DNA from: Opitutales bacterium
GTDB taxonomy: Bacteria > Verrucomicrobiota > Verrucomicrobiia > Opitutales > T3Sed10-336
Direction of reading: 5' to 3'
Length of the DNA stretch: 47,937 nt
Assembly: GCA_007130045.1 (NCBI GenBank)
Contig: SLTG01000016.1
Span: 1-47,937 of the forward strand
The notes under the pieces are model-generated. The model had not been told where the DNA came from, searched no databases, and saw only the letters and a list, made by a program, of their open reading frames with translations. Both the position numbers and the translations under genes were made by a program. Below are positions 1 through 47,937 of the stretch, in pieces; within the stretch, counting starts at the first letter, position 1; every line of letters begins with the position of its first letter.

Positions 1-519
1 ATCGCCGACGCCATCGCGGACAAGATGGGCAAATTGAAAAACAACCGGCGTGCGGTCGCTGAAACGATCGAAAACAACATCCGCAAGAAGATCATCAAGG
101 AACACCTGAACGACCCGGCCTATTTCGGCAAGATGTCGGATCTCCTCGATGAAATCATCAGCCAACGCAAAGCGGGCGCGCTGGAATACGAGGCTTACCT
201 GAAGACGCTGGAGGAACTGGTTCGAAAAGTGAGCGCCGGCCACGCCCCGGAAACCCCTCCCGAGTTGGATACCCCGGGCAAGCGGGCGCTTTACAACAAT
301 CTCAGGGTCACCGGCGAGGCGGCGGCCTATGCGGGCGAAGCCCGACCGACCGATTTGGCGCTGCGGGTTCACCAGGCCGTGATGGGATCCCGACCCGCCG
401 ACTGGCGAGGAGTGACCACTCGCGAGGAGGTGATCAAGCAAGCGCTCTACGATGAACTCGGGGATGTGGACGAGGTGGAGCGCATTTTCGGTATCATCAA
501 GCAGCAACCGGAGTATTGA
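1..519 (+). CDS. hsdR: Type I restriction endonuclease subunit R, C-terminal part (cut by window edge)
   Basis: The frame is open from base 1, so this is the last 172 codons of a gene that begins outside the window. It is Lys/Glu-rich and helical, with the pattern KMGKLKNNRRAVAETIENN followed by a segment on DPAYFGKMS and a DWRGV...KQAL...L terminal block. This matches the C-terminal helical domain of HsdR, the motor and nuclease subunit of type I restriction enzymes, which docks onto the HsdM-HsdS methylase core. The nuclease and helicase motifs lie upstream and cannot be checked. The stop is two bases from the ATG of the next gene, so the two are very probably co-transcribed. The family call rests on the pattern of the tail only. 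Confidence 0.78.
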   Translation: MADAIADKMGKLKNNRRAVAETIENNIRKKIIKEHLNDPAYFGKMSDLLDEIISQRKAGALEYEAYLKTLEELVRKVSAGHAPETPPELDTPGKRALYNNLRVTGEAAAYAGEARPTDLALRVHQAVMGSRPADWRGVTTREEVIKQALYDELGDVDEVERIFGIIKQQPEY

Positions 520-521
520 CG

Positions 522-1238
522 ATGGCGGAGACGATTCGACTCGGCGAGATTTCGGCGGACGTGCGGCGGAAGAACATCAAGAACGTTCACCTGAGCGTTT
601 ATCCGCCGGCCGGCAAAGTCCGTATTTCCGCGCCCTCGCACATGTCGTTGGCCACCATTCGCGTGTTCGCGATCAACAAACTCGGCTGGATCAAGAACCA
701 GCAGCGCCAACTCCAGGAACAGGAACGCGAGCCGCCCCGGGAGTATCTGGAAAAGGAGAGTCACTTTGTCTGGGGCAAGCGATATCTCCTCCGGGTGGTC
801 GAGGAACGGCAATCCCCGGGCGTCGAGCCGGGACCGGAAAAGCTGACCCTCCGGGTGCGGCCGGGGTGGGACGCCGTGCGCAGCCAAAGCCTGCTGGAAG
901 AATGGTACCGGGGCCAAGTCCGCGCCCACGCCGTGCCATTGATTGCCAAGTGGGAAAAGGTGATGGGCGTGACCGTGCGGCGGCTCTTCGTCCAGCGCAT
1001 GAAAACCCGCTGGGGAAGCTGCACGCCCGGCCGCGGTTATATCCGCCTAAACACCGAACTCGCCAAGAAACCCCGGGACTGCCTCGAATACCTCGTCGTG
1101 CACGAGATGGTTCACCTGTTGGAACCGACGCACAACGAACGATTCCTGGCCCTAATGGACCAGTATCTCCCCCAGTGGCCCGCGCTGAGAGAAAAGCTAA
1201 ACCGGCTTCCTGTCAAACACGAAGATTGGAGCTATTGA
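522..1238 (+). CDS. YgjP/SprT-like zinc metallopeptidase (DUF45, M48-type)
   Basis: The product has 238 residues. It carries the DUF45 hallmark RWGSC at 163-167 and the zinc site HEMVH at 194-198, with H204 as likely third ligand (EPTHNERF). The N-terminal half is the usual beta-rich YgjP region (RKNIKNVHLSVYPPAGKVRISAP). Length and architecture are normal for the family. A TTG at 516 would overlap the hsdR stop; the ATG at 522 is preferred. The gene follows hsdR by two bases, an arrangement often seen at the end of type I restriction operons. A role in housekeeping or regulation of the restriction complex is inferred from that linkage only, and the substrate is unknown. No signal peptide is visible, so it is cytoplasmic. 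Confidence 0.9.
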   Translation: MAETIRLGEISADVRRKNIKNVHLSVYPPAGKVRISAPSHMSLATIRVFAINKLGWIKNQQRQLQEQEREPPREYLEKESHFVWGKRYLLRVVEERQSPGVEPGPEKLTLRVRPGWDAVRSQSLLEEWYRGQVRAHAVPLIAKWEKVMGVTVRRLFVQRMKTRWGSCTPGRGYIRLNTELAKKPRDCLEYLVVHEMVHLLEPTHNERFLALMDQYLPQWPALREKLNRLPVKHEDWSY

Positions 1239-1344
1239 GGCACGAGCTGAAGGTATAGATTCGAAGCGACTCGGTTGAAGGCCGGGAGAGAATATGATCA
1301 CACGGATGCATGAGTGACGTATCGCCGATCAAATATCCGGAGAT

Positions 1345-2250
1345 TTATCTTGATCGGCCGCCCAGATCGAATTGCAGGAAGGCACGGAAAAGCGGCGTGA
1401 TGCGCACGGCTTTATCGCGATAGCCGTCCTCTTCCTGTTCGGTTTCCACCAAGCTCCAGTCCTCCAAAGGTACAAAAATTCGTCCGGGGGCCAGTTTGGC
1501 GACCGTCCAGTAGGGATGGTCGCCCAATTCTCGTCCGACTTCGTCTCGAACGCCGGGAAGGAGCGTTTCCTCGGTCAGACGATCGACCGCGAGCCATTCC
1601 TTCGCCAGCCTTGAGAGCCGGTACAGGGTGTAAGCGAAGCACTGCTGGATGGCGTGGGCTTCAGGCCCGGATTGCACCCGGTAGGAAAGGTTGAACTTCC
1701 GGAAATAACTCATAAAGAGCGTCGCGAAAAGCTCCCCTCCCGCATCATCGGCCAGCAATGGTATCGTCTTCTTCTTGACGCGGTAACGGCCTTTCCACCG
1801 TCCGGTCAGACCGGCGACCTGGCAGACGACGCGGGCGATGTGCAAGAGAAAGAGGTCGTGTTCGTTGACCACCTTGCAAATCGCGTGGAGCTGTTCTTGC
1901 TCCTTTGGGTCCAGGAACGATTCGATCATTTCCCCGACGAACGCGCGAGGGAGATTTCCAGCGCTGGTGAGGGTCACGCTCTCTTTTTCGGCCAAGGCAA
2001 GGAGAAAGGCGCGAGCCCCTCGGAAAAACGGGGAGCTTTCCCTCTGTTCGAGCGAAAGATTGTGATTCAATTGAATCGCCGATCCCGGTTCGTCCCAGTT
2101 CGAGTAGATAAGACGCGTGACCTGCTCCGGCGAAAGCCCGCCCATTTCCGGGTCCGGGGCCGCGTTGCCGCGGGCCGTTTCCTCAGCCAGCATGCGGTTG
2201 ACGGCAGCCAGGAACGCGTAATCGGACTTATCATCAATTGGTGAAACCAT
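1345..2250 (-). CDS. Hypothetical protein, resembles helical domain of pRiA4b ORF-3-type proteins
   Basis: A 301-residue soluble protein with no signal peptide or membrane segment. The pattern GLSPEQVTRLIYSNWD, then LTSAGNLPRAFVGEM, then a late ELFATLFMSYFRKFNLSYR block recalls a helical domain found in, or attached to, plasmid pRiA4b ORF-3-like proteins. I recall this resemblance and could not test it. No catalytic motif is evident. An ATG at 2292 would add 14 residues (MLTALVSPLQNPTI) that do not look conserved; the ATG at 2250 is preferred, although neither start has a clear ribosome binding site. It is convergent with the metallopeptidase gene, about 106 bp away. Function unknown. Confidence 0.6.
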   Translation of the reverse strand: MVSPIDDKSDYAFLAAVNRMLAEETARGNAAPDPEMGGLSPEQVTRLIYSNWDEPGSAIQLNHNLSLEQRESSPFFRGARAFLLALAEKESVTLTSAGNLPRAFVGEMIESFLDPKEQEQLHAICKVVNEHDLFLLHIARVVCQVAGLTGRWKGRYRVKKKTIPLLADDAGGELFATLFMSYFRKFNLSYRVQSGPEAHAIQQCFAYTLYRLSRLAKEWLAVDRLTEETLLPGVRDEVGRELGDHPYWTVAKLAPGRIFVPLEDWSLVETEQEEDGYRDKAVRITPLFRAFLQFDLGGRSR

Positions 2251-2451
2251 GATGGTTGGATTCTGTAACGGCGATACGAGAGCCGTCAACATCGGCTCCG
2301 GCCAGACGGTGGCCCGAAAAACACGTCCCGCCCTTTGTCGCTTAACATTTCAACTGGCTGTTGACCATCGTCTCTCGATTCTTCTGATGCGAAGATAAGC
2401 GTCGATTAGCGGTTCAAAAGATTCTTCTCAAGCACGAATAATCCGAAACGC

Positions 2452-3456
2452 TTAATAACTGTAAGTCAGTCCCGCCCGCGCGACGCCCGTTGTCCTGTCG
2501 CCGCGCAGGTTGAGCTCGCGGTCCGGGACGGCGCTGATATCGAAACCGCCGGATAGCGTGAGCACGCCTGCGGACTCGGGCAGAACATTCAAAGGCGCCC
2601 CAACCGTCACGCCGGTCTGGAAAAAGCCGAAATGATGCTCCCTGTCGGGCGTCAGGTACTGGCCATCCGCGCCGAAACCGAATATCAGCGGCACATGAAG
2701 GCTCATGTTGCCCGGCAGTCCGGCGAGTTGTCCGCCCGGGCGAAGGCCGGTCTCCAGGTACCAGGGGTTCGGACCTCCGCGGTTCCGGGTCGCTTTGGTG
2801 ACGCGGAGCGAAGGGTTCAGGGCGAAGCCCTCCGCTTCCGGCCACCAGTGGGCGTCGTTGTAGGTGACGCGGGCATCCAGTTCGTGGATGTCCGCGAAGG
2901 CGTCGGAGGGCGATGTGTAGTAATTGAATCGAATGGACGCCGTTACGTTTTCGGCTACTCCGAACCGGAAACCGGAATAAAAATCCGCCTCGAACCAATC
3001 GCGCAAACGCTCGTCGCGACCCGTCCGGGTTTCTCCCCTGGCGACACTCCCCGGCTGGATGGAATTCCAGTTGCCGGCGAACCAGGTCACGTCCTTCAAA
3101 ATTCCCGGTCCGGAGCGCGTTACCGGAACGTCCAACTCGAGCCAGGGTTGCAGGGAGACGCGGTCGGAGTAGATCAAGCCCCGCGAGACGTACATCGACA
3201 CCACGTCGGTCCCGGCATACAGGGACAATCGCCTTTCGCCCGGGGTTTCGGGCGGAAACTCGATGTCGTGCGGCGGCGTCGCCGAATCGACTGGCGTTCC
3301 TGCGTGATTGTAGTCCTGATACGAAACGTCGTCGGCGTGCAGTGTAAAAGGTGCAACGAGCCAACCCGTGAACACCGTCAAGAAAATCCAGGAAAAGTAT
3401 CCCGGAATGAGACAAAGGCCGTTGCGGGAACGAACGAGTTCTGTACATGCCTTCAT
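2452..3456 (-). CDS. Outer-membrane beta-barrel protein (TorF/porin-like)
   Basis: A 334-residue protein with an N-terminal hydrophobic stretch (about 13-40, IPGYFSWIFLTVFTGWLVAPF) followed by an ...HA|DD signal-peptidase-like junction. The mature part consists of alternating amphipathic strands rich in Tyr, Trp and Gly (RRLSLYAGTDVVSMYVSRGL at the start, GVARAGLTYSY at the end). It finishes on an aromatic residue, as expected for BamA-assembled barrels. The opening YAGTDVVSMYVSRGLIYSD resembles the SRG/FRG-type start of TorF-like putative porins. Length fits a barrel of 12-16 strands. An ATG at 3483 would add nine residues before the signal peptide. Transported substrate, if any, is unknown. 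It is a single gene on its strand, with a decayed gene upstream. Confidence 0.75.
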   Translation of the reverse strand: MKACTELVRSRNGLCLIPGYFSWIFLTVFTGWLVAPFTLHADDVSYQDYNHAGTPVDSATPPHDIEFPPETPGERRLSLYAGTDVVSMYVSRGLIYSDRVSLQPWLELDVPVTRSGPGILKDVTWFAGNWNSIQPGSVARGETRTGRDERLRDWFEADFYSGFRFGVAENVTASIRFNYYTSPSDAFADIHELDARVTYNDAHWWPEAEGFALNPSLRVTKATRNRGGPNPWYLETGLRPGGQLAGLPGNMSLHVPLIFGFGADGQYLTPDREHHFGFFQTGVTVGAPLNVLPESAGVLTLSGGFDISAVPDRELNLRGDRTTGVARAGLTYSY

Positions 3457-3573
3457 GGACCGCGACCCTAGCGAGCGTTCCATGATCGCGTCAACCCCGG
3501 CAGCGCCGGGTCACACCAGCGAATGGTCACGAGGCGAATCAAGCTGAAGAAGAATGGACAAAAAATCGTACGC

Positions 3574-3768
3574 CTATAACACGAACCCCACGGAGCGGTC
3601 GGTGATCGCGTCGATTTCGTCCCGTAAAGCTTCGGACTCCAGGAGCGAATAGACCCAATTCTCCGGCATTTCTTTGGACCGGGCGGCCCCGAGCAAAAGA
3701 CCGAGAACGGCATTTCGGTGCACGTTGTCACCGCCGGCGTTGGTGCTTGCCAGGAGAGCCCGACCTCG
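3574..3768 (-). pseudogene. C-terminal remnant of an ADP-ribosylglycohydrolase (ARH/DraG-like)
   Basis: Reading the minus strand gives 64 codons bounded upstream by TAA (3769-3771) and ending in TAG (3574-3576). The translation contains TNAGGDNVHRNAVLGLLLGA, the metal-binding C-terminal signature of ADP-ribosylglycohydrolases (GGDxxHR...GA), followed by a plausible tail ending DAITDRSVGFVL. The catalytic N-terminal three quarters of the usual protein of about 300 residues is absent. The sequence just upstream does not continue the family in any frame, and the next gene (J-domain protein) ends only 60 bases away. The piece has no start codon of its own. I read it as the leftover of a gene cut by a deletion. 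A functional mini-protein is very unlikely. Confidence 0.75.
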
Positions 3769-3829
3769 TTACGCGTGCCGCCACTTTTTTATTCAGGAGG
3801 GACTGATATCCATCTCCGAAAGCGGCGCT

Positions 3830-4966
3830 TCAAGCGAAGGAGAATTCGGATTGCCGGGAATCCTCCCGGTTGGCGCTTTGTTTGCGCGAGGCGCGTTTGG
3901 CCTTCTTCCGGGCTGCGGCGGCGCGGTGAAGGCCCGGGGATTGCTCCCATTCGGCGATCAGCCGTTCGAGGTCGCGACGTTCCTCGCGGTGCGCCCGCAA
4001 TGTCGCTTCCAGATCGGAACGGATACGTACCTCGAGGTTCTCCCGGTCCTTGCGGCGTGAGAAGTTCCAGGCCGGGTCTCGCCGCGCCTGGCGGAGGCGG
4101 GCGCGCAGCGTGCGGAGGGATTCCTGAAAACGGTCCCGGACCTTGTCGATCAGGGAAATGCCGGTCATTTCGGTGAGCCGGTCCTCCTCCACCTCGCAGA
4201 TCGCCAGGAGTGTGTCGAGCCGTTCGAGGTCGGCATTCTGATAGGCTTCCTGTGCCTCGTGCCAGAGCGCCGTCTTCCGCGCATCGACCGCGTCGCAATG
4301 ATCGGGGTGGAGCCTGCGTGCCAGCAGCCGAAAACGCTCCTTGACCCGGGCCGACAGGCTCCGGTTCTCGGCGCTGGCCGGGCCGGCCGGATGGCAGGTA
4401 TCCGGTCCCGAAGAATCGTCGGCCCGGTCCCTGCAGTACTGTTCGTACATGCCCTCGACCTCGTCATCATCGAGACCGAAAACGTTCCGGAAAAAATCCT
4501 TGAACGAATCCTCTTCGGACGCCTCCCGTTCTCCGGCCGGGTCGTCCCCATCGGACGCGCCCTCGTCCGGTTCCTCCCGTTCCGCCTGCTCGCGGCGGTC
4601 CATTACCCGGCGGTAGGCCGCCCGGTAGGTGCCGCCCCGGAAATGAAATTCGAACTCAACTTCCTCGACCAGGTCGGCCTTCTGCCACACCCGGGACTCC
4701 TCAAGCCGCACTTCTGCGACCAGCTTGCCGAACAGGTGGTCGTACCAGCGTTCGAACCCGGGCCGGTCCTCTTCTTGGAAACGCTTCCATTTCGCCTCCT
4801 CTTTTTCCAATTTGCGCTTCACCTGGCGGCACCCGGCCAACGCCTCGCGGCGCAAGGGCTCCTGATCGAGGGGAACCAGCGCGCGGCAGGTGTTCCGGGA
4901 GGCGGATGTTCGCCCTATGGACCGCCGCCGGGCGTGTCTTGACGTTTTTCTTTTCCGCGTCGGCAT
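3830..4966 (-). CDS. Protein with C-terminal J domain and coiled-coil regions
   Basis: A 378-residue soluble, highly charged protein. The N-terminus is basic (MPTRKRKTSRHARRR). Residues about 40-130 form a Lys/Glu-rich helical region, 130-160 is acidic low complexity, and residues about 205-255 form a J-domain-like helix pair with the diagnostic HPD at 220-222 (LLARRLHPDHCDA). The rest (about 270-350) is charged coiled coil. J domains normally stimulate DnaK ATPase; here the domain sits near the C-terminus rather than at the front and lacks the Gly/Phe and zinc regions of DnaJ. The start is the ATG at 4966; upstream in-frame codons overlap the divergent kinase gene and do not look like protein. 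Function beyond a likely Hsp70 contact is unknown. Confidence 0.78.
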   Translation of the reverse strand: MPTRKRKTSRHARRRSIGRTSASRNTCRALVPLDQEPLRREALAGCRQVKRKLEKEEAKWKRFQEEDRPGFERWYDHLFGKLVAEVRLEESRVWQKADLVEEVEFEFHFRGGTYRAAYRRVMDRREQAEREEPDEGASDGDDPAGEREASEEDSFKDFFRNVFGLDDDEVEGMYEQYCRDRADDSSGPDTCHPAGPASAENRSLSARVKERFRLLARRLHPDHCDAVDARKTALWHEAQEAYQNADLERLDTLLAICEVEEDRLTEMTGISLIDKVRDRFQESLRTLRARLRQARRDPAWNFSRRKDRENLEVRIRSDLEATLRAHREERRDLERLIAEWEQSPGLHRAAAARKKAKRASRKQSANREDSRQSEFSFA

Positions 4967-5041
4967 CGAATCCGTTCTCAGGGTGAATCCGCTTCCTGAC
5001 AACTCAAAACATCCGCATCCCGTCCGCTCGAAAATCCGCCG

Positions 5042-5278
5042 TTGCCGGCAGACAGGATTGACCTCTCGCGGCTCGACGAGGAAAGGGAGAAACAGGTCCG
5101 CGTGGAAGCCGAGCAGTCGATAAGGACTGAACGCAGCCTGAACGAACAGATCGTCAACAGCCTGCCGGGAATCTTCTATATCTTCGACGAAGAGGGCCGA
5201 CTCCTCCGCTGGAACGAGAATCTGGAAAAGGAGACCGGCTACACGTCCGAGGAGATGCGGAAGTTGCATCCGCTTGAG
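5042..5278 (+). pseudogene. Detached N-terminal PAS segment of the hybrid histidine kinase
   Basis: This frame encodes a coiled linker (EEREKQVRVEAEQ) and the front half of a PAS domain: NEQIVNSLPGIFYIFDEEGR, then [14 protein letters not shown]. Past about 5278 the frame loses all PAS character. The continuation ([14 protein letters not shown] then [13 protein letters not shown]) appears in the next frame. The middle of the PAS domain, roughly 45-60 residues, is missing between the two halves. The only usable initiator is TTG at 5042, with an in-frame stop at 4997-4999. This is best explained by a deletion whose length is not a multiple of three. I list the fragment separately because it cannot be translated together with the rest. 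Confidence 0.65.
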
Positions 5279-7265
5279 ATGGCTGTCGTGGAGCGACGTT
5301 TTGCTGCCCGAAGCGGGCCTGATTTACGGAGTCGCCCGCGACATAACCGACGAAAAACAGACCCGCGATGCCCTGAGGGAAAGCGAAGCCCGCTTTGAAG
5401 CGTTCATGGAAGACAATCCCGCCGTGGCCTGGATGAAAGACGAAGCCGGCCGCTACGTTTATGTGAACCAGACCCTGCGGAAGGTTTACGGAGTGGATCG
5501 AGCCGAGGTGCTGGGCAAAACCGACCGGGAACTCCTGCCTGAACCCGTCGCCGCTGAACTCCGCACGAACGATCAGGCCGTGCTCGAAAAGGATACCCCG
5601 GCCGGATACACGGAAACAATTCCTGACAGCGAGGGGCGAATCCGTTCCTGGAGAATCTGGAAGTTTCCATTCGAAGACGTAACCGGCCACCATTATGTCG
5701 GAGGTCTGGCATTTGACATTACCGAACGTATTAAAGCCGAGGAGGCGGTGCGCCAGTCGGAGGAAAGTTACCGAAGCCTGGTGGAAGGGGCGCGCGACGC
5801 GATTTTTTCTATTTCGCGCGACGGTTCCTTTACCTCTTTGAACGCCGCGGCTGAAACTTTGACGGGCAGGAAAAACCAAGAGTTGCTCGGGGGGGCGTTC
5901 GCACGGATCTTGCATCCGGAAGACCAGCCGAAAGCGGTAGAGGCCTTTCAGCAGGTTTTGAACGGTGCGGTGCCGCCCACCCTTGAACTGCGGATCATGA
6001 CCAAAGAGAGTTACTGCATTCCCCTGGAGCTGACCGTCACGCCGCAGCGCCTGGGCAATGACGTTATCGGTGTCCTGGGGATTGCACGGGATATCCGGGA
6101 GCGGCGCCACCTTGAGGAGCAACTCCGCCAGAGCCAGAAACTCGATTCCATCGGCCAATTGGCAGCCGGCATCGCCCACGACTTCAACAATATACTTACC
6201 GTTCAACAAGGGCACGCCTCGTTGTTGCTGATGAATGAAGACCTGCCTCCCGCCTGCGCGGAATCAATCCGGGAGATGGGCGATGCCGTTGATCGCGCGG
6301 CGGCTCTCACCCGTCAGTTGCTCCTGTTCAGCCGCAAACAAACACTCCAGCCAAAGTTGCTCAACCTCAATGAGGTCGTCGCCAATCTCGCAAAGATGCT
6401 CGGCCGGATTCTTGGTGAAGACATCGAACTGCACATCGGGGGAGATGGCCGCTTGCCCTCGCTGAAGGCGGATCCCGGCATGATCGAACAGGTGATTATG
6501 AATCTGGCGGTCAATGCCCGCGACGCCATGCCCGAAGGCGGACATCTCGATATTTCGACATCGGCAGTGCGGCTTGACGAGTCCGCCCCGCGCGACAATC
6601 CCGAGGCCCGTCCCGGAACCTTCGTTTGCCTTCGAATTTCGGATACGGGAACGGGAATTTCTCCCGACGCTCTGGACCGCATCTTCGAACCCTTCTTTAC
6701 GACCAAAGACGTGGGCAAAGGCACGGGGCTGGGTCTGCCCACCGTTCACGGTATCGTCCGGCAACATGAAGGCTGGATTGAAGTTGAAAGCCGTGAAGGC
6801 GCCGGAGCGAATTTTGCGATCTTCCTGCCGGCCTGCGTCGAGGATGCCGGGGCGGAAGCCGAGGCCATCTCGACGGGAACTGTCCGTGGAGGGTCGGAAA
6901 CGATTCTGGTGGTTGAGGACGAAAAGCCCCAGCGCGACATGGTGAGAATCATCCTGGAGCAATACGGTTACACCGTGCTGGTGGCCGACAACGGCGTCCA
7001 CGCTTTCGACGTGTGGAAACGGAGCGCAGCCAACATCGATCTGTTGCTCTCGGATCTTGTTTTGCCGGAAGGTATCAACGGACTGCAACTGGCGGAAAAA
7101 TTGCACCAGGATAAGCCGGAATTACTGGTTGTCCTGAGCAGCGGTTACAGTCCGGATCTTGCCAAAGTGAATGTGTCGATCACGGACGGGGCCCGTTTTT
7201 TGCAAAACCCGTATTCACCTCACATGCTCGCGCAAACCGTGCGCGAAATGTTAGACCACACCTAA
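5274..7265 (+). CDS. PAS-PAS-HisKA-HATPase-REC hybrid histidine kinase (5' end disrupted)
   Basis: Order of domains, numbered from the TTG at 5274: remnant of a first PAS (1-35), PAS (about 40-160, [20 protein letters not shown]), PAS (about 164-285), HisKA with the H-box [11 protein letters not shown] and phospho-acceptor H302, HATPase_c with N-box ([11 protein letters not shown] near 405) and G boxes ([15 protein letters not shown]), then a receiver (about 542-660) with D594 in LLLSDLVLP. The conserved receiver lysine before the PY motif is replaced by asparagine (N645, QNPYSPHML). No membrane segment is seen, so it is a cytosolic sensor. The upstream half of its first PAS lies in another frame, so the original longer protein is broken. 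A shorter product starting at ATG 5406 or nearby could still be made. No partner regulator lies next to it. Confidence 0.82.
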
Positions 7266-7325
7266 TTGCGCCGATTCCCGGAGCGAAAATTGGGTCCACA
7301 ATCCGTTTCGCCTTAATCCCACGCG

Positions 7326-7559
7326 TCAGGCTCGGTCTACGGCGCCTCCGCCGCCCTCCGCTTCGGCGCAGTGAGCACAACAGTAGATACTGTTTTTTAC
7401 CTCGACGCCGTGCCCGACGATCGGGACGCCGCAATGGGGACAATTCGGAGCAAGAACGCTGATCGCGCACTCGAAACTGTCAAAGGTGTGCCGCTGCCCG
7501 TCCATCTCAATGACGAACGCCTTGTCGTAGTCGTTTCCACATTTTTCGCACTGTGCCAT
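7326..7559 (-). CDS. Small cysteine-rich, probably zinc-binding protein
   Basis: A 77-residue protein with eight cysteines: C4, C7, C31, C40, C43, C60, C61 and C64. They are arranged as CxxC, then FDSFEC, then CPHC, then CCAHC. The pattern, with YDKAF near the start, a FDSFEC centre and VGHGVE, is a conserved small family seen in several bacterial phyla; it resembles a treble-clef or zinc-ribbon fold. A strong ribosome binding site (AAAGGAGG) lies about 8 bases before the ATG at 7559. The protein is cytoplasmic, and its function is not known to me. The cysteine count would allow two metal sites, which is inference. Confidence 0.85.
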   Translation of the reverse strand: MAQCEKCGNDYDKAFVIEMDGQRHTFDSFECAISVLAPNCPHCGVPIVGHGVEVKNSIYCCAHCAEAEGGGGAVDRA

Positions 7560-7727
7560 GATCAATTCCTCCTTTCGGTGATGTGAGTTCGATGAGCGGA
7601 AGGATATCCCATTTGCCGGGTTAAGACAAGTGAATCCGGAAAGTATTCCCCCGCATACCGGCGTTGATCATCGTCCGTTTCGACATGAAGCTTTACACTG
7701 GAGATTCGCGGTGTGAGGCTGAAGCGA

Positions 7728-8138
7728 ATGGACGAGAACCGGGATCAGCGTGGCGTCGAAAGAAGGCCCGGCGAGCCGATGTTGGATGACAGCGATCTCG
7801 CGGACCTGGTGGAAGGAATCCGTTTGTTTAACGATGGGAAATTCTGGCACGCACACGAGGCATGGGAGGAGGTCTGGCGGCGGAAGGCGGGTGAATGGGA
7901 TGCCTTTTTCAAGGGAATAATCCAGGCGGCCGCTGCGTTTCACAAGATGGGCGAAGGCTCGTTGAAGGGCACGCGGATCCATCTCGACCGGTCGATCACC
8001 AAACTGAGGCCGTGTGCTCCGGAATTTCTAGGAATCAAAATTGCGGCGCTCCTCCGTGATCTGGAGCGCTGCCGGGACGAAATCGAACGAGGAAGGTTTC
8101 CCGTTCGCGCGGTACCTGTCCTGCGGAGGGTTCATTAA
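7728..8138 (+). CDS. DUF309 domain protein
   Basis: A 136-residue helical protein with the DUF309 core FNDGKFWHAHEAWEEVWRR at about 34-52 and the following helix KGIIQAAAAFHK at 62-73. Conserved H41, H43, E44, E47 and H72 cluster as they do in the family and look like a metal or active site, though the family's reaction is not established. GTG 7713 and ATG 7779 are alternative starts; ATG 7728 is chosen. The C-terminus after about residue 110 is Arg-rich and variable. The gene stands alone between the divergent Cys-rich gene and the convergent end of the large secreted-protein gene. Confidence 0.8.
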   Translation: MDENRDQRGVERRPGEPMLDDSDLADLVEGIRLFNDGKFWHAHEAWEEVWRRKAGEWDAFFKGIIQAAAAFHKMGEGSLKGTRIHLDRSITKLRPCAPEFLGIKIAALLRDLERCRDEIERGRFPVRAVPVLRRVH

Positions 8139-8168
8139 GCCGTGTCGGCGCAAGGTGGATTGGCTAAT

Positions 8169-8512
8169 CTAATCCAGCGGCGGATTCGTGGAACCATGGG
8201 TCGTCGCTGACTGTTCGGTATTGTTCGGCTCAACCAGGAGTATGCCGGTTGACTCAACCGTTGGAGGAACCACCAGAAAGTAGGGCCAATAAGAGCCTTT
8301 TTCCGGAGCGGCGTCCACGGGGACGCCGGGGTCAAGGGACGCGCGCTGCTCGATGCCGTAGGGTGTGGGCGGAGAAGAATCGTCGAACACAACCCGAAGT
8401 TTCGCATCCGAATGCAGCTCGACCTCCGACACCATCAGATCGGCCCTCAGCGCACCGCATACAAACCATTCCACACGTGCGTACGCTTCCGAATAATGCC
8501 CTCGGGGAATGA
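8169..8512 (-). pseudogene. Truncated N-terminal fragment of an alpha/beta-hydrolase-like protein
   Basis: Immediately after the stop of the large secreted-protein gene, the minus strand stays open in another frame to TAG at 8169. From about the Met codon at 8435 it reads like real protein (MVSEVELHSDAKLRVVFDD, then YFLVVPPTVESTGILLVEPNN). The last motif resembles the first strand and oxyanion region of a group of serine-hydrolase-like proteins, where LLVEPNN is followed by a long catalytic domain. Here it stops a few residues later, with no continuation in any frame before the DUF309 gene. I read it as the 5' remnant of a gene whose catalytic part was deleted. The family assignment comes from memory of the motif and is weak. 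Confidence 0.45.
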
Positions 8513-11500
8513 CTACTCCAGTGCATCGACCCCGTCCAGGCGCAGGCGGAGGAATCCCGAGCCGGCCACAGGAATACGAACCTTTAATCGCTCGGGAGAA
8601 TCTTCCACGACATAAGCGCCATCGACGGGGTCCCACGTCCCCGTCGAAAGACCTTCGGAATAGTCGATGATCAGATCGAGGCCGTCGATGGCGAAGGCGT
8701 CGGGATTGCGGGTTACTTCAAACACCAGGAAATGTTCGGCCCCGACGGAATCGAGTTCCGGAAGCGGCATCCCGGCGCTGGCATCCACACGCGGGTCCAG
8801 GCCCAGGACGAACTTCAATGCGTTGATAATCCCGTCGCCGGCCGGGTTGGCGGAAAACCCCGCGTCGTCTCCGGACAAGTCAGGATATTCGCTGATCCAG
8901 GCGCTGTAGACTTCCGGGCCATCGACCCCCTCAAAAGTCGCGGTGATGGAGAGTTCGCCGTAAGGCGTGAGGGTGACCGGGTTTTCGGTGGAATCCAGAT
9001 CCCCGCTCCAGCCGAGAAACTCTCCCCCTTCCAGGGGGACCGCTGTCAACTGAACAGGCTCTCCGGTTACGTAGTCGTCGGGATCCGTAACGACGGTTCC
9101 TCCGCCCACGATCGTGAAATCGATTTCGAAGTCCGAGGGTCCGCGCCAATCCACGAACAGGTCCAGATCCCGTGTTTCACCGCCGGTGTTTACAGCGGTC
9201 AGATAAAAGGTGTTCTCGAAATTTCGATACGAGGAAAAGAAGTTGCGTTCGAAACTCCAGTCGGCAGCACCGTCGCTTTCACCGAAGTTGTTGCCCTCCC
9301 CGTGCAGATAGGGCAACAGTTGGTGCGGCCCCACGTAAAGTTCGATGCCGGGATCGTGCTGGGCAACGCTGCGCCAGCGTACGGCCTCGGCCGGGAATTC
9401 AATCCTCCAGGTGCGAATCTCGCCCGGGGCGAGTTCGGTTTTGACCCGGCCCCCGACTCCGCCCAAAGCGGAAATCAGGCCGAATCGCTCCTGAATCGTC
9501 GCGGCTCCGATTTCGGATTCGACTGAAAAGACGGCGTCCGTGCTCGCGCGAAATCCGATGTAGTAGGATTTACCCAGCTGCAGCTCATCGCCCTTGATCG
9601 TGTACGTCCCGGAATCGCTGATACGGCGGTAATTGTGACGATTGCTCTGCCAAGCCCCGTCACTGGTCCAATCCCTCGGATTGGAGTAGGAAACCCTCGT
9701 ATTGACCCCGGTATCGTCCCACAACCCGGGAGGCGCCGAGTCACGAATGTACATAACCACGTTGCCGGAACTCTCGCTGAAGGTAATCGTCCAGTCGTCC
9801 GGAGTGTCGTTAATACCTTCAGGCAGATCGACCCGGTAGTAACGCCAGTCGTTGGCCGCCAGGATTTGATCCTCGTAGGAACCGCCGTTCAGAGCCAGAT
9901 CCTGAACCACCTGTTCCGCATGGTGCGAGAGACGCAAGCGGTAGCGTGCATTGGTGTCACTGGCGGCATAGACCTTGAAAAACCAGAGGCCCGGATCCAG
10001 AACAGCGGATTCCCGGACATCGAAAGGCACCCAGGCGCCGCGCTCGGTCTGATCGGTCCCGGTCATTCGATGAAGGGTCGTAACTCCCGAGCCGTTTCCG
10101 GCCTCGGGATGACTGGCGCTCGGAAGGTGACCCGGACGCAGGTACAAATCGGTATCCCCGCTCAGGTTGTCGAGAATCGTACGCAACAGAGCGCCGTTAT
10201 CTTCGGGAACCTCGATCGCGAAAAGATGGAAATCCCCGCTGTCCAGATTGACGCCCTGGTCCCCGAACAGCGGATCCCCAAAGCGCGTGTAGCCCGTATC
10301 CGCAAAGGTCGCGCCGTCGAGACCCGGCGTATCGGTCGCCTCTCCGACCGGCGGCATCTCCCAAACTTCCCTTTGCAGGGACGAGAGGACCACGGGTTCG
10401 CTGATGAGGGTGTAGTTGGTTGCGCTTACTCCGCGCACCTCGACATACCAGTCACCGGATTCCAGGTACGGCGGCACCACCAGCATCGCGCCCCGGTGCC
10501 AGTTGGTCTGGCCGGGCGCGAAGTTTCCTTCCGGCGCATTCCCCGGCCGCACGCGCATTTCGGCCTGGCCCTCGCTCTCAGGCAACCGCAAACGCCAAGC
10601 GAGCACCTCCTCTTCATCGACGGGAAGGCTTTCCTCGTAGTACATCACGTTGTCACTTACGGGAACCGTGTAAAAATCACTTTGCCCTTCGACAAGCTGC
10701 CCCGAAGCGCTGTTGCTCGGATCGGAAGGATCCAGGGTGAACGCCAACTCCGCAGCCTGGATCGTGGTGAGCCGGAGTGTGTAACCGCCGGTTCCATAGC
10801 CGGGATCCGCGCCGTGCGCGATCGTCAGCGCATAGGTTCCGGGCCCGGGATTCCCCCGGGTCATAATATCGTAGGAACGCTCCAGGACCCCGCGTCCGGC
10901 GTACTGCCCGTAAACGGGGCGGCCGGAATGATTGACGAAGTAACGGGCCGCCCCCGGCAAGCTTCCCTCGCCGAGGTGCATGTGCGGCGTGCCGGTGCGA
11001 TCCACCATGTGAAGCTCGAACGCATCGACCCCTTCCGGCAACTCAAAGCGGTAATAGTTGACCTCTCCCGAGCGATACGTGACGTCGGCCTCACTCACCT
11101 GGCCCACGGCCGGAAGTGTCCCCAGGTCCGTCACGGTCGCGGGCCCTTTGCTCAAGAGCGTGTAGGACACATCGCCGGTTCCGATCCGGTCATCGTCCGC
11201 CGGTTCCTGTCCGGCGCCCGCGACCAGCAAATAGTAGCGGCCGGGGATAATATGATCCTGGTCATGGCGCGGCCACAGGACAAAACGTTGATTCCCGGGC
11301 ACGGCCAGGCGGACCTGCGGTTCATTGAGCGAGCCCGTCCCCTGCCAGTTGGAGGGATCGTGGGCAAACCCGCTCGTCGTGCGCGAATACGGCACGAAGA
11401 CACTGCGAATAAACAACAACGCTTCGTGCCCCTCGGGAACCTCGAGTTCCACTTCCCAGCTCTCGGTGCCCTCTTCGATATCGACGGCGTAGTACGCAAC

Positions 11501-14500
11501 GTCGCGCGGACTCAAGGTGCCGGAAACTTCACCGCCGTCATAATCCAACACCCTGATCTCGTAGCTCATACCGGCGTTTTCCGGACCGACCGCTTTACTG
11601 CTCCAACTGAAACTGACCGGAGCGTTACCCGAAAGGCGGTTTCGAAAACCGACGTAGTACTCGCCCGGCTGGAGAGGCTGCCCCATCGGGATCGACATCA
11701 GTATTTGCTCATGTTCCTGAGCGCCATCGGCCGAGTACGGGCGACCGGTCCAATCGCGCCGGAGATTGCCGCTGGCAACCATGTGGCGACCGCTGGCCCA
11801 CGATGTCAGCCCCCCGGACGTTCCGACCTGATCGTTCAGATTCTCGGGCAGCTCGTCACGGCGCACCACCATGGCCGGCGGTTCATCGCCCGACCAGTCG
11901 GTAACCCGCAGTTCCCATCCGTGAACAGCCTCGCCATCAATCTGCTCCGGCACATCGACGCGATAAAAAGTCCATTCCTGCGGCCCGAGATCCTGGACCG
12001 TGTCGGTGAAACCATCGATGTCGAATTCGACCGCGCCCGCGGCGGTGATCCGCAAGGTATAAGCGCCGGCATCATAGCCTGGAGTGAAGGAGGTGCCCGA
12101 TCCGTGCGCAACGGCCAGCGTGTAGATTCCCGCTTCCGGGCCCGCTAATGTAATCAAATCATGGTTGCGCCAGACATCCGACGTCCGGCCGCTGTAGTTC
12201 CCGTACCAATTCGCCGTGGCCGGGGGAAGCACGTCCTCGATCAGGTTCATCCGGGGATTGCCTTCCCGGTCTTCAAGACGCAACTCAAGCGCAAGCACGC
12301 CCTCGGGAACCTCGAACTGGTAATAGTTCTGTTGCCCGGACCCATAACTTCCGGATTCCAGGGTGTCTCCGGCGACAGGCAGGAGTCCCAGATCCTGAAC
12401 ATCGGCTTCTCCATGGCTGATCAATTCGTAATCGACCGGCCCTTCACCGATTCGATTGGAGGCCTCCGGATCCTGTCCTTCGCCGACCACCATCAAGTAA
12501 TACGTACCCCCTGCGATATACGCGTCCCCGCTGACCGGCCACATAACGAAATGCTCGTCGCCCGGCTTGTCCAAACGCAGTTGGGTAGTCCCGGGATTCG
12601 CCGCCGAACCGCTGCTTCTCTCGGAATTCGGAAGGAATTCCCTTCGCGCGTAGATCTGAGCCTCGTGCCCCTCTTCCGGCAACTTCAACTCGAACTGCCA
12701 ACTCCGATAGGTTTCATCCGGGATTTCCACGGCGTAGTAGGCAACCTGTCGAGGCTCCAACACTCCCTCGACGCTGCTGCCGTCGCCGTCAAAAGCAAGG
12801 GGTCTGGTCTCGTAGTGGTAGCCGGAGTCTTCCGCACCGACCGCGTTGCTGGTCCAAGTGAAGCTGGTCGGCGTGTTAATGTGGCGACTCTGAAAGCCCA
12901 CGTAGTAGGTTCCCGCCTCCAGGGGCTGCCCCATCGGAAGCGACAGCACATACGACTCGTTGGCTTGGCCGCCGTCGGCCGAAACCGACCGGTCGGTCCA
13001 ATCTCCGGAATCAATGGCCACAAAATTGCCGCTGCCCCAGGTGAAGCTGTTGGCGACGTTAAGTCCGCCGCCGGAGGTTTGGTCCGGCAAAGCATCCCGC
13101 CGCACGACAATCCAAGGCCGGAACTCTTCCCACTCGGTCACGCGGATCTCCCAGCCGAGAATGTCCTCGGGGACTTCGACCTCGTAATAGACCCACTCGC
13201 CTTCCGGCAAATTGTCAACCGTGTCGGAAAATCCGTCAACGTCCGCGACCGCCGGTTCGATTCCCCGAATCACCAGTCGATAGCTTCCCTCCGAGGTACC
13301 GGATTGCTCCGTGATCGACAGGGTATAATAACCGGCGTCCGGACTGGTCAGATACAGGAAATCCGTTGCAAAGTTTTGAAAAATCCTGGCGTTGTACTGA
13401 CCGTACAGGTTCTGGGGGAAACCCACGTTGGGCGACCTTAGCCCGATGGCCGGAGGAACGAAATCCTCACGCAGACGGAGAACCGGATTGCCCGTTTTGT
13501 CTTCGAGCCGGATTTCGACGCCGACCAGTCCGTCGGGCAGTTGAAAACGGTAGTAGTTGATCCCGACTCCCGGATAGCTTTCGCCGTCGAGAACGATTTC
13601 ATCGCCTTCGGTGATCGGCCCGAGGTCGTTCACCGGCGCCTCCCCTACGGAGCGAAGGGTGTAGTCGATGGATCCGGTCCCGATCCGGTTATTGGCCGGA
13701 GGATTCCGGCCTTCACTGACGACCATGAGGTAATACCGGCCCGGCTCGAGGGCATCAGCGCTGCTGCTCTGCGGCCAAAGATCGAAGCGCTCGTCACCGT
13801 CGGTGTTCATGCGAACCTGCAACCCCTCGACGGTGGATTGCCGGAAACTGTTGACCAAAGGCCTGGCAGGATTCGCGTACGGGAGTGCCGTCGTCGAGGT
13901 GTTGGGCAGAAAGTCCTTGCGAATAAACAGTTGCCCCTCGTGGTCCTCCGGCAGATCCAGGTGCACGCGCCAGCTGGATGCTCCTGCGGGAATGTCCACA
14001 TAGTAGTAGTCCACCGCCCGCGGCTCAAGCGTGCCGGTGACCGACTGGTTATCAAAACCCAGTTCGGCGACCTCGTAGGCCATCCCGGAACCTTCCAGCC
14101 CGATCAAACGGCTGCTCCACGTGAAATCCGCGGTGTTGCTCGAACTATTATTGCGGAAGCCGACATAATAAGTCCCCGGCTCCAGGGGCTGTCCCATGCC
14201 GACCGCGGTAACGGCGGATTCCGAGAAGGTTCCCGTCGCCGACTGCGAACGTCCCGTCCAATCCTGCGAGCGGGTTAGACGGGCGTGCGACGCCCACGTC
14301 TCGCCGCGGCCGAACGTTGAGGTTGTGGTAAAGGTGCCGTCCGGCAGCGTGTCGCGCTGGATGGCCGTAACGGGCATGGTTTCATCGTCATTGGTCACCC
14401 GCAGCTCCCAGCCGAGGATTTCCTGCCCGTTTAACGTTTCCGGAATCTCGATACGATAGTAGTCCCACTCCGTGGGGCGCAACTCCGTGACCACCTGATC

Positions 14501-16384
14501 CTCCGTACCGTCCGGATCGCGCTCCGGCGCGGACAAGCTGCTCGAATGAAGCGTGAACTCGCCGAGCGCGTCCTCGTCGGCATAGATGCCGATGTACCAG
14601 GCGTCGGCCTCGTGCGCCGGACTTTGCAGGAAGCCTTGTACGCTCTCGTCGAAATTGTGATCGGTGGTGGAGGACGAACCGTCGGTGCGGCTGTTCCGGC
14701 TCCCGGGAAGGTTGTTACGCCTTATCGCAATCCGCGTGCCGGGAACTTCATTTTCCAACTCAAGCAGCCAACCCAGTCCGGCCACCTGGTCCTCGCTGTC
14801 CAGCATCTGGAAATAGCGCCACCCCGTTCGGCCGGGATCGTCGTTCAATGTGGAGCTTTCGTAATCGATCGTCGTGACGATCGGCTCACGGTTCTGCAAC
14901 TCAAAGCTGCTCGGCTCCTCGCCGTAAACGGTGATGAAATACGTTCCATCGCTCAGGAGCGGCGGCACTAGAGTGAAGGAGTTGTCAACGCCGCCTTCCA
15001 CCTCGGAGTACGCGTGGTTGAAACGGTCGCTGGGGATTTCTCCGAGACGCGCGGCGACGAACGCGTCTCCGGTATCGGGCGAAGCGCTCACCTCCCAGCC
15101 GAGAATATTGCTCGGTACCGTCAGGCGGAAGGTGTGGAACCAGGAGCCGCCTCCCCCGTAAGCCTGGGGCAACCCGCCAAAGGCGGTATCCGTCACCGGC
15201 TGCCAGCGGGAATCCACATAAATCTCCTCCCCCGGCTCGCCGCGAACGGCGAGGTAGTAGGTGCTTCCCCCGCCGGGACTGATTTCGCCCGGCACAAACA
15301 GCGCCTGACCTTCCCGCCGGAAATCGTAGGCCGCGTTCCACAGATCCCAGTTTCCGTTGTTGCCCGGGACCGGAACCGCATTCTCGCGCAAGTCGAATTC
15401 ACCCATCCAAGTATCGCTGCCGCCTTCATCGGCCCTCAACCAGACCCGCCACGCCAGCGCCTCCTGCGGCACCGTGGTGCGGAGAAAAACAACGCCTTCG
15501 CCGGGGATTTCGGTTTCGGTGCCGCTGGCATCGTCCTCGGCCAGCACGCCGAGATCGGTCACCGGAACATCTCCGGCTACCAACGTCCAGTCCGAACCGG
15601 CATCCGCCGCAACGGTCAGGTGCCAGGTCGTCGATGATACGCCGGAAGTCCCCAGCGCCTGGACGATGCCGCCGCCCGTTTCCGTCAGTCCGCTCTCGTA
15701 AAGGTTGTTGGTCGAAGGCGTCGCCGTCCCCTGTTGCCGGATGAACAGCTCGGCCTGGCCCGAATCAACGTTCAGCGCCTTTCGCCATGCGCCCAGAGCT
15801 GTGTCGCGGGTTGTAATGGTAAAATAATGATACCCGCCGCCGTCGCCGGACACGGTGTGTGCGTTGGCCTGATCCCCGTCATCCCATTCCAGGGACAGCA
15901 CCGAGGGAACCTCATCCGCCTGCAAGGTGTAATCAACGGAATCGGTGTCGGTATTCCGCACGCCGATATACCAAGTGCCGCCGGAAAGCTCCGCGGACGA
16001 ACGTACAATCGTCGATGAATAGCCCGACCCGCTGAACGAAAGGCCCTGAAGGCTCGACGCCGTCGGATTCTGTCCCTCCCGCAGATAAAGACCGAGCGGA
16101 ACCGCGTCGCTGTGAACGACAAGCCGGAGACCTTCCGCCCCGGCGGGCACCTCGATCGGGTGGTATTGCCACTCGCCTCCGGCAACGGTGCCGCTTTCAG
16201 ACAACGGCAGTGCCGTTGCCATGGACACCGGAAGTACGGCGAATAATCCGTATAAAATCGATCGGCCGAAATTCCGCCGCAAGGAAGGGTTTGTCGCTTT
16301 TATGATAATCCTTTTTTCGTGTGTTCGTAATTCAGTGGCGGACCGTTCGGGATTCCGATCCACGGAAAGGGTCTTCCCGGTCAC
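8513..16384 (-). CDS. Giant secreted repeat protein with pre-peptidase C-terminal (PPC)-like domains
   Basis: A 2,623-residue exported protein. A signal peptide sits at about 40-60 (SILYGLFAVLPVSMATALP). Most of the chain is many beta-sandwich modules of PPC type, recognisable by WxYYxxxxP, LxxWELRVT, GxxYLxxRxxxxP and GTYYVGFRN. Three long blocks of about 420 residues repeat in tandem (YYVGF near residues 738, 1159 and 1575), with a partial echo near 2276. Around 2420-2483 is an InlB B-repeat-like/Listeria-Bacteroides-type domain (GGGTV, then LTAVPLEGGEFLGWSGD). The end (about 2488-2623) is a tail typical of large verrucomicrobial surface proteins (NPAGDGIINALKFVLGLDP). The start is a GTG; no good ATG exists, and an AAAAAAGGA stretch near 16310-16318 hints at a downstream non-ATG start. 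A surface, binding or adhesion role is inferred. No enzyme domain is seen. Confidence 0.9.
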   Translation of the reverse strand: MTGKTLSVDRNPERSATELRTHEKRIIIKATNPSLRRNFGRSILYGLFAVLPVSMATALPLSESGTVAGGEWQYHPIEVPAGAEGLRLVVHSDAVPLGLYLREGQNPTASSLQGLSFSGSGYSSTIVRSSAELSGGTWYIGVRNTDTDSVDYTLQADEVPSVLSLEWDDGDQANAHTVSGDGGGYHYFTITTRDTALGAWRKALNVDSGQAELFIRQQGTATPSTNNLYESGLTETGGGIVQALGTSGVSSTTWHLTVAADAGSDWTLVAGDVPVTDLGVLAEDDASGTETEIPGEGVVFLRTTVPQEALAWRVWLRADEGGSDTWMGEFDLRENAVPVPGNNGNWDLWNAAYDFRREGQALFVPGEISPGGGSTYYLAVRGEPGEEIYVDSRWQPVTDTAFGGLPQAYGGGGSWFHTFRLTVPSNILGWEVSASPDTGDAFVAARLGEIPSDRFNHAYSEVEGGVDNSFTLVPPLLSDGTYFITVYGEEPSSFELQNREPIVTTIDYESSTLNDDPGRTGWRYFQMLDSEDQVAGLGWLLELENEVPGTRIAIRRNNLPGSRNSRTDGSSSTTDHNFDESVQGFLQSPAHEADAWYIGIYADEDALGEFTLHSSSLSAPERDPDGTEDQVVTELRPTEWDYYRIEIPETLNGQEILGWELRVTNDDETMPVTAIQRDTLPDGTFTTTSTFGRGETWASHARLTRSQDWTGRSQSATGTFSESAVTAVGMGQPLEPGTYYVGFRNNSSSNTADFTWSSRLIGLEGSGMAYEVAELGFDNQSVTGTLEPRAVDYYYVDIPAGASSWRVHLDLPEDHEGQLFIRKDFLPNTSTTALPYANPARPLVNSFRQSTVEGLQVRMNTDGDERFDLWPQSSSADALEPGRYYLMVVSEGRNPPANNRIGTGSIDYTLRSVGEAPVNDLGPITEGDEIVLDGESYPGVGINYYRFQLPDGLVGVEIRLEDKTGNPVLRLREDFVPPAIGLRSPNVGFPQNLYGQYNARIFQNFATDFLYLTSPDAGYYTLSITEQSGTSEGSYRLVIRGIEPAVADVDGFSDTVDNLPEGEWVYYEVEVPEDILGWEIRVTEWEEFRPWIVVRRDALPDQTSGGGLNVANSFTWGSGNFVAIDSGDWTDRSVSADGGQANESYVLSLPMGQPLEAGTYYVGFQSRHINTPTSFTWTSNAVGAEDSGYHYETRPLAFDGDGSSVEGVLEPRQVAYYAVEIPDETYRSWQFELKLPEEGHEAQIYARREFLPNSERSSGSAANPGTTQLRLDKPGDEHFVMWPVSGDAYIAGGTYYLMVVGEGQDPEASNRIGEGPVDYELISHGEADVQDLGLLPVAGDTLESGSYGSGQQNYYQFEVPEGVLALELRLEDREGNPRMNLIEDVLPPATANWYGNYSGRTSDVWRNHDLITLAGPEAGIYTLAVAHGSGTSFTPGYDAGAYTLRITAAGAVEFDIDGFTDTVQDLGPQEWTFYRVDVPEQIDGEAVHGWELRVTDWSGDEPPAMVVRRDELPENLNDQVGTSGGLTSWASGRHMVASGNLRRDWTGRPYSADGAQEHEQILMSIPMGQPLQPGEYYVGFRNRLSGNAPVSFSWSSKAVGPENAGMSYEIRVLDYDGGEVSGTLSPRDVAYYAVDIEEGTESWEVELEVPEGHEALLFIRSVFVPYSRTTSGFAHDPSNWQGTGSLNEPQVRLAVPGNQRFVLWPRHDQDHIIPGRYYLLVAGAGQEPADDDRIGTGDVSYTLLSKGPATVTDLGTLPAVGQVSEADVTYRSGEVNYYRFELPEGVDAFELHMVDRTGTPHMHLGEGSLPGAARYFVNHSGRPVYGQYAGRGVLERSYDIMTRGNPGPGTYALTIAHGADPGYGTGGYTLRLTTIQAAELAFTLDPSDPSNSASGQLVEGQSDFYTVPVSDNVMYYEESLPVDEEEVLAWRLRLPESEGQAEMRVRPGNAPEGNFAPGQTNWHRGAMLVVPPYLESGDWYVEVRGVSATNYTLISEPVVLSSLQREVWEMPPVGEATDTPGLDGATFADTGYTRFGDPLFGDQGVNLDSGDFHLFAIEVPEDNGALLRTILDNLSGDTDLYLRPGHLPSASHPEAGNGSGVTTLHRMTGTDQTERGAWVPFDVRESAVLDPGLWFFKVYAASDTNARYRLRLSHHAEQVVQDLALNGGSYEDQILAANDWRYYRVDLPEGINDTPDDWTITFSESSGNVVMYIRDSAPPGLWDDTGVNTRVSYSNPRDWTSDGAWQSNRHNYRRISDSGTYTIKGDELQLGKSYYIGFRASTDAVFSVESEIGAATIQERFGLISALGGVGGRVKTELAPGEIRTWRIEFPAEAVRWRSVAQHDPGIELYVGPHQLLPYLHGEGNNFGESDGAADWSFERNFFSSYRNFENTFYLTAVNTGGETRDLDLFVDWRGPSDFEIDFTIVGGGTVVTDPDDYVTGEPVQLTAVPLEGGEFLGWSGDLDSTENPVTLTPYGELSITATFEGVDGPEVYSAWISEYPDLSGDDAGFSANPAGDGIINALKFVLGLDPRVDASAGMPLPELDSVGAEHFLVFEVTRNPDAFAIDGLDLIIDYSEGLSTGTWDPVDGAYVVEDSPERLKVRIPVAGSGFLRLRLDGVDALE
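10760..14510 (-). repeat. Three tandem ~1.25-kb coding blocks inside the giant secreted protein
   Basis: Within the giant gene three blocks share the same order of landmarks: a start like DGxxDTVxxLxxxEWxxYxVxVPE plus LGWELRVTxW, an RRDxLP strand, a MGQPLEAGTYYVGF strand, a LEPRxVxYYxVxIP strand, a FxxWP..YYLMVxGEGxxP strand and a xNYYRFxLPxGV strand. Blocks begin near 14510, 13255 and 12035, and the last ends near 10760. Divergence is considerable at the residue level, so these are old protein-level repeats and not recent DNA duplications. Boundaries are approximate. Confidence 0.7.
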
Positions 16385-16845
16385 ATGGAAACGAGGGAAC
16401 TTCTCCAGATCAGGATGATGCCCGGCTCCCCTCAGCTAATGGGGGTTCGGCGGCATGAAAGCATGCTCCGAATGGAGGAGCGATGCCTTCGGCCGGGGCG
16501 GGACAATAACTGACAAGAAAAATCCATATTTTGCTGAGATTAGAAACTCAAAAAACGACGTCAAACTTTTTATTACCTCTGTCTAATCCCAGCCCGGCGC
16601 CACCAGCCAATAACCGCGCCGATGGAATCATGGAATGGGAACCTGCGGAAGTTTTCGTACGGACATATCGGATACAATTACCAACATATTGGCGCCCGCG
16701 CAAAATTGAGGTGAATGTAATCGACGACTCGCGTCAAGGCAGCGGCGTCCTCGATCGAAAATGAATTTGCAGCGTCCCTGAAAGAAATGACCGCTCTTAG
16801 CGCGGAACGGTTTGACCCGGGTGGCAGGGTGCTCTGTGTGCGTGG
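16385..16845. other. Intergenic region with a possible structured leader for the giant gene
   Basis: No convincing gene is present; the open frame at 16531-16764 (+) has no protein-like pattern. Read on the minus strand, as the leader of the giant gene, 16435-16490 can fold compactly. GGCAT/ATGCC (16452-16456 with 16483-16487) closes over GCTCC/GGAGC (16465-16469 with 16477-16481), and CCCC/GGGG flanks TTAGCTGA just 3' of it. The stretch CCGAACCCCC followed by TTAGCTGA faintly recalls the 3' portion of ydaO-type RNAs, but the other conserved elements of that class are absent. I claim only potential structure. Confidence 0.3.
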
Positions 16846-17256
16846 TCAGGCTACCTTGGCACTGTCGAGGAGGGACCTTACTTTGGTGACAAATTCCACT
16901 GGACGAAAGGGCTTTGCGATAAAGTCAGCGTTGCCGGTGAGATCCCGTTCCGGATCGAGCTGTCCGTCGGCGCATCCCGACATATAAAGAATGCCGATGT
17001 GCAGCGTCCTGTCGCGGCATTGCTGGCCGAGCTCCCTGCCGTTCATGTTAGGCATAACTATGTCGGTAACGATCAGGTCGATTTCGTCGGAATGTTCGCG
17101 GAAGTAGTCATGGGCTTTTCGCCCGTCCGCTGCCGGAATGACCTTGTAGCCTTCAGCCTTAAGTATATCCACGATCAGGGAGCAGATCATTTCGCTGTCT
17201 TCAGCCAGAAGGACGGTTTTTGTAGAACAGAGGGACTCTGTGGCGGCCGAACTCAT
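16846..17256 (-). CDS. Stand-alone CheY-like response regulator receiver
   Basis: 136 residues forming one REC domain: acidic pair E19/D20, phospho-acceptor D65 (LIVTDIVMPNMNG), and conserved K115 in FIAKPF. All residues needed for phosphorylation are present. There is no output domain, so it probably signals by protein contact or sits in a phosphorelay. The sequence resembles the C-terminal receiver of PAS hybrid kinases, and here it is independent of any kinase gene; the hybrid kinase of this window is 10 kb away. It starts at ATG 17256 and has no clear Shine-Dalgarno. It lies between two very large secreted-protein genes with no evident operon partner. Confidence 0.9.
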   Translation of the reverse strand: MSSAATESLCSTKTVLLAEDSEMICSLIVDILKAEGYKVIPAADGRKAHDYFREHSDEIDLIVTDIVMPNMNGRELGQQCRDRTLHIGILYMSGCADGQLDPERDLTGNADFIAKPFRPVEFVTKVRSLLDSAKVA

Positions 17257-17871
17257 TTTAGTTTAGAATTATGATATTGGAGAAGCGCGCTCGAATCCGG
17301 TCGTTGCTAAAACAAAGATGGATCGCGGCCTTTTCATGTTCGGCAGTTGATCTGCTGGATCTCAAGTCGGCAACGTATAATTGGCTTCTGAACAAGGTTT
17401 TATCAGGATTTTACGTTTCGGAAGCAATCCGCCCGCAGCCGTTCCGGTGGCCGAGAAGTTCGTCAAGTCCCCTCCTGGCGCGGAGCTTCGGCGATTCCCG
17501 TCAACCGCGATTCGACCGGCGAGCGGCTGCAGGACTTGCGGAATGCCGAGGCTTGCCTTCAAAGCCTTCGGCGGCTCCGACATCGCGGAAGACGCTCTTG
17601 CGGTCGCGGCCCCGGTTGATCACATGATAGAAATCTCCTGGTTATTCGATCCTGAGTTTCTAATAAAATCCTTCCCTCAATCGTTTCCTATTTGAATATG
17701 CAGACTATTGCACCTGATTGCGAAACTCGGGAAAGGCGGGCGCTATTCAACTTTGGCTCAAGCTCGAAGTTGCGTTATGAAATGGAGCGGCGTGCTTCGC
17801 GAAGAAGCCAAGCGGAACAGCGAGGCGCTCAGAAATCGAACAATCCACAACGAACCGGTGACTAACCCATT
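17257..17871. other. Intergenic region, no supported gene
   Basis: Both strands have open frames of 70-118 codons (for example 17271-17627 and 17381-17695, +), but none has a recognisable domain, hydrophobic pattern or ribosome binding site. It separates the receiver gene from the alpha-2-macroglobulin gene and must hold the promoters of both divergent genes. I could not identify the promoters. Confidence 0.5.
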
Positions 17872-20800
17872 ATGAAGTATTTCCTCCTCCTTGTCCTCGT
17901 TCTCCTCGCGACGCTCGCCCAAACCGCCTCGCCCCAACCGGCGTCGCCGGAATGGGCGGAGGTGGATCGCGCGATCCGCGCCCAACTCCCCCGCACGGCG
18001 ATCGAGCACCTCGACGCGATCATCGCCCGGGCGCTCGAGGAGGAAGCCTATGCCGAGACTGTTCGCGCGGTCGCAACGCGCGTCGCGATCGAGGGGCAGA
18101 TCGAAGGACGCCGCGCGGAGGAAAGGATCACCCGGCTGGAAGCCCGGATGCGGGAATTGCCCGACGGCGTCCAACCCGTCCTGCACGCCATTCTGGGTCA
18201 TTGGTACTGGGACTACTTCCAGCAGAACCGCTGGCGCTTCATGGACCGCACCCGGACCGCCGAACCGCCCGGAGAGGACTTCACGACTTGGGATCTTCCC
18301 CGCATCCTCGCCGAAATCGACGCCCACTTCACGGCCGCGCTGGACAACCGGGAGGCCCTTCGGTCGATTCCCGTTTCCGACTTCGACGGCCTCCTCAACA
18401 AGGGGACCGTGCCCGACACCTACCGGCCGACCCTGTTCGATTTCCTCGCCCATGAAGCGATCTCGTTCTACGCCGCCGGCGAACAGGCCGCCGTCCAGGT
18501 CGAGGACCCGTTTATACTCCAGGCTGGCAGCCCGATCTTTTCGCCGATCGACGCCTTCCTCGAATGGGATCCCGAATCCCCCCACGCCGACTCCGTCACT
18601 TACAAGGCGATCCGGCTTTATCAGGATTTGCTGGCTTTTCATAACAGCGAGGAAAACCAGGTCGCCCGGATCGACGTCGACCTCGCGCGCCTCCGTTTCG
18701 GGTACAACACAGCCGTCGGCCCGGAAAAGAATGAACGCTACATGGCCGCGCTCAGCCGGTTCGTTGACGAACACCGCGACCACGAGATCTCCGCTCGCGC
18801 CCTGTTTCATTGGGCGGGCGTCCTGATGGAGGAAGAGGATTACCTCGAAGCCCACCGCCTCGCCGGCCGTGGCGTCGAGGCATTCCCCGCCAGCATCGGC
18901 GGGGTCTGGTGCGCGAACCTCATTGAGCGAATCGAAGCGAAATCGGTTCAGATCCAGACGGAGCGTGTTTGGAACAATCCCGCGCCCGATATTCGCGTTA
19001 CCTACCGGAATATCGACGAGGTTCACTTTCGCGCCGTGCCCTATGACTACCTCGGTACGGCGCGATGGCACTGGAATCCGGCCTCTTTCGCCCGGGAGAT
19101 TCGAAGCGAACTGCTCGCCGCGGAGCCGGCTCACGCATGGAGCGCCGATCTTCCCGCAACCGACGACTACCGCGAGCGCGTCGAAACTCTTACGGCGTCC
19201 GACGGTCTGGAACCCGGTTTTTATTTCATCCTCGCCAGCCCCGATCGCCGCTTCACCGACCGCGACAATCAGGTCAGCGTGGTTCCGGTATGGGTCAGCG
19301 ACCTGGCGATGATCATACGGACCAGCCACAGGGAGAGGGGTCTTGGGGGGCTCGTCATCGCCGCGGACTCCGGCGAGCCGATCGCCGGGGCGACGGTGCA
19401 TTCCTGGATCCGCGACGAAGAGGGACGGGCCCGCAAACACGAATCCACCGAGACCGACGAAATGGGACTTTTCCGTTTCGACGGGGCTCCTCGCCGAAGC
19501 GTATTGATGGCGGAACACAACGGCCACCGCGTCGCGACCGTGCGGGACTACTCCGGGCACGGGGGAGCCGGCCGGGAGCAGGCGAGCGAACAGACGGTGT
19601 TTTTTACCGACCGGGCTCTGTATCGTCCCGGCCAGACCATTCATTACAAGGGCGTCGGTCTGCGTGTCGACAGGGAAAGGGGTGACTACCGCGTTTTAGA
19701 GGGTCGGTCCGTCACCGTCGCACTGCGTGATCGAAACGGCGACGAAGTCGCCCGCCGCACCCACCGCACCAATGACTACGGGTCCATCAGCGGCAGTTTC
19801 ACCGCCCCTGACGGGCGTCTGACCGGCGCCATGACGATTCAGGTGGTTGCGGGTCCGGCAGGGTCGACTTCGGTCCGGGTCGAGGAATACCAACGCCCCC
19901 GGTTCCGGGTCGAACTCGAAGCGCCCGACGAGTCCGCCCGGCTCGACGAGGAAGTGACGCTCACCGGCAAAGCCACGTCTTACACGGGCGCCGCGGTCGG
20001 CAATGGCACGGTCCGCTGGCGGGTCGTGCGCGAGGTGCGCTTCCCGCCGTGGTGCTGGTGGGGCCCGTGGCGCTGGGGGCCCGGAGGACAGGAGTCCCAG
20101 GCGATCGCCCACGGGACCGCCGTCACCGAACGCGACGGCTCCTTTACCGTCACTTTCACCGCCCGTCCCGACCCGACCGTACCCGAAGCCGACGAGCCGA
20201 CGTTCGTTTACCGCGTCCATGCGGATATCACCGATACCGCCGGCGAAACGCGGTCGGCCTCACGAACGGTCCGTGCGGGCTACACCGCCCTCCAGGCCGA
20301 ACTCACGGCGGCCGAATGGCAGGTGCCGGACGAACCGGTCGCGTTGACGATTAAAACCACCTCCCTCGACGGCGATCCCGAACCGGCCGAGGGAACGGTC
20401 ACGGTGCATTCGCTCCGTCAGCCGGACCGCCCCGTGCGCGGGGCGCTGGAGCCTGTATTTCCATGGTGGCGTTTTTCGGGGGCCGGCGCAGCGGTCACCG
20501 AACCCGAATTCGATCCCGCCAACCCCGACACATGGGAGTTGGACGAGGAGATCGCCGAACTCTCGTTCCGCACCGATCCCACCGGGGAAACGGTGCTCGA
20601 CGTCGACCTTCCAGCCGGCATTTACCGCGCGACACTGGCGACAACCGACCGCTTCGGAAAGTCCGTCAGCGCGCGCCGAACGATCAAAGTCATCGATCCC
20701 GCCGCAGACGAATTCCCGATCCGCGTCACGTCTTGTTTCTCAGCACCGAAGTGGTCCCTCGAACCCGGCGAATCGTTTATCGCCCTTTGGGGAACCGGAT

Positions 20801-23800
20801 ACGAAACCGGCCGGGCTTTCGTGGAAATCGAACAAGGGGTCGAAACGCTTCTCCAGTACTGGACCGAAACCGGAACCACCCAGGCGGGCATCGAATGCGA
20901 CGTCACCGAAGAAATGCGCGGCGGCTTCACGGTGCGGATCACCCATGTCCGGGAAAACCGCGCCTACATCCATGAAAAAACGGTCGATGTTCCGTGGACC
21001 AACAAACAGCTCTCGGTCCGCTGGGAACGGTTCCGCTCCAACCTGGAACCCGGACAGCACGAAACCTGGACCGCCGTGATCGAGGGGCCGGACGCCGAAA
21101 AAGCCGCGGCTGAAATGGTGGCCGCTCTCTATGACGCTTCCCTCGACCAGTACCTGCCGCACGACTGGGCGCGCCTATCGCACCTGTTTCGCCGCGAATA
21201 CTCGTCCGTCCGGTCGCATTTCCAAAACAACGCCGAGCGATTCAATGCCATTTACGGTTCCTGGCAGAGACGCCACAGATCCGCCCGGCTCGCTTACCGT
21301 CATTTCCCGAGGGAGATTGTTGGACGGGCCGCGATAATGGATTACCAGGGGTACGGAGACTCGTACGTCGTAAGACGACCCCCTGAAGGCAGGGACGCGG
21401 CGCCCATGCGCGCGATGGCGGAGATGGAGGCGGCCGATTCTCTCCTGTTGCTCGAAGCCGCCGAATCCGAATCCCCGCCGGACGGCCCGCGTACCCCCGA
21501 TCTCGATACGGTGTCGCTGCGTGAGAACCTCAACGAAACCGCGTTTTTCTTTCCGCACCTGACCACCGACGAAAACGGCGCCGTGCGCATGGAGTTCACG
21601 ATGCCCGAAGCGCTGACCGAATGGCGGTTCCTGGGGTTCGCCCACGACCCCGAACTGCGCAGCGGCTTTCTCGAAGACAAGACGGTCACTTCCAAGGAAC
21701 TGATGGTCGAGCCCCTGGCACCGCGTTTTGTCCGCGAGGGCGACGTGATCGAGTTTCCGGTCATGGTGAGCAACCAGTCCGCCGCCCGCCAGACCGGACG
21801 GGTGCGGCTGAGTCTCCTGGACGCGCGCACCCTCGATCCGCGCGACGCCGAGCTTGAGAACATCGACAACGAACTGGAATTCGATATCCCCGCCAAGGAG
21901 TCGCGCACCTTCTTCTGGCGGATCCGCGTACCCGACGGCAGCGGATTCCTGGTGTACCGTGCCGCCGCCGCCACGCGGCGGCTCAGCGACGGGGAGGAGG
22001 GGTACCTTCCGGTATTGAGCCGGCGGATACTGGTAACCGAATCCCTGCCGCTGCCGATCCGAGGACAGCAGACAAAAACCTTCAGCTTCGACAAGCTCCT
22101 GGCCTCCGGTGATTCGGATACGCTCATGAGCGAGATCCTGACCGTCCAGATGACTTCGCAACCGGCCTGGTACGCGGTCATGGCGCTTCCGTACCTCATG
22201 GAGTTTCCCCACGAGTGCAGCGAGCAGGTCTTCAATCGCCTCTACGCGAACGCGCTCGCGCGTCACATTGCCAATTCCGACCCGCGGATACGCCGCATCT
22301 TCAACCTCTGGCGGAACACGCCCGCGCTCGACAGTCCCCTCGAAAAAAACGAGGACCTGAAATCGGTGATGCTCGAGGAGACCCCCTGGCTCCGGCAGGC
22401 CCGAAGCGAAAGCGAAGCGCGCCGGCAGGTGGGGATCCTCTTCGATGACAACCGCCTCGACGACGAAATCTCCCGCGCCCTCAGCCGCCTGGCCGAGGCC
22501 CAGCGCGCGGACGGCTTTTGGCCGTGGTTCTCGGATGGCCGGCCCAACGAGTTCATCACCCTGTACATTACGACCGGATTCGCTCGTCTTCGGCACCTCG
22601 GCGCCGATATTGACTTGTCGCTCGCCGAAAGGGCGGTCGGCGCCCTCGACGGACGCATGAAGGAGCGCTACGAACGGATCCGCGAAAACGGCGACACCGG
22701 CAGGAACAACCTCACCCCGTATATCGCGTTTTACCTCTACGGGCGCAGCTTCTTTCTCCAGAGCCACCCGATCGACCGCAGCCACCGGGAAGCGATCGAC
22801 TTCTGGCGCGCCCAGGCCCGCGAATACTGGATCCGCCTCGGGCGCCAATCCCAGGGCCACGTCGCCCTCGGGCTGCACCGCTTCGGCGACCGGGAAACAC
22901 CCGTCGCCATCATGAACTCGATTCACGAAAACGCCGTGTTCGACGAGGAGATGGGAATGCTCTGGCGCGACCTCGAACGCAACTGGTGGTGGTACCGCGC
23001 GCCGATTGAAACCCAGGCGCTCATGATCGAGGCCTTCGACGAAATCATGGGCGATGCCGAGGCGGTGGAAGAGGCGAAGGTGTGGCTTTTGAAGCAAAAA
23101 CAGACGCGGGATTGGAAAACGACAAAAGCCACCGCCGACGCCGTTTATGCGATCCTCTTGCGCGGCGCCGATGTCCTCGGCTCGGATGCCGTCGTCGAAG
23201 TCGCGCTCGCGGGCGAGACCGTGGATCCCGGTGACATCGAGCCGGGGACCGGGTTCTACGAAGCGCGCTTTGTCCGAGGCGAGATTCGTCCCGAAATGGG
23301 CGACATCACCGTCACCAAGACCGACGAAGGCGTGAGTTGGGGCAGCGTTCACTGGCAGTACCTGGAAGACATCGGCAAGATCACCCCGCACGAGGAAACG
23401 CCCCTGCAATTACGCAAACGGCTTTTCGTGAAGGAGACGACCGCCCGCGGCCAGGAGTTGAGTCCGGTCGAGGGACCGCTCAGTGTGGGCGATGAGCTCG
23501 TCGTGCGGGTCGAACTTCGGGTGGACCGCGAAATGGAGTACGTGCACCTGAAGGATCAGCGCGGCAGCGGGTCCGAACCGGTCAACGTGCTCAGCGGTCA
23601 CCGCTACCAGGACGGTCTCCGCTACTACGAAAGCACCCGCGACACCGCCAGCCACTTCTTCATCGAGTACCTGCCCAGGGGTGTCTATGTTTTTGAATAC
23701 AGCACCCACATCCGCCACCGCGGCACCTACCAGAGCGGGATAGCCACGATCCAATGCATGTACGCCCCCGAATTCAACAGCCACTCGGAAAGCTTTGAAA

Positions 23801-23814
23801 TCCGGGTGAATTAG
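17872..23814 (+). CDS. Bacterial alpha-2-macroglobulin family protein
   Basis: 1,980 residues with a clear signal peptide (MKYFLLLVLVLLATLAQTASPQ). The N-terminal 450 residues are helical and family-specific. A carboxypeptidase-regulatory/MG-like sandwich follows (near 493, GLVIAADSGEPIAGATVHSW), then the MG2 region (near 582, RALYRPGQTIHYKG), further MG domains, and the A2M signature domain (about 1218-1260, FFFPHLTTDENG then EWRFLGFAHD). The thioester region has ECSEQ with C1449 and Q1452, so the covalent bait-trapping chemistry appears intact. The alpha-alpha toroid and receptor-binding-like end follow. Such proteins are periplasmic or surface protease traps. Length and order match the large Bacteroidota/Verrucomicrobiota branch. 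The penicillin-binding protein 1C often paired with YfhM-type proteins is not adjacent. No lipobox Cys is seen after the signal, so anchoring is unclear. Confidence 0.93.
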   Translation: MKYFLLLVLVLLATLAQTASPQPASPEWAEVDRAIRAQLPRTAIEHLDAIIARALEEEAYAETVRAVATRVAIEGQIEGRRAEERITRLEARMRELPDGVQPVLHAILGHWYWDYFQQNRWRFMDRTRTAEPPGEDFTTWDLPRILAEIDAHFTAALDNREALRSIPVSDFDGLLNKGTVPDTYRPTLFDFLAHEAISFYAAGEQAAVQVEDPFILQAGSPIFSPIDAFLEWDPESPHADSVTYKAIRLYQDLLAFHNSEENQVARIDVDLARLRFGYNTAVGPEKNERYMAALSRFVDEHRDHEISARALFHWAGVLMEEEDYLEAHRLAGRGVEAFPASIGGVWCANLIERIEAKSVQIQTERVWNNPAPDIRVTYRNIDEVHFRAVPYDYLGTARWHWNPASFAREIRSELLAAEPAHAWSADLPATDDYRERVETLTASDGLEPGFYFILASPDRRFTDRDNQVSVVPVWVSDLAMIIRTSHRERGLGGLVIAADSGEPIAGATVHSWIRDEEGRARKHESTETDEMGLFRFDGAPRRSVLMAEHNGHRVATVRDYSGHGGAGREQASEQTVFFTDRALYRPGQTIHYKGVGLRVDRERGDYRVLEGRSVTVALRDRNGDEVARRTHRTNDYGSISGSFTAPDGRLTGAMTIQVVAGPAGSTSVRVEEYQRPRFRVELEAPDESARLDEEVTLTGKATSYTGAAVGNGTVRWRVVREVRFPPWCWWGPWRWGPGGQESQAIAHGTAVTERDGSFTVTFTARPDPTVPEADEPTFVYRVHADITDTAGETRSASRTVRAGYTALQAELTAAEWQVPDEPVALTIKTTSLDGDPEPAEGTVTVHSLRQPDRPVRGALEPVFPWWRFSGAGAAVTEPEFDPANPDTWELDEEIAELSFRTDPTGETVLDVDLPAGIYRATLATTDRFGKSVSARRTIKVIDPAADEFPIRVTSCFSAPKWSLEPGESFIALWGTGYETGRAFVEIEQGVETLLQYWTETGTTQAGIECDVTEEMRGGFTVRITHVRENRAYIHEKTVDVPWTNKQLSVRWERFRSNLEPGQHETWTAVIEGPDAEKAAAEMVAALYDASLDQYLPHDWARLSHLFRREYSSVRSHFQNNAERFNAIYGSWQRRHRSARLAYRHFPREIVGRAAIMDYQGYGDSYVVRRPPEGRDAAPMRAMAEMEAADSLLLLEAAESESPPDGPRTPDLDTVSLRENLNETAFFFPHLTTDENGAVRMEFTMPEALTEWRFLGFAHDPELRSGFLEDKTVTSKELMVEPLAPRFVREGDVIEFPVMVSNQSAARQTGRVRLSLLDARTLDPRDAELENIDNELEFDIPAKESRTFFWRIRVPDGSGFLVYRAAAATRRLSDGEEGYLPVLSRRILVTESLPLPIRGQQTKTFSFDKLLASGDSDTLMSEILTVQMTSQPAWYAVMALPYLMEFPHECSEQVFNRLYANALARHIANSDPRIRRIFNLWRNTPALDSPLEKNEDLKSVMLEETPWLRQARSESEARRQVGILFDDNRLDDEISRALSRLAEAQRADGFWPWFSDGRPNEFITLYITTGFARLRHLGADIDLSLAERAVGALDGRMKERYERIRENGDTGRNNLTPYIAFYLYGRSFFLQSHPIDRSHREAIDFWRAQAREYWIRLGRQSQGHVALGLHRFGDRETPVAIMNSIHENAVFDEEMGMLWRDLERNWWWYRAPIETQALMIEAFDEIMGDAEAVEEAKVWLLKQKQTRDWKTTKATADAVYAILLRGADVLGSDAVVEVALAGETVDPGDIEPGTGFYEARFVRGEIRPEMGDITVTKTDEGVSWGSVHWQYLEDIGKITPHEETPLQLRKRLFVKETTARGQELSPVEGPLSVGDELVVRVELRVDREMEYVHLKDQRGSGSEPVNVLSGHRYQDGLRYYESTRDTASHFFIEYLPRGVYVFEYSTHIRHRGTYQSGIATIQCMYAPEFNSHSESFEIRVN

Positions 23815-23877
23815 CCCAACGCGATTGGTTCGGCAGAATTGTTTCAGGCTCGGTAAATCGGCGCATGTCACCCACCG

Positions 23878-25347
23878 TCATGAGTTGCCAGACTCTGGAA
23901 ATCCCATTCGTGCATACAGCTCGGTAGGAGCTTCGAGGGCTTTCATGAGACTTTGCATGTGTTTTACCATGCGCTCTTCGATCTTTAGGTCATCAAGCGG
24001 GGTTTTTTGCTTTGGATCCTTTTGCAGATCAAAAAGCATGTGCTTCTTCGGCTGGTGTTTGGCCGGCGGCTTGCCGCTTGCCGGTATCTTCAGCACCGGA
24101 ACGCCCTTGGTGAATGAAAATCCATCTACTAATTCGGCCCGCCTCAAAGATTCGATCTCCAAAAAGCCGGCTTTCTTAGTCGGCATCAATGTGTATTCGA
24201 AATAGGGCTTATCCAGGGGATAGCGCATGTAAACGTAACGCCCGTCCGTGACGTTGATCCGATCTCCGTGGTAACCGAAAATCGCCGCATCCCGCACGGG
24301 TGCGTCCTCTTCAATTACCGACCGGAGTGCTTGGCCGGTCATATCCCTTGCAAGCGGGACTTCGAAATAGTCCAGCAGCGTGGGGCCGAGGTCAATAGCG
24401 GGTTGAACGAGTGCCGATCTTCGCTCCCCAGCCGTTTTGCCGCGTGGATCATACATGAAAAAAGGTGTGTGAGCGACCTCCTCATACAAAGGCATCCAGT
24501 TTTTCGCCCAGCAACCATGCTCGCCAAGACTGTATCCATGATCCGCCCAAACGATCAGCATTGTATCTCCCCATAAACCGTAGCGGTCCATGGCATCGAG
24601 AACCGCACCAAGGCTGGCGTCACACTGACTGGTCAATGCAGCGTAGTTGCGTCTTGCCTCATCCACTTCCTCAGGTGTCTCATTTACTGAATCGTAAGGG
24701 GGCCAATCAAACAAAGGTCCGGAATAATCGGACGGATAAAGATCTTTGAATTTTTGATCTGCCACAAAGGGCTCATGCGGATCAAAGAATTCAAGTTGTA
24801 AGAACCAGCGGTCGGAAGCATGATTTCGGACAATGAAATCCAGGCCGGCATTGAGCAGTTGCGTCTGCGGTATGTCACTCTCGCACTTGATATGTTGCCG
24901 GTTGACCCAATCCGCGCGTCGCGGCGTGGCATTGATATTCCACGGGATGGGCGGATCCTCCACCTGACCGATGTGCGGATCGCCTTCCTGCCCGCGGATA
25001 AACTGCCAGGAATGATACCTGCCGTGGTAGGTAGCCCCGCCGTCCTGCCAATAATGATCGTGGTCGCTCGCCAGATGCGTGTAGACGCCCGCATCTCCGA
25101 GCATACGCATTACCGAGTCATCAAAGGGCTCCAGCGGTCCCCACGATCGATGCAGAAAATTGGGGCGTCCGGTGTGCAAGTCCCGCCTTGCAGGCATGCA
25201 CGGCATCGAGCAAACGTAACTGTGGTCGAAAGTCACCCCTTGCCGCGCCAATCGACTGAAATTCGGCGCATGCACTCGTGCCTCCGGACTGTACGGCGGC
25301 AACAGGTGTCGATTCAAAGAATCAAACATCAGCATTATCGCTTTCAT
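23878..25347 (-). CDS. Type I sulfatase (formylglycine-dependent)
   Basis: 489 residues. The active-site motif C50-M-P-A-R (SMPCMPARRDLHTGR) fits CxPxR, in which the cysteine is converted to formylglycine by a maturase; no maturase gene lies in the window. The early strand KAIMLMFDSLNRH carries the first metal acidic residue, DHDHYW and WADHGYSLGEHG carry further metal and sulfate ligands, and the end matches the sulfatase C-terminal subdomain (MLFDLQKDPKQKTPL). The ATG at 25347 directly precedes the first strand; longer frames add an unrelated stretch. No signal peptide is seen, which argues for a cytoplasmic sulfatase acting on imported sulfated sugars. It converges with the alpha-2-macroglobulin gene and diverges from the AT-rich sugar genes, suggesting sulfated polysaccharide use. 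Confidence 0.92.
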   Translation of the reverse strand: MKAIMLMFDSLNRHLLPPYSPEARVHAPNFSRLARQGVTFDHSYVCSMPCMPARRDLHTGRPNFLHRSWGPLEPFDDSVMRMLGDAGVYTHLASDHDHYWQDGGATYHGRYHSWQFIRGQEGDPHIGQVEDPPIPWNINATPRRADWVNRQHIKCESDIPQTQLLNAGLDFIVRNHASDRWFLQLEFFDPHEPFVADQKFKDLYPSDYSGPLFDWPPYDSVNETPEEVDEARRNYAALTSQCDASLGAVLDAMDRYGLWGDTMLIVWADHGYSLGEHGCWAKNWMPLYEEVAHTPFFMYDPRGKTAGERRSALVQPAIDLGPTLLDYFEVPLARDMTGQALRSVIEEDAPVRDAAIFGYHGDRINVTDGRYVYMRYPLDKPYFEYTLMPTKKAGFLEIESLRRAELVDGFSFTKGVPVLKIPASGKPPAKHQPKKHMLFDLQKDPKQKTPLDDLKIEERMVKHMQSLMKALEAPTELYARMGFPESGNS

Positions 25348-25862
25348 ATCAATATCTATCGGGTCTTCGTGGATTTCAGGGGTAATAGGGGTTGACACGG
25401 ACGTCAACGGCAATGTGTCCGGAGATGCAAGTGGAGCAGGGCATTTCAATTTCGATTCGTGAAAACTTACGGTCGTTGAAGTTGCGAAAACGTTTATTAA
25501 TTCGCACGGATTTCGTCGTGTTAGGCTGGGATGAACTCTGAATGAAATTTCAAGGAAATCTTCTGTCCGCGTCCGGGCGACGCGGCTTGGGGCGATTCGA
25601 CGGAGCAAACCGTCTTGACCAAACATTCACTCAATGAAACACTACTCCTCCACTGGAACTCCACACGGCGATTCTAACAAAATTTGGGACATCCCCTGAT
25701 CTTTTGAAATAATTCAAAAGGAATGGTGATCCACAGAAAAATTCAGGCTTAGGAAAAAATCGAATCAGCCATGTTATGTGCTTCATCAGAAGTAAAACCC
25801 GATATGTTGGAAAAGAATTGTGAAAGCAACAAAATATTTACCCAGAACAAGTTGGAAAATAA
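25348..25862. other. Divergent intergenic region between sulfatase and AT-rich sugar genes
   Basis: No gene is seen. Composition shifts from GC-rich to AT-rich along this stretch, most clearly after about 25670. It must contain both divergent promoters, and it holds the 8-bp inverted repeat listed separately. Open frames extending the sulfatase upstream across it show no protein pattern. Confidence 0.5.
25701..25720. promoter_or_regulatory. Perfect inverted repeat CTTTTGAA-ATAA-TTCAAAAG, candidate operator
   Basis: Two perfect 8-bp arms separated by ATAA lie between the divergent sulfatase and Gfo/Idh/MocA genes, about 140 bp before the latter. Neither side continues into a T run, so it is not a typical terminator. 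Symmetry and position suit a repressor or activator site. No regulator gene lies near, so the protein is unknown. Confidence 0.45.
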
Positions 25863-26840
25863 ATGATTATGAGTATTAGAATGATTAAAGTAGGCTTTAT
25901 CGGTAGTGGGGAGGTAGCGAATAATCATTACGATGCGGTGAGACAATGTGACAGGGCTCAATTAGTGGCCGTAAATGATGTAGATGCGGATTTGGGAAGA
26001 AAGAAAGCTTCCGACTGGGGTGTTGATTTCCGGTCCAGTGAAAGATTAATTCATTCTTCGGATATTGATGTTATATTTGTTCTTACTCCCATGGCGACGC
26101 ATTTTAAATGCGCAAAGAAGGCCCTTGAACAAGGAAAACATGTCTTGATCGAGAAACCGGTAAGCCTACAGATAGATGAAATTCAACAATTGGATCAACT
26201 AAGTGAGAAGACGGGAAAAGTGTGTATGCCTGGACACAGTTATTTGTATTTGCCCGAATTAAGTAGAATGCAAAAAGCTATTTCTGAAGAGGCGATCGGT
26301 AGATTGCATTATATGTTCATGAGTGAAACGTATTTAATGGCAGATGAGAAGGTGAAGAAATATAATGGGCCTTCGACGGAAGTCATCTGCCACCATGCAT
26401 ATGTGATGATTGCTTTGATGGGGATTCCAAGAAAAATTCATTCCTTTGGAACATGTTTCAGAAAAGAACAATTTCCTTCATCGGATGAACAGGTTGTCGT
26501 CAATGCAGAATTTGAGAACGGTGCTCTTGCTCAACTTTTTCTTTCATGGGCAGGCTTCGATGAAACAAGTGATCCTTTGACATGGAAGCTTAAGGTTTTG
26601 GGGGCCAATGGGGGGATGCATTTCTCCAGAAGAGATATGGTCAAAGGATCACAGCATGTGCAACGAAATCAGATTTTATATGATGAAGCGTTTGAGCGGG
26701 AAGTTGATTATTTGATTAAGAAATGTATTCTACAGAAAAGGAAGCCACTTTCGACTATGAAAAATGCAGCTGCAACTATGCAAATTGTAAATGCAATACA
26801 TTCATCCATCAGGAATGAACGTGTGGAATGGATAGAATAA
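25863..26840 (+). CDS. Gfo/Idh/MocA-family NAD(P)-dependent oxidoreductase
   Basis: 325 residues. An N-terminal Rossmann fold has GFIGSGEVANNHY (G11, G14 and G16 are the dinucleotide loop), and the family motif EKP sits at 97-99 (HVLIEKPVSL). The C-terminal alpha/beta domain has GHSYLYLPEL and a HHAY segment likely at the active site. These enzymes oxidise or epimerise sugars, inositols and sugar acids at a hydroxyl using NAD(P). Starts at 25863, 25869 and 25881 are all possible; the longest is given. The gene is strongly AT-rich with AAA/ATT/TTA codons, unlike the GC-rich flanks, and is the first of three such genes. The exact sugar is not readable. It could be the sugar dehydrogenase feeding the lactonase downstream. 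Confidence 0.92.
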   Translation: MIMSIRMIKVGFIGSGEVANNHYDAVRQCDRAQLVAVNDVDADLGRKKASDWGVDFRSSERLIHSSDIDVIFVLTPMATHFKCAKKALEQGKHVLIEKPVSLQIDEIQQLDQLSEKTGKVCMPGHSYLYLPELSRMQKAISEEAIGRLHYMFMSETYLMADEKVKKYNGPSTEVICHHAYVMIALMGIPRKIHSFGTCFRKEQFPSSDEQVVVNAEFENGALAQLFLSWAGFDETSDPLTWKLKVLGANGGMHFSRRDMVKGSQHVQRNQILYDEAFEREVDYLIKKCILQKRKPLSTMKNAAATMQIVNAIHSSIRNERVEWIE

Positions 26841-26932
26841 TGAATCCAGACTAAAACGAATGGCACTCGGATAAGGCGCTTGATCGATAGCATCGGCGTT
26901 TCCGCAGATGAGGCCCGAACCAAGAACCGATC

Positions 26933-27015
26933 TTCAACCACAGATTTCACAGATGGGCACAGATAAGAAACCTCCGCCTTTGAATCTGTGTTATCCGTGC
27001 AATCCGTGGTCAAAA
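26933..27015. repeat. Imperfect palindromic interspersed repeat (ACCACAGATT...AATCCGTGGT type)
   Basis: TTCAACCACAGATTTCACAG near 26933-26952 is mirrored by TATCCGTGCAATCCGTGGTC near 26992-27011. The inner arms CACAGAT and ATCTGTG surround a short spacer. Such ACCACAGATT/AATCTGTGGT elements occur between genes in many genomes of Verrucomicrobiota, Planctomycetota and others, and translate to the artefactual TDNTD peptide in databases. It lies between the first two AT-rich sugar genes. A REP/MITE-like mobile or structural element is inferred. Confidence 0.7.
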
Positions 27016-27151
27016 ATTCCGTGATAGACCAGAGCCCGCAGCATAGGAGAATAGGAGAATATTCTTAACCGAGTATTATTCAAACTAAAACAAAATAGTA
27101 AGCGATATAGATTCCCGGCATGTAATCGAACCGTCGGAGGAAATAGCAATT

Positions 27152-28345
27152 ATGAGCGATTTAAAAATTACGAATATTGAAGCAATCCCACTATCCTACC
27201 GCTATACAGAGGATGAAATTTGGGAATGTCCAGGATGGGTAAAGCTGCAAAGAAATACCGTTTTAGTTCGAATTTGGACGGATAAAGGCATTCAAGGCAT
27301 TGGCGAAATTGGCGAAAGTTCTTCTATTCCGCAATCAGTTGTCAGCATTGTCGAAGAGCAGTTTAAGAAATTGCTTATTGGAGAGGATCCTTTCGATATC
27401 GAGAAAATATGGAAGAAATTGTACACGAGATCCAGAGGATGGGGACAAGGCGGCCTCGCTGTTCAAATCATTAGTGGACTGGAGATTGCCTTGTGGGACA
27501 TCATAGGAAAATCCCTCAAGAAGCCTGTCTATGAATTATTAGGTGGTATTTGTAGAGATAAGATCAGGATTTATGCAAGTGCTGGAATGAGTAGCACGCT
27601 GGATGAACTTATTGCGGAAATGCAGGGCTATAAGGACGAAGGCTATACTGCGATGAAGATGAGGATAGGCGCAGATATTGAAGGAGATATTGAAGTCGTA
27701 AGCGCAGCTCGAAAAGCTCTAGGTAAAGAGGTGGATTTAATGGTTGATGCGGGAATGTGTTATGTTGATCGACCTTGGGATTTTAACACTGCATATAGAG
27801 TAGCGAAAAAGCTGGAAAAGGTAGAGTTATTATGGCTGGAAGAGCCGTTTGTGGCGGAAAATATTGACGACTATGCTAGATTGTCACAACTTACGGATAT
27901 CCCTATTGCCGCAGGGGAAAATCATCAGACGAAATACGGGTTTAAAGAGTTAATGGTCAGGCAAGCAGTGGATATCATTCAACCGGATGCTACCAGAAGT
28001 GGTGGGATACTGGAAAGTAAGAAGATCATGGCCATGGCAGACGCCTTCAATTTGCAATGTGCGCCTCATATTTTTACCTCAGGTGTATCTCTAATGGCCA
28101 ATTTACATTTGATTGTGTCGACACCGAATGTTCTGATTATGGAATATGATCGAACGGTGAACCCTCTCCGAGACGGATTGCTGATTGAGCCGTTAAAATA
28201 CGAGAACGGATATGTTTATCTACCAGAAGTCAAGGCAGGATTAGGGGTGAACATTACCGATGAAATCCTTGAAAAATTCAGATTTATACCAGGAGAGGTC
28301 AATAAAAAGCCGGCATTTTCATTAGACCAAGAAAATTTAAGATGA
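27152..28345 (+). CDS. Enolase-superfamily sugar-acid dehydratase (mandelate racemase/muconate lactonizing group)
   Basis: 397 residues with the N-terminal capping domain and TIM barrel of the MR/MLE family. Metal ligands are visible as D199 (MVDAG), E230 (LWLEEP) and E256 (AAGEN). The catalytic dyad is D279 (IIQPDATRSGG) and H306 (CAPHIF). The first acid/base motif is K169-M-R171 in place of the common KxK. A D...H dyad with this motif points to acid-sugar dehydration (fuconate, rhamnonate, galactonate or similar) rather than cycloisomerisation; substrate specificity cannot be read further. A good ribosome binding site (GGAGGAA) lies about 8 bases before the ATG. The gene is AT-rich like its neighbours. 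With the lactonase following, it fits a dehydrogenase-lactonase-dehydratase route. Confidence 0.9.
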   Translation: MSDLKITNIEAIPLSYRYTEDEIWECPGWVKLQRNTVLVRIWTDKGIQGIGEIGESSSIPQSVVSIVEEQFKKLLIGEDPFDIEKIWKKLYTRSRGWGQGGLAVQIISGLEIALWDIIGKSLKKPVYELLGGICRDKIRIYASAGMSSTLDELIAEMQGYKDEGYTAMKMRIGADIEGDIEVVSAARKALGKEVDLMVDAGMCYVDRPWDFNTAYRVAKKLEKVELLWLEEPFVAENIDDYARLSQLTDIPIAAGENHQTKYGFKELMVRQAVDIIQPDATRSGGILESKKIMAMADAFNLQCAPHIFTSGVSLMANLHLIVSTPNVLIMEYDRTVNPLRDGLLIEPLKYENGYVYLPEVKAGLGVNITDEILEKFRFIPGEVNKKPAFSLDQENLR

Positions 28346-28403
28346 AAATAATTTGCCCCAGAAGAGACCTTGAGCGAAAGAGATTGTTGTGAGTTGACGG
28401 ATT

Positions 28404-29237
28404 ATGAAGATAGATGCCCATCAACATTTTTGGAATGTGGATAATCTTGAATATCCTGTTTTAAATAAGAATAGACCGCATATCTACCGCAATATTGAAC
28501 CGCCTGAACTAGCGCCCTTGCTTCAAAAGATGGGGATGAATAAAACAGTCGTTGTTCAAGCAATGGACGTTTGTGAAGAAACGGAGTATATGTTGGAACT
28601 TGCCGGAAAGTACGAGTGGATTGCGGGAGTCGTAGGTTGGGTCCCTCTGCATAAACCAGACGAGGCTAACATTCACTTAAGGAAATTTTCTGAAAATCCC
28701 AAGTTTAAAGGTGTGCGGCATTTGATTATGACGGAATCTGATCCGGAATGGATGATTCAGGGTAACGTAATGGAGGGACTGAGGGTTCTAGGTTCATATC
28801 AGCTTTCATTCGATATACCTGCAGTGTTTCCTAATCACTTGGTGCACATTCCCGTAGTAGCGAAAAATGTCCCTCATTTAAGAATTGTTATTGATCATCT
28901 TGCCAAACCGCCAATCCGGGAGAAGCAGATGGAGCCTTGGGCCAGTCAATTGAAAGAAGCCGCTTCACATCCGAATGTGTATGCGAAGATTTCGGGGTTA
29001 AATACCGCAGCGGATTGGGATACCTGGGCAGCCGAAGATATAAAACCGTATATTGATGTGGCATTTGATGTATTTGGATCTGAACGGTTGATGTACGGAA
29101 GTGATTGGCCGATTTGCAACCTTTCGGATGATTATGAACGCGTTTGGGTGGAAACAAACAAGGCGTTGCAAGGACGGTCTCAAGAGGAACGGGATTATGT
29201 TTTTGGGAGAACTGCACAGCAATTTTATGGGTTATAA
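28404..29237 (+). CDS. Amidohydrolase-2 family, L-fuconolactonase/rhamnonolactonase-like
   Basis: 277 residues, close to the usual length of COG3618 lactonases. It opens with the metal motif DAHQHFW (H6, H8), continues with DHLAKP around H165, and has the late catalytic/metal aspartate D234 in MYGSDWPIC. The DAHQHFW opening and GSDWP are the standard marks of sugar-lactone hydrolases, which open 1,5- or 1,4-lactones of L-fuconate, L-rhamnonate or L-galactonate. It lies 58 bp after the dehydratase gene on the same strand and shares its AT-rich codon use, so the two probably form one operon and act on the same sugar acid. It is cytoplasmic. Which sugar is uncertain. Confidence 0.9.
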   Translation: MKIDAHQHFWNVDNLEYPVLNKNRPHIYRNIEPPELAPLLQKMGMNKTVVVQAMDVCEETEYMLELAGKYEWIAGVVGWVPLHKPDEANIHLRKFSENPKFKGVRHLIMTESDPEWMIQGNVMEGLRVLGSYQLSFDIPAVFPNHLVHIPVVAKNVPHLRIVIDHLAKPPIREKQMEPWASQLKEAASHPNVYAKISGLNTAADWDTWAAEDIKPYIDVAFDVFGSERLMYGSDWPICNLSDDYERVWVETNKALQGRSQEERDYVFGRTAQQFYGL

Positions 29238-29394
29238 TCACACACGTATGGATTATGACAATAAAGGCTTTGATGATATACGCGACCGCTTGAGCGCTCG
29301 CGAAACAACCGGTTGTCCCCGGGATCCCGCCGCCGCATGCCGTCGAGACTGTTCTGTAGGTCACTCGGTCTGTTTGACCCCGCTCAAGGCCCAC

Positions 29395-29510
29395 CTGAAG
29401 CCGGACTTGACATCGCCAGCGCGAATTGGCACACCATTGTTCATGAGAGCATATTTTCAGACCGGTTCCGGTGAGTGTCTGCCCGCAGACCCTGAAAAGC
29501 GATTTCCTAC
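29395..29510 (+). repeat. 115-bp dispersed repeat, copy 1
   Basis: This stretch is closely similar to 32001-32115 in the same orientation. Shared blocks are TGAAGCCGGACTTGAC, TTGGCACACC, CATGAGAGCA, TCCGGTGAG, TGCCCGCA and GAAAAGCGATTT, with scattered substitutions and about one single-base indel. The two copies bracket the GH78 gene. No gene, terminal inverted repeat or target duplication was recognised. The remaining intergenic sequence here (29238-29394 and 29511-29635) shows nothing else. Confidence 0.75.
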
Positions 29511-29635
29511 CTGTGAGCATATCATCCTCCGCAATCCCAGTTGGCGAAACGCCGATATTGGTGTTGTGATCGTAGTGCCATAGATCGGCATTCGAAACCT
29601 CAACTACTTACCGGTCCGTTTGGCAAACATAACTT

Positions 29636-31786
29636 ATGGCAACACTACAACCACATGGAATGATGGTCAACTTGCTCCATCGCCCCTCAAATGCGCGTAT
29701 AACCACGCCCAAGCCACAGTTTTCCTGGATTGTCCGAGATACTCTTCCCGGAAGCCATTCTATTGGATCACAGATTCTTGTGGCATCTTCACCGCAAAAA
29801 CTCCTCTTGAACGATGCCGACCTCTGGGATTCAGGAGCCCCGGATTTCAACAAAGTCTGGCAGATTGATAATCGCTCGACCATGGTAGCCTACGAGGGAC
29901 GGCCGCTTGAGGAAAGCCGGAATTACTACTGGAAAGTCCGGACATGGAACCGCCCGGGTGACGCCGGGCCATGGTCCGAAATACAGATGTTTCGCACAGC
30001 AGATTTTGCGGATAACCGCCAAACGGACTGCCCGAGCCTTACCACCTCCGACATCGAACCCATGGAAATCGTTCAAATATCGGCGGGACAATGGTTTATG
30101 GATTTCGGTAGAGCCGCGTTCGGGACGATTGTTATAAAAGTAGAATCGAACCGGGACCAGGAGGTCGAAGTTCACTTGGGCGAGGTCCTTGAAAGGCCCC
30201 ACCACATCCATCGAAATCCCGGCGGCAGCAGGCGCTACTGCAGGATCCCGTTGAAGGTTAAACGTGGAACGTTTGATTACTTATTGGAGATCCCCCCTGA
30301 TCCTCGCAACACCCTTGATTTTGCGATTCACATGCCCGATGAATTATTCGAAGTGTACCCATTCCGTTACTGCGAGATCAGCGGCATCAACGTCGAGCTG
30401 CGGCGTGAAGACATCCGTCAGCGCATCGTATTTTATCCATTCGATGACAATGCGTCCCATTTTCGATCGTCATGCAATGTTCTGAATGATGTATGGGAGC
30501 TTTGCAAATATAGCATCAAGGCAACTAGTTTTTGCGGTTATTATGTTGATGGAGACAGGGAACGCATACCGTATGAGGCAGACGCGTACATAAATCAGCT
30601 ATGCCATTATACCACGGATCGCGAATACGCCATGGCCCGGCGAACCCACGAACACCTCATGCTAAATCCCACTTGGCCAACAGAATGGATCATCGACTCC
30701 GTGCTGATTGCCTGGAATGATTACCTCTACACCGGGGACACGACGTCGCTGGCCGGTTTTTACGAGGACCTGAAGGCGAAAACATTGATCGATTTGGAAG
30801 ATGATCGCGGTTTCATTGCGGTTGAAAGGATGACTGATGATGTCCTGCGTAAGATTCACTATAAAGGGGAATCCATGGACTTATATAACCGTTCCATAAC
30901 CAATATTGTCGATTGGCCGCAAAGTGAGCGGGACGAATATGAGTTCTTTCCTGTGAATTCGGTGATCAACGCTCTCCATTACAGGGCTCTCCTGCTTTTT
31001 GCGAGAATCGCTAGAATCCTTGGTAAATCGGATGATGCCCAACACTTTCAGGAGCGAGCGACAATTCTGCGCTCAAACTATCGCGCAACACTCATAAATC
31101 CAGATTCCGGATTGGTAGTGGATGGAGAAGGCAGTGATCACTGCTCTCTTCACGCCAATATGTTTGCGATGGCTTCGGATCTAATTCCCGATGAGAACAA
31201 GCCGGCGGTTTGTGAATTCATTAAATCAAAGGGAATGGCATGCAGCGTATATGGTGCTCAGTTTCTCATGGAGGCACTCTATAATGCGGGTTGCGATGAC
31301 TATGCACTTTCGTTGCTGTCATCCACGGGTGAACGCTCCTGGGGACATATGGTTTATGATGTGGGGACCACGATCACATTGGAAGCCTGGGACGATCGTT
31401 TGAAGCCGAATCAAGACTGGAATCACGCCTGGGGTGCCGTTCCGGCCAATGTCATTCCCAGAAACCTGATGGGAATCCAGCCACTTAAGCCCGGGTTTGA
31501 AGAGATACTTATTTTCCCTCAACCAGGGAGCTTGCAATGGGCTGAATTAACGACACCATCCATTCGCGGACCCATCAAAGCACGTTTTTCCAATCACCCT
31601 GGTGAAGGATTTCATATGGAAATCGAAACGCCGTCAAACACGACTACAAGAGTGCAGATCCCGCGGAGCATTTGCAGGAAGAACCGCATTATTCTTGACG
31701 GCAAAGCCATCCGGGGTATAAAAGAAAACGGGTATGTTCGATTGGACAACATTGGCAGCGGGCGACACGCAGTTACGGCTAGCTAA
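29636..31786 (+). CDS. GH78-family alpha-L-rhamnosidase-like glycoside hydrolase
   Basis: 716 residues. It starts with the fibronectin-like N-terminal domain usual in GH78 (PSNARITTPKPQFSW, then YYWKVRTWN near residues 95-105). Beta-sandwich domains follow, then an alpha/alpha-six-barrel. The catalytic stretch is D305-G-D-R-E309-R...E-A-D316, which aligns by eye with the DxxxRExxxxxGD pattern where the Glu is the general acid; the usual CPQREK spelling is altered, so substrate preference may differ. Near the end, WNHAWGAVPANVIPRNLMGI and the terminal sandwich strand (PLKPGFEEILIFPQPG) are standard for the family. No signal peptide is evident, suggesting intracellular cleavage of imported oligosaccharides. 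Base composition lies between that of the AT-rich trio and the GC-rich host. The gene is flanked by two copies of a 115-bp repeat. Confidence 0.85.
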   Translation: MATLQPHGMMVNLLHRPSNARITTPKPQFSWIVRDTLPGSHSIGSQILVASSPQKLLLNDADLWDSGAPDFNKVWQIDNRSTMVAYEGRPLEESRNYYWKVRTWNRPGDAGPWSEIQMFRTADFADNRQTDCPSLTTSDIEPMEIVQISAGQWFMDFGRAAFGTIVIKVESNRDQEVEVHLGEVLERPHHIHRNPGGSRRYCRIPLKVKRGTFDYLLEIPPDPRNTLDFAIHMPDELFEVYPFRYCEISGINVELRREDIRQRIVFYPFDDNASHFRSSCNVLNDVWELCKYSIKATSFCGYYVDGDRERIPYEADAYINQLCHYTTDREYAMARRTHEHLMLNPTWPTEWIIDSVLIAWNDYLYTGDTTSLAGFYEDLKAKTLIDLEDDRGFIAVERMTDDVLRKIHYKGESMDLYNRSITNIVDWPQSERDEYEFFPVNSVINALHYRALLLFARIARILGKSDDAQHFQERATILRSNYRATLINPDSGLVVDGEGSDHCSLHANMFAMASDLIPDENKPAVCEFIKSKGMACSVYGAQFLMEALYNAGCDDYALSLLSSTGERSWGHMVYDVGTTITLEAWDDRLKPNQDWNHAWGAVPANVIPRNLMGIQPLKPGFEEILIFPQPGSLQWAELTTPSIRGPIKARFSNHPGEGFHMEIETPSNTTTRVQIPRSICRKNRIILDGKAIRGIKENGYVRLDNIGSGRHAVTAS

Positions 31787-32000
31787 AATGGGGGCCTCTT
31801 CGAATGAATTCGTGGGTTCGAAGGGAGGACCGGAAAGACAAGCTTAAGACTGTCTCGAGCAAGCTCCATGCGGATTATGATGTAACAGTCGGCGCGGTAA
31901 CGGAGCGAACTTGAAGCTGCCTTCATTTTGCTCAAACTTTCTCGGAGAGAATGTGCCTGTTTTCGCTTGAGCCGTGAGTTGAGCACGTTTGACGTGCCGA

Positions 32001-32115
32001 TGAAGCCGGACTTGACTTCGCCAGCCCGATTTGGCACACCTTGCACATGAGAGCACCTTTCAAGACCGCATCCGGTGAGCGTTTGCCCGCACTCCCGGAA
32101 AAGCGATTTGCTATC
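32001..32115 (+). repeat. 115-bp dispersed repeat, copy 2
   Basis: This is the direct-orientation partner of 29395-29510, lying downstream of the GH78 gene and just before the zinc alcohol dehydrogenase gene. The bases between 31787 and 32000 contain no recognisable gene. The open frames on the minus strand through this repeat do not resemble known proteins, and the similarity between the copies runs at the DNA level. Confidence 0.75.
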
Positions 32116-32165
32116 GGTTTAACGGTTTGTTCGCCGGACCGGATCGTGTCATTCGTTTCCGAAGC

Positions 32166-33182
32166 ATGAAAACGGTTATCTTGGAAAAACCAGGCAGGTT
32201 CGTCCTGACTGACACCGACTCCCCCACGGCTCCCGGTCCCGGCGAAGTTCTGACCAAGGTTCGCCGTATCGGTATCTGCGGAACGGACATTCATGCTTTT
32301 CGCGGCGACCAGCCTTTCTTTGAATATCCCAGGATCCTCGGGCACGAACTGGCGGTTGATGTCGTCGAGCCGGGCCCGGAGGTCGGCAACCTGAAGACAG
32401 GGGATCTGTGCGCGGTCGAGCCCTACCTGAACTGCGGCAACTGCATCGCCTGCCGGGCGGGGAAGAGCAACTGCTGCACGCGACTTCTGGTACCCGGCGT
32501 CCATGTCGACGGCGGCATGCGCGAATTCATGCTCCTGCCGGCAAACAAACTGCACCTTTCCGGCAGGCTCTCCGCGGACCAGCTCGCCTTGGTGGAGCCG
32601 CTTGGGATCGGATTTCACGCGGTCGGACGGGCCAATCCGCAACCGGGCGAAAGCGTTCTGATCATCGGGGCCGGTCCCATCGGACTCGGGGTCGTGGCGT
32701 TCGCCTTGCTCCGGTGCTGCCGTGTCCTCGTGACGGACGTCCGAGCCGAACGGCTGGCGTTTTGCCGCGAACACTTTCCGGAAATCCACACGATCCAGGC
32801 CGGAGAGAACGCGCTGTCGGGGATCCAGAATGCCTGTAACGGGGAATTGCCGTCCATCGTGTTTGATGCGACCGGAAACCGCCGGTCGATGGAGAACGCG
32901 GTTTCATTGACCGCCTCGGGCGGCCGTTTGGTGTTCGTCGGACTCGTGCTCGGAGAGATTTCGTTTAACGACCCGGAATTCCACCGGAAGGAATTGACGC
33001 TGCTGGCCAGTCGCAACGCACGCGGCAACGAGTACCCGGCAATTATCACCCATATCGAAAAAGGCGAAGTCGACACCGCGCCGTGGGTCACCCACCGTGC
33101 ATCCATGAGTTCTCTTCCGGATATTTTTGCGGATTGGGTCGCGCCTGAAAGCCGGATCATCAAGGGCATGCTGGAAGTGTGA
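32166..33182 (+). CDS. Zinc-dependent alcohol dehydrogenase (medium-chain, sugar/polyol type)
   Basis: 338 residues of the MDR/GroES-like family. Catalytic zinc ligands are C38 (GICGTDIHAF), H60 and E61 (ILGHELAV). Structural zinc is held by C90, C93, C96 and C104 (LNCGNCIACRAGKSNCC). The NAD-binding loop is GAGPIGLG. It resembles sorbitol/threonine dehydrogenase-like enzymes, including ones that oxidise 2-keto-3-deoxy sugar acids or sugars in rhamnose and fucose pathways. The ATG at 32166 starts the first strand (MKTVILEKPG); a longer frame from 32127 lacks family resemblance. The gene is GC-rich like the chromosome. It sits 44 bp before the aldo/keto reductase gene and probably shares its transcript. 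Substrate is inferred from context only. Confidence 0.92.
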   Translation: MKTVILEKPGRFVLTDTDSPTAPGPGEVLTKVRRIGICGTDIHAFRGDQPFFEYPRILGHELAVDVVEPGPEVGNLKTGDLCAVEPYLNCGNCIACRAGKSNCCTRLLVPGVHVDGGMREFMLLPANKLHLSGRLSADQLALVEPLGIGFHAVGRANPQPGESVLIIGAGPIGLGVVAFALLRCCRVLVTDVRAERLAFCREHFPEIHTIQAGENALSGIQNACNGELPSIVFDATGNRRSMENAVSLTASGGRLVFVGLVLGEISFNDPEFHRKELTLLASRNARGNEYPAIITHIEKGEVDTAPWVTHRASMSSLPDIFADWVAPESRIIKGMLEV

Positions 33183-33226
33183 TTGGGATTGCCTGATATT
33201 GGTTCATTGGTATAAATGCCGCACTG

Positions 33227-34228
33227 ATGATGAAATATCGTAAGCTAGGCCATTCAGAAATCGAAGTTTCCGCGGTTGCCCTGGGCGGATGGGCGTTGGC
33301 TACGGATTTAACGTGGGGCGAACAGGACGAAAAGGATTCGCTTGCAACGATTGACGCCGCGCGAGACGAAGGCATTAATTTCATCGATACGGCCGAAGGC
33401 TACTGCAAAGGCAGGTCCGAGGAAGTGATCGGCCGGGCCTTGAAAGGCCGCAGGGAGGAATTCGTCCTCGGCACCAAAGTCGGTCCGAAAAAGCTCGCCG
33501 CGGCCGATCTGACGCGCGCTTGCGAGGGAAGCCTGCGCCGTTTGCAGACCGACACGATCGACTTCTACCAGGTGCATTGGCCCAACTGGGACATTCCTCT
33601 GGAGGACACGGTGGGCGCGCTCGACGCCCTTCGCGAACAGGGGAAAATCCGTGCTTTCGGCGTCTGCAATTTCGGGTCGCGCGACCTTGGGGATCTCTTG
33701 AAAACCGGCGCCGACTGTGTGTCGAACCAACTCCCATACAGCCTCCTCGCCCGGGCGATCGAATACGAAATCCAGCCGCTGTGCGCGGATCGTGGGATCG
33801 GTATTCTCTGTTATTCGCCGTTGGCCCAGGGGTTGCTGACCGGAAAGTTCCGTTCGGCGGACGAGGTGCCGGAAGGGCGGGCGCGCACGCGTCATTTTTC
33901 GGGAAAGCGCCCGGAAACCCGCCACGGGGAACCCGGGTGCGAGGACGCGGTGTTCCGGGCGGTTGAAGACATTCGCCGGATATGCGAACAGCTCGGGCGT
34001 CCAATGGAGGAGGTCGCCCTGGCATGGTTGCTGCACCGGAAAGGAGTGACGAACGTGCTCGCCGGCGCGCGAAACCCCGAACAGATTCGAAAGAACGCAC
34101 ACGCGGCGAGGCTTGTCATTGAAAAGGACACCATCGAAGCGTTGACGGCCGCTACGGACGAAGTAAAAAAGGCACTCGGTTCGAACCCGGACCTCTGGGT
34201 CGGCGAACAAAACGCAAGAATGCGATGA
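33227..34228 (+). CDS. Aldo/keto reductase
   Basis: 333 residues of the AKR TIM-barrel family with the full catalytic tetrad: D54, Y59, K84 and H117 (FIDTAEGY, LGTKVG, QVHWP). A C-terminal NADPH-binding motif lies around LAGARNPEQIRKN. It resembles the YajO/GPR-like AKRs that reduce or oxidise aldoses and aldehydes. Two consecutive ATGs start it (33227, 33230). It follows the alcohol dehydrogenase on the same strand and may oxidise or reduce the deoxyhexose released by the GH78 enzyme. The gene is GC-rich, and a composition change follows its end. Confidence 0.92.
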   Translation: MMKYRKLGHSEIEVSAVALGGWALATDLTWGEQDEKDSLATIDAARDEGINFIDTAEGYCKGRSEEVIGRALKGRREEFVLGTKVGPKKLAAADLTRACEGSLRRLQTDTIDFYQVHWPNWDIPLEDTVGALDALREQGKIRAFGVCNFGSRDLGDLLKTGADCVSNQLPYSLLARAIEYEIQPLCADRGIGILCYSPLAQGLLTGKFRSADEVPEGRARTRHFSGKRPETRHGEPGCEDAVFRAVEDIRRICEQLGRPMEEVALAWLLHRKGVTNVLAGARNPEQIRKNAHAARLVIEKDTIEALTAATDEVKKALGSNPDLWVGEQNARMR

Positions 34229-34363
34229 ACTCTAAAGTGGTCATCCTGATCTCCAACGACGACCTTCGACCGGCAGCCAACTGAAATTGCGAAAGAGCGC
34301 AGGTGGCAATGAAAAGTGAATTTGCGCCGTCTTTGATAAGAATCGTGTCGCGGTCAAGCGCGC

Positions 34364-34522
34364 ATGCCACCGACCCGGACAAAGGGCACGAAGTTTGCTG
34401 TGGCCACATCGTGTCTCAAGCATACCATTTATGTTGACTTTAACCAGGTGAGCGTTGATGAGGTGAGAAAACTCATGGGCATCGATGCAACCGGAAGGGT
34501 GGCAAGACAAACCAAGTTTTAA
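34364..34522 (+). pseudogene. C-terminal remnant of a PfkB/KdgK-type sugar kinase at a sequence junction
   Basis: From about 34385 one frame reads [20 protein letters not shown], then [20 protein letters not shown] and a TAA at 34520. The ALKHT.xGDFN.V...EV...GRVxR pattern is the C-terminal end of 2-keto-3-deoxygluconate kinases in Bacteroidota. Everything before about 34380 is unrelated GC-rich sequence, and the ATG at 34364 is probably accidental. It sits 21 bp before a complete PfkB kinase gene, so the original operon had two tandem kinases and the first was cut. The 135 bp between the aldo/keto reductase stop and this point show no gene. Confidence 0.65.
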
Positions 34523-34543
34523 ATATTTTAAACCTATCAGAAT

Positions 34544-35617
34544 ATGAAGCTCAGACCCAATTGTAAATATGCCATGCTGGTCCCCACCAGCATCGGGGCC
34601 AGAATTACGCCTGTAAACGGCCAGCCTGTTCACAGCAGCGACCTGTTTAAGCTGCAGGCAACCAGCGCTGAGACCAACGTGGCCAGTATATCTTCTTTCC
34701 TGGGCTTCCCGGTAAAAGTGCTTACCAACTTTGTGAAAGGCAGCCCAATTGCCGCATATATAAAGGCCAACCTCAGGTCGCGCAATATGGAATACGAAGG
34801 CCCGGAGGTCGATCAGGGAGACCCTTGGGGCTATCGCCATCAGTTTAATATTGCTGATAGTGGCTTCGGCTTACGTGGTCCACGTGTACACAACGACCGC
34901 GCTGGAGAAGTGGGGCGTACCCTGAATGTGAAAGATTTTGATCTTGATCGCATTTTCGGGGAGGAAGGGGTGCAGGTGATGCACCTGTCAGGTTTGATCG
35001 GCGCGCTGTCTGAAGATACGGGCAACTTTTGCCTCGAGCTGGCAAGGGCCGCCAAAAAACAGGGAACGCGGATCTCGTTCGATCTAAACTACAGGGCTTC
35101 ATTCTGGAAGGGTCGTGAAAAAGAGTTGCTGAAGATTTTTACCGAAATCGCATCGGCGTCCGATATCCTGATCGGCAATGAAGAGGATTTTCAGCTTTGC
35201 CTGGGTGTCAAAGGGCCGGAAGCGGGCGGGAAAGATGTTGCAGCGCAGATCGATGGCTTTAAAGCCATGATTGAAAGCGTCAAAGAGGCATTTCCCGATG
35301 CATCGGTATTTGCCACCACCTTGCGTGAAGTAGTCAGCGTAAACGAACACCTGTGGGGCGCCATAATGCTGGCTGGTAATCATTGGGAAGTGGTCAGGCC
35401 CAACCCTATCAGAGTGCTTGACCGTATTGGTGGAGGTGATGGATTTGTGGGCGGAATGCTCTATGGAATCCTTAAGGGTTGGTCGCCCGAAAAATGGGTG
35501 CAGTTTGGCTGGGCGTCAGGTGCTCTGGCAACCACCTTCGAAACCGACTATGCCCAGCCCGCTGATGAGGAGATGGTCTGGAACATATGGCAGGGAAATG
35601 CGAGGGTGAAAAGATAG
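34544..35617 (+). CDS. PfkB-family sugar kinase (2-keto-3-deoxygluconate kinase-like)
   Basis: 357 residues of the ribokinase fold. The ATP/anion-hole motif is GGGD at 296-299 with D299 as catalytic base (VLDRIGGGDGFVGGML); the canonical GAGDAF is here GGGDGF, a form common in KdgK-like members. The front is longer than usual and begins MLVPTSIGARITP. NYRASFWKG at 182-190 matches the KdgK-type sugar-binding region. The start follows an AT-rich leader (AAATATTTTAAACC) without a Shine-Dalgarno, as in Bacteroidota. It probably phosphorylates a 2-keto-3-deoxy-aldonate or related sugar acid; the exact substrate is uncertain. It is co-directional with the LarA-like gene and shares its codon style, unlike the GC-rich neighbours. 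Confidence 0.88.
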   Translation: MKLRPNCKYAMLVPTSIGARITPVNGQPVHSSDLFKLQATSAETNVASISSFLGFPVKVLTNFVKGSPIAAYIKANLRSRNMEYEGPEVDQGDPWGYRHQFNIADSGFGLRGPRVHNDRAGEVGRTLNVKDFDLDRIFGEEGVQVMHLSGLIGALSEDTGNFCLELARAAKKQGTRISFDLNYRASFWKGREKELLKIFTEIASASDILIGNEEDFQLCLGVKGPEAGGKDVAAQIDGFKAMIESVKEAFPDASVFATTLREVVSVNEHLWGAIMLAGNHWEVVRPNPIRVLDRIGGGDGFVGGMLYGILKGWSPEKWVQFGWASGALATTFETDYAQPADEEMVWNIWQGNARVKR

Positions 35618-35719
35618 TGATGGGCAATTGTCGAAGTAGAATGTTTATCGGGTGTTGAATGACGGGTTGAGGCGGTTTGTGGGTCTTTTGAAAATGTGAA
35701 ATCTGAATTTCGAATATAA

Positions 35720-36994
35720 ATGCTGTATTACGCTTATGGTTCCGAAACCGCCGATTTGAGTTCGGAAGATATTAAAACCGCTGTATTTGAGGCCTTCGGC
35801 AGAATGGGTGACCGGGAAAAAGTTCTGGCCATTCCCCCTGATTTCACCCGCTATCATTCCCGGGCAGGTTATCTTACCACACTGGCCTATGCTTACTACG
35901 GCAAGGCCCTTACGGACATTCTGCCGGCACTGGGAACCCATGCCCCCATGAGCGAGAAGGAAATCGGGAAAATGTTTCCCGGGGTGCCGGTATCTTTGTT
36001 CAGAGAACATAGATGGCGCAGCGATATCGTGACTCTGGGTGAGGTGCCTGCCGGTTTTGTGAAAGAAGTGTCGGAAAATCGTGTGGAATATACGTGGCCG
36101 GCCCAGGTAAACAAGATGCTCGTGCATGGTAATTACGATCTTATTCTTTCTCCAGGACAGGTGGTGCCGCACGAGGTGATCGGAATGGCCAACTACAACA
36201 AAAATATTTTTGTGGGCACGGGCGGAGTCGAAGGGATCAACAAGAGTCATTTTCTGGGGGCTGCTTACGGGATCGAGCGTATTCTGGGCAGGTCTGATAC
36301 ACCCGTGCGTAAGGTCTTGAACTACGCCTCCGAGCGGTTTGCGAAGGATATGCCCATAGTATATATGCTCACGGTGGTGGCAAAAGATGAGGAAGGCAAG
36401 CTAAAGGTGCGAGGCCTGTTTATCGGTGACGACCATGAATGTTATTACCGGGCGGCCGAACTTTCGTTGAAAGTGAACTTTATCATGCTTCCCAAGCCAC
36501 TGAGAAAGGTAGTGGTTTATCTCGATCCGGAAGAGTTCAAGAGTACGTGGCTCGGAAACAAAAGCGTCTATCGTACACGCATGGCTATTGCCGATAAAGG
36601 TGAGTTGGTGGTGCTGGCCCCGGGACTGAAAGAGTTTGGCGAAGACAGGCAGATCGACCATTTGATCAGGAAATACGGTTATCTTACCACACCTGAAATC
36701 CTGAAACTCACACGGGAGAATTCGGATCTGCAGGAAAACCTAAGTGCTGCAGCACACCTGATCCAAGGCTCTGCCGAAGACCGGTTCACCATCACGTATT
36801 GTCCGGGCAACATCACAGAAAAGGAGATCCGCTCCGTCAACTTTAACTATGCACCCCTGGAAGCAATGGCAAAAAAGTACGATCCCGGAAAGCTGAAAGA
36901 CGGGTTTAATATACTGCCTGACGGAGAGGAAGTTTTTTACATTTCAAATCCCGCCTTGGGGCTGTGGGCCTGCAAGGAAAGGTTTGAAGTGTGA
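35720..36994 (+). CDS. LarA-family (DUF2088) nickel-pincer-type racemase/epimerase homologue
   Basis: 424 residues. Family marks are ALGTHAPMSEKEI with H74, VPHEVIG with H151, and GTGGVEGINKSHF with K175 and H177. In lactate racemase the nickel-pincer cofactor is bound to a lysine and the nickel to a histidine, and a pair of histidines acts as acid/base. Assigning K175/H177 to the first role and H74/H151 to the second is inference. LarA homologues racemise or epimerise many 2-hydroxy acids, some of them aldonates. Next to a KdgK-like kinase, a C2 epimerase for a sugar acid is more plausible than lactate racemase. The cofactor-making LarB, LarC and LarE are not in the window, so activity depends on genes elsewhere. 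Composition is Bacteroidota-like. Confidence 0.87.
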   Translation: MLYYAYGSETADLSSEDIKTAVFEAFGRMGDREKVLAIPPDFTRYHSRAGYLTTLAYAYYGKALTDILPALGTHAPMSEKEIGKMFPGVPVSLFREHRWRSDIVTLGEVPAGFVKEVSENRVEYTWPAQVNKMLVHGNYDLILSPGQVVPHEVIGMANYNKNIFVGTGGVEGINKSHFLGAAYGIERILGRSDTPVRKVLNYASERFAKDMPIVYMLTVVAKDEEGKLKVRGLFIGDDHECYYRAAELSLKVNFIMLPKPLRKVVVYLDPEEFKSTWLGNKSVYRTRMAIADKGELVVLAPGLKEFGEDRQIDHLIRKYGYLTTPEILKLTRENSDLQENLSAAAHLIQGSAEDRFTITYCPGNITEKEIRSVNFNYAPLEAMAKKYDPGKLKDGFNILPDGEEVFYISNPALGLWACKERFEV

Positions 36995-37194
36995 GGTTGA
37001 AAGCGGTGAGGCGGTTCGATTGAGCGAATTGACGCGAACGCTTTTGAGATCGTACGGAAGAATGTCGCCAAGCTTGAGGGTCTATTTCGGGGCAAGATAT
37101 TCCGGTTTTTTCAGGAAACAGTAGTTTGTGTGCGTGAGCGCCTCCGCGTAGCCTTTCGCCCTCATTTTCCCGGCACTCTACCGCGGAACTCGGG

Positions 37195-37776
37195 TTAATG
37201 CTCGATCCCTTTTTGTGCGGGGACGTTGGCTTCGAAGGCATGTTTGATTTTCTTCATTTCAGTGACGGTGTCCGCGAGGGCGAGGAGGGCTTCCGGCGCG
37301 TCGCGGCCGGTAATGACCACGTGGACGTGCCGAGGGCGTTCGCGCAGGGAAGAGAGCACGTCTTCCGAGTCGATCCACTTCCAGTTCACCGGGTAGGTGA
37401 TCTCGTCGAGTACGACCAGGTCGTATTCGCCGCCCGCGATCGCCTCGCGAGCTTCCGCCCAGCCCTCCGCCGCGAGTTCGCGGCTGCGGTCAAGGTCACG
37501 GCTCATCCAGGAAAACCCGTCACCGAGCCCCTGGTGCGGAATCTCCAGTTTTTCCAGGCTGACGTGTTCGCCGAACCTGGTGTCCGGGCGCTTGACAAAC
37601 TGGAATAGCCGCGTGCGCATCCCGCGTCCAGCCGCCCGCACGAGCAACCCAAGGGCCGCCGTCGTTTTTCCTTTCCCGTCGCCCGTGTTCACAATCACCA
37701 GCCCGCGCCGCTTGCCGGTCGCCCGCGGCGAGGGCTGTTCGGCAGGAGGTGTCGAGCTGTCTTTCCTGTTCTTCAT
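37195..37776 (-). CDS. cobO: Cob(I)yrinic acid a,c-diamide adenosyltransferase
   Basis: 193 residues. The N-terminal P-loop is [11 protein letters not shown] (Walker A at about 31-38), followed by the CobA/CobO/BtuR patterns [22 protein letters not shown] and VITGRDAP. It transfers the adenosyl group of ATP to cob(I)alamin or its precursors. Length and motifs are complete. The first 20 residues are a variable Pro/Ser-rich tail. It is divergent from the btuF-btuC-btuD operon, with 216 bp between the starts, so adenosylation and uptake of corrinoids sit together, consistent with salvage. I saw no cobalamin riboswitch in that gap. Confidence 0.93.
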
Positions 37777-37992
37777 TCGCGGTTTAAATTTCCAAATTGC
37801 TGAGATTGATTTTCAGTTTTCAATAATTACTCTCAGGAAACAATCCGAAAGGTCCGAATGCAAACAATCAGAAATTACGGAGCGCATAGTGCCGACAGGG
37901 CAGGGACCGACATACCCCACCATGCATGCGTATGGCAGGCCGTTTTCAACCGACCTGTCACGGGCCGGGACCGCGATTTTTCGGCGACGCCG

Positions 37993-38892
37993 ATGCTAGC
38001 TTTTCGGAAATACGCATCCTTGCTGGGCGCCGCAGTGCTGATTCCTCTCGCCATCACCTTTGCCGGTGCCACAGAATGCCGCGCCGCCGAACCCCCGGAA
38101 CCCCGGCGGATCGTGTCGATCAATCTCGCCGCCGACGAACTGGTGCTTCAACTGGCCGAAGCCGGTAACATCGCGGCGCTTTCGCACCTCGCGTCCGACC
38201 CCCGGCTTTCCCGGCTCGCGGACCGGGCCGCAGCCTTTCCTTCGACCTCCACGGCGGTCGAGGAAATTCTCATGCTCGAACCGGACATCGTATTCGGCAG
38301 CCAATACACCCCCCGCATCACCGCGGAGCTGCTCGAACGGCTCGGGATCGAGTTCGTGGCACTGCCGGTCGCGACGAACATCGACGAATGCCGGGAACTC
38401 GTGTTGAGCGTTGCGGAGATCCTCGGCGTTCAAAAGCGGGGAGAGGCGCTTGTCGCCGACATGGATCGACGCTTTGCGGAACTCCAGCAAAGGGTCGCGG
38501 AGCGGTCGATCCGACCGACCGCCCTGTCGTACCTGCAGGGCGGATACACGCAGGGCGCCGAAAGCCTCCTCCACCACATCATGGAGGCGGCCGGATTGCG
38601 CAATCACGCCGAATCGCTCGGAATCCGCGGGGAAGCATCCCTTCCACTGGAAAAACTCATTCTATCGCCGCCGGATTTCCTGATACTGCTGCCTTTCCAT
38701 GACGACGATCCCACACTGGGAAATATGCTCGTGCGCCACCGCGCCCTCCGGCAGCTTTCAGGACGAATGTACAGGATCGAAATTCCGCTGGCCTGGACGA
38801 TTAACGGAAACAACCTGACCGTCGATACGGCGGAATACCTGTTCGAACAGACCGACGCGATCCTCCGCGAACGGGAAGGGGAGGAGCAGTGA
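37993..38892 (+). CDS. btuF: Periplasmic corrinoid (BtuF-like) ABC substrate-binding protein
   Basis: 299 residues. A signal peptide (MLAFRKYASLLGAAVLIPLAITFAG) ends near ECRAAEPP. The mature protein is a class III binding protein, two lobes joined by a long helix: RRIVSINLAADELVLQLAE, then LMLEPDIVFGSQYT, then SPPDFLILLPFHDD. The Cys in TECRA could be a lipid-anchoring residue, but the box is poor. The ATG at 37993 is chosen because the longer frame from 37858 has no signal-like start. The stop overlaps the permease start by GTGA. Next to cobO, a cobalamin or cobinamide ligand is most likely; a siderophore cannot be ruled out from sequence alone. Confidence 0.85.
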   Translation: MLAFRKYASLLGAAVLIPLAITFAGATECRAAEPPEPRRIVSINLAADELVLQLAEAGNIAALSHLASDPRLSRLADRAAAFPSTSTAVEEILMLEPDIVFGSQYTPRITAELLERLGIEFVALPVATNIDECRELVLSVAEILGVQKRGEALVADMDRRFAELQQRVAERSIRPTALSYLQGGYTQGAESLLHHIMEAAGLRNHAESLGIRGEASLPLEKLILSPPDFLILLPFHDDDPTLGNMLVRHRALRQLSGRMYRIEIPLAWTINGNNLTVDTAEYLFEQTDAILREREGEEQ

Positions 38893-39914
38893 CGGTGCCA
38901 AAAGAGAATCGGGATTCACGCCGGGGCAGTGTGAGCGTCCCGCTGGGTTTAAGCGTCCTTGTAGTGTTTAGCGCCGTCCTGTCCCTGTCGATCGGGGCCG
39001 TCTGGCTTTCTCCGGCTGAGGTGCTCCGCTGGTTTTTCACGCCGGGCGAACCGATGGGAGTGGCGGTCCGTGAACTCCGTCTGCCGCGCACCGTCCTTGC
39101 GCTGCTGGTCGGGGGAGGCCTTGGAATCGCCGGGGCCGCGCTCCAGGGGTACACGCGCAACCCCCTCGCCGATTCCGGGTTGCTGGGGATAAACGGCGGG
39201 GCCGCTCTGGGAGCGGTACTTGTCCTTTACACGGGTCTGCTCCGCGGGGCGGCGTTCACTCTTGCCATTCCGCTCGGCGGACTCGCCGGCGCGGCCGCCG
39301 CCACCTTCCTCATCGCCTGGCTTGCGGGAAAGGTGCGCAGCATCCAGACCCTGATTCTCGCCGGGGTCGCCGTTTCCGCGCTGACCGCGGCCCTGACTTC
39401 GCTCGTGCTGAATTTTTCCCCGAACCCGTTCGCCACCCAGGAAATCGTTTTCTGGCTGCTCGGTTCGGTCGCCGACCGGAGTTGGGAACACATTGGGTTC
39501 GCCGGGCCGTTTATCGCGGTCGGAGCGGCGGTGATCCTCGCCTGCGGCCGCGGTCTCCAGGCCCTCACGCTCGGCGAAGACACCGCGGCGAGTCTCGGGA
39601 TCTCGCTCGGCAGGCTGCGCCTGGGGATCATCGCCGGCTGCGCGCTTGTCGTCGGACCCGCCACCGCCGCCGCCGGCGCGATTGGGTTCGTCGGCCTCGT
39701 CGTGCCCCACATCCTCCGACCGCTGGTCAGGTACGATCCCGCGAAGCTGCTGGTCGCGTCCGCTTTGGGTGGCGCGCTGCTCCTCCTTTGGGCCGACATC
39801 CTTGTGCGGCTTATTCCCGTCGAACAGGAACTCAAACTCGGGGTTCTCACCGCGCTCCTCGGCGCGCCGTTTTTCCTCTGGCTGATCTTCCGCCTCCGCC
39901 GCCTGTATCCGTAA
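38889..39914 (+). CDS. btuC: FecCD/BtuC-family ABC transporter permease
   Basis: 341 residues with about ten hydrophobic helices. The conserved family start is WLSPAEVLRWFF then LRLPRTVLALLVGGGLGIAGAALQGYTRNPLADSGLLG, with the ATPase-contact region at GFVGLVVPHILR. It starts at GTG 38889, overlapping the btuF stop, which implies translational coupling. It forms the membrane channel for the binding protein encoded upstream and the ATPase encoded downstream. The assignment to corrinoids rather than ferric siderophores follows from the cobO neighbour. Confidence 0.9.
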   Translation: MTVPKENRDSRRGSVSVPLGLSVLVVFSAVLSLSIGAVWLSPAEVLRWFFTPGEPMGVAVRELRLPRTVLALLVGGGLGIAGAALQGYTRNPLADSGLLGINGGAALGAVLVLYTGLLRGAAFTLAIPLGGLAGAAAATFLIAWLAGKVRSIQTLILAGVAVSALTAALTSLVLNFSPNPFATQEIVFWLLGSVADRSWEHIGFAGPFIAVGAAVILACGRGLQALTLGEDTAASLGISLGRLRLGIIAGCALVVGPATAAAGAIGFVGLVVPHILRPLVRYDPAKLLVASALGGALLLLWADILVRLIPVEQELKLGVLTALLGAPFFLWLIFRLRRLYP

Positions 39915-40010
39915 ATGGCTATAAACTCAGAATTCCAGAACGGCCGGTTCCCGCAATTGAGAAAACTGATTCTGCCGTCAATGATTCCGCCAAATTGAGT
40001 TATTCCCGTA

Positions 40011-40817
40011 ATGGATTCCAATAAACAGACCTGCTCCCACCTCTTCGATGCCCGCGGCATAAACGTCTGTCTCGGCGGGCGCCGGGTCGTGCACGAGGTG
40101 GACCTCGCCCTTCGGTCCGGAGAACTGTTCGGGATTGTCGGCGCGAACGGGTCAGGTAAATCGACCCTGCTGCGAGGCGTGCTCGGATTCGTTCCCTGCG
40201 AAAGCGGGGAGGTGCGCTTTCGGGGAGAAGACTTCAGTTCGTACTCGGGGCGCGAGCGCGCCCGCGAAATCGGCTATCTGCCCCAGGACGCCGAATGCGG
40301 GTGGCCGATTGCCGCCGAACGAGTGGTCATGCTCGGACGCCTTCCCTTCCTCGCCCCGTGGGGCGGGCCGGCTGAAGAGGATGTCCGTTCGGTTGCCTCG
40401 GCGATGGCCTCGGTGGACGTCGCCGGGCTGGCCCGGCGCCCTGTCACCCAACTCTCCGGCGGCGAACGTCTGCGCGTGCTTCTGGCCCGTGCCCTCGCGG
40501 GTAATCCGGCGCTGCTCTTCGCCGACGAGCCCTCGAGCGGACTCGATCCTTACCACCAGTTGCAGTTGATGGAACTGTTTCGCGGTCACGTTCACGCAAA
40601 CGGCGCAACGGTCGTGGTGGTCCTCCACAATCTCGCGCTCGCCTCCCGTTTCTGCGACCGGCTGCTCCTTCTCAACGAAGGCCGCACCGTTGCCTGCGGC
40701 CCTCCCGGAGAAGTCCTTCAGCCCGGCCACCTCCAATCCGCCTACGGCATCGAAGCCAAGATCCTGGAATCCGGCGGCCAACGCGCCGTCATCCCCTGGC
40801 GGCGGGTGGAGAAATGA
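40011..40817 (+). CDS. btuD: ABC transporter ATP-binding protein (BtuD/FecE-like)
   Basis: 268 residues. Walker A is GANGSGKS (44-51), the Q loop is YLPQDAE, the signature is LSGGERLRVLLAR, Walker B is LLFADEP, and the switch histidine is in VVVLHNL. Complete and of normal length for BtuD/FecE ATPases. It lies 96 bp after btuC on the same strand and is the only ATPase of this operon. The spacer has no obvious terminator, so one transcript is likely. Confidence 0.9.
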   Translation: MDSNKQTCSHLFDARGINVCLGGRRVVHEVDLALRSGELFGIVGANGSGKSTLLRGVLGFVPCESGEVRFRGEDFSSYSGRERAREIGYLPQDAECGWPIAAERVVMLGRLPFLAPWGGPAEEDVRSVASAMASVDVAGLARRPVTQLSGGERLRVLLARALAGNPALLFADEPSSGLDPYHQLQLMELFRGHVHANGATVVVVLHNLALASRFCDRLLLLNEGRTVACGPPGEVLQPGHLQSAYGIEAKILESGGQRAVIPWRRVEK

Positions 40818-40863
40818 ATGCTCGCGCAATTGCCGTCCCACAGCTCGACACGGAGGCCCGACA

Positions 40864-41026
40864 TTATCCGGAATAACCCGCCAACCGATTGAGATCGCGG
40901 TACAGTTCGTAATCGAAGCGTCTGAAGAACTGGCTCCAGCGCTCCCGCGGCATTTTCTGTTCGGCGGGGGAGGGTTGAAGCGGGTTCTTTCGGTAGCCTG
41001 CAACCGAATCAGGACAGGCTCTTAAA
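40864..41026 (-). pseudogene. Possible C-terminal coding remnant, family unknown
   Basis: The minus strand reads SVAGYRKNPLQPSPAEQKMP then RERWSQFFRRFDYELYRDLN and RLAGYSG before a TAA at 40864. The amphipathic, Trp/Tyr-rich character looks more like a real protein tail than the surrounding intergenic sequence. The frame upstream (41027-41148) looks random and has no start signal. I do not recognise the family. It may be the tail of a gene lost by deletion, or chance. Confidence 0.3.
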
Positions 41027-41184
41027 CGGCCGGCGCCCGCATGAGGGGATTCGAGAACGTTCGGATTTAGGCGCCGTGTCGAGCGTCGTTCAGGGTGCCG
41101 ATCATCCCGCAAAGAACCCCAGGACTCCGTGCAGATCTCCACGGCCAACCTTTTCGAATCCCTCCCGGTATAATTGGCATTGTT

Positions 41185-41221
41185 ATCCTGAGTTCAGCAG
41201 TTTAACTGCTGAACTCAGGAT
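41185..41221. promoter_or_regulatory. Perfect 18-bp palindrome abutting the fetB-like start codon
   Basis: The left arm ATCCTGAGTTCAGCAGTT and the right arm AACTGCTGAACTCAGGAT are exact reverse complements around a single central T at 41203. The right arm ends with the first two bases of the ATG at 41220 and contains the only Shine-Dalgarno-like AGGA. In RNA the hairpin would occlude the start. As DNA it could be an operator for a dimeric regulator. No T run follows. Confidence 0.8.
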
Positions 41222-41936
41222 GAGTGAAGGTGTGGTTCATATACCGTGGTGGGGGATCGGGCTGAGTCTGTTGCCGGTGCTGGCCGTCGGTTGGGTGTTT
41301 CAGCGATGGAACGGCGGGGGAGGTCTCCTCGGCTATGCCACCTTCCGCATGCTCGTTCAGTTGATAGCGGTTGGCTTCGTCCTGGTCTTTGTTTTCGAAA
41401 ACGAAAGCGCCTGGCTGGGTCTTGCTATCCTGGTTATGGTGCTCGGGGTCTCTTCGTGGATCGCCATGCGGCCCCTCGCCAGGAAAGGGGCGGGGCAGTA
41501 CGGCCTCATCCTGTTCTCGCTATCCGTCAGTGGCATTGCGGTCCTCGCGCTGGTTCTCTGGGGCGTCATCGGCCTCGACCCGTTCTACCAGCCCCGCTAT
41601 TTCATTCCCCTCACCGGAATGATCTTTGCCAACGCCATGAACGCGATTAGCCTGGCGGGCGAGCGATTCGCAAAGGATCGTGAATCCGCCGATTACCGCG
41701 CCGCACGCAACGCCGCTTTCAACGCCGCCATGATTCCCCAGATAAACACGTTTCTCGCCGTCGGCCTGGTAGCCCTTCCCGGCATGATGACCGGCCAAAT
41801 CCTCTCCGGCATCTCCCCCCTGGAAGCCGTCCGCTACCAGATCGTCGTCATGAACATGATCCTCGGCAGCGCCGGGCTCGCCGTCGCGATTTACCTCCGC
41901 GGCCAGAGACGCAACGAGGCGAAACCCCGGTCCTGA
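41220..41936 (+). CDS. fetB: UPF0014/FetB (YbbM)-family iron-export ABC permease
   Basis: 238 residues with six to seven hydrophobic helices. Family signatures are FRMLVQLIAVGFVLVFVFE, RYFIPLTGMIFANAMNAISLAGERF and MIPQINTFLAVGLVALPGMMTGQILSG, all highly typical of FetB. In E. coli FetB works with the ATPase FetA to export iron. No FetA-like gene is adjacent; the nearby ATPase belongs to the corrinoid operon. The ATG at 41220 overlaps an 18-bp palindrome; GTG 41232 is an alternative just past it. The gene is GC-rich like the chromosome. Confidence 0.87.
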   Translation: MSEGVVHIPWWGIGLSLLPVLAVGWVFQRWNGGGGLLGYATFRMLVQLIAVGFVLVFVFENESAWLGLAILVMVLGVSSWIAMRPLARKGAGQYGLILFSLSVSGIAVLALVLWGVIGLDPFYQPRYFIPLTGMIFANAMNAISLAGERFAKDRESADYRAARNAAFNAAMIPQINTFLAVGLVALPGMMTGQILSGISPLEAVRYQIVVMNMILGSAGLAVAIYLRGQRRNEAKPRS

Positions 41937-42346
41937 ACCGTAGCGTTTGCCCTCGTCAAGACCAGGCGCCCCGTCATTCGTCGATGAATCGGTTTCCAGC
42001 CTTTCCGCGTTGTGCTTCCGGGAATGTATCGAGCCGAAGGCGCCGTCATTGCCTGACGCTTCCTTTGGGATGATCCCGGCAACGGCCGAGAAGTAAGCTT
42101 CTCCCGGGAACCGGAAGCAGCCCGATCGAACGAGCCGGATGAGTCAGATTGTCACGGCAAGAAGGGTTTGACGAAATGAGAATTTCCTGATAACGGTCGT
42201 TTGTTCGCTAACGATTAAAGCTGAATCGGGATCGCGTGGATCCCGTGTGTTGACTGACGCCCGGTCGGGACGCCGATACGCCGGGCAACGTGAGATTAAC
42301 CAATCTCTCGAACCATATATCGTTTACACAGACCAAGGAGGAAATT
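41937..42346. other. Intergenic region upstream of the TPR gene
   Basis: No supported gene. It contains the inverted repeat CGGGATC-GCGTG-GATCCCG (42227-42245), with a TTGACT (42250-42255) directly after it. The strong Shine-Dalgarno AAGGAGGAA lies just before the ATG at 42347. The repeat plus TTGACT could be an operator-promoter pair, but no good -10 box at 17 bp was found. Confidence 0.4.
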
Positions 42347-43915
42347 ATGAAGAGGCACCACATGAGAATGACCGGTACCATTCTTCTGGTACTGAGCATG
42401 GGCGCGAGTCCATTGAGTATCGCCCAGCACGGAAATGAACACGAAGCCGAACACGGGGTCGTGAATTTTCCGATCTCCTGCAACGAGGAGGCGCAGAGGG
42501 AGTTCGAAACAGGCCTTGCGCACCTGCATCACATGATGTACGAACAGGCCCGGCCGCATTTCGAGGCCGCGGCCGAAGCGGACCCCGATTGCGCGATGGC
42601 GCACTGGGGGGTTGCGATGACGAGCTTTCAACCGCTCTGGCATCCGACTCCACCCGAAGGACTCGAGCGCGGGAAAGCCGCTGCGGCGAAAGCGCGTGAA
42701 CTCGGGGCGCAGACGGAGCGCGAAGAGGCTTACATCGCCGCGGCGGAGGCGTTTTTCACCGAACCGGAACCGCCTATGGAGAGCCGCGCGAGGGACCACG
42801 AGGCACGGGTGCGCGCATGGATGGACGCCCAGCGTGAGATTCACGAGGCGTATCCCGAAGACGTGGATGCGGCGGCGTTTTACGCCCTGGCCGAAGTGTG
42901 TTTCGCCATGACGCAGTTCTCGCCGGACGAGGAGCGGGACTTTACCCGCGAAGAGCGGGCGGGCGCGATCCTCGAGGCTTACTTCGAGGACCACCCGGAG
43001 CACCCCGGTCTATTTCATTACCTCATCCACGCCTACGACAGCCCGAAATTGGCGGAAAGGGCACTGGAGGCGGCCCGGGGATACGATCAACTGGCGCCCA
43101 ACACGCCTCACGCCCTGCACATGCCGAGCCACATCTTCGTTCGGCTTGGGTACTGGGAGGAGACTGCCGACTGGAACGAGCGTTCCGCCGCGGCGGCGCT
43201 GCGTCAGGCCGAGCACGATCCCCATGCCAGCGCGCATTACGTTCACGCCCTGGATTACATGATGTACGCCTACCTCCAGATGGGCGAAGAAGAGAAGGCG
43301 CGCGAGACGTTGCGAAGGGTCCAGGAGGTCGAAGAGATGTGGCCTGCGTCCTTTGCCGCCTACAACATCGCGGCGCCCCAGGCGCGCTATTACCTTGAAA
43401 AGCGGATGTGGGAGGAGGCCGCCGCGCTCGAATCCGGAAAGCCCGACGTCCTTTCGTGGGGCGATTTTCCTGTGGCCGAAGCAATATTTCACTACGCGCG
43501 CGGCCTCGGGGCGGCACGCTCCGGTGTCCTCGACCAGGCCGAAATCGAGCGCGATCAGATCATGGAACGGGTACAGACACTGCGCGATGCAGACGACGCC
43601 TACTGGGCGTACATGACCGAGGCTCTCGGCAAAGCCGTGGATGCCTGGATCCTCTACGAGCGTGGCGAGACCGATGAAGGCCTGGCCCGGATGGACGAAG
43701 CGGCGGATCTCGAAGATTCGATGGACAAGCACCCGACGACGCCCGGAGAGGTCTTTCCCGTTCGTGAGCTTTACGCGGAATTGCTCCTCAAGGAGGAGCG
43801 GGTGGAGGACGCCATTGAGGCATTCGAGGCTTCTCTGGAACGAACCCCCAACCGCCGCAACGCGCTTGACGGAATCGAACGGGCTCGTGCCTCGTTGGCG
43901 GCTGTGGGTGATTAA
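42347..43915 (+). CDS. Periplasmic tetratricopeptide-repeat protein
   Basis: 522 residues with a signal peptide (MTGTILLVLSMGASPLSIAQ) after a short basic start, then a His-rich mature N-terminus (HGNEHEAEHG). The rest is helical TPR-like: LAHLHHMMYEQARPHFEAAA, GLFHYLIHAYDSP, and APNTPHALHMPSHIFVRLGYW with ALDYMMYAYLQMGEEEKARE, closing with a classic TPR (ELLLKEERVEDAIEAFEASL). The HALHMPSHIFVRLG motif marks a widespread family of uncharacterised exported TPR proteins. A strong GGAGGAA lies upstream. Its function is unknown to me; protein-protein scaffolding is inferred. It is followed by small genes on the same strand, then the large regulator. Confidence 0.85.
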   Translation: MKRHHMRMTGTILLVLSMGASPLSIAQHGNEHEAEHGVVNFPISCNEEAQREFETGLAHLHHMMYEQARPHFEAAAEADPDCAMAHWGVAMTSFQPLWHPTPPEGLERGKAAAAKARELGAQTEREEAYIAAAEAFFTEPEPPMESRARDHEARVRAWMDAQREIHEAYPEDVDAAAFYALAEVCFAMTQFSPDEERDFTREERAGAILEAYFEDHPEHPGLFHYLIHAYDSPKLAERALEAARGYDQLAPNTPHALHMPSHIFVRLGYWEETADWNERSAAAALRQAEHDPHASAHYVHALDYMMYAYLQMGEEEKARETLRRVQEVEEMWPASFAAYNIAAPQARYYLEKRMWEEAAALESGKPDVLSWGDFPVAEAIFHYARGLGAARSGVLDQAEIERDQIMERVQTLRDADDAYWAYMTEALGKAVDAWILYERGETDEGLARMDEAADLEDSMDKHPTTPGEVFPVRELYAELLLKEERVEDAIEAFEASLERTPNRRNALDGIERARASLAAVGD

Positions 43916-44076
43916 GACAAACGGGCGACGAAGAGCGATTGAGAAACCTGGGCCATCCGGTCGGTAGCCCTTCGGTATCCGGCAAAGCGGGAATTGAAAT
44001 CGCCTGGGTTCGGGCCGGGGTCGCCTGCCGCAACGAAGAAGACCAATAACCTGGACTAGAAGGGAGACAGCAAGTC

Positions 44077-44499
44077 ATGAGTGTTGAAAACGAGAAGCCT
44101 GAACGGGAATCCCCGAGCCGCGAAGAAATCGATGCGTGCTTTACGCGCATTGCGCCGGGATCGGGACCGCTGGATGGCCTGACATTCGAGGGAACAGCAA
44201 GCGAAGAGGGAAAACCCGAACCCGAGCCCCTGCACTTGGTGTTTCGGCAAGGTGCCCTGCTTGCCGTGGAATGCATGCGGTACGCATTTGGCGCCGGACC
44301 GTACACGGCCTCCACCACCGGAGACGGGGCCATCGAATTCACTTCGGAAATCCGGAGTCTCGAGCACGAGACGGAGAATCATCTCTGGAAGGGACGGGTC
44401 ACGGACGGTGCGATAACCGGCACCATGGTCTGGACCAACCGTGAAGGAAAGAGCACGAAAATGTCGTTCGAGGCGCGCGCGAAGAAACCGGACGGATAA
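44077..44499 (+). CDS. Small hypothetical protein, beta-rich
   Basis: 140 residues, no signal peptide. An acidic flexible start (MSVENEKPERESPSREE) is followed by beta strands (LTFEGTA, LHLVFRQGALLAVECMRYAFG, AIEFTSEIRS, WKGRVTDGAITGTMVWTNRE), as in a small calycin-like or lipocalin-like barrel. This is suggestive only. A good ribosome binding site (AAGGGAGA) lies about 11 bases before the ATG. It is 17 bp before the fusion gene, so the two are probably co-transcribed. The family is not recognised. Confidence 0.7.
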   Translation: MSVENEKPERESPSREEIDACFTRIAPGSGPLDGLTFEGTASEEGKPEPEPLHLVFRQGALLAVECMRYAFGAGPYTASTTGDGAIEFTSEIRSLEHETENHLWKGRVTDGAITGTMVWTNREGKSTKMSFEARAKKPDG

Positions 44500-44516
44500 T
44501 CGTCAAGACGGTAACA

Positions 44517-45470
44517 ATGAAGTATTCGATCGACGAAGAGCTCTTGGAGACTGCCCGAAAGCTGGGCCCGACGATCAGCGAACACGCCGAGGAGGCAGAG
44601 CTCGAGAGGCGGCCGGCCAGGGCGGTTATGGATGCACTGACGAACGCCGGACTCCAGCGGATGTTTATTCCGAAGTCCCTGGGCGGGCTGGAAGTCGATC
44701 CGGTGACGTACGCGCGGATCGCCGAGGAAATCGCCGGCTTCGACAGCGTCGCGGGCTGGGCGTTGCAGGCGGGCAACCACATCGCCTGGTGGTGCGCCCG
44801 TATGCCGAACGAGGGGGTCGAGGAGGTGTACGGGAACGGCCCCGATCATTCGCCCGAGCGATTGGCGCGCGACATCGCGACGTATGTCGGCAACGTCGGC
44901 GAACCGTGCGGCCTTGTCGGATTGTCGGGCGGGGGCATGCTCTCGCTCGGCGCGGCGGCGCGGTCGAGGGATGTATCTGCCGTCGCCGCCTACGAGCCGA
45001 TTGCGCTCGAAGTGATGGATCGAGACTTCGAGGCGCGGTTTGGCGAGCTCGTCGCACGGATGCATGAGGCGGTGGCAGATGAGCGTCCCGTCGATGCGAC
45101 CCGGCTGTTTCTGGAATTCGTGGGCAACGACGCGGAAGTTGCCTCCCTCAACGAACCGGAGTCTCTGCAAATCGCCGCCCGGAACCTGGCGGTCGATCTC
45201 AAGGAATTCCGCCAGGCGACGGAGGCCGCCGCCCGGAACCCGACCGGCCCTGCCTCGCTCGAAAGCATTGCGGCGCCGGTTTTTCTGATGCACGGAACGC
45301 AGACCGCGCAGGAGTGGTTCACCGAGAGTGTACGGTACTATGCGGGCAAGATACCGGGCGCGGAGACCCGCGAGCTCGTCGGCAGCGGACACCTCGGCCC
45401 GGTCATGGAACCGGAACGCATCGCGGGCGAACTCGAGCGGTTTTTTGAGAAGACTCGGGAAGCGGCCTGA
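44517..45470 (+). CDS. In-frame fusion: acyl-CoA dehydrogenase N-terminus joined to alpha/beta-hydrolase
   Basis: 317 residues. Residues 1 to about 109 are the N-terminal helical domain of an acyl-CoA dehydrogenase or related flavin monooxygenase (LETARKLGPTISEHAEEAEL, then LQRMFIPKSLGGLEVDP and ARIAEEIAGFDSVAGWALQA). From about 111 to the end it is an alpha/beta-hydrolase without its first strands: SPERLARDIATYV, nucleophile S137 in VGLSGGGML, acid region FLMHGTQTA, and catalytic His in GSGHLGPVMEPERIAGELERFF. The hydrolase oxyanion region and the dehydrogenase FAD/substrate domains are both missing. The frame is intact, so it could be expressed. It looks like the product of a deletion joining two neighbouring genes near nucleotide 44845. 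Enzymatic activity is doubtful. Confidence 0.85.
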   Translation: MKYSIDEELLETARKLGPTISEHAEEAELERRPARAVMDALTNAGLQRMFIPKSLGGLEVDPVTYARIAEEIAGFDSVAGWALQAGNHIAWWCARMPNEGVEEVYGNGPDHSPERLARDIATYVGNVGEPCGLVGLSGGGMLSLGAAARSRDVSAVAAYEPIALEVMDRDFEARFGELVARMHEAVADERPVDATRLFLEFVGNDAEVASLNEPESLQIAARNLAVDLKEFRQATEAAARNPTGPASLESIAAPVFLMHGTQTAQEWFTESVRYYAGKIPGAETRELVGSGHLGPVMEPERIAGELERFFEKTREAA

Positions 45471-45541
45471 GCCGGGGCTGGATGCCGGCGCGAAAGGTCC
45501 GGCACCGAAAGCGGGTGCCCGGGATTATCGACGAATATATC

Positions 45542-47937
45542 ATGAAGGGAAACGGGCTCTATATTCGGCTTCTCGGCACCTTGGAAGTGCGCTGCGGAAA
45601 CCGGACGCTTCCGCTTCCGCGATCGAAAAAGACACGCGCCCTGTTGGGCTACCTCGTCGCCACGGAACGGCTGCATTCACGCCAGGTCCTGTGCGATCTT
45701 CTCTACGAAAGCTCGGCCGATCCGCGCTCGGGCTTGCGCTGGAGCTTGAGCAAACTCCGCTCCTTACTCGAAAACGACGGTGCGGCACGAGTCGTTGCCC
45801 TGAGGGACCGGACCGGCTTTGAACCCCACGGGGCGACGGTCGATCTCGCTGTCGTACGCAAACTGGCGGCTCCTGATCCGAAGAAGGCCGCAACCGAAAA
45901 GCTCGCGAAGGCGGCAGCTCTGTTCCGGGGCGAATTTCTGGAAGGGCTCGACTTACCCCCATGCTACGGATTTGAAACCTGGCGCACCACCGAGCGCGAA
46001 GCCGCGCACCGTTTGCACGAAACGATCCTGCGTGTCCTGATTGACCGGTTGCGCGACCAGCCGGAAAAGGCATTGCCTTATGCCCGCGACCGGCTGCTCG
46101 GCGATCCCCTGTCGGAGGAGGCCCATATCGATTTTGTCCGGGTCCTGGCCGCAATGGGGCGCAAGGAAGAGCCCCTGGAACAATACGAACGGTGCCGTCA
46201 CATGCTGGAAACGGAATTCAACGCCCGTCCCTCGGCGGAAATGGAAGCGTTGCGTCGTTCCCTCTCCGGCGTAAGAGCCACCCCCGCGCCGCACGCCCGC
46301 AATAGAGCCCCCGATTCCTCCTCGCTTCCGCCTCTCGTCGGGCGCCGGAACGAGCGGGCTCTCCTGAAAAGATTCGTGCAGGCAGAAGCTGATTCCAGCA
46401 CGCCGGGAGAGGTCTTGCTCCTGACGGGACCGCCGGGAATCGGGAAGACGCGGATGCTCCAGGAATTGGCCGTGCTGATCAATGCGGAGGGAGGCGCCGT
46501 TCTGGCGGGATGCGCCTTCGACGTCGAGCGGATACGACCGTACACGGCATGGATCGACGCGCTGCGCGAAATCGGCGCGGACAGGATACCGCAGGCGCTT
46601 CATGCCGAGCTGGCGCCGCTGCTTCCGGAATTGGCACCGGCTGGTAGAGGATCGACCGACAGAAACCGTCTCTTCGATGCCGTGTTTCGATTATTGGAAC
46701 ATCTCGCGGCTGAAGGACCTACGGTTTTTGTGCTGCTTGACGACCTCCACTGGTTCGACGAGGCCTCCGCCGCGCTTACGCATTATATCGCCCGAACCAC
46801 GTCCAAAAGGAAGGTGCGGATTGCCTCCGCGGCTCGATCCGCGGAGTTGGAGGAGAACGAGGCGACACGACGCCTTGTCCATACGTTTTGTCGCGAGCAT
46901 CGGCTCCGCCAACTCGACCTGGCGCCCTTGAACATGAGCGATACCGTCGACCTGGCGCAGAAAATCGACCGCAATCTCGATGCGGACCGCATCTTCGCCG
47001 AAAGCGGAGGCAATCCGCTTTTCGCCCTGGAGGTGGCGCGCGCGCTCAAACAGGGAAAGGACGCGCGTTCCGATACCCTGGATGGCCTGCTCGATGAACG
47101 GTTGGACAGGCTCGATCCGCATGCGCGGGAAATTGTTTCCCGGGTGGCGACGCTGGGCCGTGGCTGTACGGTCGATTTTCTTTCCCGACTGATCGATACC
47201 TCTCAACGCGAGCTTGTCGGCGCAATTGAGACCCTCGAGCGACACGAGCTTCTGCAGATGACGGCATCGGGAAGCTACGATTTCACTCACGACCTGGTCC
47301 GCCGCGCGGCTTACCGGAAAATTTCCCCGCCACGCCGCCGCCTCAACCACCTTGAGATCGCTCGCCGGATCGCCGGCACAGGCGACCTGGCCGAGGCGAG
47401 CGCCGGCGAAGTCGCCCACCATGCCGCCCTCGGCCGGGACCTGGAACTGGCCGCGCGGGCCTGTGTCGCCGGGGGACGGCACAGCCTGAGGGTTTGCGCC
47501 TATGAAGAAACGGCGACCCTGGCGGAGCGCGGCCTCGAGCACGTGGCCGAACTTTCGGCGTCGACGCGTATTCCCCTGCATTTGGAGCTTCTTGCCCTGT
47601 TCGTTCACCCGGACATGGCCCATTTTTGTCCTCCGGACCTCAAAGAGCGACTGCGCCAGGTGACCGGAGAGGCAAGGCAGGCCGGGCAGCAAGCTCTTGT
47701 GCGGCGGGGATTCCAGCTCCTCGGCTGGCTTTACTACCACAAGGGTGATTTCCAGGAGGCGTTGAAAGCCACCTCGGACGCACAGGAAGCGGGCCGTGAA
47801 GCCGATCCCGCCACGATCGTTCACGCCCTCGCGGCGTCCTCGCACTGCTTCTGCCTCCTGGAACGCAATCTGGATCGGGCTGAGGAACTGGCACGCGAGG
47901 CCCGGTCGCTGGCCGGGGAATTCAACGTGGAAATCGA
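45542..47937 (+). CDS. BTAD/SARP-like regulator with AAA ATPase and TPR region (cut by window edge)
   Basis: The frame is open from the ATG at 45542 to the last base, so at least 798 residues are coded. Residues 1-95 resemble a winged-helix/OmpR-type start (LYIRLLGTLEVRCGNRTLPLP, then KKTRALLGYLVA), and 100-245 the BTAD helical repeat (LDLPPCYGFETWRTTEREA, then LEQYERCRHMLETEFNARPS). A STAND/AAA P-loop follows: GPPGIGKT at 296-303 and Walker B LLDDLHW with D400/D401. Helical TPR-like repeats fill the rest. This is the architecture of SARP-related and MalT-like signal-transducing ATPases that switch transcription on a ligand. It is the last gene of a same-strand run with the TPR protein and the fusion gene. 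Neither the C-terminus nor the ligand is visible. Start: ATG 45542, no clear Shine-Dalgarno. Confidence 0.9.
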   Translation, partial: MKGNGLYIRLLGTLEVRCGNRTLPLPRSKKTRALLGYLVATERLHSRQVLCDLLYESSADPRSGLRWSLSKLRSLLENDGAARVVALRDRTGFEPHGATVDLAVVRKLAAPDPKKAATEKLAKAAALFRGEFLEGLDLPPCYGFETWRTTEREAAHRLHETILRVLIDRLRDQPEKALPYARDRLLGDPLSEEAHIDFVRVLAAMGRKEEPLEQYERCRHMLETEFNARPSAEMEALRRSLSGVRATPAPHARNRAPDSSSLPPLVGRRNERALLKRFVQAEADSSTPGEVLLLTGPPGIGKTRMLQELAVLINAEGGAVLAGCAFDVERIRPYTAWIDALREIGADRIPQALHAELAPLLPELAPAGRGSTDRNRLFDAVFRLLEHLAAEGPTVFVLLDDLHWFDEASAALTHYIARTTSKRKVRIASAARSAELEENEATRRLVHTFCREHRLRQLDLAPLNMSDTVDLAQKIDRNLDADRIFAESGGNPLFALEVARALKQGKDARSDTLDGLLDERLDRLDPHAREIVSRVATLGRGCTVDFLSRLIDTSQRELVGAIETLERHELLQMTASGSYDFTHDLVRRAAYRKISPPRRRLNHLEIARRIAGTGDLAEASAGEVAHHAALGRDLELAARACVAGGRHSLRVCAYEETATLAERGLEHVAELSASTRIPLHLELLALFVHPDMAHFCPPDLKERLRQVTGEARQAGQQALVRRGFQLLGWLYYHKGDFQEALKATSDAQEAGREADPATIVHALAASSHCFCLLERNLDRAEELAREARSLAGEFNVEI

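Follow-up and report, generated by a model that had tools for sequence, protein, structure and literature searches.

Gene-fusion remnants arise by deletion between neighbouring co-directional genes. They retain parts of two incomplete neighbours that meet at one joining point, and the missing part is gone from the genome. The locus described here shares these properties, and differs from deletion fusion remnants in general in that its reading frame is preserved, an outcome expected in one third of random joins. The enzymes from which its parts derive belong to two described groups. The HsaA / p-hydroxyphenylacetate hydroxylase C2 (HpaH-C2) / XiaF-type flavin monooxygenases have an acyl-CoA dehydrogenase fold, with an N-terminal helical domain followed by central and C-terminal domains. 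The second group comprises the PcaD-like / Abhydrolase_6 alpha/beta hydrolases (PDB 3r0v and haloarchaeal plasmid homologues), which carry a nucleophile elbow, a cap region and a C-terminal His.

The window analysed, a stretch of 47,937 nucleotides from an Opitutales bacterium, is the complete contig C115 of a 146-contig draft genome that is 97% complete (assembly G000). Positions 44517-45470 of the forward strand form one open frame of 317 codons (317 amino acids) with no internal stop, and no damage is seen beyond the two truncations described below. Two Pfam domains score above the cut-off in the product: Acyl-CoA_dh_N spans residues 8-92 (E 4e-9), and Abhydrolase_6 spans residues 84-303 (E 5e-10). 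The chimera of two enzyme pieces in an intact frame that had been proposed from the sequence alone is thus confirmed, as is its statement that a good gene lies directly upstream: g140, which the same-genus genome G002 also has, stops 17 nt short of the start codon at 44517. Pfam and NCBIfam searches with g140 returned no match (Table 1). Both halves have a coding-like composition, with a GC3 of 0.85 in the first and 0.77 in the hydrolase part, and G+C content shows no jump at the fusion junction. Structure prediction from the single sequence did not reach a confident fold (mean pLDDT of 37), a result that carries no information and does not count against folding.

Table 1. Features of the window around the fused reading frame.
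Feature	Coordinates	Strand	Evidence
TPR-repeat protein gene	42350..43915	+	TPR Pfam hits; orthologues with 80% identity precede this block in G002 and G028; long ORF called from 42290
g140, 140-aa conserved gene, unknown function	44077..44499	+	counterpart with 83% identity at the same place in G002
Codons 1-110, remaining N-terminal domain of a flavin monooxygenase of HsaA type, with ACAD fold	44517..44846	+	PF02771, NF045629, intact ORFs in G001-G003
Junction of the two parts, around the GAT codon of the Asp they share	44842..44849	+	Parent-gene alignments; sequence unique in assembly
Codons 111-317, alpha/beta hydrolase without ~77 N-terminal residues	44847..45470	+	PF12697; Natronococcus and G028 homologues
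SARP/BTAD-AAA regulator gene (probable start), cut by contig end	45542..47937	+	BTAD and AAA_16 hits; G003 orthologue

Residues 1-110 resemble the helical domain with which HsaA / C2 / XiaF-type monooxygenases begin (NCBIfam NF045629, profile positions 1-101 of 383; PDB 5lvu, 2rfq, 2jbr). In contrast to those enzymes, the 317-residue product has nothing that corresponds to positions ~102-383, which make up the central and C-terminal domains and include PF08028, confirmed in the G002 orthologue. Intact ORFs of 390-395 amino acids that match residues 1-110 at 73-80% identity occur in G001 and G002, which are of the same genus, and in G003, of the same family; one of the same-genus relatives is a metagenome-assembled Opitutia bacterium. 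The sequence-only reading had taken this part for the N-terminal domain of an acyl-CoA dehydrogenase. The fold assignment stands, but the protein is a relative of flavin monooxygenases and not a fatty-acid acyl-CoA dehydrogenase.

The second part, codons 111-317, is 37% identical to residues 72-284 of a full-length hydrolase of 289 amino acids from Natronococcus occultus, the similarity starting at about the shared Asp78. The nucleophile elbow (G135-L-S137-G-G139, with the Ser137 codon at 44925-44927), the cap region and the catalytic His (G-H292) are retained and align with the homologues. Unlike the PcaD-like / Abhydrolase_6 hydrolases, the window product is without about 77 N-terminal residues: Natronococcus residues 1-77 have no counterpart, the Pfam match begins only at profile position 23, the N-terminal sheet is incomplete for want of its first strands, and there is no oxyanion-hole HG. 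It was therefore correct to describe a hydrolase that keeps its Ser and His without its first strands, and to call neither half complete. Within G000 the hydrolase exists in this truncated form only, and the full-length gene was found only as the distant Natronococcus homologue. A plasmid search with the hydrolase half alone returned two haloarchaeal hydrolases, neither of which carries the fusion. We dropped the haloarchaeal homologues as a guide to gene order because their neighbours are unrelated. On the Halomontanus rarus plasmid NZ_CP135523.1 (L018 5731-6366), the annotation lists an alpha/beta hydrolase as intact although an internal deletion, again in frame, has taken out its nucleophile region; this related hydrolase is thus a further deletion remnant with an open frame.

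Alignment to intact homologues places the change-over at codon 110 (GAT, 44844-44846), where an Asp is common to both parent families. The boundary is therefore this shared residue, and not residue 109 as first supposed. DNA similarity to G002 extends to 44833 within the window and stops at the junction. On the monooxygenase side the junction reads CCGGAT in G001 and CCTGAC in G002, and on the hydrolase side a haloarchaeal homologue has TCCGACCACTCG; at the shared GAY codon a haloarchaeal hydrolase reads CCGACCAC, compared to CCGGAT in the G001 monooxygenase. Inspection for microhomology, which the sequence-only reading had proposed, thus makes a few shared bases of the CCGAY type at the GAY codon plausible, but unproven, and revealed no repeats at the junction able to mediate a deletion.

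The gene order in G002 is TPR–g140–monooxygenase–DUF4242, which is the same as that of the window up to the junction; the TPR protein and g140 are 80% and 83% identical to those of the window, and a DUF4242 / SCO4226-like gene comes next after the intact monooxygenase. In G028, from another family of the same order, the TPR gene (80%) and, next to it, the DUF4242 gene (77%) have orthologues, behind which lies a decayed hydrolase (L013 4694-4902, contig C28). The latter has lost its N-terminus; it is 69% identical over 58 residues, with an in-frame stop, and then skips across an internal deletion to a short C-terminal piece. This order indicates that the hydrolase belongs to the same neighbourhood, and the hydrolase has been lost independently in the family of G028. 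Piecing together G002 and G028, we infer TPR–g140–monooxygenase–DUF4242–hydrolase–SARP regulator as the simplest ancestral order, from which one deletion would account for the window. The search for genomes with intact neighbouring parents thus yielded a composite order but not the pair itself: an intact monooxygenase beside an intact hydrolase was not found in the order, phylum and G028-family genomes searched. The SARP locus of G003 was dropped as a candidate for the ancestral arrangement, as the hydrolase is not upstream of the SARP orthologue there.

We consider it very probable that the frame is an in-frame fusion pseudogene, formed when a single deletion joined two former near neighbours. 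Among the possibilities raised from the sequence alone, a deletion product is the one supported by observation: by the two halves themselves, by intact relatives of the first half within the genus that have the same upstream genes in syntenic positions, by the decayed hydrolase of G028, and by the absence of the lost pieces from G000. The deletion would have taken the last ~284 monooxygenase codons, a spacer, probably the small DUF4242 gene, and the first ~77 hydrolase codons. Its estimated size is at least about 1.1 kb without DUF4242, or about 1.55 kb (855 + 191 + 273 + ~231 nt, using the G002 spacing) plus a further spacer if DUF4242 lay between. The join may have fallen in frame by chance, perhaps via a few bases of microhomology at the GAY codon of both genes. 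Transcription and translation from the old operon may continue. The product would be without the flavin- and substrate-site domains of the monooxygenase and without the first strands and oxyanion hole of the hydrolase; with core elements gone from both folds, it most likely has no function and is decaying. Weighing against this reading are the composite nature of the ancestral order and the lack of additional damage in the frame.

Pairwise dN/dS between the N-terminal half and its orthologues is 0.10-0.15, compared to 0.13-0.15 among the intact orthologues, with synonymous sites near saturation, so that the comparison of dN is the firmer one. The dN of this half to the outgroup G003 is 0.175, no higher than the orthologues' own values (0.22-0.23). 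The lack of excess amino-acid change suggests that the join is too young for much decay to have followed, and that the deletion was most probably recent.

Alternatively, an assembler could have joined reads of two genes, or of two strains. The genome is a draft in 146 pieces and the junction lies ~3.1 kb from a contig end. Counter to this, the junction and its surroundings, 131 bases in all, are single-copy in G000, and there is no long repeat there to prompt a misjoin. Moreover, the C-terminal part of the monooxygenase and its linked DUF4242 gene were not left on another contig: both are absent from the rest of G000, whose sole DUF4242 copy is a 46-49% paralogue that is found genus-wide, its kind being also present in G001 and G002. 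The absence of these parts, together with the single-copy junction, argues against a misjoin, which would fall in frame within both genes only once in three times. We thus regard an assembly artefact as unlikely.

Also improbable is that the hydrolase N-terminus was lost before the join, so that the event attached an already decaying fragment. The hydrolase copy of G028 is truncated too, from near codon 127, ~17 codons off this junction, but that copy breaks off at another point and is damaged in additional ways, and the hydrolase part in the window is without stop or frameshift.

It is very unlikely that the product is a functional new small protein that folds and was retained, for example as a regulator or as a subunit-binding decoy. 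Its 317 open codons, the coding-like composition of both halves and the low dN/dS of the first half could be read in this way. However, the low dN/dS stems for the most part from the period that preceded the deletion, and core parts are missing from both domains. In addition, frames stay open easily in such G+C-rich DNA: just 2 and 3 stops occur when the hydrolase part is read in its two alternative frames. No second fusion was found in the samples of relative, order, phylum and G028-family genomes, in phage records, or in pattern scans of genome contigs and viral contigs; several genomes sharing the full-length architecture, which would mark a genuine family, were thus not seen. The suggestion of a new small protein made from the sequence alone therefore finds no support. 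Least credible of all is a newborn fusion protein, expressed from the operon and retained for some new joint activity of the HsaA-type helical domain and the truncated hydrolase.

The probable fusion pseudogene is a clear and recent example of how a deletion can yield a chimera whose frame stays open, and which automatic annotation would enter as an ordinary protein of 317 residues. Its architecture is a caution against claiming a new domain combination. The literature searched contained nothing on this particular fusion. In other respects the locus shows unremarkable gene loss, and the accessory cluster to which it belongs seems to lose genes readily.

Several other features of the window were recorded. 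The TPR protein is 79-80% identical to copies from a different family (L013, L037, L038), compared to 80% for the same-genus copy, a pattern of identities that suggests either strong conservation or horizontal transfer. In G028, G138 and G174 the TPR gene is preceded by another, divergent TPR copy. The SARP regulator has an orthologue of 1025 amino acids in G003 that is 82% identical and begins at the equivalent ATG; by this comparison the true start is probably 45542 rather than the longer-ORF start at 45482. Mismatches in this gene by codon position (0.14/0.08/0.33) are of the coding type. Finally, the window holds two very long ORFs, at 8513-16384 on the reverse strand (2623 amino acids) and at 17872-23814 on the forward strand (1980 amino acids).
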